A stretch of 64,000 nucleotides of DNA, taken from NCBI RefSeq assembly GCF_900101165.1, contig NZ_FNFK01000003.1, positions 1 through 64,000 of the forward strand, written 5' to 3'. Numbering within the stretch: the stretch's first letter is position 1; each line of letters begins with the position of its first letter. Below are positions 1-64,000 of the stretch, in pieces. Both the position numbers and the translations under genes were made by a program. The notes beneath the pieces were generated by a model that saw only the letters and a list, made by a program, of their open reading frames with translations, was not told where the DNA came from and ran no database searches. The DNA comes from Alkalibacterium thalassium. GTDB taxonomy: Bacteria; Bacillota; Bacilli; Lactobacillales; Carnobacteriaceae_A.

Positions 1-204
1 CATTATTCCCTTTCCATCGAAAAAAACACCTGCCACACACAGGTCGTCCTTGCACGTGCCCGCCCCTCCAATGCGTTGGCAAAAATAAAGTTCTATCTTT
101 ATCGATTCATCCGAGGGGTCAGCAAGATTCTTTCCTATGATACCGCAGGTATCAAATACTTCCATCGGATTGAACAGCGATCAAGTCAACTGTCTTTGTG
201 GTAA
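1..204 (+). CDS. C-terminal fragment of an unidentified protein (starts before the window)
   Basis: Frame 1 is open from the first base to a TAA at 202-204, giving 67 residues without a start inside the window. The peptide is basic, with many Arg, Lys and aromatic residues in its second half, and ends Q-L-S-L-W. A tail of this kind would suit a transposase or another nucleic-acid enzyme, but I do not recognise the family. A random open stretch of this length is not very rare, so the gene itself is uncertain. It points towards ezrA (convergent), and no clear terminator of its own follows before the ezrA terminator hairpin. Confidence 0.35.
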   Translation, partial: HYSLSIEKNTCHTQVVLARARPSNALAKIKFYLYRFIRGVSKILSYDTAGIKYFHRIEQRSSQLSLW

Positions 205-396
205 ATGGCGAACTTAACTGTTTTTTTAACGCGCTGAAAAGGGCGTTCTATTTGTGTGTCTTCTTACAGTGTTTCAAAGAAATTCATACCAGTGTTCCAT
301 TGCCTTCCTCCTACATGCTCGATTTAGAGGCTGCCCTGACGTAAAAAGGGCAAATTCAAATTGGACTGGTGTATTACCCGCAGTATGCTGACCGTG
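205..396. other. Intergenic stretch, no recognised content
   Basis: This stretch lies between the ORF fragment at the window edge and the ezrA terminator. It has no frame of useful length with a ribosome binding site and no RNA gene that I can recognise. It may be the remnant of a mobile element or a decayed gene, but nothing in the sequence proves that. Confidence 0.3.
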
Positions 397-425
397 AAAA
401 AAGCCAGTACTAGACTGACTTTTCC
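397..425 (-). terminator. ezrA transcription terminator
   Basis: On the minus strand a stem pairs 414-423 with 399-408 around a 5-base loop, with one G-U pair, and is followed by a run of T. It begins about 15 bases after the ezrA stop codon. Confidence 0.75.
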
Positions 426-438
426 CGTAAATTAAGTT

Positions 439-2157
439 TTAATCATACGATTTATCTTTTTTATACTCTTCGGATAGGGTCTGATATGCACCAGGCTCAA
501 TTGTTTCCAGTTTTTCTCTGACCATTTTAAGGGCAGTTTTATAATCATACTCATCCAGGAAGAGCGATTCACTGTATTTGATTGTCTCGATTACTTCTGG
601 ATGTTCGTCTTTATGTCTGTATAGGCGCTGGCTGGTCAGTTCTGTCAGGAGAGCTTCATCGACGATCGCGTCGGTCTGGTCTGCCAGTGATTCGATATCG
701 TCTTCACACATTTTATGAAGTGATAGCACCTCTTTCAGATTTAGACGAGGTCTGGCGAGTTCCTTGGATAAAGCCTCCAGGTGATCTGTTGTGTAGAAAA
801 AGAGATCCAGAAAAGCTTTCGGCAGACCTGGAAGATGCTTGCTTTCAATGTAACGTTTCATTTCCCTTAATGCCATTTCCATTTCTTCAATATCCGTTTT
901 GATCTGCAGCTCTTTCTCTCTATAAGAATAGAGCTGTTTCGACATTGTCTCATAAGTTCGGGACACGTTCTCCAACTGCTCGAAGCTCTTTTTAAGTAAC
1001 CCTTCTGCAGTGGAGTACGGTATTTGTTCTTCTGAAAGCTTTGCTTCTACCTCACCGATCAGTTTGACTTGTTCTTTTAGGGCCTCTTTCAGGTCTTTAT
1101 ACTGATTCTCCTCATTCTGATAGAGGGTATAGCTCTGGTTGATCCGGTCAAGTTCAAAGCCCATTTCACGATTTTGCTCCTGAACGTACAATATGATTTT
1201 CTTTAGTTTCTTTATTAAAGTGTTTACCGATGCCTTGGATTCAATTTCAGTTTCCATAAGATCGTATAAGTCATTGATCTCTATTTCGACAGCTTCACTT
1301 TTAGAATCTGCTTTTTTAATATCCAGTTCCTCAACATGAGATTTCAGTTCAATGATATCATTATCGAGCTTGTTTAGCTTATTTTCCATTTCATTTGCTT
1401 CTGGAAAGAGATACCCTTGTTCAGTCAGAGTTCTGTACCCTTCGACTATCTCTTCTTTCTGTTTGATATAGGACGTGTTGATCGTCTCGATAAGTTCAGG
1501 AATACGACTCATTAGCTTTTCCATCGCTGACATCTCTTTATCCAGTTTGGATACAATTAGCTTAGCTTCTTCGTGATCTCCCGATGCTGTCAGATCGGAA
1601 AATGAGGTGAACTTGGATTCAATGTCACCCAGTTTGTCTTCGAGATTATTGATGCTGCCGCCAAAAGTAAAGCTGTTCACGAGCAGTTCTTTTCTGATTT
1701 TATGGTACCTTTTCTTAATGGCATCGACTTTTTTCAGATTCGCTTCTTCACGCTGCAGCAGTTCATCGATCGTACTGACTATCTGCTTGACATCTTCTTC
1801 AATAGCTTTCAGCGATTCATCTGCTCTGTTCTGATGGTCTGAAGCCTGCTTGAACCGGTAACGATCTGTGGCTTGTTCGGCATCAAATAAAAACGCCTCT
1901 ACTTCTGGGAGTCGTTCATCATTGATCAAGTTCACCTTTCTGACAGCCATTTCAGCTGATGCTTTAGATTGGCCGCTAATTGCCATTCTTTCAAGCTTAT
2001 CTGCTTTCTCATTAGGCAGATAACTGAATACGTCCTTTTTTTTGTGATCCAGTCGGTCGATATCAGTATAATGTGTTTTCTTGAGGTAATATGTACTGAA
2101 ATACACTATCACTGCAAGTATGACGATGCTGATCGCTACGACAATTTCGATTGTCAT
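439..2157 (-). CDS. ezrA: Septation ring formation regulator EzrA
   Basis: EzrA is a membrane-anchored negative regulator of FtsZ ring assembly and a scaffold of the Firmicutes divisome. The 572-residue product matches the usual length. One N-terminal membrane segment (about residues 3-22) is followed by a cytoplasmic part that is almost entirely charged, heptad-rich coiled coil, as expected for the spectrin-like EzrA fold. The ATG is preceded by GGAGGG at proper distance. The gene is divergent from the fRMsr gene at 2289, the same neighbourhood as in Bacillus (ezrA beside ytsP and rpsD). An extended -10 (TG-A-TATACT) is seen upstream. The identification is secure; nothing looks damaged. Confidence 0.95.
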   Translation of the reverse strand: MTIEIVVAISIVILAVIVYFSTYYLKKTHYTDIDRLDHKKKDVFSYLPNEKADKLERMAISGQSKASAEMAVRKVNLINDERLPEVEAFLFDAEQATDRYRFKQASDHQNRADESLKAIEEDVKQIVSTIDELLQREEANLKKVDAIKKRYHKIRKELLVNSFTFGGSINNLEDKLGDIESKFTSFSDLTASGDHEEAKLIVSKLDKEMSAMEKLMSRIPELIETINTSYIKQKEEIVEGYRTLTEQGYLFPEANEMENKLNKLDNDIIELKSHVEELDIKKADSKSEAVEIEINDLYDLMETEIESKASVNTLIKKLKKIILYVQEQNREMGFELDRINQSYTLYQNEENQYKDLKEALKEQVKLIGEVEAKLSEEQIPYSTAEGLLKKSFEQLENVSRTYETMSKQLYSYREKELQIKTDIEEMEMALREMKRYIESKHLPGLPKAFLDLFFYTTDHLEALSKELARPRLNLKEVLSLHKMCEDDIESLADQTDAIVDEALLTELTSQRLYRHKDEHPEVIETIKYSESLFLDEYDYKTALKMVREKLETIEPGAYQTLSEEYKKDKSYD

Positions 2158-2209
2158 TTTATTCCCTCCAGCAGTAGATACGAGAGTCTACCATTGTTCT
2201 CTTTTATAT

Positions 2210-2218
2210 AGTATATCA
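2210..2218 (-). promoter_or_regulatory. Putative extended -10 promoter of ezrA
   Basis: On the minus strand TATACT (2210-2215) is preceded by TGA, forming an extended -10 element about 55 bases before the ezrA start. No good -35 is present, which is acceptable for this promoter class. Confidence 0.5.
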
Positions 2219-2233
2219 AACTTAGAACAATTA

Positions 2234-2242
2234 TGTTATACT
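2234..2242 (+). promoter_or_regulatory. Putative extended -10 promoter of the fRMsr gene
   Basis: TGTTATACT is a TG-N-TATACT extended -10 element, 46 bases before the start codon at 2289. It lies back to back with the ezrA promoter. Confidence 0.55.
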
Positions 2243-2288
2243 AGCAAGCAAATTCTAAAAAAAAACATAGTAGCGAAAGGAAAGAATC

Positions 2289-2747
2289 ATGGGGAAAGAA
2301 CTGAATTATATGATAAATAAGCAGCTTCAAGCTGTTTTGGCAGATGAGCCTAACCTTATAGCCAATCTCAGCAATGCCTCTGCTCTGCTTTTTGATCACT
2401 TGACAGACGTAAACTGGGCTGGCTTCTACTTGTGGGATACAACTGATCAGGAACTCGTCCTGGGTCCTTTCCAGGGTAAAGTAGCTTGCGTTCGAATAAA
2501 GGACGGCAGCGGAGTATGCGGCACAGCCTTTAAGAACGAAGAAACGATTGTCGTTCCTGATGTTCATCAGTTTCCAGGTCATATTGCCTGTGATGCAGCC
2601 AGTGAGTCAGAAATTGTAGTTCCGCTTATCAAAGACGGTAGAAAAATCGGTGTCCTTGATATTGATGCGCCAATCAAGAATCGTTTCTCGCAAGATGACA
2701 AAAAAATGCTGGAAGAATTCTGTAATGTTCTCCTCGAAGCTCTTTAA
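2289..2747 (+). CDS. msrC: Free methionine-(R)-sulfoxide reductase, GAF domain
   Basis: fRMsr reduces free methionine-R-sulfoxide with thioredoxin-type electron donors, an antioxidant repair role in the cytoplasm. The 152-residue protein is a single GAF domain. It keeps the three redox cysteines of the YebR/YtsP family: Cys67, Cys77 and Cys101, spaced 10 and 24 residues apart exactly as in E. coli YebR (Cys84, 94, 118). The motif around Cys77 (G-S-G-V-C-G-T-A) is typical. The start codon follows a GAAAGGAAAG ribosome binding site. It is monocistronic, between ezrA (divergent) and rpsD (convergent), with a strong terminator behind it. Confidence 0.92.
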   Translation: MGKELNYMINKQLQAVLADEPNLIANLSNASALLFDHLTDVNWAGFYLWDTTDQELVLGPFQGKVACVRIKDGSGVCGTAFKNEETIVVPDVHQFPGHIACDAASESEIVVPLIKDGRKIGVLDIDAPIKNRFSQDDKKMLEEFCNVLLEAL

Positions 2748-2769
2748 TTCTGACGTGTCCAGTCAATCT

Positions 2770-2809
2770 AAAAAAGCCTTCTGTCGATTTAATGACAGAA
2801 GGCTTTTTT
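2770..2809. terminator. Bidirectional terminator between fRMsr gene and rpsD
   Basis: A perfect 16-base stem (2770-2785 with 2794-2809) has A-runs on the left and T-runs on the right, so it can stop transcripts from both converging genes. Confidence 0.9.
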
Positions 2810-2826
2810 ATACTGTTAATATCGGA

Positions 2827-3432
2827 TTATCTGTTGTAGTACTCAACGATAAACGCTTCATCGATTTCAGCAGGCATTTCTTCACGCAGTGGTAGACGTG
2901 TAAGAGATCCTTCAAGTTTTTCATCGTCGAACGTAATAAAGTCCGGACGACCAAAAATAGATTCAACTGATTCTTTGATAATTTTAAGGTTTTTAGATTT
3001 TTCACGAACACCGACTACATCTCCAACTGATACGTGGAATGATGGAATATCGACACGTTTGCCGTTTACAGTGATGTGGCCGTGGTTTACAAGCTGACGA
3101 GCCTGACGACGAGTAGTCGCAAGTCCAAGTCTGTAAACAACGTTATCTAGACGCTGTTCAAGCAGCACCATGAAGTTGACACCGTGCTTACCTTCACGAA
3201 TTTTACCTGCTTTAGTGAACAAGTTGAAGAATTGACGTTCGTTCAACCCGTACATGTAACGAAGTTTCTGTTTTTCTTTTAACTGCAGGCCGTATTCAGA
3301 TAGTTTGATACGCGCAGTAGGTCCGTGCTGACCTGGTGCATATGGACGTCTTGCCAGTTCTTTTCCGCTACCGGTCAAAGAGATGCCTAAACGTCTTGAT
3401 TTTTTCCATGATGGTCCTGTATATCTTGCCAT
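2827..3432 (-). CDS. rpsD: 30S ribosomal protein S4
   Basis: S4 nucleates assembly of the 30S body by binding 16S rRNA and, in Firmicutes, represses its own mRNA. The 201 residues match the Firmicutes length. The N-terminal part opens with M-A-R-Y-T-G-P and lacks zinc-binding cysteines. The S4 RNA-binding domain is at about residues 90-150, including the R-L-D-N-V-V-Y-R-L and N-G-H-I-T-V-N-G motifs. A TGGAGGAAAC ribosome binding site precedes the ATG. It stands alone, as in Bacillus, with a consensus-like promoter and a leader of about 200 bases that probably carries the autoregulatory S4 site. Confidence 0.98.
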
Positions 3433-3636
3433 TTTGGGTTTCCTCCATTTAAATTGTTGTCAGTTTTATTCAAAAACTGCAATGGAGTAAAATAACGAAT
3501 GGAAGCTCAATAATACGTGCAGTTTCTTTTCAATCTTCACCAATTGCAGCCGCTGGTTACACAATTGCGCTCATATGATTCACATGGCAAGAAACTGTTG
3601 ACGCGGTTACCACTTCCCGCTGCGATATTTTACACA
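3433..3636 (-). ncRNA. 5' leader of rpsD mRNA, probable S4 autoregulatory site
   Basis: About 200 bases separate the predicted transcription start (near 3636) from the rpsD start codon and contain no reading frame. Bacillus rpsD has a leader where S4 binds and represses translation, so the same role is likely here. This is inferred from position and length; I did not match a defined secondary structure. Confidence 0.55.
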
Positions 3637-3642
3637 AAGGTC

Positions 3643-3671
3643 AGTATACCGATAATAAATCGGGAAGTCAA
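3643..3671 (-). promoter_or_regulatory. rpsD promoter
   Basis: On the minus strand TTGACT (3666-3671) and TATACT (3643-3648) are separated by 17 bases, a strong sigma-A promoter shape. Confidence 0.85.
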
Positions 3672-3695
3672 GGTAATTGGGACATTTAGATAAAA

Positions 3696-3726
3696 TAAAA
3701 ACTGGAGTTATTGGCCCCAGCTTTTA
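3696..3726 (-). terminator. Terminator of the baeRF gene
   Basis: On the minus strand a CTGG/CCAG-based stem with A and T flanks and a T-run lies 18 bases after the stop codon at 3744. Confidence 0.7.
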
Positions 3727-3743
3727 CTCTTATTCTTTATTAA

Positions 3744-4877
3744 TCAGAATCTTAAAGTTGCAGCAATACCTGTATCTGAAGGCATACTGGCTTTTTCCAG
3801 AACATAGACGTCTCCTTTAGTCTTGAGTACGTTATGAACAAGCTGGTTGACATACTTTTTAGTTTCTGTGCTTTCCTGGTACTGTCCGTTCTCATCAAGT
3901 TCACCATGGACCTGGTAATCGTCTTCGATCAGAAGAACGTCGATTTTCCCTTGAATACTTGCCATTCCCAAGTCGTTATACTGGGCTTCAAGTCTATATT
4001 CAGGTGTCGTTTCATTGAATTTCTCAACGAGTTTCTTGTATCTGCGGTTAATGATCTCATCCACCACTTCAGAAGTATGAGATTGAATCTCATTAAACGA
4101 TAACTGCGATGGAGATGCTTCAATACGCGTTTCGTCAAGGTATTCATTTTTTGACAAACGTTCAAAATCAGCTATATTTTTCGGCAGAGCGAACAGGACT
4201 AAAGGCAGTTCTGTCGGCTTAGAATAATGTTCATATACATACTTATCAACTTTACGGAAATAATTCTCCTGGTCGATCTCAACTTCATTGCTCTTCTCGT
4301 TATGTCCGTGAAAGACTCCACCACTGTTTCCTTCACTTCCATTATAAGATCCAACATTGAGCTCTCCACCAGTCAGTTCGTCCCCTAAAGCTTTAGTCAG
4401 TGTGTCAGGGGCCTCTTCAGGCAGATCTATTTCCTGCAGTTTATTTCGTCTGCCGTTGTATAAACTGAATTTATCATGATTAAGGGCCAGCAGGTGATAG
4501 TAGCTCACGTACTGGAAATTGGCGATCAATGGTAAGACATATGGTTGTTCAGCTACTACTGTACCAGTGTGAATCGGCACACTTAAGCGGTAGTAGTAGA
4601 CTTCGTCCGGGGTGACATAAAAAACGACACTTTGAGTCATCTGTCTCCAGAAATCTGAATGATCCACAAGAGGCTTCACTTTTTCGAGTAACGTATTGCA
4701 GTATTTCTCATCATACAACTCACAGAGTTTAGTTTTTGCCTCTTTCAGTAAATTCTGGAACTGAATCTGGTTCGCTTCGATTTCTACTGCATTCGATTCG
4801 TTGTTCAGTGAGATCGAAACGACTACCTCGTACTCTTTAAGCAGTTCGTCTGTCGGGAATGTTAAAAGTTCTTGCAT
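3744..4877 (-). CDS. baeRF-family protein (bacterial archaeo-eukaryotic release-factor domain)
   Basis: The protein ends in D-T-G-I-A-A-T-L-R-F, the C-terminal signature I associate with baeRF proteins, bacterial relatives of the eRF1/Dom34 release-factor and pelota fold with a proposed ribosome-linked role. A central acidic and glycine-rich linker (about residues 165-195) separates two conserved halves, and the family's G-H-N-E-like loop appears near residue 192. The longest frame begins at 4919 without a ribosome binding site; the internal ATG at 4877 follows GGAAGGTGA, so I use it (377 residues). It is transcribed alone from its own promoter. The exact biochemical activity is unknown and I cannot assign the subfamily. 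Confidence 0.7.
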   Translation of the reverse strand: MQELLTFPTDELLKEYEVVVSISLNNESNAVEIEANQIQFQNLLKEAKTKLCELYDEKYCNTLLEKVKPLVDHSDFWRQMTQSVVFYVTPDEVYYYRLSVPIHTGTVVAEQPYVLPLIANFQYVSYYHLLALNHDKFSLYNGRRNKLQEIDLPEEAPDTLTKALGDELTGGELNVGSYNGSEGNSGGVFHGHNEKSNEVEIDQENYFRKVDKYVYEHYSKPTELPLVLFALPKNIADFERLSKNEYLDETRIEASPSQLSFNEIQSHTSEVVDEIINRRYKKLVEKFNETTPEYRLEAQYNDLGMASIQGKIDVLLIEDDYQVHGELDENGQYQESTETKKYVNQLVHNVLKTKGDVYVLEKASMPSDTGIAATLRF

Positions 4878-4943
4878 ATGCGTCACCTTCCATTCATTAT
4901 TCTCTTCACTGAGAAGCATCTCAATAAAGAGTGCTATATGTAC

Positions 4944-4972
4944 ATCATAGCTAATACACTAATAAATGTCTA
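4944..4972 (-). promoter_or_regulatory. Promoter of the baeRF gene
   Basis: On the minus strand TAGACA (4967-4972) and TATGAT (4944-4949) are separated by 17 bases. The predicted transcript starts near 4937, downstream of the alternative upstream ATG only by a short distance, which still agrees with the start at 4877. Confidence 0.7.
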
Positions 4973-5007
4973 AGAATATGCTGAGTATACTTACAAATAA
5001 AAAAGGC

Positions 5008-5583
5008 CTATGAAGACTGGACTTGTTCATTAACCGGTATGTTCTTGATGATACGTGCCGGCACTCCACCGATCACAACATTGTCAGGAAAGACGCCATT
5101 GACTACAGCTCCAGCAGCAACAACTACATTATTTCCCAGTTCAGAGCCGCCTACGATCGTCGCATCTGCTCCGATCCAACAGTTATCCCCCACAGTCACT
5201 GGTCTCCCGAATTCATACCCTGAATTCCGTTCTGCTGGTAGTAGAGGATGTTCAGGTGTAACAATACTGACTCCCGGCCCGAGCATCGCATTCTTTCCAA
5301 TGCGAATAGGGCAGACATCCAGAAAGACACAGTTGAAATTGGCATAAAAATTTTCCCCAACATGTATATTGTAGCCATAATCTACACGTACAGTCGGTTC
5401 TACTTTAATAGTTTCCCCAGTTGTTCCGAACAGATCCTTGATGATTCGCTTTCTCTCTTCATCCGTATCAGCTCTATTAAAGTCCTGAGCTCTATCGTGG
5501 CCTTTTCGTCTTCCTTTTACAAGTTCAGGATCAGATGGATCATACATCTCTCCTGCTTTCATCTTATCTTTCTCTGACTGCAT
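5008..5583 (-). CDS. Sugar O-acetyltransferase (maltose/galactoside acetyltransferase family)
   Basis: This is an acetyl-CoA dependent enzyme of the left-handed beta-helix MAT/GAT group that acetylates sugars such as maltose or galactosides. An N-terminal Mac domain (about residues 5-58, with K-M-K-A-G-E-M-Y) precedes hexapeptide repeats from about residue 60 to 185. The catalytic histidine is His112 in T-P-E-H-P-L, and the C-terminal G-V-P-A-R-I-I coil closes the helix. The length of 191 residues fits. It sits 20 bases after yktB on the same strand, probably one transcript. The physiological acceptor is not visible from sequence. Confidence 0.88.
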   Translation of the reverse strand: MQSEKDKMKAGEMYDPSDPELVKGRRKGHDRAQDFNRADTDEERKRIIKDLFGTTGETIKVEPTVRVDYGYNIHVGENFYANFNCVFLDVCPIRIGKNAMLGPGVSIVTPEHPLLPAERNSGYEFGRPVTVGDNCWIGADATIVGGSELGNNVVVAAGAVVNGVFPDNVVIGGVPARIIKNIPVNEQVQSS

Positions 5584-5603
5584 ATGACAAACTCCTTTAT
5601 CCC

Positions 5604-6242
5604 TTAAATTAAGTCTTCGTTCTTCTGATGCACATCAATCAGGCCGGAATAGATAGGCATAAGATCGTCGAGTGTCTTTTTATAGAAGTCAAACTGTGCG
5701 TCTTTATCTGACAACTCTATACTATCTTCACGCATGATCTTACCTATCATAAACTCTCCTTTTTTCACTTTAAGCAGTCGCTTTAAAGTCTTTTCGATTG
5801 TTTCATCATCCGCCTTTTCAAGATCAGGTTTAGTATGATCAGGTGAAATAACATACTCCTCTGATAGATGATCGAACAACACCAGGTTTTCGAGAAGATG
5901 CTGACCCATGGCCTTTTCATGTACAGGGTTATCGATCAGTGACAGGAAGAGAAAAATATGGTCGCTGTTGATTCCCAGCTGGATATGCGGATACTTCTTG
6001 TAGCCTCTAGCATTTCCTCCAAGAGCACTCCACGTACTTTCCGGTGCATTAGCAGTTCTCCGTCTATGCTGGGCAATGTGAAAGCCTCCGTCAAATGCCG
6101 TCTGCGTATTCACATACGCTTTGAATTCATCACCGAACGACTGAAAAACAGGCTGGATCTGTTCTCTGATCAGTGCCATCCTCTCATCCAGTCCATCGAC
6201 TGAAAAAATACTGAAATGTTCTGGTTCGAAATAGTTTTCCAT
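5604..6242 (-). CDS. YktB-like protein (DUF1054, UPF0637)
   Basis: This protein belongs to the DUF1054 family (B. subtilis YktB), whose function is not known. Family traits visible here are the F-x-x-x-H-F and the W-x-A-L-G-G-x-x-R-G-Y-K-K-x-P-H-I-Q-L motifs (about residues 70-90) and the total length near 212. The longest frame starts at 6263, but AGGAGG stands just before the ATG at 6242, which also gives the usual M-x-x-x-F-x-x-x-x-F beginning. The sugar acetyltransferase follows 20 bases later. A metabolic or stress role cannot be inferred from the context. Confidence 0.85.
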   Translation of the reverse strand: MENYFEPEHFSIFSVDGLDERMALIREQIQPVFQSFGDEFKAYVNTQTAFDGGFHIAQHRRRTANAPESTWSALGGNARGYKKYPHIQLGINSDHIFLFLSLIDNPVHEKAMGQHLLENLVLFDHLSEEYVISPDHTKPDLEKADDETIEKTLKRLLKVKKGEFMIGKIMREDSIELSDKDAQFDFYKKTLDDLMPIYSGLIDVHQKNEDLI

Positions 6243-6360
6243 AACAACCTCCTGATTTATCATTGCCTTACTAGTGTATCAAAAAAGGAGAAAGGTTGCA
6301 GGATAAGTTCATCCCAAAAAAATGACTGGAAACTAAATACTGGCTATCTACCTGCTAACA

Positions 6361-6417
6361 AAAAAAGCCCGTTATATCACAAGGAGATGATAATGCCTCA
6401 CCTTGTGATATAACGGG
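6361..6417 (-). terminator. mtnN terminator with a perfect 17-bp stem
   Basis: Positions 6401-6417 pair without mismatch with 6368-6384, and on the minus strand the stem is followed by GC and seven T. It lies about 40 bases after the mtnN stop. Confidence 0.9.
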
Positions 6418-6459
6418 TTTCACAATATTAATAGAGATCAGCTGAACCGGTTTATCTGC

Positions 6460-7182
6460 TCATATAGATGACGAGTCGACCGAATCATTTTCTGCTGCTA
6501 ACTCAATATACCGAAGAACCATTTCTGCAGATTTTTTCCCAGCAGATTCGATAAATTCATTGAATGACACAGATGCTTCTTCATCTGCGACATCAGATAC
6601 TGCCCTTACAACAGCAAATGGAATATCGAACTGATAACACGTTTGAGCGACAGCCGTCCCTTCCATTTCTGTTACCAGTGCATCACTAAAATAAGCTTTG
6701 ATTTGCTGGATTGCAGATACATTGCTGATAAAGGAATCCCCACTCACTATCAGCCCGTCTTTAACTGTCCACTCAGTTTTTAAAGCCGCTGTTTTTAGAA
6801 CCTTTACTGTTCCAGCATCTGCTTCATAGTATTCAGGCATCTGGGGTATCTGACCGAATGCATACCCAAACGCTCTAGCATCGGCATCGTTATAGCTCAA
6901 TCTTGTTGAAATGACAAGATCACCTACTCTTAATCCTTCTCCTATGCCTCCGGCTGATCCTGTATTTATTACAGTATCAGCTTTAAATCTGTTGATCAGC
7001 AGAGTCGTGGCTATCGCTGCATTGACTTTTCCAATACCAGACTGTACTAGAACGACATTGGTTTGTCCTATCTTACCTTCAAAAAAAGTCTGATTCGCAA
7101 TCTCAGATTGACTCATGTCAGTCAACCGGTCGGTGAGCAATCGTATCTCCTGCTCCATCGCAGCTATAATTCCTAATTTCAT
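6460..7182 (-). CDS. mtnN: 5'-methylthioadenosine/S-adenosylhomocysteine nucleosidase
   Basis: MtnN (Pfs) cleaves adenine from methylthioadenosine and S-adenosylhomocysteine, feeding methyl-cycle recycling and giving the LuxS precursor. The catalytic and ribose-binding residues fall at the family positions Glu12, Glu174 (in T-E-M-E-G) and Asp197 (in S-D-V-A-D). The G-S-A-G-G-I-G motif is at about residues 75-81. The length of 240 is slightly longer than the E. coli enzyme because of a short acidic tail. The gene is the last of an operon after a Nudix hydrolase and a small membrane protein, an order also known from other lactic acid bacteria. Confidence 0.97.
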   Translation of the reverse strand: MKLGIIAAMEQEIRLLTDRLTDMSQSEIANQTFFEGKIGQTNVVLVQSGIGKVNAAIATTLLINRFKADTVINTGSAGGIGEGLRVGDLVISTRLSYNDADARAFGYAFGQIPQMPEYYEADAGTVKVLKTAALKTEWTVKDGLIVSGDSFISNVSAIQQIKAYFSDALVTEMEGTAVAQTCYQFDIPFAVVRAVSDVADEEASVSFNEFIESAGKKSAEMVLRYIELAAENDSVDSSSI

Positions 7183-7211
7183 TTAAACACCCTTTCAATA
7201 TAGTGACAAGA

Positions 7212-7457
7212 TCAGATAAAGAAAACGAATGACAGAACGATTACAAGCAGTAGCGCGACTATAATAATGGCCAGAGTAAGCTGTTTTTCCACTCTTCGGT
7301 ACTTCTCCATCTCATTCAGTCTTTTCTTTGATGTGCGCCCTTTTTTGGATAGTTTCCTTTCGATCTTGCGATTCTCAGATTTTCTTATTCTCCTTTCTTT
7401 CTTTTCTTTTTTTTCATCCAGTTGTTTCTGCTTTTTCAGCTCGCTTCTTGAAGACAT
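7212..7457 (-). CDS. Small basic protein with C-terminal membrane segment
   Basis: I do not recognise a named family. The 81-residue product has a strongly charged, Lys/Arg/Glu-rich helical first part (about residues 4-60) and a single hydrophobic C-terminal segment (about 61-80, with I-I-I-V-A-L-L-L-V-I-V-L), so it should be tail-anchored in the membrane with the basic part in the cytoplasm. The frame could start at 7466, but the ATG at 7457 has better spacing from TGAGGATG. It lies between nudF and mtnN with short gaps (11 and 29 bases), so it is cotranscribed. Small proteins at this place occur in related bacteria, function unknown. Confidence 0.75.
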   Translation of the reverse strand: MSSRSELKKQKQLDEKKEKKERRIRKSENRKIERKLSKKGRTSKKRLNEMEKYRRVEKQLTLAIIIVALLLVIVLSFVFFI

Positions 7458-7468
7458 TCTTATCATCC

Positions 7469-8023
7469 TCAGTCTTTCTTCATATTTTTTTTCATTTTCC
7501 AGTAGAACAAGGCGAAAACTGTCTTGGAATCCCTAAGTAAGCCTTGGTCATATAAATCCCAGGCTTCATCAAATGTGACGATCATTACTTCAACATTCTC
7601 GTCCTCATCCTGGGAGAGCGGATTCTCTGCTAAGTACAAATCGGTTGCTTCATAGATTTCAAGAAACTCATCTGTAAAACCTGGTGTACTATAAAAAGAA
7701 GTAACAAAATTAAGTCGATCCGATCTGTAGCCAGTTTCTTCTTCAAGTTCACGTGCAGCAGTTACAGAACCGCTGGTATCCGACTCGTCTTTCAATCCTG
7801 CAGGAATCTCAATACTGATCTGTTCGATCGCCTTACGATACTGCTTGACAAGTATGATTTCATTGTCATTGATAAAAGGAATCACCGCAGCTGCTCCATC
7901 ATGTCTGACGATTTCTCTCTGAGCCGTTTTCCCATTAGGCAGTCTGACTTCCTGTACCGTATATTCCGTAATATTTCCTTTATATACTGATGTTTCCTTG
8001 ATCGTTTCTTCTTTAAAATCCAT
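7469..8023 (-). CDS. nudF: ADP-ribose pyrophosphatase, Nudix hydrolase
   Basis: NudF splits ADP-ribose into AMP and ribose-5-phosphate, limiting free ADP-ribose from NAD turnover. The Nudix box lies at about residues 75-100, with the core A-A-R-E-L-E-E-E-T-G-Y binding the metal ions; the first acidic position of the box is Asp rather than Glu. The upstream part carries the I-P-A-G motif of this subfamily. The longest frame starts at 8038 without a ribosome binding site, whereas GAGGAGTG precedes the ATG at 8023 (184 residues). It is the first gene of the nudF-small protein-mtnN operon. Confidence 0.93.
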   Translation of the reverse strand: MDFKEETIKETSVYKGNITEYTVQEVRLPNGKTAQREIVRHDGAAAVIPFINDNEIILVKQYRKAIEQISIEIPAGLKDESDTSGSVTAARELEEETGYRSDRLNFVTSFYSTPGFTDEFLEIYEATDLYLAENPLSQDEDENVEVMIVTFDEAWDLYDQGLLRDSKTVFALFYWKMKKNMKKD

Positions 8024-8148
8024 AGGTCCACTCCTCACATACCGTTAATCATACAGGAATCACCAGCAATTTTCATCTTATAATTACCGTTCATATCCTG
8101 TTAAATCCATCTTAGGTCTTATGTCAATTCTACCAGATTTTGTGATAC

Positions 8149-8157
8149 TATATAGTT
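8149..8157 (+). promoter_or_regulatory. Putative extended -10 promoter of the xpaC-telA unit
   Basis: TG-A-TACTAT resembles an extended -10 element about 40 bases before the xpaC-like start. The -35 region is poor. Confidence 0.4.
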
Positions 8158-8195
8158 AGAATAAGCAATCGTTTCACCAGAATGGAGGATCAGCA

Positions 8196-8864
8196 ATGAA
8201 ACAGTCAATACTATATACATCTTTAATCTATACACTGACTTTACTCACTTCTTTATTTATATTTATCATCATGATAGGGCTAGAATTGAACGGACTGCTC
8301 GCTTTGGGGCTGAGTATAGGAACTGGGGTGCTTATGTTGAAAAAATTTGGCAGAAAAACAGCTTCTGCAAAGCATACAAGCCATAAATTACCGAAGATGA
8401 CCCAGGGGAAAGAAGCCTTTTATACATCAAAAGGCCTGTCTAAAGAAGACATTCAATACTTCAGAAAAACCATGCACAAAGCGAAAGAACAGGTTATAAT
8501 AATAGAAAAGAATATGACCCAGTCAGGGAAGCTTAGAGCAATTGAAAACCGCAATAACACGGTAGCCCTATCAAAAGCATTGTTCAAGGAAATTACCGAT
8601 GAACCTGATCGTCTCCATGAAGTCGACCAGTTTCTATACGTCCACCTGCCATCACTGGCAGACCTGGTTAAAAAATACGTTGAAATCGAAAACCACAAGG
8701 CTAAAAGCAAAGCAACCTATGATATTCTTGAGAAATCATCTCAGACAATCGACAAGATGTGCGGGCAGATCGTAGAAGATTATGTCATGTTTAAAGAAGA
8801 CGATATCCAGGATCTTGATGTCGAAATCGAGCTGGCTAAACGTACATTGAATGATGAACTTTAA
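8196..8864 (+). CDS. XpaC-like membrane protein (5-bromo-4-chloroindolyl phosphate hydrolysis family)
   Basis: The protein resembles XpaC, a Firmicutes family usually encoded directly before telA. Two hydrophobic segments lie at the N terminus (about residues 8-30 and 33-50), followed by a charged helical cytoplasmic region to residue 222 containing K-G-L-S-K-E-D-I and P-S-L-A-D-L-V-K-K-Y. Despite its family name no hydrolase motif is visible, and the true role is unknown. An AATGGAGGATC ribosome binding site precedes the ATG. The telA start follows 29 bases after the stop, so both form one operon, likely in envelope stress tolerance. Confidence 0.85.
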   Translation: MKQSILYTSLIYTLTLLTSLFIFIIMIGLELNGLLALGLSIGTGVLMLKKFGRKTASAKHTSHKLPKMTQGKEAFYTSKGLSKEDIQYFRKTMHKAKEQVIIIEKNMTQSGKLRAIENRNNTVALSKALFKEITDEPDRLHEVDQFLYVHLPSLADLVKKYVEIENHKAKSKATYDILEKSSQTIDKMCGQIVEDYVMFKEDDIQDLDVEIELAKRTLNDEL

Positions 8865-8893
8865 TACTAACCCACACACAAGGAGCTGTTACA

Positions 8894-10099
8894 ATGGCAA
8901 ACGAAGAGAATGATTTGTTCGAAAAAAAAGAACAAAGTGAAATCGACGACTTATTGGCAAATCCTTTTGGTGCTTCTTCTGATACAGTAAGCTCTGTAGA
9001 AAAAAAAGAAATAAAAAAGCAGAATGAAGTAAAAAAAGTGATCGATACTTTAAATGAAACGAGAAAAAAACAAGCTTACGAACTGGCAAAAATGATCGAT
9101 ACTTCTGACACTGATTCACTTCTGAACTACGGTGCTCAAGCCCAGCAGAAACTTGGAGAGTTTTCACATTCCGTACTGAATCATGTTCAGAATCAGGAGA
9201 CCAGTCATATCGGCGAAACCCTCAATGATCTGATGTTTCGTCTGAATGAGGCTAATCCTAATGAACTCAAGGCAGATGACCGAAACATCTTCAAAAAAAT
9301 GTTCCGAAAAATCAACCGTTCGATCTATGAAACGACAGCCAAATATCAGAAGATCGGTGCGCAAGTTGACAAAATAGCCGTCAAGCTGGACAAAGAGCGT
9401 GAACTGCTTCTTAAAGACAATGTCATGCTTGAAGAATTATACGAAAAGAACTATGAGTACTTCGAAGCTTTGAATGTCTATATCGCAGCCGGAGAAGTAA
9501 AAATCGATGAGCTCAGCAATGAAGTCATTCCACAGGCCGTCAAGCATGCGGAGGAAAGCGGCAACCAGATGGAAGTCCAGAAGGTAAATGACTTGAATCA
9601 GTTCCTGAATCGTCTGGATAAGCGAGTTTATGATTTGAAGACTGCTCGTCAGATGACAATTCAGCAGGCCCCTCAGATCCGTCTCATCCAGAATACCAAT
9701 CAGGCCTTAAGTGAAAAGATACAGACATCCATTAATACTGCTATTCCTTTATGGAAAAACCAGATCGTTGTTGCACTGACTCTCCTTCGTCAGAAGGAAG
9801 CTGTTACGGCTCAGAGACAGGTATCCGAGACAACTAACGAACTACTGACTAAGAATTCAGAAATGTTAAAACAGTCCTCAATTGAAACAGCTAAAGAAAA
9901 CGAGCGCGGTGTCATCGACATTGAAACGCTTGAAAAAACTCAGGCCGATCTTGTTGAGACATTGGAAGAAACCTTATCTATACAACGGGAAGGACGATCC
10001 AAGCGTAAAGAAGCAGAAGTTCAGCTTCAGCAGCTTGAAAGCCGTTTGAAAGATCAATTACTACAACTGACTGAACCAAAAACAACTGATTCTAATTAA
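8894..10099 (+). CDS. telA: TelA-family toxic anion resistance protein
   Basis: TelA-family proteins are linked to resistance to tellurite, nisin and other cell-envelope antimicrobials in Firmicutes; the mechanism is not settled. The 401 residues are almost wholly alpha-helical and charged with no membrane segment, as usual. Family landmarks are the D-x-x-G-x-x-A-Q-x-x-L-G-x-F-S region near residue 75-95, the L-N-Q-F-L-x-R-L-x-x-R-V-x-D-L motif near 235, and Q-A-P-Q-I-R-L-I-Q-N near 258. AAGGAGCTG precedes the start. It is the second gene of the xpaC-telA operon and no obvious terminator follows. Confidence 0.93.
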   Translation: MANEENDLFEKKEQSEIDDLLANPFGASSDTVSSVEKKEIKKQNEVKKVIDTLNETRKKQAYELAKMIDTSDTDSLLNYGAQAQQKLGEFSHSVLNHVQNQETSHIGETLNDLMFRLNEANPNELKADDRNIFKKMFRKINRSIYETTAKYQKIGAQVDKIAVKLDKERELLLKDNVMLEELYEKNYEYFEALNVYIAAGEVKIDELSNEVIPQAVKHAEESGNQMEVQKVNDLNQFLNRLDKRVYDLKTARQMTIQQAPQIRLIQNTNQALSEKIQTSINTAIPLWKNQIVVALTLLRQKEAVTAQRQVSETTNELLTKNSEMLKQSSIETAKENERGVIDIETLEKTQADLVETLEETLSIQREGRSKRKEAEVQLQQLESRLKDQLLQLTEPKTTDSN

Positions 10100-10133
10100 T
10101 TAGTACAACCTTATCTTTCTCAAGTATAAATAT

Positions 10134-10162
10134 TTGAATAAAATGTGACAGTTTACTATACT
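10134..10162 (+). promoter_or_regulatory. Promoter of the GlsB-like gene
   Basis: TTGAAT (10134-10139) and TATACT (10157-10162) are separated by 17 bases, a good sigma-A promoter. Confidence 0.8.
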
Positions 10163-10203
10163 AAGTATGTAAGTTATTCAAAACGAAAGAGGAGAGATGT
10201 ATT

Positions 10204-10446
10204 ATGTTAGGATTTATTTGGTCACTTATAGTGGGTGGAGTGATTGGTGCAATCGGTCAGGCTATTGTTGGTACTGATGTTCCAGGTGGTATTATAGGTA
10301 ACATTATTATAGGGTTCGTTGGTGCCTGGGCAGGTCACGCGTTATTCCAGATGGGACCTGAATTAGGTGGCTTCTATATTATTCCTGCAATTGTAGGGGC
10401 AATATTGATAGTTTTCATCTATGACTTGATTGCAAGCAGATTATAA
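10204..10446 (+). CDS. GlsB/YeaQ/YmgE-family stress response membrane protein
   Basis: These small membrane proteins (formerly called transglycosylase-associated) respond to general stress in many bacteria, with no defined activity. The 80-residue product has three hydrophobic helices (about residues 3-22, 29-48 and 55-77) separated by glycine-rich turns, including the typical G-x-x-G-A-I-x-Q and G-I-I-G-N-I-I-I-G-x-x-G-A motifs. AGAGGAGAG precedes the ATG. It has its own promoter and a strong terminator, so it is monocistronic, next to the xpaC-telA stress operon and the cold-shock gene. Confidence 0.92.
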   Translation: MLGFIWSLIVGGVIGAIGQAIVGTDVPGGIIGNIIIGFVGAWAGHALFQMGPELGGFYIIPAIVGAILIVFIYDLIASRL

Positions 10447-10460
10447 TAACAAATTTCAAT

Positions 10461-10502
10461 ATAACAAACTTCCTCAAGTCTGTACTTGAGGAAGTTTGTT
10501 AT
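10461..10502. terminator. Bidirectional terminator, perfect 19-bp stem
   Basis: Positions 10461-10479 pair perfectly with 10484-10502 around a 4-base loop. It separates the converging GlsB-like and csp genes. T-runs are short, so part of its strength comes from the stem. Confidence 0.75.
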
Positions 10503-10504
10503 TA

Positions 10505-10705
10505 TCACAGTTTTTCAACGTTGGATGCTTGAGGTCCTCTGTCACCTTCGATGATGTCGAACTCTACTTCCTGACCATCATCAAGTGACTTATACCCTTC
10601 ACTATTGATTGCACTGTAGTGGACAAATACATCTTCATGTCCTTCAACTTCTATAAATCCGAAGCCTTTTTCAGCGTTGAACCACTTGACCTTACCTTGA
10701 GCCAT
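10505..10705 (-). CDS. csp: Cold-shock protein (CspA/CspB family)
   Basis: This is an RNA chaperone that binds single-stranded nucleic acids in the cytoplasm. The 66-residue cold-shock domain has the RNP1 motif K-G-F-G-F-I (residues 13-18) and RNP2 V-F-V-H-Y (26-30), with the usual M-x-x-G-x-V-K-W-F-N start. An in-frame extension to 10822 exists, but AGGAGGAAAG sits just before the ATG at 10705. A consensus-like promoter gives an untranslated leader of about 95 bases, a trait of csp messages that are controlled by RNA structure at low temperature. Confidence 0.97.
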
Positions 10706-10807
10706 AAGTACTTTCCTCCTACTTGTTTTCTTGCAACAGAAATCTAAGACTGACATACTACTATGAAAGTTAGGATTAAGAGCAGTTAAACCTCCATTAC
10801 ATATAAA

Positions 10808-10836
10808 ATTATACAAAAGCAAACGCTTTAAATCAA
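10808..10836 (-). promoter_or_regulatory. csp promoter
   Basis: On the minus strand TTGATT (10831-10836) and TATAAT (10808-10813) are separated by 17 bases. The predicted leader runs from about 10801 to 10706. Confidence 0.85.
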
Positions 10837-10860
10837 TAACTCTATATTGAAATTAGCATA

Positions 10861-10915
10861 AAAAAAATGAGTTCCTCTAGTTTTCAATCGAAAACACAGG
10901 AACTCAATTTTTTAA
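10861..10915 (-). terminator. ileS terminator
   Basis: On the minus strand the stem pairs 10898-10906 with 10868-10876, with a second internal stem (TTTTC/GAAAA), and is followed by a T-run. It begins a few bases after the ileS stop. Confidence 0.85.
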
Positions 10916-10920
10916 TCACT

Positions 10921-13701
10921 TTAACTGTTCAGAACTTCAGGGTAGTGCTCTTTACAAATAGAATGGCAGCGCGGGCACAACTGCTCATCTTCATTCAGAG
11001 CTACTGTCTCTTCAGACGTTATACGGCAGCGTGTGCATACCTCCCCCGGCATACGTTCGACCTTGATCGCTACTCCATCGAAATCAAGAACAGACTCATC
11101 GTCTTGAGGTTTTTCATCTAAACCTTTTACACTGAATTCAGAAGCGATAAGGATCTGGCGGATATCACTGTCAAGTGTATCAAGCAGACTTCTGACATCA
11201 TCTGACGCATAGACCGTTGTTTTCGCTTCAAAATCTTTACCGATTACTTTATTCTCTCTAGCCACTTCGTTAGCTTTCAGTACTTTGTCCCGGAATGTCA
11301 TGAATGCACTCCAGTTTTCAAGTACTTCTTCCTCATTGCTGAAGGACTGTACTTCAGGGAATTCTGACAGCTGAGCGAAGTCCTCTTCTTCCTGCAGGTA
11401 TGTCCACATTTCTTCAGCTGAGTGAGGCAGGATCGGTGTAAGCAGTTTAGTCAGATCTCTGATGATATGATAGAAAACTGTCTGCATTGCTCGTCTGCTG
11501 TAGGCATCAGGTGCATCTATATACAGAACATCTTTGGAGAAGTTCGCATAGAAATTGCTGACATCCACTGTACAGAACTGATTGATTTCTTTAAAGATAT
11601 CTGAAAAATCATAACGTTCATAACCATCCACGACATTCTTAACTGTCTGGTTCAGGCGGTTCATAAGGTATTGATCCACTGGACGCAAGTCTTCGTAAGC
11701 GATACCGTCTGCTTTAAAGTCGAAGTCTTCAGTATTCTGGATCAGGAAACGTATTGTGTTTCTGATCTTTCTGTAGATTTCTGATACTTGTTTGAGAATT
11801 TCCATACTGACCTTTACATCTGCCTGTGTATCGACACTGGATACCCATAGACGGATCAGATCGGCCCCCATCTGCTTGATGACTTTATTAGGATCGATTA
11901 CATTACCAATCGATTTACTCATTTTCTTCCCTTTGCCATCAAGAACCATTCCTTGAGAAAGGACAGCTTTATAAGGAGATTCTCCATTTATTGCGACAGA
12001 CGTCGTGATACTGGAGTTGAACCAGCCTCTATACTGATCGGATCCTTCAAGGTATAAGTCTGCCGGGAAAGTCAGGTTCTCTCTTTTACGCAGAACAGCA
12101 TGGTGAGAAGAACCAGAATCGAACCATACGTCCATAATATCTGTTTCTTTCGTAAATACTCCATTAGGACTGGATGGATGTGTGAATCCTTCAGGTAACA
12201 GATCTGCAGGTTCTTTTTCAAACCAGATGTTCGAGCCATGTTCCTCGAATAGCTGGGCAACATGTTCCGTTGTTTCCGGAGTAATGATCGCATCACCGTT
12301 TTCACCGTAGAATATCGGTAATGGTACACCCCAGGCACGCTGTCTGGAAATGACCCAGTCCCCTCGATCTCTGACCATGTTATAAATACGCTGCATTCCC
12401 CAAGGCTGCAGCCAGTCCACTTTCTGTACAGCATCAAGAATATCATCTCTGAAATTGTTTATAGAAGCAAACCACTGCGGAGTCGCTCTGAATATTACCG
12501 GTTTCTTTGTTCGCCAGTCATGTGGATAGCTGTGAGTAAAGAAATCAAGTTTAAGCAGCGCATCATTCTCTTCCAGCCATTCAGTGATCTGTTTATTTGC
12601 TTTGTCATAGAACTGGCCTTCCAGTCCTGGAGCTTCGTCAGTGAAGCAGCCTTTTTCGTCTACTGGAGACAGAACAGGCAGCTGATACTTCTGGCAGACG
12701 ATAAAGTCATCTTCCCCGTGTCCAGGAGCAGTATGGACAAGTCCAGTACCATCTTCAAGGGTAACGTGATCCCCTAAAATCAGTAAAGACTCACGATCGT
12801 AAAATGGATGCTGTGCAGTGATCCCTTCGAGATCTTTGCCGGCTACTTCTTTAATCAATGTCACATCAGTCCACTCAAGAGTCTCTGCAACTTCTTCAGC
12901 TAGTTTGGATGCTACAACAAATTTACGGCCGTCTGCTTCCAGTACAGCATAATTCGTATCAGGCTTAACTGCAATAGCTAAGTTCGCAGGCAGTGTCCAT
13001 GGTGTCGTTGTCCAGATGATGAATGATGTATCCTTATCCAGAAGATCGTTACCGTCTTTTACTGTAAATGCCACATAAATATTAGCCGAACGCACATCAT
13101 GGTACTCGATTTCTGCTTCAGCAAGAGCTGATTCACTTGAAGGAGACCAGTAAATCGGTTTAAGTCCTCGATAGATATAATCTTTTTCAGCCATCTTGCC
13201 GAAAACGCGGATCTGTTCCGCTTCATAGTCTTTCGTCAAGGTCACGTATGGATTATCCCATTCGCCTGCTACTCCTAGACGTTTGAAGTCTGTTCTCTGC
13301 TTTTCAATCTGTTCCCAGGCATATTCTTCACAAAGCTTTCTGAATTCCACGACTGACATGGACTTTCTGTCTACTCCTGTGTTAGTCAAGGCCTGTTCGA
13401 TAGGCAATCCATGGGTATCCCATCCTGGTACATATGGAGATCTGAAACCAGACATGGATTTATATCTGACGATAATATCCTTTGAAATTTTGTTCAAAGC
13501 ATGTCCGATATGGATATTTCCATTCGCATATGGAGGACCATCATGAAGAACAAAAGGCGGCTTGTCTTTGTTCAACTCCTGTCTTTTGTTATAGACGTCT
13601 GCTTCTTCCCATTCCTTCTGTCTCTCTGGTTCTTTGTTCGGCAAGCCCGCTCGCATGGGAAAATCTGTTTTCAGTAAATTCAATGTATCTTTGATTTCCA
13701 T
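10921..13701 (-). CDS. ileS: Isoleucyl-tRNA synthetase
   Basis: IleRS charges tRNA-Ile and removes mischarged valine. The class I signature H-I-G-H is at about residues 64-67 in [11 protein letters not shown], and K-M-S-K-S near residue 600. A CP1 editing domain lies between about 190 and 400, with the [11 protein letters not shown] motif. The C terminus carries two zinc-binding C-x-x-C pairs (C-T-R-C and C-P-R-C). Two adjacent ATG codons exist; AAAGGTG is better spaced for the second (926 residues). A T-box riboswitch with an AUC specifier controls it. Confidence 0.98.
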
Positions 13702-13729
13702 CATTTCACCTTTTTCTATAATTTTTGAT

Positions 13730-13957
13730 AAAAAAAAGACCTCATCCGAAAGGACGAAATCATCGTGGTACCACCTTAATTTGAAAAGTGAAGAATAAGC
13801 CTTCTCCTTTCCTTTGCTTCCTTAACGCAGAATGACGCAAGTACTTACTTAATTTCAGTACTTGTTGACTTAAATGATAACACATAGCTTCCGCTTGTCA
13901 ATTCTCACCAGTTATTGACTCTCTGTTAAGCGTCTACTATCTGTTGTGTTTTAAGTA
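13730..13957 (-). ncRNA. T-box riboswitch leader of ileS (specifier AUC)
   Basis: Transcribed towards ileS. Stem I can be built from 13869-13955: base stem CTTAAA with TTTAAG, specifier bulge holding AUC (isoleucine) at 13876-13878, upper stem ACACA with TGTGT, kink-turn-like region, and a distal hairpin with the G-G-U-G-A-G-A loop. The conserved T-box GGTGGTACCACG lies at 13764-13775, followed by a 10-bp terminator stem (13738-13761) and eight T. Uncharged tRNA-Ile would favour the antiterminator. Confidence 0.92.
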
Positions 13958-13964
13958 TCTTAAA

Positions 13965-14621
13965 TTATTTTACTTCAGGAAGTTCGACCGCGGGCGTCAT
14001 GCCTTCTTCGTATCCGTCCAGTTCTTCAGTCTCTTCAACTTCATCGACCTGATCTTCGTTCTGTCTGTCTTCCAGTTCTTTCTTAACTTCTTTAATTGTT
14101 TCGATATCCGGCTGTTCAGAGGTTGGCGGCTGAAGAAGATCATCCCATTCTTCCTTTTTAACCAGTTCCAGCTGAGATTCGATCATCAGCTGAAGTCTCT
14201 GCCTGAAAATACGGCTCTGTTTTCTCAATTCTTCTGTTTCCTGCTCGATGCGTCTAGCTTTGTTCACTGCATCTTTCAGAAGCTCATCTGCATGATTCTC
14301 TGCGTCGTGCTTAACATTGGAAGCTTGTGTTTCTGCTTCTTTTGTAATCATTTCCGCTTCTTTTTCTGCATTCTGCTTCAAGCGGTCAGCTGCATCCTGA
14401 GCGACTAAAATCGATTTATTGAGTGAATCATGCATCTGATCATAGTTCGCTAGTTTTTCTTCAGCAAAACTCAGTTTCTTTTCAGTTTCTTTCTTCTGCT
14501 TCAACAGCATTTCATAGTCTTTTATAATCTGATCAAGGTAATCATTTACTTCGTCCTGATCATACCCTCGCATTTTAACAGGAAATTCCTTATTATGTAT
14601 ATCCAATGGTGTTAATGCCAT
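13965..14621 (-). CDS. divIVA: Cell division protein DivIVA
   Basis: DivIVA binds curved membrane at septum and poles and organises division and growth proteins. The N-terminal lipid-binding domain (about residues 1-60) shows L-T-P-L-D-I-H-N-K-E-F and M-R-G-Y-D-Q-D-E-V-N-D-Y-L-D; long coiled coil follows to about 165, then an acidic tail. A longer frame begins at 14654, but GGAGGTG precedes the ATG at 14621 (218 residues). The gene comes after ylmH, with its own promoter in the gap, and directly before the ileS T-box leader, without an obvious terminator between them. Confidence 0.96.
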   Translation of the reverse strand: MALTPLDIHNKEFPVKMRGYDQDEVNDYLDQIIKDYEMLLKQKKETEKKLSFAEEKLANYDQMHDSLNKSILVAQDAADRLKQNAEKEAEMITKEAETQASNVKHDAENHADELLKDAVNKARRIEQETEELRKQSRIFRQRLQLMIESQLELVKKEEWDDLLQPPTSEQPDIETIKEVKKELEDRQNEDQVDEVEETEELDGYEEGMTPAVELPEVK

Positions 14622-14661
14622 GGAAAAACACCTCCACATTTTATTAGGCTCCAATGCCTTT

Positions 14662-14690
14662 AGTATAATGAAACTGAATCATTATCTCAA
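14662..14690 (-). promoter_or_regulatory. divIVA promoter
   Basis: On the minus strand TTGAGA (14685-14690) and TATACT (14662-14667) are separated by 17 bases, just behind the ylmH stop codon. Confidence 0.8.
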
Positions 14691-14697
14691 GAAACAA

Positions 14698-15483
14698 TTA
14701 ACTGTTTCTGTCCAGAACGCCCAGCGATAGTCGGATTTTTTCTTTTTTTGTTTTCCCTTCAATCGACTGCAGTCTTAACCGACCGTATCCCCTAATAGAT
14801 ACGACATCATAAATACCGAGTACAGTATCCGGCCGATCTGTTTCATTCCAGTTTATCTTTACTTTTCCAGAAGCAATAAGCTCTTTGGATTTCTGTCTGG
14901 AAATATTAAAAGCACCAGCAAGAACGACATCCAGTCTTAATGAAGAAACAATTTCATCTCTATCTTCCCAGCTGTCTTTTGGAAGAATCAGATCCGTATA
15001 GGATATTTCTTCAAGCTGGATAGTGATTTTTCCTATCTTGTCTACAGAAGACATCAAGAAATCCATGATCGATCCGTCTGCAAAGAACTGCCAGCGGTCA
15101 CCATCTGAAATGATATCTCCAATTGTACTCCTGTCGATTCCTGACCCCATAAGCGTACCGAGTATTTTTCCGTGACTCAAGTCCGCAAACTTCCTAGGGT
15201 ATCTTATTTCAGCGATTCTAATGTTGAAATCATTCTGAGCAGGATCAAAGTAAGACGGTGACAGAAAGAGGCGCCTGCGTTCGGCTGCCTCATATCCCCC
15301 ATACGTACTTATCTTTATATCGTCATATTGCCCAGCTATCGACTCAACAATAAACTGCTGTCTAGGATCCAGAAATGGACTGAGGTATGGCGTATACTGC
15401 ATTTCCACCTGACGCAGCCAATCACTGACTTGATCGATAAACTGTTTTTCTTCTTCTCTAAAATGCTGATACACTGATTCCAT
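14698..15483 (-). CDS. ylmH: YlmH, S4-domain RNA-binding protein
   Basis: YlmH is a cytoplasmic RNA-binding protein of the ylm/division cluster with a reported role in rescue of stalled ribosomal complexes and an indirect link to division. The first two thirds form the YlmH-specific domain; the S4 domain is at about residues 180-240, with L-R-L-D-V-V-L-A-x-A-F-N-I-S-R and A-S-G-K-V-K-I-N-W. The longest frame uses a TTG at 15498; the ATG at 15483, with GGATGAG in front, is more likely (261 residues) and lies 7 bases behind the ylmG stop, so translation may be coupled. Confidence 0.93.
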   Translation of the reverse strand: MESVYQHFREEEKQFIDQVSDWLRQVEMQYTPYLSPFLDPRQQFIVESIAGQYDDIKISTYGGYEAAERRRLFLSPSYFDPAQNDFNIRIAEIRYPRKFADLSHGKILGTLMGSGIDRSTIGDIISDGDRWQFFADGSIMDFLMSSVDKIGKITIQLEEISYTDLILPKDSWEDRDEIVSSLRLDVVLAGAFNISRQKSKELIASGKVKINWNETDRPDTVLGIYDVVSIRGYGRLRLQSIEGKTKKEKIRLSLGVLDRNS

Positions 15484-15490
15484 TGTCAAC

Positions 15491-15790
15491 TCATCCAAAC
15501 TGTCTAACTAGATTAAATAGTATGCTGAAAACTGCATCGATTCCGTAACCCACAAATGTCAGAGAAAATAGTGCGGCTAGTCCTGCCAAACTGATCATTC
15601 CAATCGGCGGAACGAAGCGTCTGAAGAATCCGACATACGGTTCACAGATTTTGATCAGAAACTGCCCCAGGCTAGACTGATATCCACCTGGAAGCCATGA
15701 TAGCAAAAAGTATACAACAAGTGCTATTCTATAGACCTGCAGCCCCTGCATGATTAGATTATATAACACACTTAATATTTGAAGGCCCAT
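15491..15790 (-). CDS. ylmG: YlmG, YggT-family membrane protein
   Basis: YggT/YlmG proteins are small inner-membrane proteins of the division cluster; cyanobacterial and plastid relatives affect nucleoid or osmotic behaviour, while the role in Firmicutes is unclear. The 99 residues hold two YggT hydrophobic hairpins (about 5-35 and 60-95), with the S-W-L-P-G motif and the central basic loop I-C-E-P-Y-V-G-F-F-R-R-F-V-P-P-I-G that is typical of the family. It is placed between sepF and ylmH in the conserved order and is cotranscribed with them. Confidence 0.93.
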   Translation of the reverse strand: MGLQILSVLYNLIMQGLQVYRIALVVYFLLSWLPGGYQSSLGQFLIKICEPYVGFFRRFVPPIGMISLAGLAALFSLTFVGYGIDAVFSILFNLVRQFG

Positions 15791-15814
15791 TTATAAAGTA
15801 AAGCTCCGTTCTCA

Positions 15815-16285
15815 TTAGTATTCACTGTTTTTTAATGCCTGCAGTTCTGCCCCATCGATTTCGAAAGAATGAGGGGTACAGATGAAAATTTCTTCGCCGA
15901 GTCTCTGAATATCTCCCTTGATCGCATAGGTGGTCCCCATAAGAAAATCGATCATTTTCTTGGCCTGATTCTTTTCCATTCTTCTGAAGTTCAGGATGAC
16001 TGACTGATTGCCAAGAAGCAGGTCAGCAATGGACTGAACATCAGAATAGAGCCTTGGTTCTATCACTTTAATGCGAGGCTTTTTCAGAGCCTGCTGGTGG
16101 TTGATAGCGACAACATTCTGAGAGGCAGATTTTTTTTGCTCGTCGACCCCTCTATAAGTCGGTGCAGCTGCCTCAGTGGCTTTTTTCTTCTCTTTTTTCG
16201 GTGTCTGCTCTGACAGGTCTTCTTCCAGGTCATTGTCAGTATCGTTTAAAGAAAAGTAATCATTCAGTTTATCTTTGATGCTCAT
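15815..16285 (-). CDS. sepF: Cell division protein SepF
   Basis: SepF anchors and bundles FtsZ polymers at the membrane. The 156 residues comprise an N-terminal amphipathic membrane helix (M-S-I-K-D-K-L-N-D-Y-F), a charged variable linker (about 15-70) and the SepF core domain (about 72-152), with V-I-E-P-R-x-Y-S-D-V-Q, the A-D-x-L-L-x-x-x-x-V-I-L-N segment and I-D-F-L-x-G-T-x-Y-A. The start is preceded by GGAAAGGAAG. It lies 24 bases after ftsZ, in the usual ftsA-ftsZ-sepF-ylmG-ylmH order. Confidence 0.96.
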   Translation of the reverse strand: MSIKDKLNDYFSLNDTDNDLEEDLSEQTPKKEKKKATEAAAPTYRGVDEQKKSASQNVVAINHQQALKKPRIKVIEPRLYSDVQSIADLLLGNQSVILNFRRMEKNQAKKMIDFLMGTTYAIKGDIQRLGEEIFICTPHSFEIDGAELQALKNSEY

Positions 16286-16309
16286 TTTACTCTTCCTTTC
16301 CAGTGACTG

Positions 16310-17527
16310 TTATTTACGTCGACGTCTGAAGAACGGCGGAGTGTCCATTTCTTCACTTGTGCTGTCGGTTTCATCATCTCTGGAAAATAGATTTCCGGAA
16401 GCCGACTCTTTACGATTTTCAGCTTTTTCGTCCAGGTCTGCATTGTGTCTATCCCTGAGGTTAGGTTCTTTACGGATATCCCAGTTGCCGAAAGGATCCT
16501 TTTCATTTGATGCAGGTGTGGAAGGTTTTGACTGCTTCTTAGATGGAGCTGGCTTCTGCTTCTGGTTTTTCTCAGCATCTATACCTGTTGCAATAACCGT
16601 TACGATAACCTCATCGCCCAGATCTTCATTGATTGATGTACCGAAGATAATATTAACGTCGTTTGTAGCTGCTGCAGACACGATATCTGAAGCATCCTGT
16701 GCTTCAAATAGCGTCAGGTCAGATCCGCCCGTAATATTTAGAAGTACATTTTCAGCACCATCCAGAGACACTTCAAGTAGTGGTGATGAGATTGCTTTTT
16801 TAGTTGCTTCAGCTGTTCGGTTTTCTCCTGTTGCTGTACCGATACCCATCAATGCTGATCCCTGATTTTCCATGACAGTTTTAACATCTGCAAAGTCCAA
16901 GTTGACATAACCAGGATTCGTGATCAGATCTGAAATACCCTGTACCCCTTGTCTCAAAACGTTGTCAGCCTCTCTGAAAGCTTCCATCATCGGGGTCTTC
17001 TTATCTACGATTTCAAGCAAACGGTTATTTGAGATCGTTACTAGTGTATCCACATGTTCACGCATTGATGCAATACCCTCGGCTGCGAATCGGCCTTTCT
17101 TCGGTCCTTCAAAAGTGAATGGTCGAGTAATGACACCGACTGTCAGTGCGCCTTGTTCTTTAGCAATACGTGCCACGATTCCCGCAGCACCAGTTCCAGT
17201 TCCGCCACCCATTCCTGCAGTGACGAAAACCATATCAGCTCCCTGTAGAGCATCGGCAATAGCTTCTTCACTTTCCTCAGCAGATTTTCTTCCTACTTCG
17301 GGGTTGGCTCCTGCTCCAAGTCCTCTAGTCAGCTTAGGTCCTAATTGAATTTTAGTTTCTGCACTCATCATATCCAGTGCCTGCAGGTCAGTATTTGCAA
17401 CAATAAATTCCACGCCTTGTACATCGTCTTCGATCATACGGTTAACAGCGTTTCCTCCAGCTCCACCCACACCGATTACTTTAATGACTGCTCCGTTTGA
17501 GATTGCTGAATCAAATCCTAATTCCAT
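16310..17527 (-). CDS. ftsZ: Cell division GTPase FtsZ
   Basis: FtsZ is the tubulin-like GTPase that forms the division ring. The GTP-binding loop G-G-G-T-G-T-G is at residues 107-113 and the synergy-loop region around N-x-x-x-x-D-x-A-D-V is near 207-215. A linker of about 70 residues leads to the C-terminal peptide D-T-P-P-F-F and a basic end R-R-R-R-K, which binds FtsA, SepF and EzrA. The length of 405 is normal. AGGAGGAAAAAG precedes the ATG, 30 bases behind ftsA. Confidence 0.99.
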
Positions 17528-17557
17528 TCTTTTTCCTCCTGTATAACCTTATCCAAT

Positions 17558-18868
17558 TTAATCAAAAAAACTCGAAAAGATTGATTTTATTTTATCAATA
17601 AATGAATCGCTAGAAGCATTATTGTGGTCACTGCTGACTTTAGACTGCTTGCTGGAGACAGATGGCAGTTTTTCAGCTGGCTGATCTTCCGTCTGTATAT
17701 ACTCATTGTTCAAGACAATGGTATTGAGAAGCTTGGTCAGCTCATCCATATGTGCTTTAGTGTAAACAAGTGCAATGGCATTTGAGAAAGAAGGGTAACG
17801 AACGCCCATGAAATCGGGTATGTACGTTTTGATATTCACTTCAAAAATGTCTTCCGCCAGTTCTTTCACTCCAGGTATGGCAGCTGTACCACCTGTTAGA
17901 ATGATTCCACCCGGAAGATCAAATGCACCTATATCATCCAGTTCAAATTTAATTTTTTCAAAAATCTGAGCCAGTCTGGCCTCAATTATTTCAGCGATGT
18001 ATGATTCCTTTACATCTACTGTCCCTTCTTGTCCAACAACATCTATTGAAAGGGTTTGGTCTCTTTCATCAGTCAGTTCACTATACGCATAGCCAACTTC
18101 TCTTTTAAGCTTCTCAGCATTCTTCAATGACGTATTCAGAACAACTGAGATATCTTTTGTGATGTTTTCTCCACCCTCCTGAACGATTGTGGCATATTTC
18201 ACCTGTTCGTCATGAACAGCAGAAGCGGAAGTCTGCCCTCCCCCAAGATCAATCTGAATGGTGCCGAAACGTCGCTCATCTTCTGACATGATCAGTCCAG
18301 CCATCGCTTCAGGCTGAAAAATCAGATCGCTGATCCTGTATCCTGCATTATTGACGCTTTTTTTAATGTTATGCAGAACTGTTTTTGATGTCGCCAGAAG
18401 TGTGCCGTAAAGTTCAACTTGATCTCCAACCATTTTTCTAGGATCTTTTATCCCGTCGAACCCATCGACTAAAAACTCTTCTACCATAATCGAGAGAAGT
18501 GTCTTATCGGACGGTGTTTTCTTAGTTCTGACTTGCTCTATAATTTTTTTGAGTAATGAATCGTTAATCTCCTGTGAAGCATTTTCATTTGAAACGGTCA
18601 CGTGAAAAGGATTGATTTCAATATTAGTGGCAGGTACCCCTACAATGAGTGAGCCGATCTGTATACCAGATTTTTCTTCTGCCTGTTTGACTGCTTTTGT
18701 AATAGACAGTGCTGTTTCGTCAATATCAATTATTAATCCTTTGTTGATTCCATTAGATTTTTCACTGCCAACTCCAATAACATTCATTTTGCCATTCAAC
18801 ACTTCAGAAACAATGACTTTTATTGAAGTGGTTCCAATATCTAAACTTGAATAAATTCCATCCTTCAC
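17558..18868 (-). CDS. ftsA: Cell division protein FtsA
   Basis: FtsA is the actin-like membrane tether of FtsZ. The N terminus shows the phosphate-1 motif L-D-I-G-T-T-S-I-K-V; ATP-binding motifs I-Q-I-D-L-G-G-G (about 210) and I-L-T-G-G-T-A (about 325) follow; and the C-terminal amphipathic helix S-F-I-D-K-I-K-S-I-F-S-S-F-F is the membrane anchor. The longest frame starts at an ATG (18886) that lies just before the GGGAGG sequence, so that ATG would not be used; the GTG at 18868 gives the usual short FtsA beginning and is chosen here (436 residues). It heads the ftsA-ylmH unit. Confidence 0.96.
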   Translation of the reverse strand: MKDGIYSSLDIGTTSIKVIVSEVLNGKMNVIGVGSEKSNGINKGLIIDIDETALSITKAVKQAEEKSGIQIGSLIVGVPATNIEINPFHVTVSNENASQEINDSLLKKIIEQVRTKKTPSDKTLLSIMVEEFLVDGFDGIKDPRKMVGDQVELYGTLLATSKTVLHNIKKSVNNAGYRISDLIFQPEAMAGLIMSEDERRFGTIQIDLGGGQTSASAVHDEQVKYATIVQEGGENITKDISVVLNTSLKNAEKLKREVGYAYSELTDERDQTLSIDVVGQEGTVDVKESYIAEIIEARLAQIFEKIKFELDDIGAFDLPGGIILTGGTAAIPGVKELAEDIFEVNIKTYIPDFMGVRYPSFSNAIALVYTKAHMDELTKLLNTIVLNNEYIQTEDQPAEKLPSVSSKQSKVSSDHNNASSDSFIDKIKSIFSSFFD

Positions 18869-18941
18869 TTTATTGAAACCTCCCATTCTTCAATAATTAA
18901 ATTCAAACACGCTGTTTTGATTTTAACTATTGATACATATT

Positions 18942-18971
18942 ATTCTACCATAAACTTACCTGTATATTGAA
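18942..18971 (-). promoter_or_regulatory. Putative promoter of the ftsA-ftsZ unit
   Basis: On the minus strand TTCAAT (18966-18971) and TAGAAT (18942-18947) are separated by 18 bases, with TGG directly before the -10 (extended type). Confidence 0.55.
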
Positions 18972-19049
18972 GCCTATTTATTGATTTATCAGTATATTTG
19001 AATTACTTTTCTGTAACAGTACAGATGCTTCGATTTTCAAAATTAGTAA

Positions 19050-19083
19050 TTAAAAAAGCCTCACCTCCAGGATGAGACTTCTT
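19050..19083 (-). terminator. Terminator behind divIB
   Basis: On the minus strand a GTCTCATC/GGTGAGGC stem with G-U pairs is followed by six T. It separates the mraZ-divIB part of the cluster from ftsA-ftsZ. Confidence 0.75.
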
Positions 19084-19102
19084 AGATATTTATAAGAGCA
19101 GA

Positions 19103-19933
19103 CTACTCACCGCCCTGATCCATATCCTCTTCATTTTCATCATCATTTTCATAGGACTCGTATTCCTCTGAGTCATAAGGGATGAAATAAGCACCGGCTT
19201 CCAGATCGAAAACACCATTTCCATCTACTGTTTCTCTCATCTGGAGATAATAGTTCATCCGTTCTGCAAAGGTCGGGATCGAGGCAAGCACCTCATTTCC
19301 ATCGTTCATAAATGCCCGTACAAGCATCGGGTTGTGATCAGCTTCCACGTGTTCTATTTCAGATATCAATGACTGAACCTGGTCATCCACTTCTTCATAA
19401 ATTGAAAGCATGCGCTCGAGCGCTTCTCCTTGTGAAAAATTCAGCAGTATGGGCTGGCTGGATGTGATTCTAGGTAATGTTTCATCCAGAATGACACCAT
19501 TCTCAAGTATTTTCTGGTAATCATCATCCGTCTGAAGAAACGCAACTGTTTCGTATTCGCTGATCGTTATCGTTACAGACTGCAGTCCAGTCAACTTAAG
19601 TTCAGCATCGGAAACCTGAGGAATTGCTTCTGTTATCCTTGTTTCGATATCTTCTCTTCCAAAATACGTACCTAGAACAGAATCCCCTATAGTGATCGAA
19701 CTGTTATTGAATACTTCCTGATCATATACCTCACTGGTCCCTTCCACTGATACATCTTTCACATTGCTGTATGAACTGATTGTATAAAGTGAAACAAATA
19801 TGGCCAGTGTAAAGACCAGCATCAAGCCAGACCATTTCCAGTAGAGTCTTCTTCTGCTTTCTGTATGACTTGAAGAAGCTGTTCCAACCTGACTATTACC
19901 GGCAGTTTCCTCTAGTCCCTCTTTTTTTGACAT
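19103..19933 (-). CDS. divIB: Cell division protein DivIB (FtsQ)
   Basis: DivIB is a bitopic divisome protein that, with FtsL and DivIC, controls septal peptidoglycan synthesis. A basic cytoplasmic tail (to about residue 33) is followed by one membrane segment (about 34-53), a POTRA domain beginning V-K-D-V-S-V-E-G (about 58-125), the beta domain (about 126-235) and a strongly acidic C-terminal tail rich in Asp and Glu. The frame begins at a GTG (19939) that touches AGGAGAAG; the ATG at 19933 has correct spacing (276 residues). It follows murG by 20 bases. Confidence 0.93.
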   Translation of the reverse strand: MSKKEGLEETAGNSQVGTASSSHTESRRRLYWKWSGLMLVFTLAIFVSLYTISSYSNVKDVSVEGTSEVYDQEVFNNSSITIGDSVLGTYFGREDIETRITEAIPQVSDAELKLTGLQSVTITISEYETVAFLQTDDDYQKILENGVILDETLPRITSSQPILLNFSQGEALERMLSIYEEVDDQVQSLISEIEHVEADHNPMLVRAFMNDGNEVLASIPTFAERMNYYLQMRETVDGNGVFDLEAGAYFIPYDSEEYESYENDDENEEDMDQGGE

Positions 19934-19953
19934 AGTCACTTCTCCTAAAACTC

Positions 19954-21078
19954 TTAACCATTCATTAGTGTCATCAACAGATGAATAATCTTGTCAGATG
20001 CATCAGGCACTCCGAGCTGTTTAGCTTTAGCTGCCATATCATTTCTCATACCTTCATCCGACATAAGGCGATTCACTGTTTCTATAAATTTACTGCTGTT
20101 CAGTTCATCTTCAAGAATAAGCTCTGCTGCTCCTGCTTCCGACAGACTTCTGGCATTCTTCGTCTGATGATCTTCTGTCACATTAGGACTTGGGATCAGT
20201 ACACTTGGTACTCCAAGAGCTGTCAGTTCTGCCAGGGTAGTTGCTCCGCTTCTAGAGACAACTAGTGAAACCGATGCGAAGACGCTGGGCAAGTCTTCAA
20301 TGTAAGGGACTATGCTGACTTTGGACTGTTCATCTTCAAGTCCACAGCTACTTTTCCATTCTTCAGACAAGTCTTCATAGTGCTCTCTACCTGTCACAAA
20401 CAGAACCTGATAATCAGCTTCGACGAACGCATGACAATGATCGATCACTGTTTTATTAATCGCTGCTGCTCCTCTGCTTCCACCAAAAATAAGGACAGTT
20501 GGTTGTTTGGGATTCAGTCCAAATGTCTTCAAGCTATCGTTCGCTTGAATATCTGCGACTTCCTGAGCTCTTGGATTTCCTGTAAATACAATCTTGTTTT
20601 CTTGTCCCTTAAACTGATTTTCTGCATCCTTGAAGCAGATTGCTATAGCCGATACATAACGGGCCAGAAACTTATTTGTGATTCCGGCAACGCTGTTCTG
20701 CTCATGGATCACTGTCGGGATTCCCTTTTTAGCTGCTGCATAGCAAACGGGAGCACTGACATACCCTCCGGTTCCGATGACTGCATCAGGGGAAAATTCA
20801 TCAATTATTTTTTTAGATTTTCTTATGGACTGTATAAAATATCCGATAGTTTTCAGATTATATTTTATACCTTCAAAATTAAGCTTCCTCTTGAATCCTT
20901 CTACCTTTAATGCCTTGAACGGGATGGAATAATTCGGGACAATTGTACTTTCCAATCCTCTCTCTGTGCCGACATACAAAAATTCGATGTCGTCATTCAT
21001 CGCTTTCATCCGTTTGATCAGCGCAAGAGCCGGATAGATATGGCCTCCGGTACCTCCACCAGTTACTAATATTTTCAT
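19954..21078 (-). CDS. murG: UDP-GlcNAc:undecaprenyl-pyrophosphoryl-MurNAc-pentapeptide GlcNAc transferase
   Basis: MurG makes lipid II from lipid I on the inner face of the membrane. The glycine-rich loop G-G-G-T-G-G-H is at residues 7-13, the second one (F-G-G-S-R-G-A) near 197, and the donor-binding motif S-R-S-G-A-T-T-L-A-E near 278-288. The length of 374 is standard for Firmicutes. The ATG is certain from the protein start, although the ribosome binding site is not strong (AAGTGAG at about 12 bases). Its first 86 bases overlap the extended murD frame. Confidence 0.98.
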   Translation of the reverse strand: MKILVTGGGTGGHIYPALALIKRMKAMNDDIEFLYVGTERGLESTIVPNYSIPFKALKVEGFKRKLNFEGIKYNLKTIGYFIQSIRKSKKIIDEFSPDAVIGTGGYVSAPVCYAAAKKGIPTVIHEQNSVAGITNKFLARYVSAIAICFKDAENQFKGQENKIVFTGNPRAQEVADIQANDSLKTFGLNPKQPTVLIFGGSRGAAAINKTVIDHCHAFVEADYQVLFVTGREHYEDLSEEWKSSCGLEDEQSKVSIVPYIEDLPSVFASVSLVVSRSGATTLAELTALGVPSVLIPSPNVTEDHQTKNARSLSEAGAAELILEDELNSSKFIETVNRLMSDEGMRNDMAAKAKQLGVPDASDKIIHLLMTLMNG

Positions 21079-22486
21079 AAATTATGCACTCACTTGGGTG
21101 CTTACTCTCCTTTTTCATCATTGATTTTATGTTTCTGATCGTATCAATATAATCCTGGCCCCTTGCTTCAAAGTTAGCATAAGCATCCCAGCTTGCACAT
21201 GATGGGGACAGTAAGATGACATCGTATTTTTCACTGATTTCAAATGCTTTGTATACTGCCTCGGACAATGTCTCGAAAGCAGCCTGTTCGCTTATACCAG
21301 CTTTTTTTCCTACTTCCAGCAATTTATTTTTTGTTTCTCCAAAAGTAAACAGTGCTTTGACATGATTTCTAAAAGAAGGAATAAGATTTTCCAGATCATC
21401 TTCACGGTCCATCCCGCCGGCAAGCAGGATGACTTTTTGCTGGAAGCCTTCCAGAGCATTGATCGTTGCTAGAGAATTCGTCGCTTTAGAATCATTATAA
21501 AACCGTCTTTCACGAATATCATCTACAAATTGCATACGATGTGGCACACCATGGAAATGACTGAATACTTTCTCTATTGTCTGATTAGTGACATTGTGCA
21601 ATTTGGCAACAGCTATAGCTGCCAGTGCATTTTCCAGATTATGCTTACCAGGTAGGACGATGCTGGAACTATCCATGATTTTCTCATTATTGAAGTAAAT
21701 GACCCCACCATCAAGATAGACCCCTTTATCTAATAGAGACTTGCGGGAAAAAGGAATCAGCTGGGCTTCACTAGCTGATAACACAAGATTTGTCAGTTCA
21801 AGCTGGTCATGATTATAGATAAGATAATCTTCAGCTTTCTGATTTTTGGTTATAGCCATCTTTGCTTCTACATATTCTTCCCTGGACCCATGATAATCCA
21901 GATGAGCAGAATGAAGGTTGGTAATAACAGCGATATTCGGACGGAATGTCTTTGTTCCCATGAGCTGAAAACTTGATACTTCCATAACAAGCGTGTCCTC
22001 AGGATTGGAATGCAAGGCGACAGTAGTTGAAGGGGTTCCGATATTTCCAACAGAATAGATATGACCTTCACCTGGTTCAGCTACCAGTAAGGACTCGATC
22101 ATCTTGGTGGTTGTAGTTTTTCCGTTTGTTCCTGTAATCGCTACTAAGGAAGATGGTGATATAGTATAAGCTACTTCCACATCAGTAATAATCGGAATGT
22201 CTCTTTTCTCAGCTTCTTTCAGTAGATTATTGGAATAAGGAATCCCCGGATTTTTTACGAGCAGATCTATCGGTTGATCAAGTAAAGACAACGGATGCCC
22301 TCCTGATACCACCGTTATTCCTAATGATCTGAGTTCCTTGGCTTCATCACTGCTGTCGATATCTTTGTAATCATTGACAGTAACTTCCGCTCCAAGTTCT
22401 TTAAGAACTTTTGCCGCACTGTACCCGCTGACAGCCAACCCTAAAATCAGCACCTTCCTATTTTTGTACTCCGTTTGATTGCTCAT
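20993..22486 (-). CDS. murD: UDP-N-acetylmuramoylalanine--D-glutamate ligase
   Basis: MurD adds D-glutamate to UDP-MurNAc-L-alanine in the cytoplasm. The Rossmann part starts K-V-L-I-L-G-L-A-V-S-G; the ATP loop G-T-N-G-K-T-T-T is at residues 119-126; central N-L-H-x-A-H-L-D-Y-H-G and H-R-M-Q residues are present; and the C-terminal L-S-P-S-C-A-S-W-D motif is intact. The family would end near residue 460. Here the frame continues about 36 residues, 28 of them inside murG in another frame, so the natural stop seems lost or shifted. Catalysis should not be affected. Confidence 0.95.
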   Translation of the reverse strand: MSNQTEYKNRKVLILGLAVSGYSAAKVLKELGAEVTVNDYKDIDSSDEAKELRSLGITVVSGGHPLSLLDQPIDLLVKNPGIPYSNNLLKEAEKRDIPIITDVEVAYTISPSSLVAITGTNGKTTTTKMIESLLVAEPGEGHIYSVGNIGTPSTTVALHSNPEDTLVMEVSSFQLMGTKTFRPNIAVITNLHSAHLDYHGSREEYVEAKMAITKNQKAEDYLIYNHDQLELTNLVLSASEAQLIPFSRKSLLDKGVYLDGGVIYFNNEKIMDSSSIVLPGKHNLENALAAIAVAKLHNVTNQTIEKVFSHFHGVPHRMQFVDDIRERRFYNDSKATNSLATINALEGFQQKVILLAGGMDREDDLENLIPSFRNHVKALFTFGETKNKLLEVGKKAGISEQAAFETLSEAVYKAFEISEKYDVILLSPSCASWDAYANFEARGQDYIDTIRNIKSMMKKESKHPSECIIYENISNWWRYRRPYLSGSCADQTDESDE

Positions 22487-22541
22487 GGCTATTCTCCTTA
22501 AACTAAAATTCAGTCTTCGATCTTTTTTTTAATCAGCTATG

Positions 22542-22574
22542 AAAAAAACTGGAAGTAAATAACTACTACCAGTT
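22542..22574 (-). terminator. Terminator-like hairpin between mraY and murD
   Basis: On the minus strand AACTGG and CCAGTT pair, with an inner AGTA/TACT stem, and seven T follow. It starts 9 bases behind the mraY stop, inside the dcw cluster. Confidence 0.6.
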
Positions 22575-22582
22575 CCGGTTGT

Positions 22583-23545
22583 TTATATACTGATCAATGC
22601 CAGTATACTAGTGATCAGTGTGATAATAGAAGAAACGATAACTATTTTCCATTCGCCCCATCCGCTCATCTCAAAGTGATGATGAATCGGACTCATTTTA
22701 AAGATTCGTTTTCCTCTTAGCTTAAACGATCCAACTTGCAGCATTACACTTGCTGTTTCAATGACAAATACAAGCCCTATGAGCAGCAGCGTCCATTCCT
22801 GATCAAGAATGATGGATGCACCTGCAAGTCCTGCACCTAATGCGAGTGAGCCGACGTCTCCCATAAACACTTTTGCCGGTTTTTTATTAAAAATAAAGAA
22901 TCCTATAAGCGCACCCACAACCGCTGCAGTAAAGACGGCTACTTCCCACTGTCCCTGCCAGACAGCAATTACAGTATATGCTCCGTAAGCAATCATTCCT
23001 GTCGTTGCAAGCAGACCATCAATTCCATCTGTCAGATTAGTCGCATTCGAAAACCCGACCAGCCAGAACAAGACGAAGAAAATATACAGCCATCCAATCG
23101 ATAGACTTACATTAAAAGGTAAACTGATCGTCTGGATAGAAATCAGACTGCTGACCCCGAAATAGAAAAGAACTGCACCTGAAATTTGAGCGATAAGCTT
23201 CTGGAGACTGGTAAGTCCAAGATTTCTTTTCATGACGACTTTAATATAATCATCTATAAAGCCGATCAATGCAAATACGATAAAGATGAATACAAGTAAG
23301 GCTGTTAGCCAGAACTGCCCACCCACCAAGAATGAAAAAATTAACGAGGAAAGAACCACAGAGATAAGAATCGAGAGACCTCCCATTGTCGGTGTGCCCG
23401 ACTTTGATTCATGCCAGGAAGGGCCTTCTTCTCTGGTTGTCTGCCCCAGCTGCTTTTTTTTGAAATAACTAATTACAGTCGGCATCAGGGAAGCAGCTAT
23501 CAATCCACTGACTACCAACGTCATTACCAAATACACACTATCCAC
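22583..23545 (-). CDS. mraY: Phospho-N-acetylmuramoyl-pentapeptide transferase
   Basis: MraY transfers phospho-MurNAc-pentapeptide to undecaprenyl phosphate, giving lipid I. The 320-residue protein has about ten membrane segments. Active-site motifs are I-D-D-Y-I-K (about 95-100), N-L-T-D-G-I-D-G-L (about 170) and the H-H-H-F-E sequence near the C terminus (about 288-292), with F-M-G-D-V-G-S-L near 230. The frame starts with GTG, and a GGAG stands about 12 bases before it; an in-frame ATG 21 bases later is an alternative. It is followed by murD after a possible terminator. Confidence 0.97.
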   Translation of the reverse strand: MDSVYLVMTLVVSGLIAASLMPTVISYFKKKQLGQTTREEGPSWHESKSGTPTMGGLSILISVVLSSLIFSFLVGGQFWLTALLVFIFIVFALIGFIDDYIKVVMKRNLGLTSLQKLIAQISGAVLFYFGVSSLISIQTISLPFNVSLSIGWLYIFFVLFWLVGFSNATNLTDGIDGLLATTGMIAYGAYTVIAVWQGQWEVAVFTAAVVGALIGFFIFNKKPAKVFMGDVGSLALGAGLAGASIILDQEWTLLLIGLVFVIETASVMLQVGSFKLRGKRIFKMSPIHHHFEMSGWGEWKIVIVSSIITLITSILALISI

Positions 23546-23565
23546 TTTTCTTGTCCACTCCTATG

Positions 23566-25710
23566 TCATTCTTGATTCGAAGCTAATTGTACCACTATTT
23601 CAGTTCCAGTTTCAATAAATGACCCGGCAGACATGTTCTGTGACGTCACAAAACCTTCACCTTCTACCGTGAGTGCTATCCCGGTGAGTTCTGCCAGTCT
23701 GTACAAATCATTTCTTGACCAGCCGGTAAGGTCCGGTAAGGTCATTGCACCATTTGTCAGAAGCAAAACTCGTTGAGTTTCATCTACCTGCATATCCTGT
23801 CTTGGAAACTGCTGAACAACTCGTTCTCCAGAGCCGATCAGGCTGTACGCATCACCATTTTCCTCCAGATACGCTATGGCATCCTGAGCTGGTTTTTCAA
23901 CAAAGTCAGGCATGTCATTTGCATAACTATTTTCACTTTGCATATCGTCACCGGCAGAATAGTATTTAAGTGCCCTCTTCATCACCGGGTTGAATATTTT
24001 CTGGACAGCTTGACTGCCGTGAGAGATCGTATTCAGTTCAGGCTGCTGCACAGTCACATACAGAATCAATTCCGGATCATCAGCTGGCGCCATTCCGACT
24101 ACTGAAAATACCTTATTATTTGGCCCGCTCAGATATCCGCCAGTTTCCGGATCTGCAATCTGAGCAGTTCCAGTCTTAGCTGCTATTTCAAAACCATCGA
24201 TCTGGTACCCTCTAGCAGTTCCATACTCGCTGTAAACTGTTTCTTTAAGGTACTCCAATGTCTGAGCAGCTGTTTCAGGAGAAATGACCGGCTGTTTTTC
24301 TGAGCCCTCTGTCTGTTCTGATACAATGTGAGGTTCTACCATTGTCCCACCGTTAGTAAGAGCAGAAAAGGCTCTCAGCATCTGAACAGGAGTCACTGCA
24401 ATCCCCTGACCGAAAGCAGTATTGATTTTCTGTAATGGTGACTCGTATGGATTACTTCCGTTCGACTCATTAGGCAAGTTTATACCTGTTCTAGTACCGA
24501 AGCCGAAGGCATCCAGATAGCTCTTCCATATATCATGCCCCATCTCTTCAACCTGATGAACGAATGATACGTTGCTGGAACGAGCCAGTCCTTCCAGGTG
24601 GGTAATTGTTCCCCATCCTTCGCGTCTGACATCACGAATCGTTCCTCCGCCGGCCTGAATCTGTCCCGAGCGGAAGTATTCATATGGTCTGAAGGTACCT
24701 TCCTGAATAGAAGCAGCCAGAGTCATTGCTTTTAAAGTTGATCCGGGCTCAAATGTATATTCAACCAGAAGATTCTGCCAGGATTGATCGATTCCTTCTT
24801 TTGTAGTGGCATTAAAAGTTGGACGTTGAGTTGTAGCCAGTATTTCTCCAGTTTTAGCATTCATCAGATTAGCCGTGATGTATTCCGGTTTGTGTTCCTG
24901 ATCTACTTCTTCAACAATACTTTCAAGAAAAATCTGCATACGCCGGTCTATTGTAAGTGTAAGATCTTTGCCGTTTATCGGATCCACTTCTTCGATTTCC
25001 TGATCTGGAATTACATAACCAAAGAAATCACGCTGAAATTTTATCCATCCATTTTCACCACTTAAATGGTCATCATACTGTTTTTCCAGGCCCATGACTC
25101 CATGAAGCTGATCATCACTTTCATCTGTCACTTGAGCCAGTCCGATTGTATGTGAAGCAAATGTGCCATTGGGATAAAACCGGCTTCTGCTTTCATCAAA
25201 TGTTATACCGGTCAGTTCATTTTCCGACAGATCGTCTCTAATCGCACTCATAGTTTCGAAAGTCAGATTGCTTCCAGCATTTCCGAACTCTACCTGCATA
25301 CTGTCTTGAGTCAGTCGGGCATAAATGTCATCCTCATTCAGTGACAGATGAGTAGCAATAATTTCTGCAACAGCTCGAGGTTCTTCAATATGCTGGGGTC
25401 TGCTAGGTGATGACCATTCATCAGTAAGAATAGCTACCATCTTGTAGGTCGTTGCATCTGTTGCGATCGGATTACCGTTTCTGTCGAATATTGTCCCGCG
25501 GCGGGCCTGAAGCACATTATTTCGGGTATATAATTTTTCTACATTAAGACGAAGATCTTCCCCGTTTACTTCTCCTCTGACCATGATCCAGGTAAATCTC
25601 AGAAAAAGCGAAGCAAAGAGAACAAAACAGATCACATACATAAATATTGCGATCATTTTTCTATTGTGGAAAGGGTTGGTCTCGTTAACCTTTTTTTTCA
25701 ACTGTTTCAT
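23566..25710 (-). CDS. pbpB: Penicillin-binding protein 2B, septal transpeptidase with PASTA domains
   Basis: This is the class B PBP (FtsI type) that crosslinks septal peptidoglycan. An N-terminal membrane segment (about 18-44) is followed by a PBP dimer domain (about 65-235) and the transpeptidase domain, with active Ser324 in S-T-L-K, S-S-N at 378-380 and K-T-G at 512-514. Two PASTA repeats (about 605-655 and 656-712) end the protein, as in Firmicutes PBP2B/PBP2x. The length of 714 is typical. Its ATG overlaps the ftsL stop by 4 bases. Confidence 0.96.
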   Translation of the reverse strand: MKQLKKKVNETNPFHNRKMIAIFMYVICFVLFASLFLRFTWIMVRGEVNGEDLRLNVEKLYTRNNVLQARRGTIFDRNGNPIATDATTYKMVAILTDEWSSPSRPQHIEEPRAVAEIIATHLSLNEDDIYARLTQDSMQVEFGNAGSNLTFETMSAIRDDLSENELTGITFDESRSRFYPNGTFASHTIGLAQVTDESDDQLHGVMGLEKQYDDHLSGENGWIKFQRDFFGYVIPDQEIEEVDPINGKDLTLTIDRRMQIFLESIVEEVDQEHKPEYITANLMNAKTGEILATTQRPTFNATTKEGIDQSWQNLLVEYTFEPGSTLKAMTLAASIQEGTFRPYEYFRSGQIQAGGGTIRDVRREGWGTITHLEGLARSSNVSFVHQVEEMGHDIWKSYLDAFGFGTRTGINLPNESNGSNPYESPLQKINTAFGQGIAVTPVQMLRAFSALTNGGTMVEPHIVSEQTEGSEKQPVISPETAAQTLEYLKETVYSEYGTARGYQIDGFEIAAKTGTAQIADPETGGYLSGPNNKVFSVVGMAPADDPELILYVTVQQPELNTISHGSQAVQKIFNPVMKRALKYYSAGDDMQSENSYANDMPDFVEKPAQDAIAYLEENGDAYSLIGSGERVVQQFPRQDMQVDETQRVLLLTNGAMTLPDLTGWSRNDLYRLAELTGIALTVEGEGFVTSQNMSAGSFIETGTEIVVQLASNQE

Positions 25711-26087
25711 CTGAATACATTCCTGATCTGTTCTTCGTTCATTTCCAGTCCATTTTCTATGGCGATGGAATAAACTCTGTCATATCTGGACAATTCCTGC
25801 ACTTTCTGTTCAAAGTTTTCGTTTTCAATCTGAGTAACGACTGCCTGAGACTCGATATCCTGAATCGAACGATTGATCATAGATACCTGCATAGATAATG
25901 CAATATGTACAACTGCCAAACCGAATAGTATGACACCAAAAAAGCTGATGACTGCAGATTCAAGCCGCGTCAGTCCTTTCGTCTTCGGACTGGGTTCTCT
26001 TACCTTCTCCGGTTCCTGATTGATGCCAGGCTGATGCAGGGGCTGTTGGTTCATTTCATACTGTCTTGCTAAGTTATCATTCATCAT
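25707..26087 (-). CDS. ftsL: Cell division protein FtsL
   Basis: FtsL is a short bitopic protein that forms a complex with DivIB and DivIC and activates the septal synthase. A proline- and charge-rich cytoplasmic part (about residues 1-45) precedes one membrane segment (about 48-68) and an extracytoplasmic leucine-zipper-like coiled coil (about 70-120). Sequence conservation of FtsL is low; the assignment rests on topology and on its place between rsmH and pbpB. The 4-base overlap with pbpB suggests translational coupling. The start has AAAGGAG at a rather long distance of about 11 bases. Confidence 0.9.
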   Translation of the reverse strand: MMNDNLARQYEMNQQPLHQPGINQEPEKVREPSPKTKGLTRLESAVISFFGVILFGLAVVHIALSMQVSMINRSIQDIESQAVVTQIENENFEQKVQELSRYDRVYSIAIENGLEMNEEQIRNVFR

Positions 26088-26127
26088 GTGATCAATACTC
26101 CTTTCTTCAATATACCGTTTTATCTGT

Positions 26128-27081
26128 TCAGCTGTTTCTCTGTTTTTCTGCGATTCTTAGTTTTGCACTTCGAGACCGGTTATTCTCAGCCAGTTCCTCA
26201 TCTCCAGGAATAATCGGCTTCCTGTTGATCAGCTTAAGTACCGGCTGCTCGTGATCAGGAATGACCGGAAGTCCTCTAGGTAGGTCCGGTAGCTTGGAGT
26301 AACTCTTGAACATCTGCTTGACAATGCGATCTTCCAGCGAATGGAATGTGATGACGCTGATCCGTCCGTTAATATTTAATAGATCGATTGCTGCTTCGAG
26401 CGAGTCTTCAAGTGCGCCCAGTTCATCATTGACAGCTATCCTGAGGGCCTGAAAGATTCGTTTGGCAGGATGCCCGCCTTTTCTTCTTGCCGGCGCCGGA
26501 ATCGCTTCTTTAATCAGCTCAACCAGCTCCTGGGTTGTATTGATGGGTCTGTCTTTTCTTGTAGATTCAATCAGTCTTGCGATCTGTTTAGAGAATTTTT
26601 CTTCCCCGTATCTAAAAAATATTCTGACTAAGTCGTTGTACTCCCAATTATTGACAATATCATGAGCATTTAAGTCCTGTGACTGATCCATTCGCATATC
26701 AAGGCGTGCATCTTTGTGATAACTGAATCCCCGTTCAGTGATGTCCAGTTGAGGTGACGAAACACCCAGGTCATACATGATACCGTCAACTTTCTGGACC
26801 CCAAGTCCATTCAATGCTGATGCAATATTTCTGAAGTTAGTGTGGACAAACGTGATTTTCCCCTTATCCACCTCTTCTTTTAACAATTCTGCTGCATTAT
26901 TAATTGCCGTAATATCCTGATCAAAAGAGTATAAATGTCCTCTCTCATCAAGTTTCTGAAGTATAAGCGACGAGTGTCCGGCTCCGCCTAGTGTACAGTC
27001 AACGTAGACACCGTCTGGACGTATATTCAGACCCTCAACGGTTTCATTAAGTAAAACTGTTTCATGTTCAAATAGTGTCAT
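26128..27081 (-). CDS. rsmH: 16S rRNA (cytosine1402-N4)-methyltransferase
   Basis: RsmH (MraW) methylates N4 of C1402 in the 16S decoding centre with S-adenosylmethionine. The start [10 protein letters not shown] and the SAM motif [10 protein letters not shown] (about residues 29-38) are typical, as are [10 protein letters not shown] (about 105-114), the R-G-F-S-Y motif and S-F-H-S-L-E-D-R (about 245). The length of 317 is normal. It comes 15 bases after mraZ and is the second gene of the dcw operon. Confidence 0.98.
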
Positions 27082-27096
27082 GTATATCCTCCGTTA

Positions 27097-27528
27097 CTAA
27101 AAGCCAAAGTCGATCATTTCTTCCGCTATTTCTTCAAAAGACTGGTCAGCATCTTGAGAAAATGCTTCCCACTTCTCTTCACTCCAGATTTCAATCCTTT
27201 CTGATACACCAATGATATAGCAGGTCTTTTCCAGTACTGCATGATTGATCAGCGGACTCGGAAGGTTGATACGTCCTTGCTTATCCAGTGAACATTCAGT
27301 TGCAGCTGAATAAAGAAACCGTGTGAAGGTTCTTGATTCTTTCTTTGCCAGGGGAAGTTGCTTTAATTTATTTTCCAGCAAGGTCCATTCCTGCATGGGA
27401 TAGCCAAAAAGGCAGCCATCCAGGCCACGGGTCACAATGAAACGCTCTCCCAGATCCTCACGGAACTTGGATGGGATGATCAGCCGACCTTTTGCATCAA
27501 TATTATGCTTATATTCGCCTAATAACAT
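27097..27528 (-). CDS. mraZ: Transcriptional regulator MraZ
   Basis: MraZ is a ring-forming DNA-binding protein with two AbrB-like SpoVT domains that represses the dcw operon. Both halves show the family motif: D-A-K-G-R-L-I-I-P (about residues 12-20) and D-K-Q-G-R-I-N-L-P (about 83-91). The frame can be opened at 27549, but the ATG at 27528 gives the standard M-L-x-G-E-Y-x-H-x-I-D start and 143 residues. It is the first gene of the operon, and GTGG repeats just upstream are its probable operator. Confidence 0.97.
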
Positions 27529-27542
27529 TTCACTGCCCCCTC

Positions 27543-27590
27543 TCCCCACTTATAAGGCTAAGTCTACCACAATCCCCCACTTTCTACCAC
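27543..27590 (-). promoter_or_regulatory. Putative MraZ operator: three GTGG repeats at 10-bp spacing
   Basis: On the minus strand GTGG occurs at 27587-27590, 27577-27580 and 27567-27570, and again at 27546-27549. Two of the repeats belong to an 8-base GTGGTAGA copy 20 bases apart. MraZ rings bind GTGG/TGGG-type repeats with 10-bp period, and these lie between the -10 and the mraZ start. Confidence 0.7.
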
Positions 27591-27593
27591 ATC

Positions 27594-27620
27594 ATTATAC
27601 AAATAAAACACAATTGTAAA
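27594..27620 (-). promoter_or_regulatory. Promoter of the mraZ-led dcw operon
   Basis: On the minus strand a perfect TATAAT (27594-27599) is preceded at about 16 bases by TTTTAC. The transcript would begin near 27587, within the GTGG repeats. Confidence 0.7.
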
Positions 27621-27631
27621 ATAAAACTGGC

Positions 27632-27684
27632 AAAAAAAAAAAGCATCCGGAAAATATGACTGCCGTCATACTCTCGGATGCTTT
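27632..27684 (-). terminator. Terminator of the DUF3397 gene
   Basis: On the minus strand AAAGCATCCG pairs with CGGATGCTTT, with an inner TATGAC/GTCATA stem, then at least nine T. It isolates the dcw operon from upstream transcription. Confidence 0.92.
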
Positions 27685-27706
27685 GAGCTATTCTCTAAGT
27701 TGATAC

Positions 27707-28087
27707 TTAAATAATGGCCAGATAAGTAATGAAGATGCCTATTGCAATATACCCAGTAAGAAGAATTAGGAACACATATCTCCACCAGATCCTGAAGAAA
27801 AAGTAAATGTTCAGTTCTTCTTTAACGAACGTTCTGAATGTGGCGATGATAATCCCCGTTAGAGACAGGACAATAATAATGTACGGAATGAAATTGATTT
27901 CAAAGTAAAGCTTCCCTAAAAAAAATAATAAAATCAGCATGTAAGGGATTAGCAGATCCACTACTTTGACGGGAATATTTACCAACCTGAACTGGCGGTT
28001 TATCTTTTTTGAAAACAGCAGGATAATGATTGGCAAAATATAAAATATAATTATAATCAAATCGACTGAACCATCAATGATGTCCAC
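27707..28087 (-). CDS. DUF3397 membrane protein
   Basis: This 126-residue protein belongs, by position and topology, to the DUF3397 family found just before mraZ in Lactobacillales. Four membrane segments can be seen (about residues 5-25, 43-62, 66-86 and 100-124), with the F-F-R-I-W-W-R sequence before the last one. The frame starts with GTG preceded by GGATAGGA, a weak ribosome binding site. It appears to be transcribed from somewhere between rpmF and 28087 and ends in a strong terminator. The function is unknown; closeness to mraZ suggests envelope biology, but this is only context. Confidence 0.8.
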   Translation of the reverse strand: MDIIDGSVDLIIIIFYILPIIILLFSKKINRQFRLVNIPVKVVDLLIPYMLILLFFLGKLYFEINFIPYIIIVLSLTGIIIATFRTFVKEELNIYFFFRIWWRYVFLILLTGYIAIGIFITYLAII

Positions 28088-28116
28088 TTCCTATCCATTC
28101 ATACGATTAACTATCA

Positions 28117-28156
28117 GAAAAAGCGTTCATGAGTTAACCCATAAACGCTTTTTTCT
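28117..28156 (-). terminator. Terminator of yceD-rpmF
   Basis: On the minus strand AAAAAGCGTT pairs with AACGCTTTTT (inner CAT/ATG pairs), followed by a T-run. It starts about 35 bases behind the rpmF stop. Confidence 0.85.
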
Positions 28157-28190
28157 AAACTCTATATTGAGTCGATCGTGTATGCTACGA

Positions 28191-28370
28191 TTAACTTTCT
28201 TTGCTTACTACCTCTTTACCTGCGTAAAATCCGCAAGATGGGCATACATGGTGGTTACGCTTCACTTCACCACAGTTTGGACAATCACTCATGTTTGGAA
28301 GGTCCAATTTGATATGAGTACGTCTTTTTGCTTTTCTGCTAGTAGATGTTCTTCTTTTAGGTACTGCCAT
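28191..28370 (-). CDS. rpmF: 50S ribosomal protein L32
   Basis: L32 is a small protein of the 50S subunit. The 59 residues begin M-A-V-P-K-R-R-T-S and contain a zinc ribbon with two C-x-x-C pairs (C-P-N-C near residue 29 and C-P-S-C near 42), so this is the zinc-containing form. The start at 28370 follows a nearly perfect AAGGAGGTG; a longer frame to 28412 is spurious. It forms the conserved yceD-rpmF pair, with yceD 45 bases upstream. Confidence 0.98.
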
Positions 28371-28415
28371 TTTCCAACACACCTCCTTAAAAGGATTCGA
28401 TTCCTGATTCAAATA

Positions 28416-28979
28416 CTACTCATTGTCCTCTTTGAACAGATCTTTCAATGCGGCAAATCGGGGATCACCCTCACCATCATCAGCCAATCCTGGATGATCG
28501 TTATGGTCTTCCTCATCAATAACATGCCAGTCTTTTCCACTGGGCATCATGCCAGATTGACGCTCGTCCTCGGTAAAAACCTGAGTAGGTTTATTAGTTA
28601 AAATAGTATCTTCGATCGGTTTCTGCAAATCAAGAATGTCTTCAGATAATTCCTCGACCAGTTCATCCTCTGTAAATGATTCCAGTGATACAGATGATAG
28701 TGCCGGCAGATAAATTTCAGAAAATGGGATAGTCAACTGAACCTTGACGGGTTCCAGTGAACGTGACGAAGGCATTGTGAGAACCGTATCGAGTACGAGA
28801 TCCACATAATAAACTTCATTTTTTTCATTTTCCAGTGTCCCTCTAATCTGTATTGGCTCAGCATAAAGGATTTCATTATCTCTATTTTTCAGTGATTCTG
28901 AGAAATCGACTGTCCCATCCAGTTTTAATGGCTGGTACTGATATCTTTTTAATTCGTTTAATGCCCATTTAGTTTTCAA
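28416..28979 (-). CDS. yceD: YceD family protein (DUF177)
   Basis: YceD/YlbN proteins are encoded beside rpmF in most bacteria; a role in 23S rRNA processing or accumulation has been shown for plant and E. coli relatives. The DUF177 motif region lies around residues 85-125 (V-Q-L-T-I-P-F-S-E), and the C-terminal D-P-R-F-A-A-L-K-D-L-F signature is clear. The ORF can start at GTG (28988), but that codon lies in the ribosome binding site GAGGTGA; a TTG at 28979, 5 bases further, is the likelier start (187 residues). Confidence 0.9.
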   Translation of the reverse strand: MKTKWALNELKRYQYQPLKLDGTVDFSESLKNRDNEILYAEPIQIRGTLENEKNEVYYVDLVLDTVLTMPSSRSLEPVKVQLTIPFSEIYLPALSSVSLESFTEDELVEELSEDILDLQKPIEDTILTNKPTQVFTEDERQSGMMPSGKDWHVIDEEDHNDHPGLADDGEGDPRFAALKDLFKEDNE

Positions 28980-29078
28980 TGACTTCACCTCAGTGTTTGT
29001 CGGTTAGTTCTGCTAGGATAAAAAGCAGTCACTGCTGAGAACCTAGAGGGTAGACCTTGTACTTGGACAACAAAAATA

Positions 29079-29107
29079 ATTATACTATTTTAGTCCATTA
29101 TTGTCAA
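29079..29107 (-). promoter_or_regulatory. Consensus sigma-A promoter of yceD-rpmF
   Basis: On the minus strand TTGACA (29102-29107) and TATAAT (29079-29084) are separated by 17 bases: a 12/12 consensus promoter. The -35 lies in the last codons of tmcAL and the -10 directly behind its stop. Confidence 0.93.
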
Positions 29108-30290
29108 TAAAATTAATTGGTTTCGTATAAAAATCTTGATGATTTATCTGCTCTTTATCAGCTAGACGATAAATATGTCCAGCCTTGATGTCCTGCTCAA
29201 AATTGGGTGCTGTTCTTTTATTAAGATTGGAAACCAATTTGATCGACCATTCATTTTTGTGCTTGCCAATATAACCTCGACCTGCTTCTGTAAATCCAAG
29301 AAGACGCACAGCTTCAATTCTCTTTTCTGCCATGTTTATAGCCTGTTTAGTATTGTTCAATAATATATGACAGCAGATACGCTGCAGGGACACCCAGGTC
29401 AACTGCCTAGTCTTAACAGATTCGATAAACTCCTTCATTGATACTGCATCGCTGATTTTCTCTTTCAAGCGGTACTCCAGTCCCTTCTCCATCAGATAGA
29501 TCTGACTAAGGTCTTCAGTGCTTATCGCTGATAATCTGTAGTCAAGCAGACGAAACAGATTTTCCCATGATATAAGTGGGTGATTTTTCAGCACATCATA
29601 CATTTCGGCCGGTACAAATGTTTCGACAGCCGTAAAGGCTTCTCGCTTCTCAAGCAGCGTTCTTCTAATAGCTGTTGCACTGGCTATACTGAATGAACTG
29701 TCAAGTTCATCATCATGATAGTGGCTGTTTTTTCTGGGAACAGTTTGGATGGACATGTCGTATCCATTCCTTCTTATTTCTTTAGCATACGCAAAACCAA
29801 GCATGTTGTTTGGTTGAGTGAGATCAAGTGGAAACTGACTGAAATAAGTGTTGATCACATCACTGAAATTCTGGGCATACGTCTGTTTCTGCTGATGCGC
29901 CTGTCTGAACAAGTCGTCCAGTTCAGCCTCATTTTCTAGATACAGGTCCGCAGCTTCTCCAAAAGCCTGACTATTCCCACTCTCACTTCCAAAACTGATC
30001 AGATCACAACCCAGACAGTTAAGGACCGATACAGCCCCTTCAGCAAAAAAATCAGCCGGCTGAACACTAAAGTCAGTCGGCAGTTCCACAACGATATCTG
30101 CTCCATTCATCAGTGCAGCTCGGGCTCTTGACCATTTGTCAACGATTGCCGGTTCCCCTCTCTGAAGGAAATTACCACTCATTACAACAATAATAATATC
30201 AGCTTTTAATTTTTTTCTAGTCTCTTCAAGATGATACTGGTGTCCGTTATGAAACGGATTATATTCAGCAACGATCCCACACACTCTCAT
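29085..30290 (-). CDS. tmcAL: tRNA(Met) cytidine acetate ligase TmcAL
   Basis: TmcAL (YlbM) uses acetate and ATP to form N4-acetylcytidine at the wobble position of elongator tRNA-Met. The nucleotidyltransferase motif N-P-F-H-N-G-H is at residues 11-17, with V-M-S-G-N-F-L-Q-R-G-E-P-A (about 37-49) typical of the family. The length of 401 is normal. ATG follows GGTGACAGG, 9 bases behind yqeM, so it ends the long yqeG operon. A strong promoter for yceD overlaps its 3' end. Confidence 0.96.
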   Translation of the reverse strand: MRVCGIVAEYNPFHNGHQYHLEETRKKLKADIIIVVMSGNFLQRGEPAIVDKWSRARAALMNGADIVVELPTDFSVQPADFFAEGAVSVLNCLGCDLISFGSESGNSQAFGEAADLYLENEAELDDLFRQAHQQKQTYAQNFSDVINTYFSQFPLDLTQPNNMLGFAYAKEIRRNGYDMSIQTVPRKNSHYHDDELDSSFSIASATAIRRTLLEKREAFTAVETFVPAEMYDVLKNHPLISWENLFRLLDYRLSAISTEDLSQIYLMEKGLEYRLKEKISDAVSMKEFIESVKTRQLTWVSLQRICCHILLNNTKQAINMAEKRIEAVRLLGFTEAGRGYIGKHKNEWSIKLVSNLNKRTAPNFEQDIKAGHIYRLADKEQINHQDFYTKPINFIDNNGLK

Positions 30291-30299
30291 CCTGTCACC

Positions 30300-31022
30300 T
30301 TACTTTCTGACTTCGAAAAACCATCGTTCACTATCTGATTCGACCGTATCAGTAAAATCAGCTGTTAGGTCGACTGTTCTAAATCCTGCTTTCTTCAGCA
30401 GCTGTATATATACTTCAACAGGATAGGTACGTTCTGAATGGACTTCTTCAAATCGCTCATATCGGCCTTCATCTGTTTCTACAAAAAATGTCAAATGATG
30501 ATCGACTGACCCTTCATGCTCCCCTTCGTAACTGTCCCATAAAAAGACGATATCATCAACTTCTGCATGGAAGGAAAATTCCTGAAAGAGCTCCATTTTA
30601 TGAAGAGAATGTACATCGAATAAAAAGACCCCTTCATCAGAAAGAACCGAGTAGACTTCTTTAAAAACCTTAGCGAGAGATGCTTCATCTTCCATATAAC
30701 ACAGTGCATCACTGTAGCAGATGACACTATCATACTGAGGGAGCTCTGAGAGTTCTTTCATGTCCCCTTGAAGAAGAGGGAAAAAGACTTTGCTTTCAGT
30801 CTGCCTGTCGTAAGCCAGGCTTAGCATCTCTTCAGACAGATCAAGACCTGTCAGGTCATAACCCGACTCTTTGAGCATAATACCCAGGATTCCTGTTCCA
30901 CAGCCCAGCTCAAGCATTGTCCGATTCTCTGATACATGTTTTTTAGTATACTCCAGCCACTTGCCATACAGACTATCGTCCATGAGCTGATCGTATACTT
31001 TAGCAAACCAGTTGTAGCTCAT
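30300..31022 (-). CDS. yqeM: Class I SAM-dependent methyltransferase (YqeM)
   Basis: This predicted methyltransferase is the YqeM member of the conserved yqe operon; substrate unknown. SAM-binding motif I, L-E-L-G-C-G-T-G, is at residues 39-46, the acidic end of strand 2 in G-L-D-L-S at about 58-62, and motif II-like Q-G-D-M near 84. The 240-residue length and N-terminal W-F-A-K-V-Y-D-Q-L-M-D fit the family. Its ATG overlaps the rsfS stop (TAATG), indicating coupling. Placement with rsfS suggests translation-related methylation, which is only contextual. Confidence 0.9.
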   Translation of the reverse strand: MSYNWFAKVYDQLMDDSLYGKWLEYTKKHVSENRTMLELGCGTGILGIMLKESGYDLTGLDLSEEMLSLAYDRQTESKVFFPLLQGDMKELSELPQYDSVICYSDALCYMEDEASLAKVFKEVYSVLSDEGVFLFDVHSLHKMELFQEFSFHAEVDDIVFLWDSYEGEHEGSVDHHLTFFVETDEGRYERFEEVHSERTYPVEVYIQLLKKAGFRTVDLTADFTDTVESDSERWFFEVRK

Positions 31023-31381
31023 TAGCTCAGCCAGCCGCTGACGTCGACCCGCTCAGCATCAGACCAAAGTCTCTCCAGTTTGTAAAACTCTCGCTCTTCT
31101 TCATTAAATAGATGTATGATTACATCTCCTAAGTCAATCAGGATCCATTTCCCCTGGTCCTTACCTTCCACTCGTTTAACAGGCTGCTGATTCTTTTCAG
31201 CCGCCTCCAGTATACTTTGGGCAATTGCATCAAGCTGACGATTGTTGTTGGCGTGCATGATTACAAAATAGTCTGCTAGAAGTGATACTTCTTTCATATC
31301 CAATGCCAGTATTTCCTGAGCCAATTTATCATCAGCTGATTTTACTACATACTCTAATAGTTCAATAGACGAACGGGTCAT
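31022..31381 (-). CDS. rsfS: Ribosomal silencing factor RsfS
   Basis: RsfS binds L14 on the large subunit and blocks subunit joining when nutrients are low; it also helps assembly. The 119-residue protein shows the DUF143 core: A-D-Y-F-V-I-M-H-A-N-N (about residues 36-46), G-x-x-x-G-x-W-I-L-I-D-L-G-D-V-I-I-H-L-F (about 75-93) and the following R-E-F-Y-K-L-E-R-L-W. GGAGGAGCAAG before the ATG lies within the yqeK 3' end. Overlaps on both sides show tight operon structure. Confidence 0.96.
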   Translation of the reverse strand: MTRSSIELLEYVVKSADDKLAQEILALDMKEVSLLADYFVIMHANNNRQLDAIAQSILEAAEKNQQPVKRVEGKDQGKWILIDLGDVIIHLFNEEEREFYKLERLWSDAERVDVSGWLS

Positions 31382-31994
31382 CTTGCTCCTCCTTATTTTT
31401 TACGCCCCAGGCATTGTAGGTTTCGATTGCCTTCGGATATATTTTTGCCTTGCGTTTAATCAGATTTTTCAATGTGTACCTGGAAATGTAAGCTATCGTC
31501 GACTCAAGGTCGGTCTTTGAAAGCTGACGCGCTTCTTCCACACCATTGAAAGACCGGTTAGGTTCGATGAAATCTGCGATATAGATGATCTGCGCCACGA
31601 TATCCATTCGTGGTGAACCGATCGTATGGTATTTTATTGCATCCAGTATCTCTTCATCATCTAAATGATACTCATTTTTCATCAGAACAGCTCCAACCGG
31701 CCCGTGCCAGATATTACTTCCAAACTGAAGCATTTCCAGATCCAGATTTTCACTAATTATCAGATCACGCATTTCTTCATCCGGTTTTTCTTTAGCATAG
31801 TCATGAGCCAGCGCCGCTATACTGACTTTCTCCTTGTCAGCATTATAAATATCGGCTAGTTTCAATGCTGTTTTTTCAACTCTCAAGACGTGCTTGAACC
31901 GTCTTTTACTGAGCGTTTTTTCCATCAGTTCGATAAGTTCGGCTCTTGAAAGATCAAGGTAGTTCTGAGAATAAATCGGTTTGTTAGTTTTCAT
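31362..31994 (-). CDS. yqeK: YqeK, HD-domain hydrolase (diadenosine tetraphosphatase)
   Basis: YqeK-type HD proteins hydrolyse symmetrically Ap4A in Firmicutes. The metal-binding H-x-x-x-H-D arrangement is visible: R-R-F-K-H-V at about residues 32-37, A-L-A-H-D-Y-A-K at about 65-72, W-H-G-P at about 99-102 and the conserved K-Y-H-T-I-G-S-P-x-M near 126. The terminal I-A-D-F-I-E-P-N-R motif is also present. The length of 210 is usual. It overlaps nadD by 11 bases and rsfS by 20. Confidence 0.93.
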   Translation of the reverse strand: MKTNKPIYSQNYLDLSRAELIELMEKTLSKRRFKHVLRVEKTALKLADIYNADKEKVSIAALAHDYAKEKPDEEMRDLIISENLDLEMLQFGSNIWHGPVGAVLMKNEYHLDDEEILDAIKYHTIGSPRMDIVAQIIYIADFIEPNRSFNGVEEARQLSKTDLESTIAYISRYTLKNLIKRKAKIYPKAIETYNAWGVKNKEEQDDPFVY

Positions 31995-32625
31995 CTTTAT
32001 ATAGTCCTTCGCTTTCGATATACTTCTCGGTTTCAGCCGTGACTAGATACTTGATCGAACACCCGTCTCTCACCTTCTGGCGGATCATACTCGAGCTGAT
32101 ATCCACATCAGGCACGTCCACCATGATCACAGGGTACGCGGACTCGGTCTGATAGTTGGGGCGGTTCACGGCAACAAACTGAACGAGCTGAATAAGTTCA
32201 TCTATTTTATGCCAGTTTGGCAGATCTTCGACCATATCTGCTCCTATGATAAAGTAGAATTCTGTATCCGGATGCTTCTCTTTAAGTAGTCTCATCGTAT
32301 CATAAGTGTAACTCTTGCCTTTTCTTTCTATTTCACTTAAATCGATGTCAAACTGGTCATTGTCTGACAGTGAACGTTCAAGCATGTTTACTCTGTGTAC
32401 ATGATCGATTGTCTGTTTCGACTGCTTATGAGGAGGTTCATATGATGGCATGAACAGGATAGTATCCAGGTCAAGCTGATCCCTCACATGTTCTGCTATG
32501 ATCAGATGCCCTAGATGAGGAGGATTAAAAGTCCCTCCAAGTATGCCGATTTTTTTATCAGGAATTGACTGTAATAGTTCAGTGAGCACTTCGGGTTCAA
32601 TGATTTTGGAAACGTTATGACTCAC
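31984..32625 (-). CDS. nadD: Nicotinate-nucleotide adenylyltransferase
   Basis: NadD converts nicotinate mononucleotide and ATP to deamido-NAD. The motif G-G-T-F-N-P-P-H-L-G-H is at about residues 30-40, and the I-S-S-S-M-I-R ATP motif near residue 180. The N terminus has about 20 extra residues compared with minimal forms, as in many Lactobacillales. The start is GTG, preceded by GCAGGTG. It belongs to the yqeG operon, between yhbY and yqeK, the order known from Bacillus. Confidence 0.96.
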   Translation of the reverse strand: MSHNVSKIIEPEVLTELLQSIPDKKIGILGGTFNPPHLGHLIIAEHVRDQLDLDTILFMPSYEPPHKQSKQTIDHVHRVNMLERSLSDNDQFDIDLSEIERKGKSYTYDTMRLLKEKHPDTEFYFIIGADMVEDLPNWHKIDELIQLVQFVAVNRPNYQTESAYPVIMVDVPDVDISSSMIRQKVRDGCSIKYLVTAETEKYIESEGLYKDEN

Positions 32626-32641
32626 TTGTTTACACCTGCCT

Positions 32642-32956
32642 TTAATTTGATCTTGGTAGTCTGGAAGAGAAGTGCTGATATTTTTCTTCTTCTGCCCGCT
32701 TGTACAGCACTAAAACTCTCCCTATCGTCTGAACGACAGTAATATCTGATTCTTCTTCGATTAGCTCTTTTGCCTCTTTGGTGGTCCAGTCAGTATTCTG
32801 CAGCAGCTGGACTTTCATCAGTTCTTTATTTTCTAGAGAATCTTCAAATTCTCTTATCATTTCAACAGTCAGCCCGTTTTTTCCAATCTGAAACAGGGGT
32901 GACATATCATGTGCTTCTGCTCTCAAGAAGCGTTTCTGCTTGCCTGTTAATTTCAT
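32642..32956 (-). CDS. yhbY: YhbY-type RNA-binding protein (YqeI)
   Basis: This is a CRM-domain protein associated with pre-50S particles. The 104 residues cover one CRM domain with the motifs L-T-G-K-Q-K-R-F-L-R-A, F-Q-I-G-K-N-G-L-T (about 22-30, the G-x-x-G-type loop) and the L-Q-N-T-D segment. Two adjacent ATG codons exist; the second has better distance from AGAAGGA. It is cotranscribed between yqeH and nadD. Confidence 0.93.
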   Translation of the reverse strand: MKLTGKQKRFLRAEAHDMSPLFQIGKNGLTVEMIREFEDSLENKELMKVQLLQNTDWTTKEAKELIEEESDITVVQTIGRVLVLYKRAEEEKYQHFSSRLPRSN

Positions 32957-32970
32957 CATTGTCCTTCTTT

Positions 32971-34095
32971 CTAAATTAATTGCTTTCTGATCAGTACGTC
33001 AACACCCTCAGGGGCCCATGCCGCAATCTTTGTATCTGCTTGATCGATGGAAATCCAGCCTAAGCCAGAGAATACAATATCAGAAGGCGCAGAGGTGACG
33101 AACTCGTATCGCTTCATACCGGTTATCCTACTATCCTTTGAAGGGGGAGTTAGCAGTTCCCCTTTCTGGCTGGAGTATAGCTCATCAGCTTTTTCAGTTT
33201 TCGTTCTGTGTATATACAAGTCGTTAGCAAAGTAACTGACAAATGGCTGCTTCTTATTACCGGAAATATAATCAAAGCGTGCCAGACCGGCAATGAAGAG
33301 CGTCTGATTTTCATTCAGTTGATAACTTTTCGGCTTAATTTCTTTTCTTGGTGTGATTTCCTTGATGTCTTTCGCTGATAGATAATACGACAGCTGACCA
33401 GGCTGGATCACTCCAGGGGTATCGACCAGCATCCGTTCGTCATCGAGAGGGATTTCAATTTTACCAAGTGTAGTACCTGGAAAATATGAAGTCGTCACGA
33501 CATCTGATTCATCTGTTGCCAGATTGATGATCTGATTTACTAGCGTGGATTTTCCGACATTAGTGGTTCCTACGATGTAGACATCTTTTCCTTTTCTTGC
33601 TTTTTCGATATGTCCCATCAGGTCCATAACATGCTCTTTACTGAGTGCACTGATCAGATGGACGCTATCCGGTCTGATTCCGACCAGGTGGGCCTGTTCA
33701 GTTATCCACTGTCTCATTTTAGAGTGCTTCAAGGACTTTGGCAGGAGATCGACTTTATTTCCTACAATCATCAATGGATTTTGTCCAGCAAATCTTTGTA
33801 TGCCCGATATAATACTTCCATTAAAGTCAAAAATGTCCACCAAGTTAACGATAAGCGCATCTTTTTGGCTTAATTCATGAAGCATATTAAGAAAATCATC
33901 GTCTGTCAACTCTACATCCTGAACCTCGTTGTAATGTCTCAGTCGAAAACATCGCTTACAATAGACAGCTTCATCTTGTGCTGCTTTTTCTAGAGTCTTA
34001 GTTGGTGCGAAACCGGATTTTGATTCATCTTTATCCTGGAGTTCTGCTCCACAGCCTATACAATGAAGCGAGTCATTTTGTTCTATTTCTGTCAT
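32971..34095 (-). CDS. yqeH: Ribosome biogenesis GTPase YqeH
   Basis: YqeH is a circularly permuted GTPase needed for 30S maturation. An N-terminal zinc finger, C-I-G-C and C-K-R-C (about residues 12-49), comes first. The G motifs appear in permuted order: N-K-V-D (G4, about 112-115), then G-x-x-N-V-G-K-S-T (G1, about 177-185) and D-T-P-G (G3, about 225). A C-terminal treble-clef-like NPR domain completes 374 residues. It overlaps yqeG by 23 bases. Confidence 0.97.
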   Translation of the reverse strand: MTEIEQNDSLHCIGCGAELQDKDESKSGFAPTKTLEKAAQDEAVYCKRCFRLRHYNEVQDVELTDDDFLNMLHELSQKDALIVNLVDIFDFNGSIISGIQRFAGQNPLMIVGNKVDLLPKSLKHSKMRQWITEQAHLVGIRPDSVHLISALSKEHVMDLMGHIEKARKGKDVYIVGTTNVGKSTLVNQIINLATDESDVVTTSYFPGTTLGKIEIPLDDERMLVDTPGVIQPGQLSYYLSAKDIKEITPRKEIKPKSYQLNENQTLFIAGLARFDYISGNKKQPFVSYFANDLYIHRTKTEKADELYSSQKGELLTPPSKDSRITGMKRYEFVTSAPSDIVFSGLGWISIDQADTKIAAWAPEGVDVLIRKQLI

Positions 34096-34618
34096 GTAAA
34101 CTTCCTCTCCATTTCATATCCGGGTCTTTCTCAATCAGATAATTCATGATTTTCAATTCCACGAACCGGTTCAGTCGGGTATTCCAGGCATCGGAGTCAA
34201 GAATAGGTTTCACGAGAACACTTCTGATACCTGCATGATTGGCTCCTTTTATATCGGTAATGATCTGATCTCCCACCATCATTACTTCACTTTTATCCAG
34301 TTTAAATTCCTTAAGGGCTTTTTTAAACCCCCGCTGGAAAGGTTTGAGGGCATTTGGAACAAATTCAAGATCAAGGATACCAGCCACTTTTCCCACTCTT
34401 TTTCGTGTATTATTAGACAGGATGATGACCTCAATATCATTTTCCTTCATCAGTTTAATCCATCCAATCGTTTCTTCCGTTGCCTCAGGATTGTTCCAGG
34501 CAATGAGCGTATTGTCCAGATCGGTTAGAACGGCTTTTATCCCCGCATTTTTTAACTGTTCAGGGGTGATCTGATAGATCGTTTCGACCATCCAAGTTGG
34601 CTTAAAACTATTAAGCAT
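34073..34618 (-). CDS. yqeG: YqeG, HAD-superfamily phosphatase
   Basis: YqeG is a HAD (subfamily IIIA) phosphatase that opens the conserved ribosome-assembly operon; substrate unknown. Motif I D-L-D-N-T-L is at about residues 35-40, motif II S-N-N near 70 and motif III K-P with G-D-Q-I-I-T-D near 115-122. A TTG-ATG pair starts the frame; the ATG at 34618 follows AGGAGGAAG (181 residues). A promoter lies just upstream, so this is the operon head. Confidence 0.94.
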   Translation of the reverse strand: MLNSFKPTWMVETIYQITPEQLKNAGIKAVLTDLDNTLIAWNNPEATEETIGWIKLMKENDIEVIILSNNTRKRVGKVAGILDLEFVPNALKPFQRGFKKALKEFKLDKSEVMMVGDQIITDIKGANHAGIRSVLVKPILDSDAWNTRLNRFVELKIMNYLIEKDPDMKWRGSLHDRNRTK

Positions 34619-34635
34619 CAACTTCCTCCTATTCT

Positions 34636-34664
34636 GTACTATCTTTTTTTACAAAGGGGTTCAA
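34636..34664 (-). promoter_or_regulatory. Promoter of the yqeG-tmcAL operon
   Basis: On the minus strand TTGAAC (34659-34664) and TAGTAC (34636-34641) are separated by 17 bases. The -10 is weak, but position fits the operon start. Confidence 0.55.
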
Positions 34665-34666
34665 TC

Positions 34667-34701
34667 TAAAAAAAAGGAAGCACACAAAGCACTTCCTTTT
34701 G
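34667..34701 (-). terminator. ykuJ terminator
   Basis: On the minus strand AAAAGGAAG pairs with CTTCCTTTT and eight T follow. It overlaps the yqeG promoter region. Confidence 0.85.
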
Positions 34702-34709
34702 TGCACTTC

Positions 34710-34961
34710 TTAGTCTTCTGTAGACGTTGTAGGTTGAACAAGTTCGAGTATTTCGACAGCAACATAATCAATATTATCAAACTCATAGGTCTGCTGGCTT
34801 GTACGGTCTTCAAGCTCGAACATATTGGATTTGCTGTCATATCTAACGATACACTGCTCCTTGCCGTCTCTTTCGAAACGTCTTACCTGCACCTCGTCAG
34901 ACTGATCTTCACGCATCGCATCCAAGCGACGGATAATTGGTATCAGTTGGGATGGTTTCAT
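34710..34961 (-). CDS. ykuJ: YkuJ family protein (DUF1797)
   Basis: The 83-residue protein matches YkuJ, a small cytoplasmic alpha/beta protein of unknown function in Firmicutes. The family pattern is visible: I-I-x-R-L-x-A-M at the N terminus, R-R-F-E-R-D-G, C-I-V-R-Y, and the C-terminal Y-E-F-D-N-I-D-x-V-A-V-E-I-L-E-L. An extended -10 (TGG-TAAAAT) lies upstream. It is monocistronic and divergent from the aminotransferase gene, an association also seen for ykuJ neighbours in Bacillus. No activity can be inferred. Confidence 0.9.
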   Translation of the reverse strand: MKPSQLIPIIRRLDAMREDQSDEVQVRRFERDGKEQCIVRYDSKSNMFELEDRTSQQTYEFDNIDYVAVEILELVQPTTSTED

Positions 34962-35091
34962 AGACTTTCCCCTTCCTACTTCTATTCTTCTTCACTCATC
35001 TATTTTACCAGAATTTGTTGTAAATTACAGTAATTGTCTCAGGTTTTACTAAATTCCCCGAAGTCCTCCCTCAACTATTTAAAAATCTCTC

Positions 35092-35120
35092 TTCAATTCT
35101 GTTTATTAAAACTGTATGAT
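35092..35120 (+). promoter_or_regulatory. Promoter of the aminotransferase gene
   Basis: TTCAAT (35092-35097) and TATGAT (35115-35120) are separated by 17 bases, 31 bases before the start codon. Confidence 0.75.
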
Positions 35121-35151
35121 AAACTAATAAGTAAAAAAAAGGATGATAATT

Positions 35152-36318
35152 ATGACCAATTCACTTTTCAATCAGGAAGTATTAAAAGCTGAAATATCAC
35201 AGATCAGACAGTTCGATGAACAAGTCTCTGAATTCGGCGAACTGATTCGACTGACCCTGGGGCAACCTGACTTCCCTACCCCTTCACATGTAAAGGAAGC
35301 AGCGAAGCGGGCAATCGATGAAGATTTCTCTTTTTACACGCAAACTGCTGGATACCATCTCCTACGAGAAGCTGCTGCGGCTTTTGTTAATGAAAAGTAC
35401 CGTCTGGATTATAACCCAGACTCAGAGATTATCGCAACAGTTGGTGCAACAGAGGCACTCGCTGCCAGCCTTCTGACTCTCCTTAACCCAGGAGACAAGG
35501 TAATTATTCCATCTCCGTTTTTCACTCTTTATGAATCTCTGGTCAGATACGCTAAAGCGGAACCTATATTCATCGACACATCTGATACCGGATTTATTAT
35601 CGATCCTGATATATTAGAAAAAACCATGGAAGAACATAGAGATTCACTGAAAGCCGTTATTTTCAACTACCCCAATAACCCTACCGGGACCACTTGGGAC
35701 AAAGAGACGGTATTGAAAATCGCTGACCTGTTCGGTCGTTTCCCGGAAGTCATTGCCATCAGTGATGAAATTTACAGCGAAATAGTCTATGACGCACCCT
35801 TTGTTTCTCTGGGAGAGCACTTACGTGAACAGACGATCGTCATTAACGGCCTGTCAAAATCCCATGCTATGACTGGGTGGAGACTTGGACTCATTTTTGC
35901 ACCTGAGTACCTGGCTGAACAGATAGTAAAAACTCATCAGTCCCTCGTAACCAGTGCATCTAGCATCACACAGTTTGCTGGCATAGAAGCCCTTACTGTA
36001 GGAAAAGATGATGCCCTGCCTATGCGAGACCAGTACCTTAAACGCCGGGATGTTGTGATAGAAAGCCTGTCTGCTCTCGGTTTTGAAATTGCTGAACCTA
36101 CTGGAGCCTTTTATGTATTTGCTAAAGTGCCGGAAAGACTTAGACAGAACAGTTATGACTTCTGCTACGATCTGGCGAAGGAAACTAAAGTAGCGATTAT
36201 TCCAGGAAGTGCATTCGGGGATGCAGGAGAAGGATATGTCAGACTAAGTTATGCAGCCAGTCTTGACAATATCCAGACAGCTATGGACCGTATTGCCAGG
36301 TACATGGAAAATAAGTAA
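35152..36318 (+). CDS. patA: Class I/II aminotransferase, PatA-like
   Basis: This PLP-dependent aminotransferase resembles PatA (N-acetyl-LL-diaminopimelate aminotransferase) and the related aromatic aminotransferases of lactic acid bacteria; sequence alone does not settle the substrate. The PLP lysine is in S-K-S-H-A-M-T-G-W-R-L-G (about residue 230), the N-Y-P-N-N-P-T-G motif near 165-172 and the phosphate-binding arginine in the W-R-L-G stretch. The frame can open at 35143, but AAAAGGATG suits the ATG at 35152 (388 residues). It is a single gene with its own promoter and terminator. Confidence 0.88.
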   Translation: MTNSLFNQEVLKAEISQIRQFDEQVSEFGELIRLTLGQPDFPTPSHVKEAAKRAIDEDFSFYTQTAGYHLLREAAAAFVNEKYRLDYNPDSEIIATVGATEALAASLLTLLNPGDKVIIPSPFFTLYESLVRYAKAEPIFIDTSDTGFIIDPDILEKTMEEHRDSLKAVIFNYPNNPTGTTWDKETVLKIADLFGRFPEVIAISDEIYSEIVYDAPFVSLGEHLREQTIVINGLSKSHAMTGWRLGLIFAPEYLAEQIVKTHQSLVTSASSITQFAGIEALTVGKDDALPMRDQYLKRRDVVIESLSALGFEIAEPTGAFYVFAKVPERLRQNSYDFCYDLAKETKVAIIPGSAFGDAGEGYVRLSYAASLDNIQTAMDRIARYMENK

Positions 36319-36407
36319 GCAGCACTACTGGAACACATCCCGTTTCAGATAACCTTCAGGCTTTTAAAACAGTAATAGCTAATCACACGGTAGATTCACT
36401 TAACACA

Positions 36408-36456
36408 TAAAAAGAGGAGTCATACTGAGGTTATCTTCAGGATGACTCCTCTTTTT
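36408..36456. terminator. Bidirectional terminator between patA and the dehydrogenase gene
   Basis: AAAAAGAGGAGTCAT pairs with ATGACTCCTCTTTTT, giving a 15-bp stem with A and T flanks, useful for both converging genes. Confidence 0.92.
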
Positions 36457-36486
36457 GTACTTATCAGACTAAGCATATAATCTGTC

Positions 36487-37350
36487 CTATCCCCACCAGA
36501 GCCTGATCAGGGCCTGGGTACCCTCATCTTCATATCCATTCTCTGCAAGCTGATCGTATAACGCTTTTGCTTTAGCTGTGGCTGGTAACTTAAGCTTCAT
36601 TTTATCAGCTTCCTGAAGTGCAATATTGAGGTCTTTGATAAAATGCTTGACGAAAAAGCCTGGGGTATAGTCTTCCTTAATAATTCTTGGCGCATAGTTC
36701 TCAAGTGACCAGTTGGCTGCCGCGCCCCCACTAAGAGTTTTAACTACCTTATCCAAATCAAGTTCGGCTTTTTCTGCATAGGCCAGCATTTCAGTCATCC
36801 CAGTCATCGTGCCTGCTACCATAATCTGATTAGCCATTTTGGTATGCTGACCGCTACCCGCCGGTCCATGATGTTCAAGTGATTTCGAAAAGAGTTCAAG
36901 AACTGGCCTGCAAGACTCAAACACTTCTGACTCCCCACCAATCATGATGGTCAGCGTGCCATTCCTTGCGCCCAGGTCTCCGCCGGACACCGGAGCATCC
37001 AGCGCCTGCCCACCAGCCTTCACAGCAGAGCTGTATATTTTTTCTGCTAAAGAAGGCGTACTGGTTGTCAAATCGACTGCCATTCTGTTGCTGAAATCCG
37101 TCTGAAAGATTCCATCATTCCCATAATAGACCTCTTCTACATCACGAGGGTACCCTACCATAGTAAAAATCAGCTCTGACTCACGCGCCACCTCGGCTGG
37201 TGTATCCTTCCAGCTTGCTCCAAGTCTGATCAGATTCTCAGCTTTTGATTTTGTACGATTGTAGACGGCGACATCATACCCTGCATTAAGTAAATGTTTC
37301 ACGATCGACTGTCCCATGACTCCTGTACCGATAAACCCTATCTTTTTCAT
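36487..37350 (-). CDS. NAD(P)-dependent beta-hydroxyacid dehydrogenase (YkwC-like)
   Basis: A member of the 3-hydroxyisobutyrate/6-phosphogluconate-type dehydrogenase family. The Rossmann motif G-F-I-G-T-G-V-M-G is at about residues 4-12, the substrate motif D-A-P-V-S-G-G near 118-124 and the catalytic lysine in G-Q-H-T-K-M-A-N-Q near 170. The dinucleotide loop continues with Y-N-R-T, which favours NADPH. A TTG-ATG pair opens the frame; the ATG at 37350 follows GGAGGCTAC (287 residues). The best-matching family is YkwC of Bacillus; the substrate is unknown. It is cotranscribed with nothing obvious. Confidence 0.88.
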   Translation of the reverse strand: MKKIGFIGTGVMGQSIVKHLLNAGYDVAVYNRTKSKAENLIRLGASWKDTPAEVARESELIFTMVGYPRDVEEVYYGNDGIFQTDFSNRMAVDLTTSTPSLAEKIYSSAVKAGGQALDAPVSGGDLGARNGTLTIMIGGESEVFESCRPVLELFSKSLEHHGPAGSGQHTKMANQIMVAGTMTGMTEMLAYAEKAELDLDKVVKTLSGGAAANWSLENYAPRIIKEDYTPGFFVKHFIKDLNIALQEADKMKLKLPATAKAKALYDQLAENGYEDEGTQALIRLWWG

Positions 37351-37418
37351 CAAGTAGCCTCCTCTTTTATGTATACCAAAACAGACTGGGTCAGGTTAAG
37401 GCCCAGTCTGTTTATCGA

Positions 37419-39140
37419 TTATGATACGTATTGATCGACCAATGCCATCACTTCTTCAGAAGTGGTGCATTCTGTCAGAGCTTTATCAGCTAGTTCTTTC
37501 ATTTCAGCTGTATCAAGCTTTCTCAATAGGCTTCTAATTTTCAGAATACTCGTCGCACTCATTGAAAACTCATCCAGTCCGAGTCCCACAAGTAGTGGTA
37601 CAGCGATCTGATCTCCTGCCATTTCTCCACACATTCCGGCCCATTTGCCTTCACTGTGCGCAGCATCGATTACACCTTTAATTAGGCGAAGGATCGATGG
37701 ATTATATGGCTGGTATAAATAAGAGACGCGTTCATTCATACGGTCTGCTGCCATAGTGTATTGGATCAGGTCGTTCGTTCCGATACTGAAAAAGTCTACT
37801 TCTTTAGCAAACTGATCAGCCAGCACTGCTGCTGCCGGAATTTCGATCATGATTCCCACTTCAATCGAATCAGATACCTCAGTACCTTCTTCAATCAATT
37901 TAGCTTTTTCTTCTTCCAAAATGGCTTTCGCAGCTCTAAACTCAGGTAAAGTCGCAATCATAGGGAACATGATGCGAAGTGTGCCGTGAACTGAAGCTCT
38001 TAACAAGGCTCTCAATTGCGTACGGAATACACTATCCTGGTCCAGACTCACACGAATTGCACGGTAACCTAGGAACGGGTTCATTTCTACAGGCAATTCA
38101 AGATACGGCAATTCTTTATCTCCGCCGATATCCATTGTTCTGACAACGACGGGCTTATCGCCCATACCTTCCAGAACTTTTTTGTAAGCATCGTATTGCT
38201 CATCTTCAGATGGTAGTTCAGCAGAATCCATATAAAGGAATTCGGTACGATAAAGTCCGATCGCTTCCCCACCATTATTGTTCACCCCTTCAAGATCTTT
38301 GGGTGTCCCGATATTGGCAGCCAATTCTACGTGCTTTCCATCTTTGGTCAGACTAGGCTCATCTTTAAGACGATCCCAATCTGCTTTCAGCTGAGCAAAC
38401 TCTTCAGCTTTTTTGTCGAAAGAAGAAATATCTTCCTCGGAAGGATTGATTATTACTTCTCCTTCCATTCCGTCAACAATTAAATAATCATCTTCTTTAA
38501 CGAGTTCTGTAATGTTCTTTGTTCCCACAATGGCAGGAATCTCAAGAGAACGGGCCATGATTGCTGAGTGAGAAGTTCTACCTCCGATATCAGTTACAAA
38601 GGCTTTTACATACTTCTTATTTAACTGGGCAGTATCACTAGGTGTAAGATCTTCAGCAATGATTATGACTTCTTCATCTATAGTAGCTGGAGAAGGCAGA
38701 GTCACGTTCAGCAAACGAGCTAGTACTCGTTTTCTAACATCTTTGATATCTGCTGCACGTTCCTGCATATAAGCATTGTCTTCCATGCCTTCAAACATAG
38801 CGATGAATGTATCCGTCACTTGTTTGAAAGCAAAATCTGCATTGACTTTGTCGTTATCGATTACAGCATGTGTCTGATCAATCAGATCAGGATCAGACAA
38901 TACCATGACGTGAGCATCAAAGACTTGTGCTTCTTCTTCACCTAAAGCTTCAGCGGCTATGCTGCGGATCTTGCCCAGCTGCTCTTTAGACTCATCGATT
39001 GCTTTAGTCAGACGGTCTTTTTCGGCACCCGTGTCAGTAACACTTGTTTTTTCAACAGTTAAATCAGGCTCGATAAGTAAGTAGGCTTTAGCTTGAGCAA
39101 TTCCATCGCTCGCTGCAATTCCAGATACTTGTGAGGTCAT
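37419..39140 (-). CDS. ptsI: Phosphoenolpyruvate-protein phosphotransferase (PTS enzyme I)
   Basis: Enzyme I takes phosphate from phosphoenolpyruvate and passes it to HPr. The phosphorylated histidine lies in [12 protein letters not shown] (about residue 190), the PEP-binding motif D-I-G-G-D-K in the middle (about 335) and the C-terminal catalytic C-G-E-M-A-G-D near 502-508. The length of 573 is standard. Its ATG overlaps the ptsH stop (TAATG), so synthesis of both is coupled. Confidence 0.99.
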
Positions 39141-39406
39141 TATTCAGCCATTCCCTCATTCTTGATTGTCTGATCGATTCCTTCGATCGCTTCTTTTTCG
39201 TCTGCACCTTCAGCAGTAATAGAAACGTCAGCACCTTTACCAACACCTAGAGACATAACGCCCATGATTGATTTCAGATTAACAGATTTTCCTTTATATT
39301 CTAAAGTGATATCTGAGTTGTATTTGCTCGCTGCCTGAACCAGTAAAGTTGCTGGTCTAGCGTGAATCCCTGTTTCTGCAGTTACGTTGTATTCTCTTTT
39401 TTCCAT
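39140..39406 (-). CDS. ptsH: Phosphocarrier protein HPr
   Basis: HPr relays phosphate from enzyme I to sugar-specific EII proteins and, when phosphorylated on Ser46, acts as corepressor of CcpA. Both sites are in place: His15 in G-I-H-A-R-P-A and Ser46 in [10 protein letters not shown]. The length of 88 residues is exact for the family. AAAGGAGAATTC precedes the ATG at 39406; the longer frame to 39451 is not used. No clear -35/-10 pair was found upstream. Confidence 0.99.
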
Positions 39407-39585
39407 TATGAATTCTCCTTTAATAGTAGATAGTATGGTAGAAATGAGCATTATGAGAGCGCTTCATGAACATTCGGTCGCTGCACCAACATGTTCCAAG
39501 CTTATCATACTACCCTTTCTTCCATTACAGATTACCATTTTTTTCCTATACCTACAACTATTTTTTACTAAATCTCATTTATCAC

Positions 39586-39614
39586 TTGAAAGTCAGTAAT
39601 GGTCAGAGTATAAT
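39586..39614 (+). promoter_or_regulatory. clpE promoter
   Basis: TTGAAA (39586-39591) and TATAAT (39609-39614) are separated by 17 bases. The spacer is filled by the first CtsR box. Confidence 0.88.
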
Positions 39615-39643
39615 TAATTATAGAAAGGTCAGTAATGGTCAAG
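39590..39643 (+). promoter_or_regulatory. Two CtsR operators of clpE
   Basis: The direct repeat GTCAGTAATGGTCA occurs twice, at 39592-39605 and 39628-39641. Each copy keeps the CtsR heptad spacing (GTCA units 10 bases apart). One copy sits in the promoter spacer, the other behind the -10, an arrangement that would block RNA polymerase under normal conditions. Confidence 0.85.
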
Positions 39644-39736
39644 AAGATAGTGCTTCTAGTAAGCATATCAACTGACTTTTATCCACTATAATATTAGTAT
39701 AATGAGATTATCATCTAGGAAAGGAAGGTCTTGAAT

Positions 39737-41983
39737 ATGATATGTCAACGTTGTATGGAACGTAACGCAACAATACACTTAACTACAAGTATCAATGGTC
39801 AGAAACGAGAAATCGATATTTGTCAGAAATGTTATAGGGAAATCAAACAGCAGGAGCAGCAAGGGCGCATGAACCAGGGTAATCAGGGTGATCCGTTTGG
39901 TTTCAATCAATTTGATGATTTTTTCAAAGCTCTTTCAAGAGGAATGGGCCCTCAGAATCAAGGTCAGACTCCTCCTTCTGAACCACAGCATTTCAGAGGA
40001 AATAACCAGCCTCCTAGCAATGGGGGCCGAGGCGGTCTTCTCAGTGAGTATGGCGTCAATTTAACACAGATGGCAAGAGAAGGGAAAATCGATCCAGTCA
40101 TCGGTCGCGACAGGGAAATCGAACGCGTCATCGAAATTTTAAATAGACGTACAAAAAACAACCCGGTACTGACTGGAGAAGCTGGAGTAGGTAAAACAGC
40201 TATCGTCGAAGGACTAGCTCTGAAGATCACTGAAGGCGATATCCCTCAGAAACTTCAAGATAAAGAGGTTATCCGTTTAGATGTCGTCTCTCTCGTTCAA
40301 GGAACGGGGATCAGAGGTCAATTTGAAGAGCGTATGCAGCAATTGATGAACGAACTGAAGGAAAATGATAATATCATTCTCTTCATTGATGAGGTACATG
40401 AGATTGTCGGTGCTGGTTCAGCTGACGGAAGCAGTATGGATGCTGGAAATATACTGAAACCTGCACTAGCCAGAGGCGAACTTCAGATGATTGGTGCAAC
40501 GACAATGAATGAATACCGCAAAATCGAGAAGGATCCGGCCCTTGAGCGTCGTCTCCAGCCAGTTCGAGTCAATGAGCCGTCTTTAGATGAAACTCTGACT
40601 ATTCTGAAAGGTATTCAGAAGCAATATGAAGATTACCATCACGTAAGATATACAGACAAAGCGATCAAAGCCGCGGTCGAGCTATCACATCGCTATATAC
40701 AAGATCGATTCCTTCCGGACAAAGCTATTGACTTACTCGATGAATCAGGATCCAAGAAAAATTTGACGATACAAACAGTTGATCCTGCTTCACTGGAAGA
40801 AAAGATCAAGGAAGCTGAGAAGCTCAAGCAGGAAGCTCTTGAGCAGGAAGATTACGAGAAGGCAGCTTATTATCGGGATCAGTCCGCTAAATACAAAGAT
40901 ATGATCAATCAGCAGATGCCAGAATCTGATCTGCCTGAGGTAACAGAACAGGACATCATCAACATCATTGAAATCAAAACTGGCATTCCAGTTGGTGAGC
41001 TGAAAGAGAAAGAACAGAAACAGCTGAAAGATCTAGAACAATCTCTTAAAAAACATGTTGTTGGACAGGATGAAGCTGTTACAAAAGTAGCAAAAGCTAT
41101 CAGAAGAAATCGCATCGGCTTGAGAAAGAAAAACCGTCCGATCGGCTCCTTTATGTTTGTTGGTCCTACAGGTGTCGGTAAGACTGAACTGGCCAAATCA
41201 CTGGCTCTTGAACTGTTTGGAAGTAAAGATTCCTATATCCGTTTAGACATGAGTGAGTATATGGAAAAACACAGCACATCCAAATTGATCGGCTCTCCTC
41301 CTGGTTATGTCGGTTATGAAGAAGCGGGTCAGCTGACGGAAAAAGTCAGAAGAAACCCTTACAGCCTTATCCTCGTGGATGAAGTCGAAAAAGCACACCC
41401 AGATGTGCTTAACATGTTCCTGCAGATTCTTGACGATGGGCGACTGACTGATGCTCAAGGACGTACAGTTAACTTTAAAGAAACAATTATCATCATGACC
41501 AGTAATGCTGGTACGACAAATGTCGAATCAAGCGTTGGGTTCGGGGCCCAGATGAACGGCGATCAGCATTCGATCCTGAACCACCTGGGAGACTACTTTA
41601 AACCTGAATTTCTTAACCGATTCGACGGCATCGTCGAGTTCCATCCACTATCCAAAGAAAATCTTCTGGATATTATCGAGTTGATGCTGGAAGATGTCAA
41701 TGAGGCTATTCGCCAGCATGACATCACACTCACTATAGACCAGTCTGCAAAAGAGAAACTAGTCGATCTTGGATATGACCCTAAAATGGGTGCACGACCG
41801 TTACGTCGTGTGATCGAAGAGCAAATCGAGGATAAAATTGCAGAATTTTATCTGAACCATCCAGAACCTGGTCACATCATCGCAACGGTAGATGACGAAG
41901 GTAATATTCAGATCCGTAGAGAAAACAGCACACAACCATCCCCTTCCGAAAATGATTCTGAAGAATCAGACAACACTGAGTAA
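39737..41983 (+). CDS. clpE: ATP-dependent Clp protease ATP-binding subunit ClpE
   Basis: ClpE is an AAA+ unfoldase partner of ClpP, induced by heat and protein damage. The N terminus carries the ClpE zinc finger (C-Q-R-C near residues 3-6 and C-Q-K-C near 29-32), followed by a Gln/Gly-rich linker. Walker A sites are G-E-A-G-V-G-K-T in AAA1 and G-P-T-G-V-G-K-T in AAA2, with a UVR coiled region (about 340-380) between. The frame begins at a TTG (39731), but the ATG at 39737 fits AAAGGAAGG better (748 residues). CtsR boxes upstream explain stress control. Confidence 0.97.
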
Positions 41984-41986
41984 ATT

Positions 41987-42022
41987 GAAAAAAGCCACCC
42001 GAACTGGGTGGCTTTTTTTTTC
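41987..42022 (+). terminator. clpE terminator
   Basis: GCCACCC (41994-42000) pairs with GGGTGGC (42006-42012), with A-run before and eight T behind. It can also serve the converging prfC. Confidence 0.93.
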
Positions 42023-43609
42023 TTATAGTAAGGAAGTCAGCGTTACATCTGGATACTTGTCACTGAACCATCTCATGGCAAATTCGTTTTCGAAAAGGAA
42101 GAGCGGGTTATCAAATCTGTCTCTTACCAGCATGTTTCTGCTGGATCCCATATTCTCGTCGAGCTGTTCACGGTCTATCCATCTCGCTATGCGATTTCCG
42201 ATTGAAGTCATAATCACTTCTGAGTTATATTCATTTCTCATACGATGCAGGAAAACCTCAAATTGCAGCTGTCCCACTGCTCCAATAATATAAGTCTCAG
42301 TATGGAATGATTTGTACAGCTGAATTGCCCCTTCCTGAACCAGCTGGTTGATACCTTTGTGGAAGGATTTTTGTTTCATTACATTTTTCGGTTCGACTTT
42401 CATGAATAATTCAGGGGTAAACTGTGGCAGCTCTTTAAAGGTCACTTTGTTTTTACCAGAATAGATTGTATCTCCAATTTGAAAATTACCCGTGTCATAA
42501 AGTCCGATAATATCCCCTGCCACGGCTTCAGAGACTGTTTCTCTGCTTTCAGCCATGAACTGAGTTGAGTTTGATAGACGAATTTTCTTATCTTCTCTGG
42601 ATAGTGTAACATCTATACCCCGTTCAAACTTACCTGAACAGATACGTAAAAATGCGATACGGTCACGGTGTTTAGGATCCATATTAGCCTGTATTTTAAA
42701 TACGAATCCTGAAAATTCAGTATCCTCCGGTTCTACGATCTCATCTTCTTCTGTTTCCTGTTCACCAGGTTCCGGAGCAAAATCCAGAAATGTTTCAAGA
42801 AAAGTCTGTACGCCAAAGTTCGTCAAAGCTGAGCCGAAGAAAACTGGAGTCAGTTCTCCTTGGCTGATTGCTTCTCTTGAAAAATCATTTCCAGCTTCTT
42901 TCAGGAGAAGAGCCTCTTCAAGTACTTGATGATACAAGCTTTCATTTTTCAGTGCATGCTCACCTTCGATTTCACCTTCTTCATTCAAAGAGATGAGCCG
43001 TTCACCGTTGTTCAGTTCTTCTGGTCTGAAGGCTTCGATCCGGTTATGATAAAGATCGTATAAACCCAGAAGAGTCTTACCTGAGCCGATCGGCCAGTTC
43101 ATTGGATAGGCATCGATTTCAAGTACTTCCTCAAGTTCTTCTATGAGCTCAAGAGGTTCCCTTCCATCTCTATCAAGTTTATTCATAAATGTAAAAATTG
43201 GAATCCCTCGCATACGACAGACCTTAAACAGTTTCTTAGTCTGTTCCTCAATTCCTTTTGCACTGTCAACGACCATGACAGCAGCATCCACAGCCATCAA
43301 AGTGCGGTATGTGTCTTCCGAGAAGTCTTCGTGTCCAGGAGTGTCGAGGATATTGATGCGTTTATTCTGATATTCAAACTGCATGACAGAACTTGTTACA
43401 GAGATCCCTCTCTGCTTCTCGATTTCCATCCAGTCAGATTTTGCGAACTTCCCACTTTTCTTGGCTTTTACGGTTCCGGCTTGACGGATCGCTCCCCCAA
43501 ACATGAGCAGCTGTTCAGTTATAGTTGTTTTCCCCGCATCCGGGTGAGAAATAATGGCAAATGTCCGTCTTCTACTTACTTCTTTTTTTAATTCTTTTTC
43601 ATTTATCAC
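42023..43609 (-). CDS. prfC: Peptide chain release factor 3
   Basis: RF3 is a GTPase that recycles RF1 and RF2 after termination. The G1 motif S-H-P-D-A-G-K-T-T is at about residues 20-28, G3 D-T-P-G-H-E-D-F at about 84-91 and G4 N-K-L-D near 142. The 528-residue length is normal. The start is GTG with GAGGAAG 7 bases upstream. The terminal [10 protein letters not shown] motif is typical. The AI-2E-type transporter gene lies 26 bases upstream, so both may share a transcript. Confidence 0.98.
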
Positions 43610-43635
43610 GCTTAAACTTCCTCAATCTATTAGTA

Positions 43636-44757
43636 TTATTTTTCTATTGGCATCTTAGCCAGTTTGTGCTGCTTGACCATTCTTATTGTGTATATCGCAA
43701 TAGTTTTGATGATTGCAAATAACGGAACCCCGATAAGCATACCTAGCAGACCAGCAATATTAGCTGATGCCAGCAGGACCAAGATGACAGTAAGGGGGTG
43801 AATGGACAAGGAGTTTCCGACCAGCAATGGGGTAAACAGGTTGCTGTCCAGCTGCTGGACTATAAGAACGAAAACTGCAGCAAGAACAGCCCTGCCGGGT
43901 GATTCAATCAGTCCAACAATCACCGCAGGACCTGCACCAATGAAGGGCCCGACGAATGGGATGAAATTAGTGATCGCAGCGAATACTGACAGCAGAAAAG
44001 CTGAAGGCATGCGAACGATAGAGTAAAGTATGAACAGCAGCAGCCCTACAAGAAATGATGCCATTCCCTTCCCAGAGATATAACTAGATATCGTAGCATC
44101 TGTCTGGATAATCATCTCTTTCACATTTTCCTTGAATTTTACTGGAGTCAGATTTACAGCAAATGGTAGAAATTTTTCCCCATCATAAAGCATATAGAAC
44201 AAAATCACTGGAACAGTAATGGATATAAATGCAATTTCTGTAAACATCTGAATTGCTCCACCGACACTGGCCACAAAACCGGACAGAAACTGGGAGCTGA
44301 TATCTCTCAGCCATAATTCCAGGTTATTTAAGGCCGCCTGAATGTCCACCTGCTGCATCCACGGTTCCTCAGCAAGTCTCAGTGAATAGGTCTCGAGTTC
44401 ACTGATAAAGACAAGTATGCCTGACACTAGGTTCGTCGCCTGATCAATCAGCATCGGTATACCGAGCAGAACTGTAAGGACCATTAAGCCTAACAGAAGA
44501 ATCATGACAATCGTAATGCCGAAGACACGTTTAACCTTGATCCGTTCCAGGAGCTTGACGAGCGGGTTGAGCAGGTAATATAAAAATCCTGCAATCAATA
44601 AAGGCATGAATAATGCCGTCAAGATGCCGACCAGAGGATTCAAAATAAAATCGATCTGCTGAAGAACGAAAATGAGTACTGATACAGCCAGTAACCATAT
44701 CGTCCAGAACATTAACTTGGACTTTTTCCAATCTATCACAGTCTTCTCCTCTTTCAT
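43636..44757 (-). CDS. AI-2E family (UPF0118) membrane permease
   Basis: This is a predicted membrane transporter of the PerM/AI-2E exporter family, which includes quorum-signal exporters and sodium or proton antiporters; the substrate here is unknown. The 373 residues have about seven to eight hydrophobic segments, with the family motif P-F-V-G-P-F-I-G-A-G-P-A near residue 270 and the terminal V-G-N-S-L-S-I-H-P-L (about 318-327). An N-terminal basic stretch precedes the first helix. It stands upstream of prfC on the same strand. Confidence 0.9.
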   Translation of the reverse strand: MKEEKTVIDWKKSKLMFWTIWLLAVSVLIFVLQQIDFILNPLVGILTALFMPLLIAGFLYYLLNPLVKLLERIKVKRVFGITIVMILLLGLMVLTVLLGIPMLIDQATNLVSGILVFISELETYSLRLAEEPWMQQVDIQAALNNLELWLRDISSQFLSGFVASVGGAIQMFTEIAFISITVPVILFYMLYDGEKFLPFAVNLTPVKFKENVKEMIIQTDATISSYISGKGMASFLVGLLLFILYSIVRMPSAFLLSVFAAITNFIPFVGPFIGAGPAVIVGLIESPGRAVLAAVFVLIVQQLDSNLFTPLLVGNSLSIHPLTVILVLLASANIAGLLGMLIGVPLFAIIKTIAIYTIRMVKQHKLAKMPIEK

Positions 44758-44821
44758 TTAAACTTTCTCTTTTATTATATGTTACCCAACTTTATATTGA
44801 AAGGGGAGTTTTTAAGTTAGA

Positions 44822-44850
44822 TTGACGAAATTATTAAGAATTGATATAGT
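44822..44850 (+). promoter_or_regulatory. Promoter of the GNAT gene
   Basis: TTGACG (44822-44827) and TATAGT (44845-44850) are separated by 17 bases, 30 bases before the start codon. Confidence 0.83.
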
Positions 44851-44880
44851 TGATAGTAATTTTAAAGGAGATGATCACGG

Positions 44881-45324
44881 ATGGAATTCAGGAAAACAAC
44901 CGATCTTTTAAGCACGACATATGCAGATGCTCTTGCAATAAGGAAAACAGTATTCGTTGAAGAACAGAATGTCGATGAATCACTCGAAATCGACGACCTG
45001 GAAGATCAGACCCTTCACTTGGTGGGATATGTTCAAGATAAGCCTGCCTGCACGGCAAGACTACTTAAGAAAGACAACGGGGATATTAAAATCCAGCGGG
45101 TAGCTGTTCTAAAAGACTATCGAGGTACAGGACTAGGACTGAAACTCCTCCAGGAGATTGAGCGGTTTGCTGTAAAGGAACTTAACGGATCAAGGCTTAT
45201 TCTGGATTCACAGGATCATGCCACCCCGTTCTATGAAAAAGCTGATTATACAGTTGAAGGAGATGGCTTTCTGGATGCTGGTATCCCTCATCACTTCATG
45301 CAAAAGAGGATAGACCAGATTTAA
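44881..45324 (+). CDS. GNAT-family N-acetyltransferase (YjcF/ElaA-like)
   Basis: An acetyl-CoA dependent acetyltransferase with unknown substrate. The 147 residues form one GNAT domain: R-K-T-V-F-V-E-E-Q-N-V at about 22-32, the core A-R-L-L in motif region D/A, I-Q-R-V-A-V-L-K-D-Y-R-G-T-G-L-G (about 73-88), which contains the acetyl-CoA loop R-G-T-G-L-G, and a C-terminal H-A-T-P-F-Y-E-K-A-D-Y segment typical of YjcF. AAGGAGATGATC precedes the ATG. It converges on rluD, and the stop codons overlap within one hairpin. Confidence 0.9.
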   Translation: MEFRKTTDLLSTTYADALAIRKTVFVEEQNVDESLEIDDLEDQTLHLVGYVQDKPACTARLLKKDNGDIKIQRVAVLKDYRGTGLGLKLLQEIERFAVKELNGSRLILDSQDHATPFYEKADYTVEGDGFLDAGIPHHFMQKRIDQI

Positions 45325-45342
45325 ACATCCAGTCTATCTTTT
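45309..45342. terminator. Hairpin spanning the overlapping stop codons of the GNAT gene and rluD
   Basis: GATAGAC (45309-45315) pairs with GTCTATC (45332-45338) and GAT (45318-45320) with ATC (45327-45329), with a symmetrical CA/CA bulge. TTTT follows on the plus strand, so it is a probable terminator made from coding sequence of both genes. Confidence 0.65.
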
Positions 45343-46232
45343 AATTTATGTTCAAGGTTGGTCATATCTTCTGGAAGTTCAGCCTGAACGATGACTTTTT
45401 GGTGAGTAAAGGGATGAGTAAACCTGATACAAGAGCAATGGAGAGCTTGTCTGTCAATTATACGGGTCTCTTCATCTCCGTAGAGGGTATCTCCCAGTAA
45501 CGCGTGATTCAAATGCGCAAAATGGACTCTGATCTGGTGTGTCCGACCCGTGTGCAGCTGAACTTTCACTCTGGTTGCTTCCAGGAACCTGTCAGTTGTC
45601 CAATATTCTGTCACGGAAGGTTTTCCGGCCTTATCCACGCATCTTTTGATGATAGACCCTTCTTCTCTACCGATCGGCTGATCGATAAAGCCATGGTCTT
45701 TCTGCAGGTTTCCTTTTACATATGCGACATATTCTTTATAGATTTCTTTCTCCTTCAAGAGACGATCCATGAACGAGTGAGCTAGAGTATGTTTGGCAAA
45801 GATCATGACACCCGATGTGTCCCGGTCGAGCCGGCTGACAATATGCACCGTCTGATGGTAATAATCGTTCTGCTCGATGTAACCTTTGACACGGTTGGCA
45901 ATTGTATTTACAGGATGAACGGATGAAGGCACTGAAGCGACCCCACTGGGTTTGTTGATAAAGAGATAATGGTCATCTTCATACAGCACATCTACAGATG
46001 TACTGGAAGAAGACAGGTTTACACTCCCCATTTCCTGGGGAATCGTCATGGATACAACATCTCCATGACTTAACTCTTCACGGACTCTTACATGGTGTCC
46101 GTTTACTTTGAGACTTCCCCCCCGGTACTTCACTTTCGTCAAGACTCGTTTGGATATCTGCCGCTTTTTCAAAAACGTCTTCAGCAGCACATTTTCCTCT
46201 TCATTTTCTTCAACTCTCCACTTAATTTCCAT
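45321..46232 (-). CDS. rluD: RluA-family pseudouridine synthase
   Basis: This enzyme makes pseudouridine in large-subunit rRNA (RluD/YjbO branch). An N-terminal S4-like domain (about residues 14-75, V-L-T-K-V-K-Y-R-G-G-S-L-K-V-N-G) precedes the catalytic domain with the aspartate motif V-S-R-L-D-R-D-T-S-G (about 130-139) and the H-Q-I-R-V-H-F-A-H sequence (about 238). The length of 303 is normal. It overlaps nadK by 11 bases and ends the relQ-nadK-rluD operon. The exact rRNA site cannot be read from sequence. Confidence 0.95.
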   Translation of the reverse strand: MEIKWRVEENEEENVLLKTFLKKRQISKRVLTKVKYRGGSLKVNGHHVRVREELSHGDVVSMTIPQEMGSVNLSSSSTSVDVLYEDDHYLFINKPSGVASVPSSVHPVNTIANRVKGYIEQNDYYHQTVHIVSRLDRDTSGVMIFAKHTLAHSFMDRLLKEKEIYKEYVAYVKGNLQKDHGFIDQPIGREEGSIIKRCVDKAGKPSVTEYWTTDRFLEATRVKVQLHTGRTHQIRVHFAHLNHALLGDTLYGDEETRIIDRQALHCSCIRFTHPFTHQKVIVQAELPEDMTNLEHKLKDRLDV

Positions 46233-47034
46233 TATTTTTCTTTGCTCCTAAAAAAGCGTCTTCTACTCTGTCCCAGAAATGGGTATGCTGATACTGGGCA
46301 AAGCGTATGCGTTCACTGGCTATACGGAACCTCAGATAATCGACATTTCCTTCATTGGAAACCAGCTGATCTATAGTTAAAGTGAAATTATCTGTATCGA
46401 TCGGCCTGATTTTGATCCACTCGTCAGGTGCTATGATCAATGGAGAACTAAGTGTACGGAATACACGATTATTCAGTGATGCCATTTCTGTTAACTGCAG
46501 TGCTTCAAGTCTGGGATGCAGCACCGCTCCCCCCACAGACTTATTGTACCCAGTCGAACCGGTCGGGGTGGAAATACATAGGCCATCTCCTCTGAACCGT
46601 TCAAAATGTTCTTCCTTGATGTATACATCGCAGACCAATGTCCCATCCACTCTTTTAATCGTCGATTCATTTAAGGCCAGGAAATGTTTAGTTTCGTTTT
46701 TATTCTTGTAGACAACTTCAACATCCAGCAAGGGATACTGAATGAATTCACCTGTATCGTTTTCCAGACTCTCCACAAGTGCTTCAATGTTATACTCCCG
46801 CCAATCCGTATAAAAGCCCAGATGGCCAGTATGTACACCTATGAATCTGACCTGATCCAGCATATGGGCATATCTGTGGAAGGCTGACAACAAGGTACCA
46901 TCACCCCCTACCGAAATAACAATTTGCGGATTCTGTTTCCCTATAGTAAAAGAAGAATCTGTCAATAATTTTTTTAGTCTGGTACTCACTTTTAATGATT
47001 CTTCCGTATAATTGTGGACCACCGCTATCCTCAC
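46222..47034 (-). CDS. nadK: NAD kinase
   Basis: NadK phosphorylates NAD to NADP. The catalytic G-G-D-G-T motif is at about residues 44-48, the N-E motif near 120 and T-G-S-T-G-Y-N-K-S (about 156-164) are all intact. The length of 270 residues is standard. The start codon is GTG with AAAAGGGATGG about 9 bases upstream. It sits between relQ and rluD, the order known from the Bacillus yjbM-nadF-yjbO locus. Confidence 0.97.
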   Translation of the reverse strand: MRIAVVHNYTEESLKVSTRLKKLLTDSSFTIGKQNPQIVISVGGDGTLLSAFHRYAHMLDQVRFIGVHTGHLGFYTDWREYNIEALVESLENDTGEFIQYPLLDVEVVYKNKNETKHFLALNESTIKRVDGTLVCDVYIKEEHFERFRGDGLCISTPTGSTGYNKSVGGAVLHPRLEALQLTEMASLNNRVFRTLSSPLIIAPDEWIKIRPIDTDNFTLTIDQLVSNEGNVDYLRFRIASERIRFAQYQHTHFWDRVEDAFLGAKKNNGN

Positions 47035-47054
47035 TGTTCAACCATCCCTTTTAC

Positions 47055-47675
47055 TCAGTCTTTTTTAAATCGATAACTTGCCTGTATGTCCTTAATTTCG
47101 TCTCGTATCGTGGACATCTCCTCGTCCAGCTGAAAAGCGGACTCTGCAGCCTTCTGCAGGCGATCGTTTATTTCTGTAGGGTACTCACCAGCGTATTTAT
47201 AATTCAGAGAATGCTCGATAGATGCCCAGAAATTCATTGCCAGCGTTCTGATCTGTATCTCAACCAGTACCACTTTCACCTCGTCGATCAGTTGAACAGG
47301 GTACTCGCAGATAAGGTGATAAGAACGGTACCCACTTTCTTTCTTGTGGGTTACATAGTCTTTTTCGTATACCACATTTAAATCATTTCTACTTTTTAGC
47401 ATCTCAACTACATCATAAATATCTTCTACAAATGGACACATAATCCTTATCCCAGCCAGATCTTCCATATCTGTTTCAAGTTTGTCCAGAGATATTTTAC
47501 GCGTCCTTGATTTTATCAGGATACTGTTGATCGGTTTCACCCTGCCCGTAACGAATTCGATAGGCCCATGTTCTTTTTTCAGCAGGTACATGTTTCTCAG
47601 TCCGCGAAGCTTTACTTTCAGTTCATCTACTGTTTGATTGTAAGGAAGCAGGAAAAGTTCCCAATCTCTATCCAT
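47055..47675 (-). CDS. relQ: Small alarmone synthetase RelQ (GTP pyrophosphokinase)
   Basis: RelQ (SAS1, YjbM) makes ppGpp/pppGpp without a hydrolase domain. The RelA_SpoT synthetase core is clear: K-S-R-T-R-K-I-S-L-D-K-L (about residues 54-65), D-L-A-G-I-R-I-M-C-P-F (about 72-82), K-K-E-S-G-Y-R-S-Y-H-L-I (about 111-122) and V-E-I-Q-I-R-T-L-A-M-N-F-W-A (about 136-149). The length of 206 fits a single-domain synthetase. It heads an operon with nadK and rluD; an extended -10 (TGG-TACAAT) lies upstream. Confidence 0.97.
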   Translation of the reverse strand: MDRDWELFLLPYNQTVDELKVKLRGLRNMYLLKKEHGPIEFVTGRVKPINSILIKSRTRKISLDKLETDMEDLAGIRIMCPFVEDIYDVVEMLKSRNDLNVVYEKDYVTHKKESGYRSYHLICEYPVQLIDEVKVVLVEIQIRTLAMNFWASIEHSLNYKYAGEYPTEINDRLQKAAESAFQLDEEMSTIRDEIKDIQASYRFKKD

Positions 47676-47782
47676 ATCCTCTACCTTCTTTGCTTTTTTT
47701 TAGTGTAGTTTCTTGTTACTATTGTACCATAATCTTTTTGAATAAAATAATTGACTGATCTTTATCGGAAAGGAAATACACA

Positions 47783-48370
47783 ATGGAACAGGAACTGGAA
47801 ATAGAATTTAAAAACATATTAACCAGACAGGAATACGAACAGCTTTACACTGATTTCAGGCAGGATAAGTTTACAGAGTTCTCTCAACGTAATGTTTATT
47901 TCGACACGCCGTCATTGGATCTGAAGAACAGAGGCTGTGCACTTAGAATAAGGCTTAAGGAAGACGACGCCGAACTGACACTCAAGACCCCCTTCGAGGG
48001 GCATCACAAAGAACTTAACCTTCCTCTGTCACTCGACGATGCTCATCTGATGACGATTCAAGGAGCTTTTCAGATACCAGAACCAGTCATCGAAATACTC
48101 GAAGTTGAAGAACCTATTCTTAATCGTTTCGTCATAAAACTGGCAGAGCTGCACACAGCACGGCTTGAGACAATGAGGGATGATACACTTGTTGTACTGG
48201 ATAAAAGTACATACAGTGGACAAGTAGACTATGAACTTGAAGTGGAAGCCGATTCAGAAGAAGCCGGGATGAAGATGTTCAAGTCTATACTTGAGCATTA
48301 TGACATTCCTAAAAGGAAAACGGAAAATAAAATATCACGTGCCTTTAACGCCCGAAAAAAACGGTATTAA
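47783..48370 (+). CDS. yjbK: CYTH domain protein (YjbK)
   Basis: CYTH (triphosphate tunnel metalloenzyme) proteins hydrolyse triphosphates or bind nucleotides. The hallmark E-L-E-I-E-F-K is at about residues 3-9, and strand motifs with alternating charged residues follow (R-N-V-Y-F-D-T-P, L-R-I-R-L-K, A-E-L-T-L-K-T-P, and Y-E-L-E-V-E). The 195-residue length is normal for YjbK. It is divergent from relQ, as in Bacillus, where yjbK and yjbM are neighbours. Its true substrate is unknown. Confidence 0.93.
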   Translation: MEQELEIEFKNILTRQEYEQLYTDFRQDKFTEFSQRNVYFDTPSLDLKNRGCALRIRLKEDDAELTLKTPFEGHHKELNLPLSLDDAHLMTIQGAFQIPEPVIEILEVEEPILNRFVIKLAELHTARLETMRDDTLVVLDKSTYSGQVDYELEVEADSEEAGMKMFKSILEHYDIPKRKTENKISRAFNARKKRY

Positions 48371-48554
48371 ATCATTTGTGACGGATTTGTTACATTCATT
48401 TAGATTTTCAGTCAAAATTCATGCAGATTATTATTAATAAACTAGTTTGTTTGTTAGTCTATATATTGTAATGAGCTATTAAATTTTAGCTCAAGATAAT
48501 TAATCGAAGAATTTCAACTGATAAACTAAACTATAAACTAGGTGAGTGTTAATT
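48371..48554 (+). other. Gap before spxH with an inverted repeat
   Basis: This 184-base gap holds no gene. GAGCTA (48473-48478) and TAGCTC (48487-48492) form an inverted repeat, not followed by T, so not a terminator. Promoter elements are AT-rich and ambiguous. Confidence 0.4.
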
Positions 48555-49175
48555 ATGTTTTTAAACAATATTATTGAAGTATTCTTGTTCGTTAATCCAT
48601 TAGGAAGGACGTGCTATGAATCCGAAAAACTTGTTGAAGCTTTCTCTGCTGAACGAGACGAAAAAGTTAAAGTACGTTTTGTTCCCATTCTAAATATCCG
48701 CTCTATCGGTAATCTGGTAAAGGGAAATTATGACTCTTCTCTTTCCAATCGAAATCAGCTCTATACTGATTCCTACAATGCCAGCCTGGCATTTCAGGCC
48801 GCTTCAATGCAGGGCAGAAAAAAAGGTAGAAAATTCTTTATGAAACTACAGCAGTCTGTCATCAAAGATGGTAGTGCCGTAACAAGAGAGCTGATGCTAC
48901 AAATTGCTGAAGCATTGAATTTGGATATCGAGATGTTTGAAGAAGATCTGGAATCGGAGCTTTCAAGAACAGCATTCAATAAAGACCAGAAACTCGCGCT
49001 TGAAATGGGAGTGACTGAATCTCCTTCTTGTGTAGTGTATTCGCCTAAAGATACTACTTCTGGTTACCGTATCGATTCTTCTATAACGAAACAGCTACTT
49101 CACGGCTTGTGCAATGACCAGGCAGAAAAAAACGACCAGGCAGTGACTCATCTTTCTCTTTATCAGACCGTTTAA
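48555..49175 (+). CDS. spxH: ClpXP adaptor protein SpxH (YjbH family)
   Basis: SpxH/YjbH binds Spx and speeds its degradation by ClpXP. The DsbA-like thioredoxin fold is suggested by the start F-L-F-V-N-P-L-G-R-T-C-Y-E-S-E; compared with Bacillus YjbH, which has a cysteine pair and a His-rich start, only one cysteine remains at this place. The central K-V-R-F-V-P-I-L-N and C-terminal G-V-T-E-S-P-S-C-V-V-Y segments fit the family. GTG at 48546 touches AGGTGAG, so the ATG at 48555 is preferred (206 residues). It shares the locus with spx, mecA and pepF. Confidence 0.85.
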   Translation: MFLNNIIEVFLFVNPLGRTCYESEKLVEAFSAERDEKVKVRFVPILNIRSIGNLVKGNYDSSLSNRNQLYTDSYNASLAFQAASMQGRKKGRKFFMKLQQSVIKDGSAVTRELMLQIAEALNLDIEMFEEDLESELSRTAFNKDQKLALEMGVTESPSCVVYSPKDTTSGYRIDSSITKQLLHGLCNDQAEKNDQAVTHLSLYQTV

Positions 49176-49268
49176 TTTCTGAAAGTTGATAAATCGAGTA
49201 GGAGGTAAATAATTAATTTATTTACCGTCCTCTCACACCACCGTACGTACGGTTCCGTATACGGCGGT

Positions 49269-50657
49269 TCAATATCTTAAGTAAGCAGACTCTGCCAGTT
49301 GGTTTAGTGAAACTAAACCCCACTGGTAGAGTCTTTTCGTTGTAAGTGCCCGATGAACCTCGGGCGTTTTGGATAATCGCCAATATTTCTTGCGTGAAAA
49401 ACCAATACGTTTAGCACTATCTATATCTAGACCTAAACGTTCTAATCTGTTAATCTTGGTTCGTATCTTTTTCCATCGCTTAAGAACAAGTTGTCTGATT
49501 CTGTGATGTAGCCATTGTTCGACCTCGCGGACGAACGTCTTAATAAACCCTAAACCAAAGTAATTAATCCACCCTCGAGTGACTTCATTGATGTCCTTAG
49601 AAATCTCTTTGAAAGTTCCTGGACGGTTTCGTTTGGTTAAGCGTCTTAATTTGCCTATGAATTTCTTCTTGGCGGCTTTGGTAGGTCTGAATCGACAGAC
49701 CCCATTCACTTTCATCATCAGACAACCCAAGAACTTTAAACGAAAGGGTGACCCCACTTCGCTTTTGTCTTGGTTGACCGTTAGTTTTAAGTCTTTTTCT
49801 ATGAAGCGGGTGATACTGTTTAAGACCCGTTCACCCGCTCGTTTCGATTTAACAAAGATGACAAAGTCATCCGCAAAACGAACAAAGCGGTGCCCGCGTT
49901 TCTCCATTTCTTTATCCAGTTCATGCAAGTAAACATTACAGAGAAGGGGCGAGATAACGCCACCTTGAGGTGCGCCTGTTTCACTTTCTACGAATTCGCC
50001 AGACAGGTCTGTTACACCACTCCGTAAGAACTTGCGGATAATTCTCAGAATAAGTTTGTCCTGTATATATTGCTCTAAGTAGTACATGAGCTTGTCATGA
50101 TTGAGGGTGTCAAAACACCGTTTCAAATCACAATCTACCACAACAGGATACCCTTCTTCATAATATTTGACGCTTTGTTTTAGAGCAGAATGATTGCTTT
50201 TTCCTTTTCGGAAACCATGGCTGTGGGGGGAGAAATTTGGGTCAATTATCGGTTCAATAATCTGCTTAATCGCTTGTTGTACCACTCGGTCACGTGCGAC
50301 CGGGATGCCCAACTCTCTTTTTCCTCCATTAGCTTTAGGTATGTCTACCCGTTTAACGGATTGGGGTTTGTAGCTCCCATCAAGTAGTTTCCTTCTAATA
50401 TGAGGGTAAAATTTTTCAATGTGAGCTTCTACTTCTTGTACAGTCATTCCGTCTACACCTGGGGCACCTTTATTTTGTCTTACTTTCTTGGCTGCCACCA
50501 GTAAATTTTTCTTGCTTACAACGAGACTCATAAGAGACTCACCATACTTGTCTTTATGTTCACCTAGGCGATTACTTTGCGCACCTACATATCCTTTCGC
50601 TTCCAGCTTATCTTTTTGTAGTCTGCCAACCGTTCGGTTGTTTTCTGCATTCGTCAT
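49269..50657 (-). CDS. ltrA: Group II intron reverse transcriptase/maturase
   Basis: The intron-encoded protein supports splicing and mobility. The reverse-transcriptase domain spans about residues 45-310, with G-A-P-G-V-D-G (about 66), Y-K-P-Q-S-V-K-R-V-D-I-P-K (about 97), H-G-F-R-K-G-K-S (about 150), D-L-K-R-C-F-D (about 176) and the catalytic R-F-A-D-D-F (about 262; Phe instead of the common Tyr before A-D-D). The maturase X domain follows (G-W-I-N-Y-F near 368). No HNH endonuclease is present, as in IIC introns. The length of 462 and AGGAGG before the ATG suggest an intact gene. Confidence 0.95.
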   Translation of the reverse strand: MTNAENNRTVGRLQKDKLEAKGYVGAQSNRLGEHKDKYGESLMSLVVSKKNLLVAAKKVRQNKGAPGVDGMTVQEVEAHIEKFYPHIRRKLLDGSYKPQSVKRVDIPKANGGKRELGIPVARDRVVQQAIKQIIEPIIDPNFSPHSHGFRKGKSNHSALKQSVKYYEEGYPVVVDCDLKRCFDTLNHDKLMYYLEQYIQDKLILRIIRKFLRSGVTDLSGEFVESETGAPQGGVISPLLCNVYLHELDKEMEKRGHRFVRFADDFVIFVKSKRAGERVLNSITRFIEKDLKLTVNQDKSEVGSPFRLKFLGCLMMKVNGVCRFRPTKAAKKKFIGKLRRLTKRNRPGTFKEISKDINEVTRGWINYFGLGFIKTFVREVEQWLHHRIRQLVLKRWKKIRTKINRLERLGLDIDSAKRIGFSRKKYWRLSKTPEVHRALTTKRLYQWGLVSLNQLAESAYLRY

Positions 50658-51044
50658 AACGCCTAACCTCCTATCTGTTTAAGTATTAATATCGTTCGGT
50701 CCTTCGGTACATTTTCCCTACTACGACCTCGGCTGACTTCTCGCCATTCGTTGTTACTACTAAGCGCTGACGAGACCTCCCCGGGTAAGAACGACAACCT
50801 TCTGCTCATGTCACTGCTTCATTTACTCAATAGAATTCGGACAGTATCGGACTTCACTTTGTTATGCAAGCTTATCCGTTCTATCAAGCCTTAGTATGAA
50901 GTTTCTGTTCGTCAGTGCAAGCATTTGCGTCCATCTTCCTTCAGATTCCGCCTCACGGCGGACACCCTTGACTTTCGCTAACAGTTCCTACTGCCAAGTC
51001 TGTAGTGGACTTTCACCACCAAGTTGTCGCCCATGCCGGGAGCA
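50658..51044 (-). ncRNA. Domains I-III of the group II intron RNA
   Basis: The 390 bases between intron 5' end and maturase start have no gene. On the minus strand they contain repeated hairpins and the typical bacterial group II sequence around the GGTGGTGAAAGTCC and GGCAGTAGGAACTG blocks, which form the catalytic scaffold. Confidence 0.8.
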
Positions 51045-51051
51045 CATACAC

Positions 51052-51086
51052 AAAGGACCCCCTTTTCGTAAAGGAGGTCCTTTTTA
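51052..51086. terminator. Hairpin of the pepF/spxH terminator, interrupted by the intron
   Basis: AAAGGACC pairs with GGTCCTTT with a further CCTTT/AAAGG stem. On the minus strand the intron begins directly after TCCTTT, where the T-run should continue; on the plus strand five T remain. Confidence 0.88.
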
Positions 51087-51178
51087 CTGATTGAAGAGAT
51101 TTCAGGTCGTTTCCTGCAGTCTTGTGCTTTTAAGCTCAGTCTGTTCAAATCATTAGTCTATATTCTTATGCTCCTGCT

Positions 51179-52996
51179 TTATCCTTCTATTGCTTCAAGA
51201 GCTTTTTCCAGTTCATTTAGTCTGTCTTCGAATACTTTCATGGCTCTTAACAGATAGTCACTATCAGTCATATCTACTCCAGCTTTTTTCATTACCTCTA
51301 TCGGGAAGTCTGAACTGCCGGCTTTAAGATAAGTCAGATATTTATCGAGAGCGCCCTCTTCATTGTTGAGCAGTTTGTCCGCTAATGCAGTTGCCGCACA
51401 GAAACCAGTTGAATACTGGTATACGTAATAATTGTAGTAGAAATGTGGGATACGTGCCCATTCATACTGTATTTCGTCATCTTTTTCAACAGCTTCGCCA
51501 TAATATTTGCTGTTGATTGCACGGTAGTTCTCGCTAAGAAAATCTGCTGTCAGAGGAACTCCTTTAGAAGCTTCTTCATGCATGAAATGTTCAAATTCTG
51601 CAAACTGAGTCTGACGGAAGACCGTCCCTTTAAACCCGTCAAGGTAATGGCTGAGTACATAAGCTCGAGCTTTAGGGTCTTCTGTCGTTTTCAACAGATG
51701 ATCCGTCAGCAAGTTCTCATTTGTGGTAGATGCAATCTCCGCAAGAAAAATTGAGTAGTTCCCATATACATGAGGCTGATTATTCCGCGTAAAGTAACTG
51801 TGCGCACTGTGACCCAACTCATGAACCAGTGTATATAAATGGTTCAGAGAATCATGCCAGTTTAAAAGGATGTACGGATTCGTATCATAAGCTCCAGATG
51901 AATACGCACCGCTTCGTTTCCCTTTATTCTCGACTACATCTATCCAGCTGTCATTAAAGGCTTTGTCAAGGACACCTTTATACTCTGCGCCCAGAACTTC
52001 CAGCCCTTCATATGTTTTGTCTTTCGCTTCATCGTAGTTATATTTCAGGCTTGCTTCACCAGTTATAGGCGTATAGAGATCATACATGTGAAGGTCATCC
52101 AGTTTAAGCACCTTCTTGCGAAGCGCCATATATCTGTGAAGCAGTGGAAGATGGTCATTTACTACATCGATCAGTGTATCATGAACAGCTTCAGGAATAT
52201 GGTTGTTCGACAGAGCGTTCTCTCTTGCGGAAGAATAATTGTGAACCTTCGCCTGATAGTTATGATGCTTGACTGTAGATGCCAAAGTGCTGGCGAAAGT
52301 ATTCTTGAAGCTTGAATAGACACTGTACATTTTCTCAAATGCTTCTTTTCTGACATGTCGATCGGTACTTTCCATCAATTCTCCAAACATACCATGAGAC
52401 AGCTGAACATCTTCTCCCTGATCGTTTGTAACCTTTGGAAACTGAAGATCTGCATTGTTCAGCACACTGAATGTCTGTGTAGATGAGTTCAGCACCTCAC
52501 TTGCACCTGCAAGTAACGCTTCCATTTCAGAAGATAGAACGTGCGCTTTGTTAGCAGTCATCTGATCAACATAATGCTTATACACTTTCAGTTTCACTTC
52601 TTCTTCGAAATAGCCGTCAAGCGTCTCTTCAGACAGTTCAATGACTTCAGGTTCGAACCAGGATGATGCTTCTTGAGTCTGCGCAATCAGGTACCTGGCC
52701 TTGTCATTCATAGCCTGATACTTGCTGTTGGCAGTATCCTGATCGTTTTTCAAATGAGCATATACATAGATAGAACTGACTTTTCTTGATAAGTCAAGCA
52801 TGGACTGGAGAGCATCAAGAAATGGTACAGCTCCATCTTCGAGAGTCCCCTGCAGTTCTTTTATCTCACCTATCTTTTCCTGAGTTGACTTAAAATCCTC
52901 TTCCCATTTCTCATCATTTTCAAATATTACTGACAGATCCCATGTTAATTCCTTAGGTACTTCTTCTCTTAAAGGTAGTGATTTGACCTCTGACAT
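51179..52996 (-). CDS. pepF: Oligoendopeptidase F
   Basis: PepF is a cytoplasmic M3 metallopeptidase that cleaves oligopeptides of about 7 to 17 residues. The zinc motif H-E-L-G-H-S-A-H-S lies near residue 390, and the downstream glutamate ligand region E-I-A-S-T-T-N-E near 418. The length of 605 is standard. A TCAGGAGGGAA ribosome binding site precedes the ATG. It follows coiA in the spx-mecA-coiA-pepF order. Its terminator is split by the group II intron. A perfect TTGATTA/TAATCAA inverted repeat lies 50 bases upstream, in the promoter area. Confidence 0.97.
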   Translation of the reverse strand: MSEVKSLPLREEVPKELTWDLSVIFENDEKWEEDFKSTQEKIGEIKELQGTLEDGAVPFLDALQSMLDLSRKVSSIYVYAHLKNDQDTANSKYQAMNDKARYLIAQTQEASSWFEPEVIELSEETLDGYFEEEVKLKVYKHYVDQMTANKAHVLSSEMEALLAGASEVLNSSTQTFSVLNNADLQFPKVTNDQGEDVQLSHGMFGELMESTDRHVRKEAFEKMYSVYSSFKNTFASTLASTVKHHNYQAKVHNYSSARENALSNNHIPEAVHDTLIDVVNDHLPLLHRYMALRKKVLKLDDLHMYDLYTPITGEASLKYNYDEAKDKTYEGLEVLGAEYKGVLDKAFNDSWIDVVENKGKRSGAYSSGAYDTNPYILLNWHDSLNHLYTLVHELGHSAHSYFTRNNQPHVYGNYSIFLAEIASTTNENLLTDHLLKTTEDPKARAYVLSHYLDGFKGTVFRQTQFAEFEHFMHEEASKGVPLTADFLSENYRAINSKYYGEAVEKDDEIQYEWARIPHFYYNYYVYQYSTGFCAATALADKLLNNEEGALDKYLTYLKAGSSDFPIEVMKKAGVDMTDSDYLLRAMKVFEDRLNELEKALEAIEG

Positions 52997-53048
52997 GCAT
53001 TTCCCTCCTGATAATTTAAGAATAATTTAATGATAACATAATTTATAT

Positions 53049-53065
53049 TTGATTAGAATAATCAA
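53049..53065. repeat. Inverted repeat upstream of pepF
   Basis: TTGATTA and TAATCAA form a perfect 7-bp inverted repeat with a 3-base centre. Position before pepF suggests an operator or part of the promoter; there is no proof. Confidence 0.35.
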
Positions 53066-53112
53066 TTTATGCAAGTTTGTCATAACTTCCGATCTTAAAT
53101 TCCTTTAATTCA

Positions 53113-54165
53113 TCAGCTCCGTTGTCGCCATTTGTTTTTTTGAATCTTAACGAGCAATCCACTTTCTGTCATCTGATCGAGAAAAGATAAAATTGGTAAC
53201 ATGACTGTATCTGAAAGGATGTTAGGGACTGAGAAATAGACGATTAGACGCGTTTCGATCCATCTTTCAACTGTCTCTCTCAAGTGACGTTCTGTAATGA
53301 CAGTAAAACTGGACTTGCTCCTCACCAGCTGGTAGATCCTCAACTTCCATTCCACTGCAGGAGTACTGATCAGCCAGTCTGTTTCGAGTCGAGTGAATAT
53401 AACTAAAGGTAATAATTCTAGACTGGTCTGACTTTCATATATAAGCTGAAAGAATGCCCGATGTCTTTTATCTCTGATTTGTCTTTTCCAGTTAAGGTAA
53501 GCCAGAGCTTTGTCTTTTATATTATTAACGTTTCCAGGTGAAATTTTTGAACACCAGGTAGTCGATTCATATTTCGTTAAAACTGACAGTACAGAAGGTA
53601 CTGTTTCATAGACAGGCGGGTCTAACTTTCTGTAGCAGCGAACCTGCCCGTCACTTACATCATAATTGAAAAAACCAAACACTCCAGGCTTAATGTCAAA
53701 GATCATGGCACGCTGCAGAGAGGTCAGCCTGTGAGTATTCGTCAGTTTATTTCCTGCAATCCATATGACTTTTCTTCCTGAGTTATGATACCCCCGAGTC
53801 CTCCTGACTATGTCTGATACTGTTATTGGGCTACACTGAAACTCGATTGCATATTCCTCTCCCTTATAACATACCAGCACATCTGGTCTCTGATTTATAT
53901 CAGGAAGCTGAGCTTCTATTTCTACTTTGACGTTCTCTTGTTTAAAAGCTTCGTACAGCGAAGTTTTCCCTTTCAGATGTTCCTCAGTCTCTCCTTCTGA
54001 AAAAGATGAACAGCTATTTTTATTTACATGGGCAAAGTGAGCAGTCATCCTTGTTCCTTTTTTTAGAATGACTGGACTCTCACAACCTGGACAAATATAA
54101 TATCCTCTTTTATCAGCTTTAGAAGCCATAAGCAGCTGTGCAGATGAATTTCTGGCTATAAGCAT
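53113..54165 (-). CDS. coiA: Competence protein CoiA
   Basis: CoiA helps process single-stranded DNA during transformation in Gram-positive bacteria. The N-terminal part has a zinc-ribbon-like C-P-G-C (about residues 25-28) with A-H-F-A-H (about 42-46), and the nuclease-like core shows R-P-D-V-L-V and Y-A-I-E-F-Q-C-S-P (about 93-115), a restriction-endonuclease-fold D-x-E-x-Q signature. The C-terminal third is helical. The length of 350 is normal. GGAGGTAAAT stands before the ATG. Its own sigma-A promoter is present; no convincing competence box was found. Confidence 0.93.
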   Translation of the reverse strand: MLIARNSSAQLLMASKADKRGYYICPGCESPVILKKGTRMTAHFAHVNKNSCSSFSEGETEEHLKGKTSLYEAFKQENVKVEIEAQLPDINQRPDVLVCYKGEEYAIEFQCSPITVSDIVRRTRGYHNSGRKVIWIAGNKLTNTHRLTSLQRAMIFDIKPGVFGFFNYDVSDGQVRCYRKLDPPVYETVPSVLSVLTKYESTTWCSKISPGNVNNIKDKALAYLNWKRQIRDKRHRAFFQLIYESQTSLELLPLVIFTRLETDWLISTPAVEWKLRIYQLVRSKSSFTVITERHLRETVERWIETRLIVYFSVPNILSDTVMLPILSFLDQMTESGLLVKIQKNKWRQRS

Positions 54166-54196
54166 ATATTTACCTCCTGGAATTTAATTCTTAATT

Positions 54197-54225
54197 CTTA
54201 TATATACTATTGTCCTTTTATTCAA
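54197..54225 (-). promoter_or_regulatory. coiA promoter
   Basis: On the minus strand TTGAAT (54220-54225) and TATAAG (54197-54202) are separated by 17 bases. Confidence 0.65.
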
Positions 54226-54234
54226 ATACTCATC

Positions 54235-54272
54235 AAAAAAGACCACAAAGTAAATAATCTCTGTGGTCTTTC
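54235..54272 (-). terminator. mecA terminator
   Basis: On the minus strand AAAGACCACA pairs with TGTGGTCTTT, followed by six T. Confidence 0.9.
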
Positions 54273-54275
54273 ATC

Positions 54276-54923
54276 TTAATTAAAATAGTATCTGGTCATT
54301 TCCAGGGCGTTTGTCTTCATTATCTGATCAGCATATTCATTGAGTACATCTGAGGATATCGTACTCTTCTCTCCATACTCCAGAGCTACGGCCAGCTCCT
54401 CTTCACTCGTTTTTTCATTCATTTCTTCAATAAAGAAAATTAAGTGGAGATAATACTGTCCTTTGTACGTGAACAAGTTTGATGCACCGCTTTCCATATG
54501 AAAAGATTGGGCTAACTGTATCATCTGTTCGAAATTGTTCAACACAACAATTGCCTCTTTAGTCTCATTATCATCCAGACTGTACTCTTCCACTTCGTCT
54601 GTAAGTTCATGATCACTCTCGTCGGGATGACTGTCAAACGCTGCATCACCCAGTCCAGTGAGCTGGTTCATCTCTTCCTTGAAATTAGCTCCCTTACTGA
54701 TGAATAGTTCAAGACCATTGTTGTTCGGCATGACTTGGAATGTAACTGCTTCTGATTCCTGGAATTCCTCATCAATATCAACTTCTTCCAATATACTGTA
54801 GAAGAATTTTTCGATTTGCTTCTGATTTCCTAACAGGTCCAGGAATGTAATCCCACGTTCTTCTAAATCTGTATTTTCGATAACCACTCGTATAGTATCT
54901 TCATTGATATGTTCAATTTCCAT
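54276..54923 (-). CDS. mecA: Adaptor protein MecA
   Basis: MecA links substrates such as ComK, ComX or Spx-related factors to ClpC and helps ClpC hexamers form. The N-terminal substrate domain starts M-E-I-E-H-I-N-E-D-T-I-R-V and contains R-G-I-T-F-L-D-L-L (about 22-30); an acidic linker (about 85-115) joins the C-terminal ClpC-binding domain (about 120-215), which carries the F-E-Q-M-I-Q-L-A segment. The length of 215 is typical of Lactobacillales. It lies between spx and coiA with its own promoter. Confidence 0.95.
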   Translation of the reverse strand: MEIEHINEDTIRVVIENTDLEERGITFLDLLGNQKQIEKFFYSILEEVDIDEEFQESEAVTFQVMPNNNGLELFISKGANFKEEMNQLTGLGDAAFDSHPDESDHELTDEVEEYSLDDNETKEAIVVLNNFEQMIQLAQSFHMESGASNLFTYKGQYYLHLIFFIEEMNEKTSEEELAVALEYGEKSTISSDVLNEYADQIMKTNALEMTRYYFN

Positions 54924-54983
54924 TATCCCGCACCTCGCAATTCTGTGGAGAACAGGTCCTCCATCTGGGATGATAAATCATTC

Positions 54984-54997
54984 TTTTGTATACAAAA
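54984..54997. repeat. Perfect 14-bp palindrome in the mecA leader
   Basis: TTTTGTATACAAAA is a perfect palindrome about 20 bases downstream of the predicted mecA transcription start, flanked by an ATCTGG/CCAGAT inverted repeat (54963-54968 and 55003-55008). It could be an operator or RNA structure. Confidence 0.5.
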
Positions 54998-55024
54998 ACA
55001 GTCCAGATCGACTGCACTTAGATT

Positions 55025-55053
55025 ATTATACAAAAGCTGGCCTGCAAATACAA
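55025..55053 (-). promoter_or_regulatory. mecA promoter
   Basis: On the minus strand TTGTAT (55048-55053) and TATAAT (55025-55030) are separated by 17 bases. Confidence 0.8.
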
Positions 55054-55094
55054 GCTATGACGATTACATTGTACTTTTTTGTTCTCATAAGGTC

Positions 55095-55127
55095 AAAAAG
55101 AACCGACCCACTGTCGATTCTTTTTTA
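55095..55127 (-). terminator. spx terminator
   Basis: On the minus strand AAGAATCGAC pairs with GTCGGTTCTT (G-U pairs allowed), followed by five T. Confidence 0.8.
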
Positions 55128-55145
55128 GTCGTTAATATGCTGTTC

Positions 55146-55553
55146 TTATACTTGAGATAGAGCTACAAGTTTCTGAGCCTTTTCAAGTTCCATTGCTCTT
55201 ACTTCTCGAGGAACAAATTGACGGATTTCATCTTCATTGTACCCAATCTGAAGTCTTCGGTCATCAATGATGATCGGTCTTCTAATCAATGTCGGATTCT
55301 CCTGAATGACTTCGAACAGTTCTTTTAAAGATAATTCATCAAGATCAATATCCAGTTCTTTAAATGCTTTGGAACGAGTGGAAATAATATCTTCCGTTCC
55401 ATCTTCTGTCAGTCTCATAATTGCTTTTATCTCTTCAATTTTTAAAGGTTCGTGAGCCATATTCTTCTCGTAGTAAGGGATGTCGTACTCCTCAAGCCAT
55501 GCCTTTGCTTTTCTGCATGATGTGCAACTTGGTGTTGTAAATAATGTGACCAT
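55146..55553 (-). CDS. spx: Transcriptional regulator Spx
   Basis: Spx binds the RNA polymerase alpha C-terminal domain and redirects transcription to thiol-stress genes. The ArsC-like fold shows the redox C-T-S-C switch (Cys10 and Cys13), G-T-E-D-I-I (about 52-57) and R-R-P-I-I-I-D (about 91-97), which holds the conserved Arg that contacts the phosphate-like site. The length of 135 is exact. The start follows AGGGAGAAATAC. Downstream stand mecA and coiA, and SpxH lies in the same region, so synthesis, turnover and targets of this regulator are gathered here. Confidence 0.98.
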
Positions 55554-55793
55554 TATGTATTTCTCCCTTCATGTCTAATGTTTCTTTTAGATGATTGTCA
55601 TCTTCTACACTTAATACTATAGAGTAATTGTGAACAGTTGTAAACCCTATTTGTCAATTTTTTGACTTATTTCTTCGTTTTATTATACAAAGTTCTTAAA
55701 AAAGTTGATATATAGAGGTTTAAAAGAATTTGATATATGAATATCTGCGAACTCAGATTATAATGTTTATAATTTACAGTGTCGTTAAGACAC
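55554..55793 (-). promoter_or_regulatory. spx promoter region with several elements
   Basis: On the minus strand TTTACA and TATAGT with a 17-base spacer lie nearest the gene. Further upstream TATAAT occurs twice in AT-rich context. GTCAA/TTGAC (55653-55657 and 55662-55666) forms an inverted repeat close to the promoter. Multiple promoters would agree with stress control of spx in other Firmicutes. Confidence 0.5.
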
Positions 55794-55833
55794 AAAAAGC
55801 TCCAACCCAGTATTAAAACTGAGCTGGAGCTTT
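55794..55833 (-). terminator. lplA terminator
   Basis: On the minus strand AAAGCTCCA pairs with TGGAGCTTT, with an inner CAGT/ACTG stem, followed by five T. Confidence 0.9.
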
Positions 55834-55849
55834 ACCTAGAGAACTGGTC

Positions 55850-56869
55850 TTAGTATAAAAGATCAACAAGTTCTTCAATATCTACATTTCCAAAATAGCT
55901 TTGAGTGTCGATATCCTTTAATGCATGAGTAATGGCTTCTCGGGTATAAGGAACACCTCGCAAGTCTTTTTCAACATCTTCTATTTCGCCCATACCAAAG
56001 AAATCACCGAAAATACGAATATCCTCTATTTTTCCTTTTCTTACATTCATTTTAACTTCTACTGTTCCTACAGACAGACGTTCACTTCTTTCCATATCAA
56101 AGGCTGGAGATTTTCCGTAATTCCATTCCCAATTTGCTGTATACTGTTCAGCGAACGCTTCTATCTTGACCCAATCCTCATCTGTCAGAACATACTCTTT
56201 AATGTCTTCAGACTTATCAGTATCAAAAATATAAAGCAGCAGCTTGTCTCTGAAGTCTTTTGCATTCATAAACTGATAAGAATCATCCAGATAAGGTTTG
56301 ATGTTCGTTACTCTGCTTCTGATGGATTTAATCCCTTTAGATTCCAGTTTATGTTTTTTAGGTTTAAGAGCCTTGACGACTGCTTCGATTTCAGAATCAA
56401 ACATTAATGTGCCGTGAGCAGTTAAGCGGTTGTTTTTAGCATACATGGCATTGCCTGAGAATTTTTTACCATCAATGACCAGATCATTTCTCCCACGAAG
56501 TTCTGCCCCTTCTACCCCCATCTGATGAAGCGCATCAATGACTGGAGAAGTAAATTTCTTGAAGTCTCTGAAGGAGTTCCCATCATCTTTAGTCAGAAAA
56601 CAAAAGTTCAGTACACCCATATCATGATAGACAGCTCCTCCGCCAGAGAAGCGACGAACGACTGTCACATTGTTTTCGTCTACATATGTCGTGTTTACTT
56701 CTTCATATGTGTTCTGGTTTCTCCCGACAATAATCGAATTATCATTAATATAGAATAGCAGAATCGGCTCATCAAGCTCTACTTCATTCAATAGGTAATA
56801 TTCAATTGCCAGGTTGATTCTTGGATCGTGAATTTCTTTTCCATTTCTCTGGTTCTTTACATAATACAT
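55850..56869 (-). CDS. lplA: Lipoate--protein ligase
   Basis: LplA attaches free lipoate, through lipoyl-AMP, to the E2 or GcvH lipoyl domains. The lipoate-binding motif R-R-F-S-G-G-G-A-V-Y-H-D is at about residues 72-83 and the catalytic lysine in D-G-K-K-F-S-G-N-A near 135. A C-terminal accessory domain (about 250-339) is present. The frame extends to 57043, but GAGGAGAAC stands before the ATG at 56869, and the standard start M-Y-Y-V follows (339 residues). The pairing with a YhfI-like gene repeats the Bacillus yhfI-lplJ order. Confidence 0.95.
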   Translation of the reverse strand: MYYVKNQRNGKEIHDPRINLAIEYYLLNEVELDEPILLFYINDNSIIVGRNQNTYEEVNTTYVDENNVTVVRRFSGGGAVYHDMGVLNFCFLTKDDGNSFRDFKKFTSPVIDALHQMGVEGAELRGRNDLVIDGKKFSGNAMYAKNNRLTAHGTLMFDSEIEAVVKALKPKKHKLESKGIKSIRSRVTNIKPYLDDSYQFMNAKDFRDKLLLYIFDTDKSEDIKEYVLTDEDWVKIEAFAEQYTANWEWNYGKSPAFDMERSERLSVGTVEVKMNVRKGKIEDIRIFGDFFGMGEIEDVEKDLRGVPYTREAITHALKDIDTQSYFGNVDIEELVDLLY

Positions 56870-57186
56870 ATACAGTTCTCCTCGCATAATAAGTTTGAAG
56901 ATAAGAATTTTACTTATCTTCCTTGGTTGTTTTCTTCGTGTGTTAGAGGCTTCTCCCCCATGGAGGAAAAAAATTCGAAATTGTCGACCCTCTTGTCCAC
57001 TTTTGATCTTTGATAATTTCTTTGATAATTTAAAAATATCCATAGAAAAATAATTTATTTAGGACGACTATTCGACAAAAAATCCGAACGTATTTTCGGG
57101 TATGTGGCGATTTAGTTGAGTACCGCTTATTTACCGAATATTACTGAAATCTTTTAAACTTTATTCTTTACTTACCACTATAATGC
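56870..57186 (-). other. 317-base leader region before lplA with hairpin
   Basis: There is no convincing gene here; the in-frame extension of lplA has low coding character. GAAGATAAG (56897-56905) and CTTATCTTC (56913-56921) form a perfect 9-bp hairpin about 25 bases before the lplA ribosome binding site. Further upstream are short TTATCAAAG repeats and a CCTCCATGGGGGAG near-palindrome. Some regulatory leader is possible; I match no known riboswitch. Confidence 0.45.
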
Positions 57187-57930
57187 TTAAATATTATAGT
57201 GTCTATCTTTTTCAGCGAGCTGGACTATAGTATCCGGAGACTCTTCTTGCGCCTGCTGAACCAGATCGCTCCAATTTCCAGTTTGTGGCAGATGAGTAAG
57301 TATCAGGTTCGATACACCAGCTTTTGATGCGATCTGTCCGCATTCTTTTGCAGTCATGTGGACCGTGTGATTCTCCATACCTTTATAGAAGTTACTATCT
57401 GCTAAAAGATAATCGGCCGATTCACAGAATGGTATAAAGTCTTCAATAAATCCTGAATCCGCAGTAAACACGAGTACTTTACCGGTGGATCTTTCCGTAA
57501 TTCTGAAAGCGTAACAAGGAACAGGGTGAAGAGTCTTCAGATGTTCGATATCAAACGGTCCAATCGTCAACTTAGGTTCTTCATTATAGGGTATCCCCTC
57601 ACTAACGTTTTCTAAAGTCATTTGTTGAAAATGAGCAGCGTCTTCATTATGACAGTATATTGGAAGCATGTGGGCCCTGTTGCCGTGCTCATCTCTTTTC
57701 AGCAGTCTGGTAAACTGCAGAACACCTAAATCTGCGATATGATCATGATGATAGTGAGAAAGTAATACTGCATCAAGATCTAGCGGATCAACATATTTCT
57801 CCATTGTCAGTAGACTGTAACTTCCAGCATCCAGAAGCAAGTGAAAATTGTCAGACTCCAGCAGGTAAGAGCTCGTACCAATATTATTAGTAGGGTATCC
57901 GCCATAGTATCCTAGGACAGTCAGTTTCAT
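57187..57930 (-). CDS. Metallo-beta-lactamase fold hydrolase (YhfI-like)
   Basis: An RNase Z-related MBL-fold hydrolase of the YhfI type with unknown substrate. The metal motif S-H-Y-H-H-D-H is at about residues 57-63; a further His in H-P-V-P-C-Y-A near 138 and the D-S-G motif in F-T-A-D-S-G (about 155-160) plus T-H-L-P near 215 complete the sites. The 247-residue length fits. CAAGGAGGAG precedes the ATG. It is followed by lplA, which it also neighbours in Bacillus, hinting at a common pathway, still undefined. Confidence 0.9.
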   Translation of the reverse strand: MKLTVLGYYGGYPTNNIGTSSYLLESDNFHLLLDAGSYSLLTMEKYVDPLDLDAVLLSHYHHDHIADLGVLQFTRLLKRDEHGNRAHMLPIYCHNEDAAHFQQMTLENVSEGIPYNEEPKLTIGPFDIEHLKTLHPVPCYAFRITERSTGKVLVFTADSGFIEDFIPFCESADYLLADSNFYKGMENHTVHMTAKECGQIASKAGVSNLILTHLPQTGNWSDLVQQAQEESPDTIVQLAEKDRHYNI

Positions 57931-57986
57931 TTTTACAGACTCCTCCTTGTATGATTGTCTTTATTTATAGGATACGGGAATTTTTT

Positions 57987-58034
57987 AAAAAAACAACCGA
58001 AGCTGCACATAAGTGTCCAGGATCGGTTGTTTTT
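57987..58034 (-). terminator. hemY terminator
   Basis: On the minus strand AAAAACAACCGA pairs with TCGGTTGTTTTT, followed by more T. Confidence 0.85.
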
Positions 58035-58068
58035 AAGTCTCAGTTCTCAATTAAAATCATTTAGAAAA

Positions 58069-59466
58069 CTATATTGTATTTTTTAAGTAGTTGATGACTT
58101 CCATAGCTGTATTATTTCCCTGTCGAATACAGTTGTTCACACCAAATCCGTCCATCCCGTTCCCGATGAGATACAGCCCTGGATATTTCTCTTCAAGAAA
58201 TTCATTGAGATTTTTTGTCCGCTCTTCATGATTGACACTGAACTGCGGTATTGCATTGGGCCATCGCTTGATAATACGATAATTTGGGTCAACTTCAATT
58301 GACAGCATCTTGTTAAGATCCTTTAAAATGGCCTCTTCAATTTGCTTGTTACTAAGTGACATCATAATACTGTCCGAGCTCCGACCAAAATAGACCCCTA
58401 ATAACTCTTCATCTTTCTGTGCATGATGCGCCCATTTTTTATTCAGCCACACGATGCTCTGTATATAAGAATTATTACGTCTGACCGACAGGACGCCGTT
58501 TCCTCCAGGTGGATCCTTAATAGCTCCTTTCGGAAAACTGAAAAGGACAAATCCTATTGACCCCATCTTAATGTCCTTGAAATAATCACTTAATTCGATG
58601 TCTGAAAAAATCTGATTATAAGCTCCAGAATCAGTCGCTACAACTACACTGTCCACTCTTAGCTGCTCTTTCTTATTGATATCGACTATATAGGTATGAC
58701 TGATACTTTTTTTAATATCAGTCACTTTCTTTGAATACCTGATGTTCTGTTGAAGGCGTTCAGATAATTCACGTGTCAATGTCTCAAGCCCATCTTTAAA
58801 TGTAAGATAATTCCCATCCCCATCAATGAGTTCAGGATGAGCTTCAAGCGCTTTTGTAATCGTTCCATGTTCCTTTTCGAGAGCAAACAAGGGTTCATTC
58901 AGTCCCTTGATACCTATTTCATCAATTTCACTTGAATAGACCTTAGATATAAATGGTTCAGCAGCATATTCAGCTACTTCATCTCCTACTCTTTGAGCAA
59001 AGTAGTCACGAGTTGATACTTCTTCTGATTCTTCAGTTCTGGAAAAATATGTATCTTTTAGGAAAGACAGTTTCCCCTGAAAAGAAATCAGATCGAATTT
59101 CCATATGTCTGTTCTTTTTACTGGAATCCCCTTATAGGTATCACTGTCGAGCTGATACAACTTGTTGAATGCATAGATATCAGGTTTTCCATTCTGACTG
59201 TATTCCACTTGGTCTTCGAGCTCTAATTCTTTAATCAGTCCGATTGCATCAGGCAGGCGCGTGTCGATAGACTCTGCTCCCAGATCGATGAACTGTTCTC
59301 CGAATTTCATGGTATATAGTTTACCACCGGAACGGATAGAAGACTCCAGGACAATGACTTCATAAGGAAGATCCTGTTCTTTTATTGTTTGCTGCAAGCG
59401 ATAGGCAACTGTCAGACCGGTAATTCCACTGCCGACAACTGCAATTCTTTTCTTAGCCTTCTCCAT
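58069..59466 (-). CDS. hemY: HemY-type protoporphyrinogen/coproporphyrinogen oxidase
   Basis: HemY is an FAD enzyme that aromatises porphyrinogens in the Gram-positive haem pathway. The FAD motif V-V-G-S-G-I-T-G-L-T is near residue 11, followed by G-G-K-L-Y-T and G-A-E-S-I-D-T-R (about 45-70), and the C-terminal L-I-G-N-G-M-D-G-F-G-V-N-N-C-I-R-Q-G (about 435-452) is typical. The length of 465 is normal. GTG at 59475 is an alternative start; the ATG at 59466 has AAGGGG at 10 bases. No other haem gene lies in the window, so it may use imported intermediates or have another FAD-linked role. Confidence 0.88.
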   Translation of the reverse strand: MEKAKKRIAVVGSGITGLTVAYRLQQTIKEQDLPYEVIVLESSIRSGGKLYTMKFGEQFIDLGAESIDTRLPDAIGLIKELELEDQVEYSQNGKPDIYAFNKLYQLDSDTYKGIPVKRTDIWKFDLISFQGKLSFLKDTYFSRTEESEEVSTRDYFAQRVGDEVAEYAAEPFISKVYSSEIDEIGIKGLNEPLFALEKEHGTITKALEAHPELIDGDGNYLTFKDGLETLTRELSERLQQNIRYSKKVTDIKKSISHTYIVDINKKEQLRVDSVVVATDSGAYNQIFSDIELSDYFKDIKMGSIGFVLFSFPKGAIKDPPGGNGVLSVRRNNSYIQSIVWLNKKWAHHAQKDEELLGVYFGRSSDSIMMSLSNKQIEEAILKDLNKMLSIEVDPNYRIIKRWPNAIPQFSVNHEERTKNLNEFLEEKYPGLYLIGNGMDGFGVNNCIRQGNNTAMEVINYLKNTI

Positions 59467-59541
59467 TCTGGACACACCCCTTACCTGTTCGTATTTATCT
59501 AAAATATAACTGACATAACTACATATAACTATTTGAACAGC

Positions 59542-59565
59542 TTATGTATAGTAATTTTCTTCCAT
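59542..59565 (-). CDS. Possible 7-codon leader peptide before hemY
   Basis: On the minus strand AGGAGAAG stands 5 bases before an ATG that encodes M-E-E-N-Y-Y-T and then TAA. It lies between an extended -10 promoter (TGG-TATAAT near 59605) and hemY. A leader peptide would suit translational attenuation, but so short a frame may be chance. Confidence 0.4.
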   Translation of the reverse strand: MEENYYT

Positions 59566-59601
59566 AAACTTCTCCTGATTGGAATATCTTTTATATTATA
59601 C

Positions 59602-59610
59602 CATGAAGTT
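59602..59610 (-). promoter_or_regulatory. Putative extended -10 promoter of hemY
   Basis: On the minus strand TG-G-TATAAT is a perfect extended -10 element. The stretch from here to the hemY start is about 140 bases. Confidence 0.65.
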
Positions 59611-59653
59611 CTGATAAAAGAACGTAAATATTGTTTCAATTATTTATACAAAA

Positions 59654-59696
59654 GAAAACCTTATAACAACCAGTTATAAACTGATTATTATAAGGT
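59654..59696 (-). terminator. rplT terminator
   Basis: On the minus strand 59680-59695 pairs with 59659-59674 (two G-U pairs) and TTTTCTTTT follows. Confidence 0.88.
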
Positions 59697-59703
59697 AAAT
59701 GAA

Positions 59704-60063
59704 TTAACCGTTTAAAGCATCTTTTGCTTTGTCTGTCAGAGCTGAAAATGCATCAGCATCGTTGACAGCCAAGTCAGCCAGCATTTTACGGTTCATGTCG
59801 ATTTCAGCTAATTTAAGTCCGTGCATAAATTTAGAATAGCTTAATCCGTTCATACGTGCTGCAGCGTTGATACGTGCAATCCATAGTTTACGGAAATTAC
59901 GCTTGTTCTGTTTACGGTCTCTGTAAGCATACATGTATGATTTCATTACTTGCTGTTTTGCAACTTTGAACAAGCGATGTTTAGCACCATAATATCCTTT
60001 AGCTAATTTTAATACGCGATTACGGCGTCTGCGAGTGACGACTCCACCTTTTACTCGTGCCAT
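59704..60063 (-). CDS. rplT: 50S ribosomal protein L20
   Basis: L20 is an early assembly protein of the 50S subunit and represses the infC-rpmI-rplT operon. The 119 residues start [14 protein letters not shown] and contain A-K-G-Y-Y-G-A-K-H, the R-D-R-K-x-x-K-R-x-F-R-x-L-W-I-x-R-I-N-A-A core and the [10 protein letters not shown] motif. GGAGGAAAAAC precedes the ATG. It is last of the operon, with a clear terminator. Confidence 0.99.
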
Positions 60064-60097
60064 TGTTTTTCCTCCTTCAATACAATCCTAGAATCTA

Positions 60098-60298
60098 TTA
60101 TTTCATTTTAGCAAGCTGTTGCTTGATGCGTTTGTAGTCACTATTAGAAACCAGTGCTGATTTACGCAGTTTACGTTTCTGTTTCTGAGTTTTGTTCGCA
60201 AACATGTGGCTTGTTTTTGCGTGACTTCTTTTCAGTTTACCAGTACCAGTTCTTTTGAATCGTTTTGCTGAACCTTTATGCGTTTTTTGCTTAGGCAT
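60098..60298 (-). CDS. rpmI: 50S ribosomal protein L35
   Basis: L35 is a 66-residue basic protein of the 50S subunit. The start [24 protein letters not shown] is fully typical, as are the S-H-x-x-x-K-T and the [10 protein letters not shown] motifs. GGAGGAAATC stands before the ATG. It lies between infC and rplT with gaps of 65 and 34 bases, in the universal order of this operon. Confidence 0.99.
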
Positions 60299-60363
60299 TT
60301 TTGATTTCCTCCAATACTCTTCTATAATAATGATCAGAAAATAACTATATCACAGTTATTTCT

Positions 60364-60879
60364 TTATTTTTCACTTTTCGGTGCGAGCATCAAGAACATG
60401 CTGCGGCCATCCATCTTAGCCTTTGATTCGACTTGTGAAATATCAGATGCTTTTTCAGCCATGCGTTCCAGAACTTCACGTCCAATGTCCTTGTGAGTGA
60501 TTGCTCGTCCTCTGAATCGGATAGAGACTTTGACTTTATCGCCTTTTTCCAGAAACTTACGAGCGTTACGCAATTTCGTATCAAAATCATGGTCATCGAT
60601 CGTTGGACTCAAGCGAATCTCTTTGATGTTGACAACTTTCTGATTCTTTCTTGCTTCACGTTCTTTTTTCTGCTGTTCATAGCGATACTTGCCGTAGTCC
60701 ATTACCCGAGCCACTGGTGGTTTAGCATTAGGCGAGACTAATACAAGGTCCATGTTGGCTTCCTCTGCTAATCTTAGTGCCTCTTTGCGTTGGACTACAC
60801 CTATCTGTTCACCGTCTTTTCCGATCAAACGTACTTCATTTGCACGAATACGGTCGTTGACAATCATGTCTTTAGCTAT
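60364..60879 (-). CDS. infC: Translation initiation factor IF-3
   Basis: IF-3 keeps subunits apart and checks the start codon and initiator tRNA. The N domain begins [19 protein letters not shown]; the C domain follows a lysine-rich linker at about residue 75 ([13 protein letters not shown]). GGAGGTGA lies 5 bases before an ATA codon at 60877-60879, so the gene seems to start with AUA (171 residues). GTG at 60886-60888 lies inside the ribosome binding site, and the ATG at 60867 lacks one. Rare starts on infC are a known self-control device. Confidence 0.93.
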
Positions 60880-60889
60880 GGTGGTCACC

Positions 60890-61068
60890 TCCAAAGTATT
60901 TGCGAGAAAAGCACAGAAAAAGGCGGGGTATCTATCTGCATAGAAATTCCCGCCTGTTCTCCGCATCAGGCACACACAAGCGCATGCCTTATATATACGT
61001 GTCCATATCTGCCCATGAACAGATGTCCATAAGGCGAGAAGCGGGGGCTTCTGCTTTGTTTTCTCAAC
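60890..61068 (-). ncRNA. L20-type leader of the infC-rpmI-rplT operon
   Basis: A leader of about 180 bases with several hairpins and an intrinsic terminator: AGGCGGG (60921-60927) pairs with CCCGCCT (60949-60955), followed on the minus strand by T-run. In Firmicutes L20 binds such a leader and causes early termination. Confidence 0.8.
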
Positions 61069-61074
61069 TTTTAT

Positions 61075-61103
61075 ATAATATCACAACAAACACCCTATGT
61101 CAA
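61075..61103 (-). promoter_or_regulatory. Promoter of the infC operon
   Basis: On the minus strand TTGACA (61098-61103) and TATTAT (61075-61080) are separated by 17 bases, with TGA directly before the -10. Confidence 0.9.
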
Positions 61104-61117
61104 ATGGATCATGACAT

Positions 61118-63049
61118 TTATTTAGTATTCTCATCTACCATCTGCTGAATGAAATCATTTATAGCAAGAGTGTTAGTCTGTTTTTCACCGTATTTACGGA
61201 CAGCTACTGAGTCATCAGCCATCTCATTGTCCCCAATAACCAGCTGATAAGGAATCTTGAGCGTCTGAGCTTCTCGGATCTTGTAGCCCATTTTCTCATT
61301 ACGATTATCGACTTCTATTCTTAAGCCTTTAGCTGCCAGCCTGTTTTTCAGCTGTTCTGCGAACTCCCCATGGATATCAAGATTGACAGGAATGATTTTA
61401 GCCTGTACCGGTGCCAGCCATGTCGGGAATGCACCTTTGTATCGTTCAATCAGATATGCGACAAAACGTTCCATCGTTGATACGACCCCGCGGTGGATTA
61501 CAACTGGCCGATGAGAATCTTGTCCATCTTCCCCGACGTACGTGAGGTCGAACCGTTCTGGCAGAAGGAAATCAAGCTGAACAGTAGAGAGCGTTTCTTC
61601 GATGCCCATTGCTGTCTTGACCTGAACATCCAGTTTAGGCCCATAAAATGCTGCTTCCCCTGTTGCCTCGAAGTATTCCAGACCGAGATCATCAAGTGTC
61701 TCCTTCAGCATAGACTCAGCCTTCATCCACATGGCATCATCGTCAAAGTATTTTTCAGTATTTTCAGGATCTCTATAACTCAGTCTGAAGCGGTAATCCT
61801 TAATGTCAAAGTCTTCATAGACAGCCAGCATCAGTTTGACGACTCGGCTGAATTCTTCCTTGATCTGATCCGGACGGACAAACACGTGTGCATCGTTCAG
61901 GGTCATTTCACGAACACGCTGCAAGCCTGACAAAGCCCCGCTCTTCTCATAACGGTGCATCTGTCCCAGTTCAGCGATGCGGATCGGCAGGTCACGGTAA
62001 CTTCTGACATCATCTTTAAAGACCATCATATGATGCGGACAGTTCATTGGGCGAAGAACAAGCATTTCCCCATCGCCCATATCCATTGGTGGAAACATGT
62101 CTTCATGGTAATGATCCCAGTGGCCTGAACGCTTATAAAAGTCAACGTTCGCCATGATTGGAGTATAGACATGCTGATAACCTAGGCTGATTTCCTTGTC
62201 AGTGATGTATCGTTCAATTACACGTCTGATCGTAGCTCCTTTAGGAAGCCAGAACGGAAGACCTGAACCTACCTCTGGTGACAGCATGAAAAGCTCCAGC
62301 TCTTTACCTAATTTACGGTGATCCCGCTGCTTTGCTTCTTCCCGAATTTTAAGGTACTCTTTCAGCGCTTTTTTATCAAAGAATGCTGTTCCGTAAATAC
62401 GCTGCATCATCTTATTGTCAGAGTTTCCTCTCCAGTAAGCCCCTGCAAGGGATAATAGTTTAAAGACTTGTATACGACCTGTAGAAGGAACATGTACACC
62501 ACGACACAGGTCGACAAATTCTCCTTGCTCATAGACTGTCAATTCTTCATCTTCTGGAAGATCATTGATCAGTTCCTGTTTGTATGGGTCATCCTTAAAC
62601 AAATCAAGCGCTTCTGCTCTAGAGATTTCTTTTCGAATAATAGGCAGATTTTCTTTCACAATTGCCATCATTTCGTTTTCAATTCTTTCCAGATCTTCCT
62701 CAGTAATAGGCTGCTCAGTATCTGTATCATAGTAGAACCCATTTTCTATAGCGGGCCCTACTCCGAATGACGCGTCCGGATATAGACGTTTGATCGCCTG
62801 AGCCATTAGATGGGCAGTAGAGTGTCTCAAAACTAACAGTGCATCTTCATGATCAGGCGTAACGATTTCAAGTGCTCCGTCTTCATTCAGTTCACGACTG
62901 AAATCGACCAGTTCTCCATTCCATTTAGCTGCCAGGCCTTTTTTCTCAAGAGACTTGGCAATCCCACCGGCAATCTCTTTAGGTGTTGTTCCTTTAGAAA
63001 CTTTCTTCGAAGAGCCATCCGGCAAAATAACATTAATCATTTCCGACAT
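61118..63049 (-). CDS. thrS: Threonyl-tRNA synthetase
   Basis: ThrRS charges tRNA-Thr and edits serine. A TGS domain (about residues 1-63) is followed by the editing domain with H-S-T-A-H-L (about 73-78), the class II core with zinc ligands in R-P-M-N-C-P-H-H (about 332-339), and motif 2 around R-M-R-E-type V-R-E-M-T-L-N-D (about 378), and an anticodon-binding domain (about 540-643). The frame extends to 63070, but AGGAGGAATTG precedes the ATG at 63049 (643 residues). A T-box leader with ACC specifier controls it. Confidence 0.98.
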
Positions 63050-63071
63050 TCCAATTCCTCCTATTTTCATT

Positions 63072-63328
63072 AAAAAAGTCCCATTGAATAAGCTGTCTTA
63101 TCCAATGGGACGTTTAATATACGTGGTTCCACCCAAGTTTATAGAACAGCCTTGAGCCATTCTAATCTCTTCGCTCTTTAACGCAGAGTGTACGGCAGAT
63201 CCTACTTTGTTCGGACCTGCACTCGAAAGGGGTCATCTGTTCATTAATGGAAGATTTTCAGCCGGGATCTTCCTCTCTTTTAATTACTGTTGAACGATGG
63301 TGTCTTTCTCAAAGTGGTATTATTCTTG
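63072..63328 (-). ncRNA. T-box riboswitch leader of thrS (specifier ACC)
   Basis: Stem I can be folded with base stems CACT/AGTG and GAAAG/CTTTC, specifier ACC (threonine) at 63231-63233, kink-turn region and distal hairpin GGAAGAT/ATCTTCC. The T-box GGTGGAACCACG lies at 63122-63133 and a terminator with stem GTCCCATTG/CAATGGGAC (63078-63111) plus six T follows. Confidence 0.94.
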
Positions 63329-63334
63329 ATATAG

Positions 63335-63363
63335 ATAGTACTTTATCACTTTTGGCAGGTCAA
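63335..63363 (-). promoter_or_regulatory. thrS promoter
   Basis: On the minus strand TTGACC (63358-63363) and TACTAT (63335-63340) are separated by 17 bases. It touches the dnaI stop codon. Confidence 0.8.
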
Positions 63364-63364
63364 A

Positions 63365-64000
63365 TCAACTTTTATTTTGACGTCGATTATCTCCTGACAT
63401 TTCCACTTCCTCAGACAGAAAACGAATACGCTCCATGATCCGCTTGGCTTTCAGAGGCTCTCTTTCACCTCGTTGTGTCACACTCAGGTGTTCTTTTTCA
63501 AGCTGATCCATACTGAAGTTTGATGTAAAGAATGTCGGCAGCTCTTCCTGCATCCTGAATTGAAGAATGACACCAAGTACATCGTCTCTTATCCAGGATG
63601 ACATGGAATCTGCTCCAATATCATCGATCATCAGTATCTTCGCGCGTTTAAGCTTTTCCATCTTATCTTCTGTCGTATTATTCCCGATTGCGTTTTTCAT
63701 TTCAACCGTAAAGGTAGGAAAATGAACCAGCGTAGTTGAATGGCCATGCTGCGACAGTTCATGAGCCACGGCCCCCAGAAGGAAAGTCTTCCCCACACCG
63801 AACGGTCCTTGAAGGTAGAGACCTTTATGGTATGACCTGGGCGATTCAAGATAGTCATCTATAAATGTGATTGCCTTCTCAAAAGCAGCCTGTCGTTTTC
63901 TTGTCGCTTCAAAATCTTCAAGCCTGGCATTTTTGAGATCTTTCGGCATATAAAGGGATTTTATCCTGTTTTTGATCTTTACTTCCTTCTGACGTGAAAG
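63365..64000 (-). CDS. dnaI: Primosomal protein DnaI (helicase loader), 5' end outside the window
   Basis: DnaI loads the replicative helicase DnaC at origin and forks. The visible 211 residues hold the AAA+ part: Walker A G-P-F-G-V-G-K-T, Walker B I-L-M-I-D-D-I-G-A-D, sensor-like F-F-T-S-N-F-S and the arginine-rich end R-I-M-E-R-I-R-F-L. The frame is open through 64000, with S-R-Q-K-E-V-K-I-K-N-R-I-K-S-L-Y before the internal ATG at 63949, so the N-terminal zinc-binding domain lies beyond the edge. thrS with its T-box comes next, the same order as in Bacillus. Confidence 0.95.
   Translation of the reverse strand, partial: LSRQKEVKIKNRIKSLYMPKDLKNARLEDFEATRKRQAAFEKAITFIDDYLESPRSYHKGLYLQGPFGVGKTFLLGAVAHELSQHGHSTTLVHFPTFTVEMKNAIGNNTTEDKMEKLKRAKILMIDDIGADSMSSWIRDDVLGVILQFRMQEELPTFFTSNFSMDQLEKEHLSVTQRGEREPLKAKRIMERIRFLSEEVEMSGDNRRQNKS

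Follow-up and report, generated by a model that had tools for sequence, protein, structure and literature searches.

A terminator-resident group IIC intron in Alkalibacterium thalassium and the variable three-base EBS1 of its family

The element lying behind pepF in the window, that is the whole 64,000-nt stretch of contig NZ_FNFK01000003.1 of Alkalibacterium thalassium that was analysed, belongs, with a probability of about 0.92, to the mobile introns of group IIC (bacterial class C), finding its target through a hairpin together with EBS1-IBS1 pairing and being retargeted by changes of EBS1. The features of the locus are the following.

49193..51045, minus strand: group IIC intron, 5'-GTGCT...CTCGAT-3', 1,853 nt (Rfam matches and borders from aligned copies)
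51179..52996, minus strand: pepF (oligoendopeptidase F; TIGR00181, 645 bits), in whose terminator the intron sits
51046..51086, minus strand: 5' exon, consisting of the pepF terminator hairpin and the 6-nt tail GTGTAT (folding)
51083-51052, minus strand: hairpin stem, 14 bp (folding)
51050, minus strand: T at exon position -5
51048-51046, minus strand: IBS1, TAT (register from covariation)
50863..50865, minus strand: EBS1 triplet AUA in a domain I loop, intron nucleotides 181-183 (mutual-information scan)
49269..50657, minus strand: intron-encoded reverse transcriptase/maturase, 462 aa, with RT and domain X
49193..49269, minus strand: domains V and VI (RF00029 match)
49199, minus strand: putative bulged branch-point A (placed by eye from the pairing of domain VI)
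49188..49192, minus strand: 3' exon TTATC, with the T at +1 as IBS3
48546..49175, plus strand: convergent gene of the DsbA/Thioredoxin_5 family (Pfam PF13743), which we take to be yjbH-like

The Rfam covariance models matched domain I (RF02001, 50962-50790 minus, 153.4 bits), a D1-D4 segment (50766-50699 minus), and D5-D6 (RF00029, 49269-49193 minus, 49.3 bits), the last over the whole length of the model. RF02001, RF01998, and RF00029 were all above the cut-off, so the conserved D1 core, D5, and D6 are present, and the 3' end CTCGAT is an AY 3' end of group II type. The original prediction of a group II intron of class IIC on the minus strand, for which covariance-model search and folding had been proposed as checks, is borne out by RF02001, RF00029, and the hairpin context, with folding returning a strong 14-bp hairpin behind pepF. 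The maturase had been expected to be intact, with 462 residues, to lack an HNH domain, and to carry F-A-D-D in place of Y-A-D-D. Accordingly, it is encoded by one open reading frame of 462 codons with no internal stop; at E 0.001 its Pfam domains are RVT_1 and GIIM, neither HNH nor any other Pfam domain being found at this threshold; and its active site reads RFADD. The latter is a minority state in the family: the motif pattern could be recognised in 75 of the 160 copies, 69 of them with RYADD and six with RFADD. The closest solved protein is the GsI-IIC reverse transcriptase (E 3.5e-105), with LtrA behind it (8.6e-40). On the basis of this best match and of the lack of an En domain, the maturase appears to be a member of class C.

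The pepF hairpin is stable both as RNA (fold of -24.8 kcal/mol, z -3.1) and as DNA (-12.7, z -5.9), and it is among the four sites flagged by a simple terminator scan (1.5 in shuffles). In the closest relative (G007, PepF 93% identical), the same pepF-yjbH locus is present without the intron, and the joined flanks of the window align across the junction with the terminator tail unbroken; this is the empty site with an uninterrupted terminator that had been named as a check. Ten of the 11 relatives of the genus could be read 3' of pepF, and all of them lack the intron and have a yjbH-like gene within about 150 nt, while the sequence of the eleventh ends 47 nt past pepF. The hairpin is also trailed by T5 on the plus strand, so it probably also terminated the convergent yjbH-like gene, and we regard it as probably a shared, bidirectional terminator of the two genes. 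The intron now stands between this gene and the hairpin. The insertion may have shifted the terminator of the yjbH-like gene 1.85 kb away, leaving the intron antisense in the transcript of this gene.

Regarding the borders, the last exon bases are TCCTTTGTGTAT, and GTGCT at 51045 opens the intron. The start had been placed at 51051 (GTGTATG), exactly behind the hairpin. On the alignment of copies we reject this and move the border 6 nt downstream, with GTGTAT belonging to the exon: all seven other 5' ends of the same genome start with GTGCG at the base corresponding to 51045, not 51051, and a GTGCG or GTGTG start is found in 155 of the 160 aligned family copies. Counted from 51045, the intron is 1,853 nt long, and the sister introns L030, L031, and L033 are 1,852 nt. 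Furthermore, the EBS1 triplet AUA pairs at three of three positions with TAT as IBS1. The intron could still start at the base of the stem by way of an alternative 5' splice site, as GTGTA resembles GUGYG and alternative 5' splicing has been reported for a IIC intron (Toor 2006). Besides the seven copies beginning at the other base, what speaks against it is that TTT fits EBS1 AUA at only two of three positions and that IBS1 would fall within the stem, whereas the solved IIC target has a spacer (PMC10190682); we consider it extremely improbable. At the other end, the predicted border CTCGAT/TTATC at 49193 stands, since all ten 3' ends of the genome stop at CTCGAT, with T as the next base in nine of them. 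In the family, a pattern recognised the 3' end of 54 copies, and the base at +1 is T in 53 of them; not every one of the 54 is full-length, since in four the two ends are under 1,300 nt apart. The joined exons read TTTGTGTATTTATC; the expected restoration of a T-run by joining therefore holds in that the site is T-rich, but the run is interrupted.

The same genome carries eight distinct 5' ends and ten distinct 3' ends of the family, including those of the window; the other seven 5' halves and nine 3' halves lie on contigs ending within the intron. Searched with Rfam, the genome gave eight 5' and nine 3' matches, again with the window's included and with one 3' match below the cut-off, and the tenth 3' end is a 45-nt piece on C14. 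These copies have different flanks and occupy several different sites, and two ends are nearly or fully identical to the window copy (C58, 99% over 319 nt; C68, 100% over 91 nt). The presence of such recent copies at new sites is what a mobile retroelement would leave behind. A second IIC subfamily was also observed in this genome (L014, L015, and L016, with maturase ends L025-L027), in which the maturase C-terminus is only 48-49% identical and D6 differs.

The window copy is the only one among the 160 with a GTGCT 5' end, and its RNA would begin with GUGCU in place of the GUGYG of group II introns. This does not overturn its group II membership, because the deviation is a single point change in a copy that shares 99% of 319 nt with the canonical C58, but it questions the activity of this copy. 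Its exon has G at -4, where 114 of 152 copies have T; it fits its own site in that AUA pairs with TAT and T stands at -5. The suggestion that the element could still be mobile thus applies to the family, whose copies lie at several sites of the genome, and is less certain for the window copy because of its unique GUGCU; the family is probably mobile and this copy possibly impaired. A stronger version treats the window copy as the relic of an earlier insertion that has lost splicing and movement, both of which only its sisters would retain. Loss of G5 would be expected to hurt splicing, and the G5-to-U change is found in this copy only. Its reading frame of 462 codons is nevertheless intact, its D5-D6 matches the whole model, and C58 and C68 are near-identical to it over the lengths given, so its decay would have hardly begun. 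We consider the relic a real possibility, at somewhat less than even odds.

Then, we evaluated target choice across the family. After removal of duplicates and of hits starting past model position 8, 195 nhmmer hits gave 160 distinct copies; leaving out one without 12 nt upstream and seven diverging or interrupted before EBS1, 152 copies, unique by sequence and carrying 41 genome labels, were available for pairing analysis. All matches were searched in 24 genomes and in 12 of the genus, and the other genomes among the 395 of the order contributed at most two copies each; the collected copies are part of the places listed, and copy counts are therefore to be read as "at least". Labels L030, L031, and L033 were merged with G009, G007, and G011, being the same genomes, which reduced a set of one row per genome and triplet from 59 to 58 rows.

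Insertion behind a hairpin is the rule in the family. Of 160 copies, 159 had enough upstream sequence for folding, and a hairpin with a minimum free energy of -12 kcal/mol or lower within 45 nt upstream was found in 152 of these 159, compared with 104 of 1,590 shuffles. Together with the uninterrupted terminator in the relative, this substantiates the proposal that terminators are the target. A first criterion (2-14 nt between stem and intron, minimum free energy of -7 or lower; 129/159 copies, 250/795 shuffles) was replaced because A-T extension of the stem put many hairpins at a distance of 0-1. Among exon bases -1 to -14, the most constant is T at -5 (132/152), which would fit the requirement for T-5 that reportedly emerged from work on GsI-IIC.

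The domain I loop GCTTGC-NNN-AC contains a variable triplet, with 22 different triplets in the 152 copies. When the columns of domain I were scanned for mutual information, the top partners of exon positions -1, -2, and -3 were intron positions 181, 182, and 183 (0.72, 0.63, and 0.63 bits; next column at most 0.25). Pairing between this triplet and exon -1 to -3 is fully Watson-Crick in 110 of 152 copies (5,000 shuffles: mean 16.0, maximum 30), or in 123 when G-U is allowed (mean 24.3, maximum 40, 5,000 shuffles). The shuffles leave some relatedness among copies, which is addressed by reduced sets: with each combination of genome and triplet represented by a single row, 34 of 58 pair fully (shuffled mean 4.5, maximum 12), and 52 of 71 do so in the 16 genomes of at most 10 contigs (mean 10.4, maximum 20). 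In the A. thalassium genome alone, the value is 5/8 (mean 1.6, maximum 5, 2,000 shuffles), or 7/8 with G-U. Exon -4 to -6 showed no covariation in the 152 copies, as EBS positions 4-6 are nearly invariant, with A at position 4 in all copies but one (151 of 152). The T-run itself was discarded as the object of EBS1 recognition, since IBS1 may be GCG, TAG, CAT, or GTT, among others. The solved IIC complex pairs its loop with exon -1 to -4 in the cryo-EM structure (PMC10190682), with which the covariation register agrees, the correspondence of the loops being our reading. The recognition thus appears to consist of a short EBS1-IBS1 pairing and a single EBS3-IBS3 pair, as in class C; EBS3 could not be located in the family copies because +1 hardly varies.

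The remaining 29 of 152 copies fail the three-position pairing even with G-U. Nine of them lack a near relative, and 17 have near relatives with the same triplet only, which indicates that insertion is not strictly tied to a match, as expected of relaxed insertion. The other three (L179 of G019, L005, and L213) sit at sites misfitted by their own EBS1 and fitted by that of a near relative. These are candidate snapshots of retargeting, and such cases would arise from an EBS1 mutation in the course of insertion or later.

EBS1 also changes fast. The likelihood rates of its three positions rank 1, 2, and 4 of 262 (90 unique sequences). Nine copies from two genera, which match one another without substitutions or gaps at the remaining 259 positions, carry four triplets: three are from A. 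thalassium (GAA, CAA, and GGA, all at sites ending TTC) and six from another genus (TAA, at sites ending TTA). With respect to diversity-generating retroelements, whose marks are a template/variable repeat pair and adenine-specific mutagenesis, the observation is that T, G, and C are all seen at EBS1 position 1 of copies that do not differ elsewhere. Several triplets of the A. thalassium genome lie near contig ends. The per-site excess of differences at EBS1 was 45-fold in pairs differing by at most 1% elsewhere (371 pairs), 26-fold at 3% (514), and 16-fold at 6% (1,249), values inflated by the choice of pairs with few differences elsewhere and by their non-independence. In the pairs of at most 1%, differences fall mainly at position 181 (86 pairs), followed by 190 (66) and 182 (16); position 190, which is outside EBS1, thus differs nearly as often as 181. 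A quick tree built without the EBS1 columns, with 39 of 84 inner branches weakly supported, requires at least 42 triplet changes, a count made without a shuffled control.

The speed could be apparent only, if different lineages invaded different genomes and the covariation reflected shared ancestry in place of retargeting. Coherently with this, in many genomes all copies share one triplet, and the 371 near-identical pairs are not independent. It is hard to reconcile with the nine copies from two genera that carry GAA, CAA, GGA, and TAA despite agreeing at the remaining 259 positions, with the triplet changes on the masked tree despite its weak branches, and with the covariation signal surviving in the reduced sets. 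Shared ancestry as the sole cause was thus rejected on the set of one row per genome and triplet, the genomes of at most 10 contigs, and the EBS1-masked tree, and we judge the explanation very improbable. Retargeting by EBS1 change is the preferred reading, presumably with ordinary mutation and selection as the driver. That EBS1 is diversified by biased or dedicated mutation, such as error-prone reverse transcription at the loop, seems improbable to us; if true, it would give a IIC intron a self-reprogramming three-base address. As a separate observation, the contigs of all 12 copies fetched from G003 (L100, L104, L108, L110, L112, L113, and L115-L120) run out after 185 nt of intron sequence, just past EBS1, where an assembler might break if the copies differ.

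On these grounds, the family, found across the order, appears to have been recently active in this Alkalibacterium-like genome. Its RNP would recognise the terminator hairpin, a short T-rich spacer, the three exon bases pairing with EBS1, and the T at +1, and would reverse-splice into a single DNA strand at the -1/+1 junction; with no endonuclease, reverse transcription would probably be primed from a strand of the replication fork. The window copy would have landed 6 nt beyond the predicted pepF stem, where TAT fits AUA, and the lineage would reach new sets of terminators through changes of the EBS1 triplet.

Insertion behind intrinsic terminators is a well-established property of class C introns (PMC4424553, PMC8919778), which the present family shares. 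B.h.I1 of Bacillus halodurans is among the examples and was, like others of the class, reportedly described in such a position by Robart in 2007. With GsI-IIC and the Eubacterium rectale IIC introns the family has in common the hairpin-targeting class C type and an En-minus RT/maturase, and with the E. rectale structure the recognition by a stem, a short EBS1-IBS1, and EBS3(A)-T+1 (PMC10190682). It differs from E. rectale in EBS1 position 4, where nearly all copies have A and E. rectale has G, and from both in the 22 triplets at EBS1 1-3 of the collected copies and in the FADD and GUGCU of the window copy. The divergence of EBS towards new sites is likewise established for the IIB1 introns of Thermosynechococcus elongatus, which occur in high copy number and six families, and in which diverged EBS and insertion at matching IBS avoid saturation of target sites (Mohr 2010, PMC2882425). 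Many copies and EBS divergence to matching sites are common to both cases; however, the T. elongatus introns are IIB, use EBS1, EBS2, and EBS3, and are in one genome, whereas here three exon bases behind a terminator hairpin are recognised in many genomes.

The family is thus ordinary IIC in kind and a clear case of hairpin anchoring combined with a fast-changing three-base address. What is added is scale and precision in IIC introns: three bases, 22 codes, and positions among the fastest measured. In literature judged mostly by titles and abstracts we found no account of EBS1 hypervariability in IIC introns, and novelty is not claimed. One terminator-resident intron becomes a data set on target choice and its change in minimal group II retroelements, in which the hairpin gives the place and three bases, holding three of the four fastest positions of 262 nt, give the address. 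This suggests a compact, reprogrammable target code, and serial retargeting as a mode of spread of IIC introns becomes testable.

Some copies of the family have rearranged surroundings. In L032 (about 673-2225; G002:C59), an IS110-family element (DEDD_Tnp_IS110) lies in domain I of a IIC copy, right after GAATCTGAAG, and a similar, diverged sequence breaks a second intron copy, L109 (G002:C71), at this base too; no second IS110 transposase like that of L032 was found in G002 at E 1e-60. Head-to-tail tandem introns occur in L196, L198, L200, L126, and L194 (G386) and in L034, with the 3' end CTCGAT of one directly preceding the start of the next; at the junction, L034 (CTCGATGTGCG) retains G1, whereas the copies of G386 (CTCGATTGCGC) lack it or have another base there. 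Finally, matches to the first 256 nt of the intron, with 60-90% identity, occur in 411 plasmid records, and in 34 of these the match spans at least 80% of the 256 nt (best 84%, Aerococcus and Staphylococcus simulans), and the wider intron family thus appears to ride plasmids as well.
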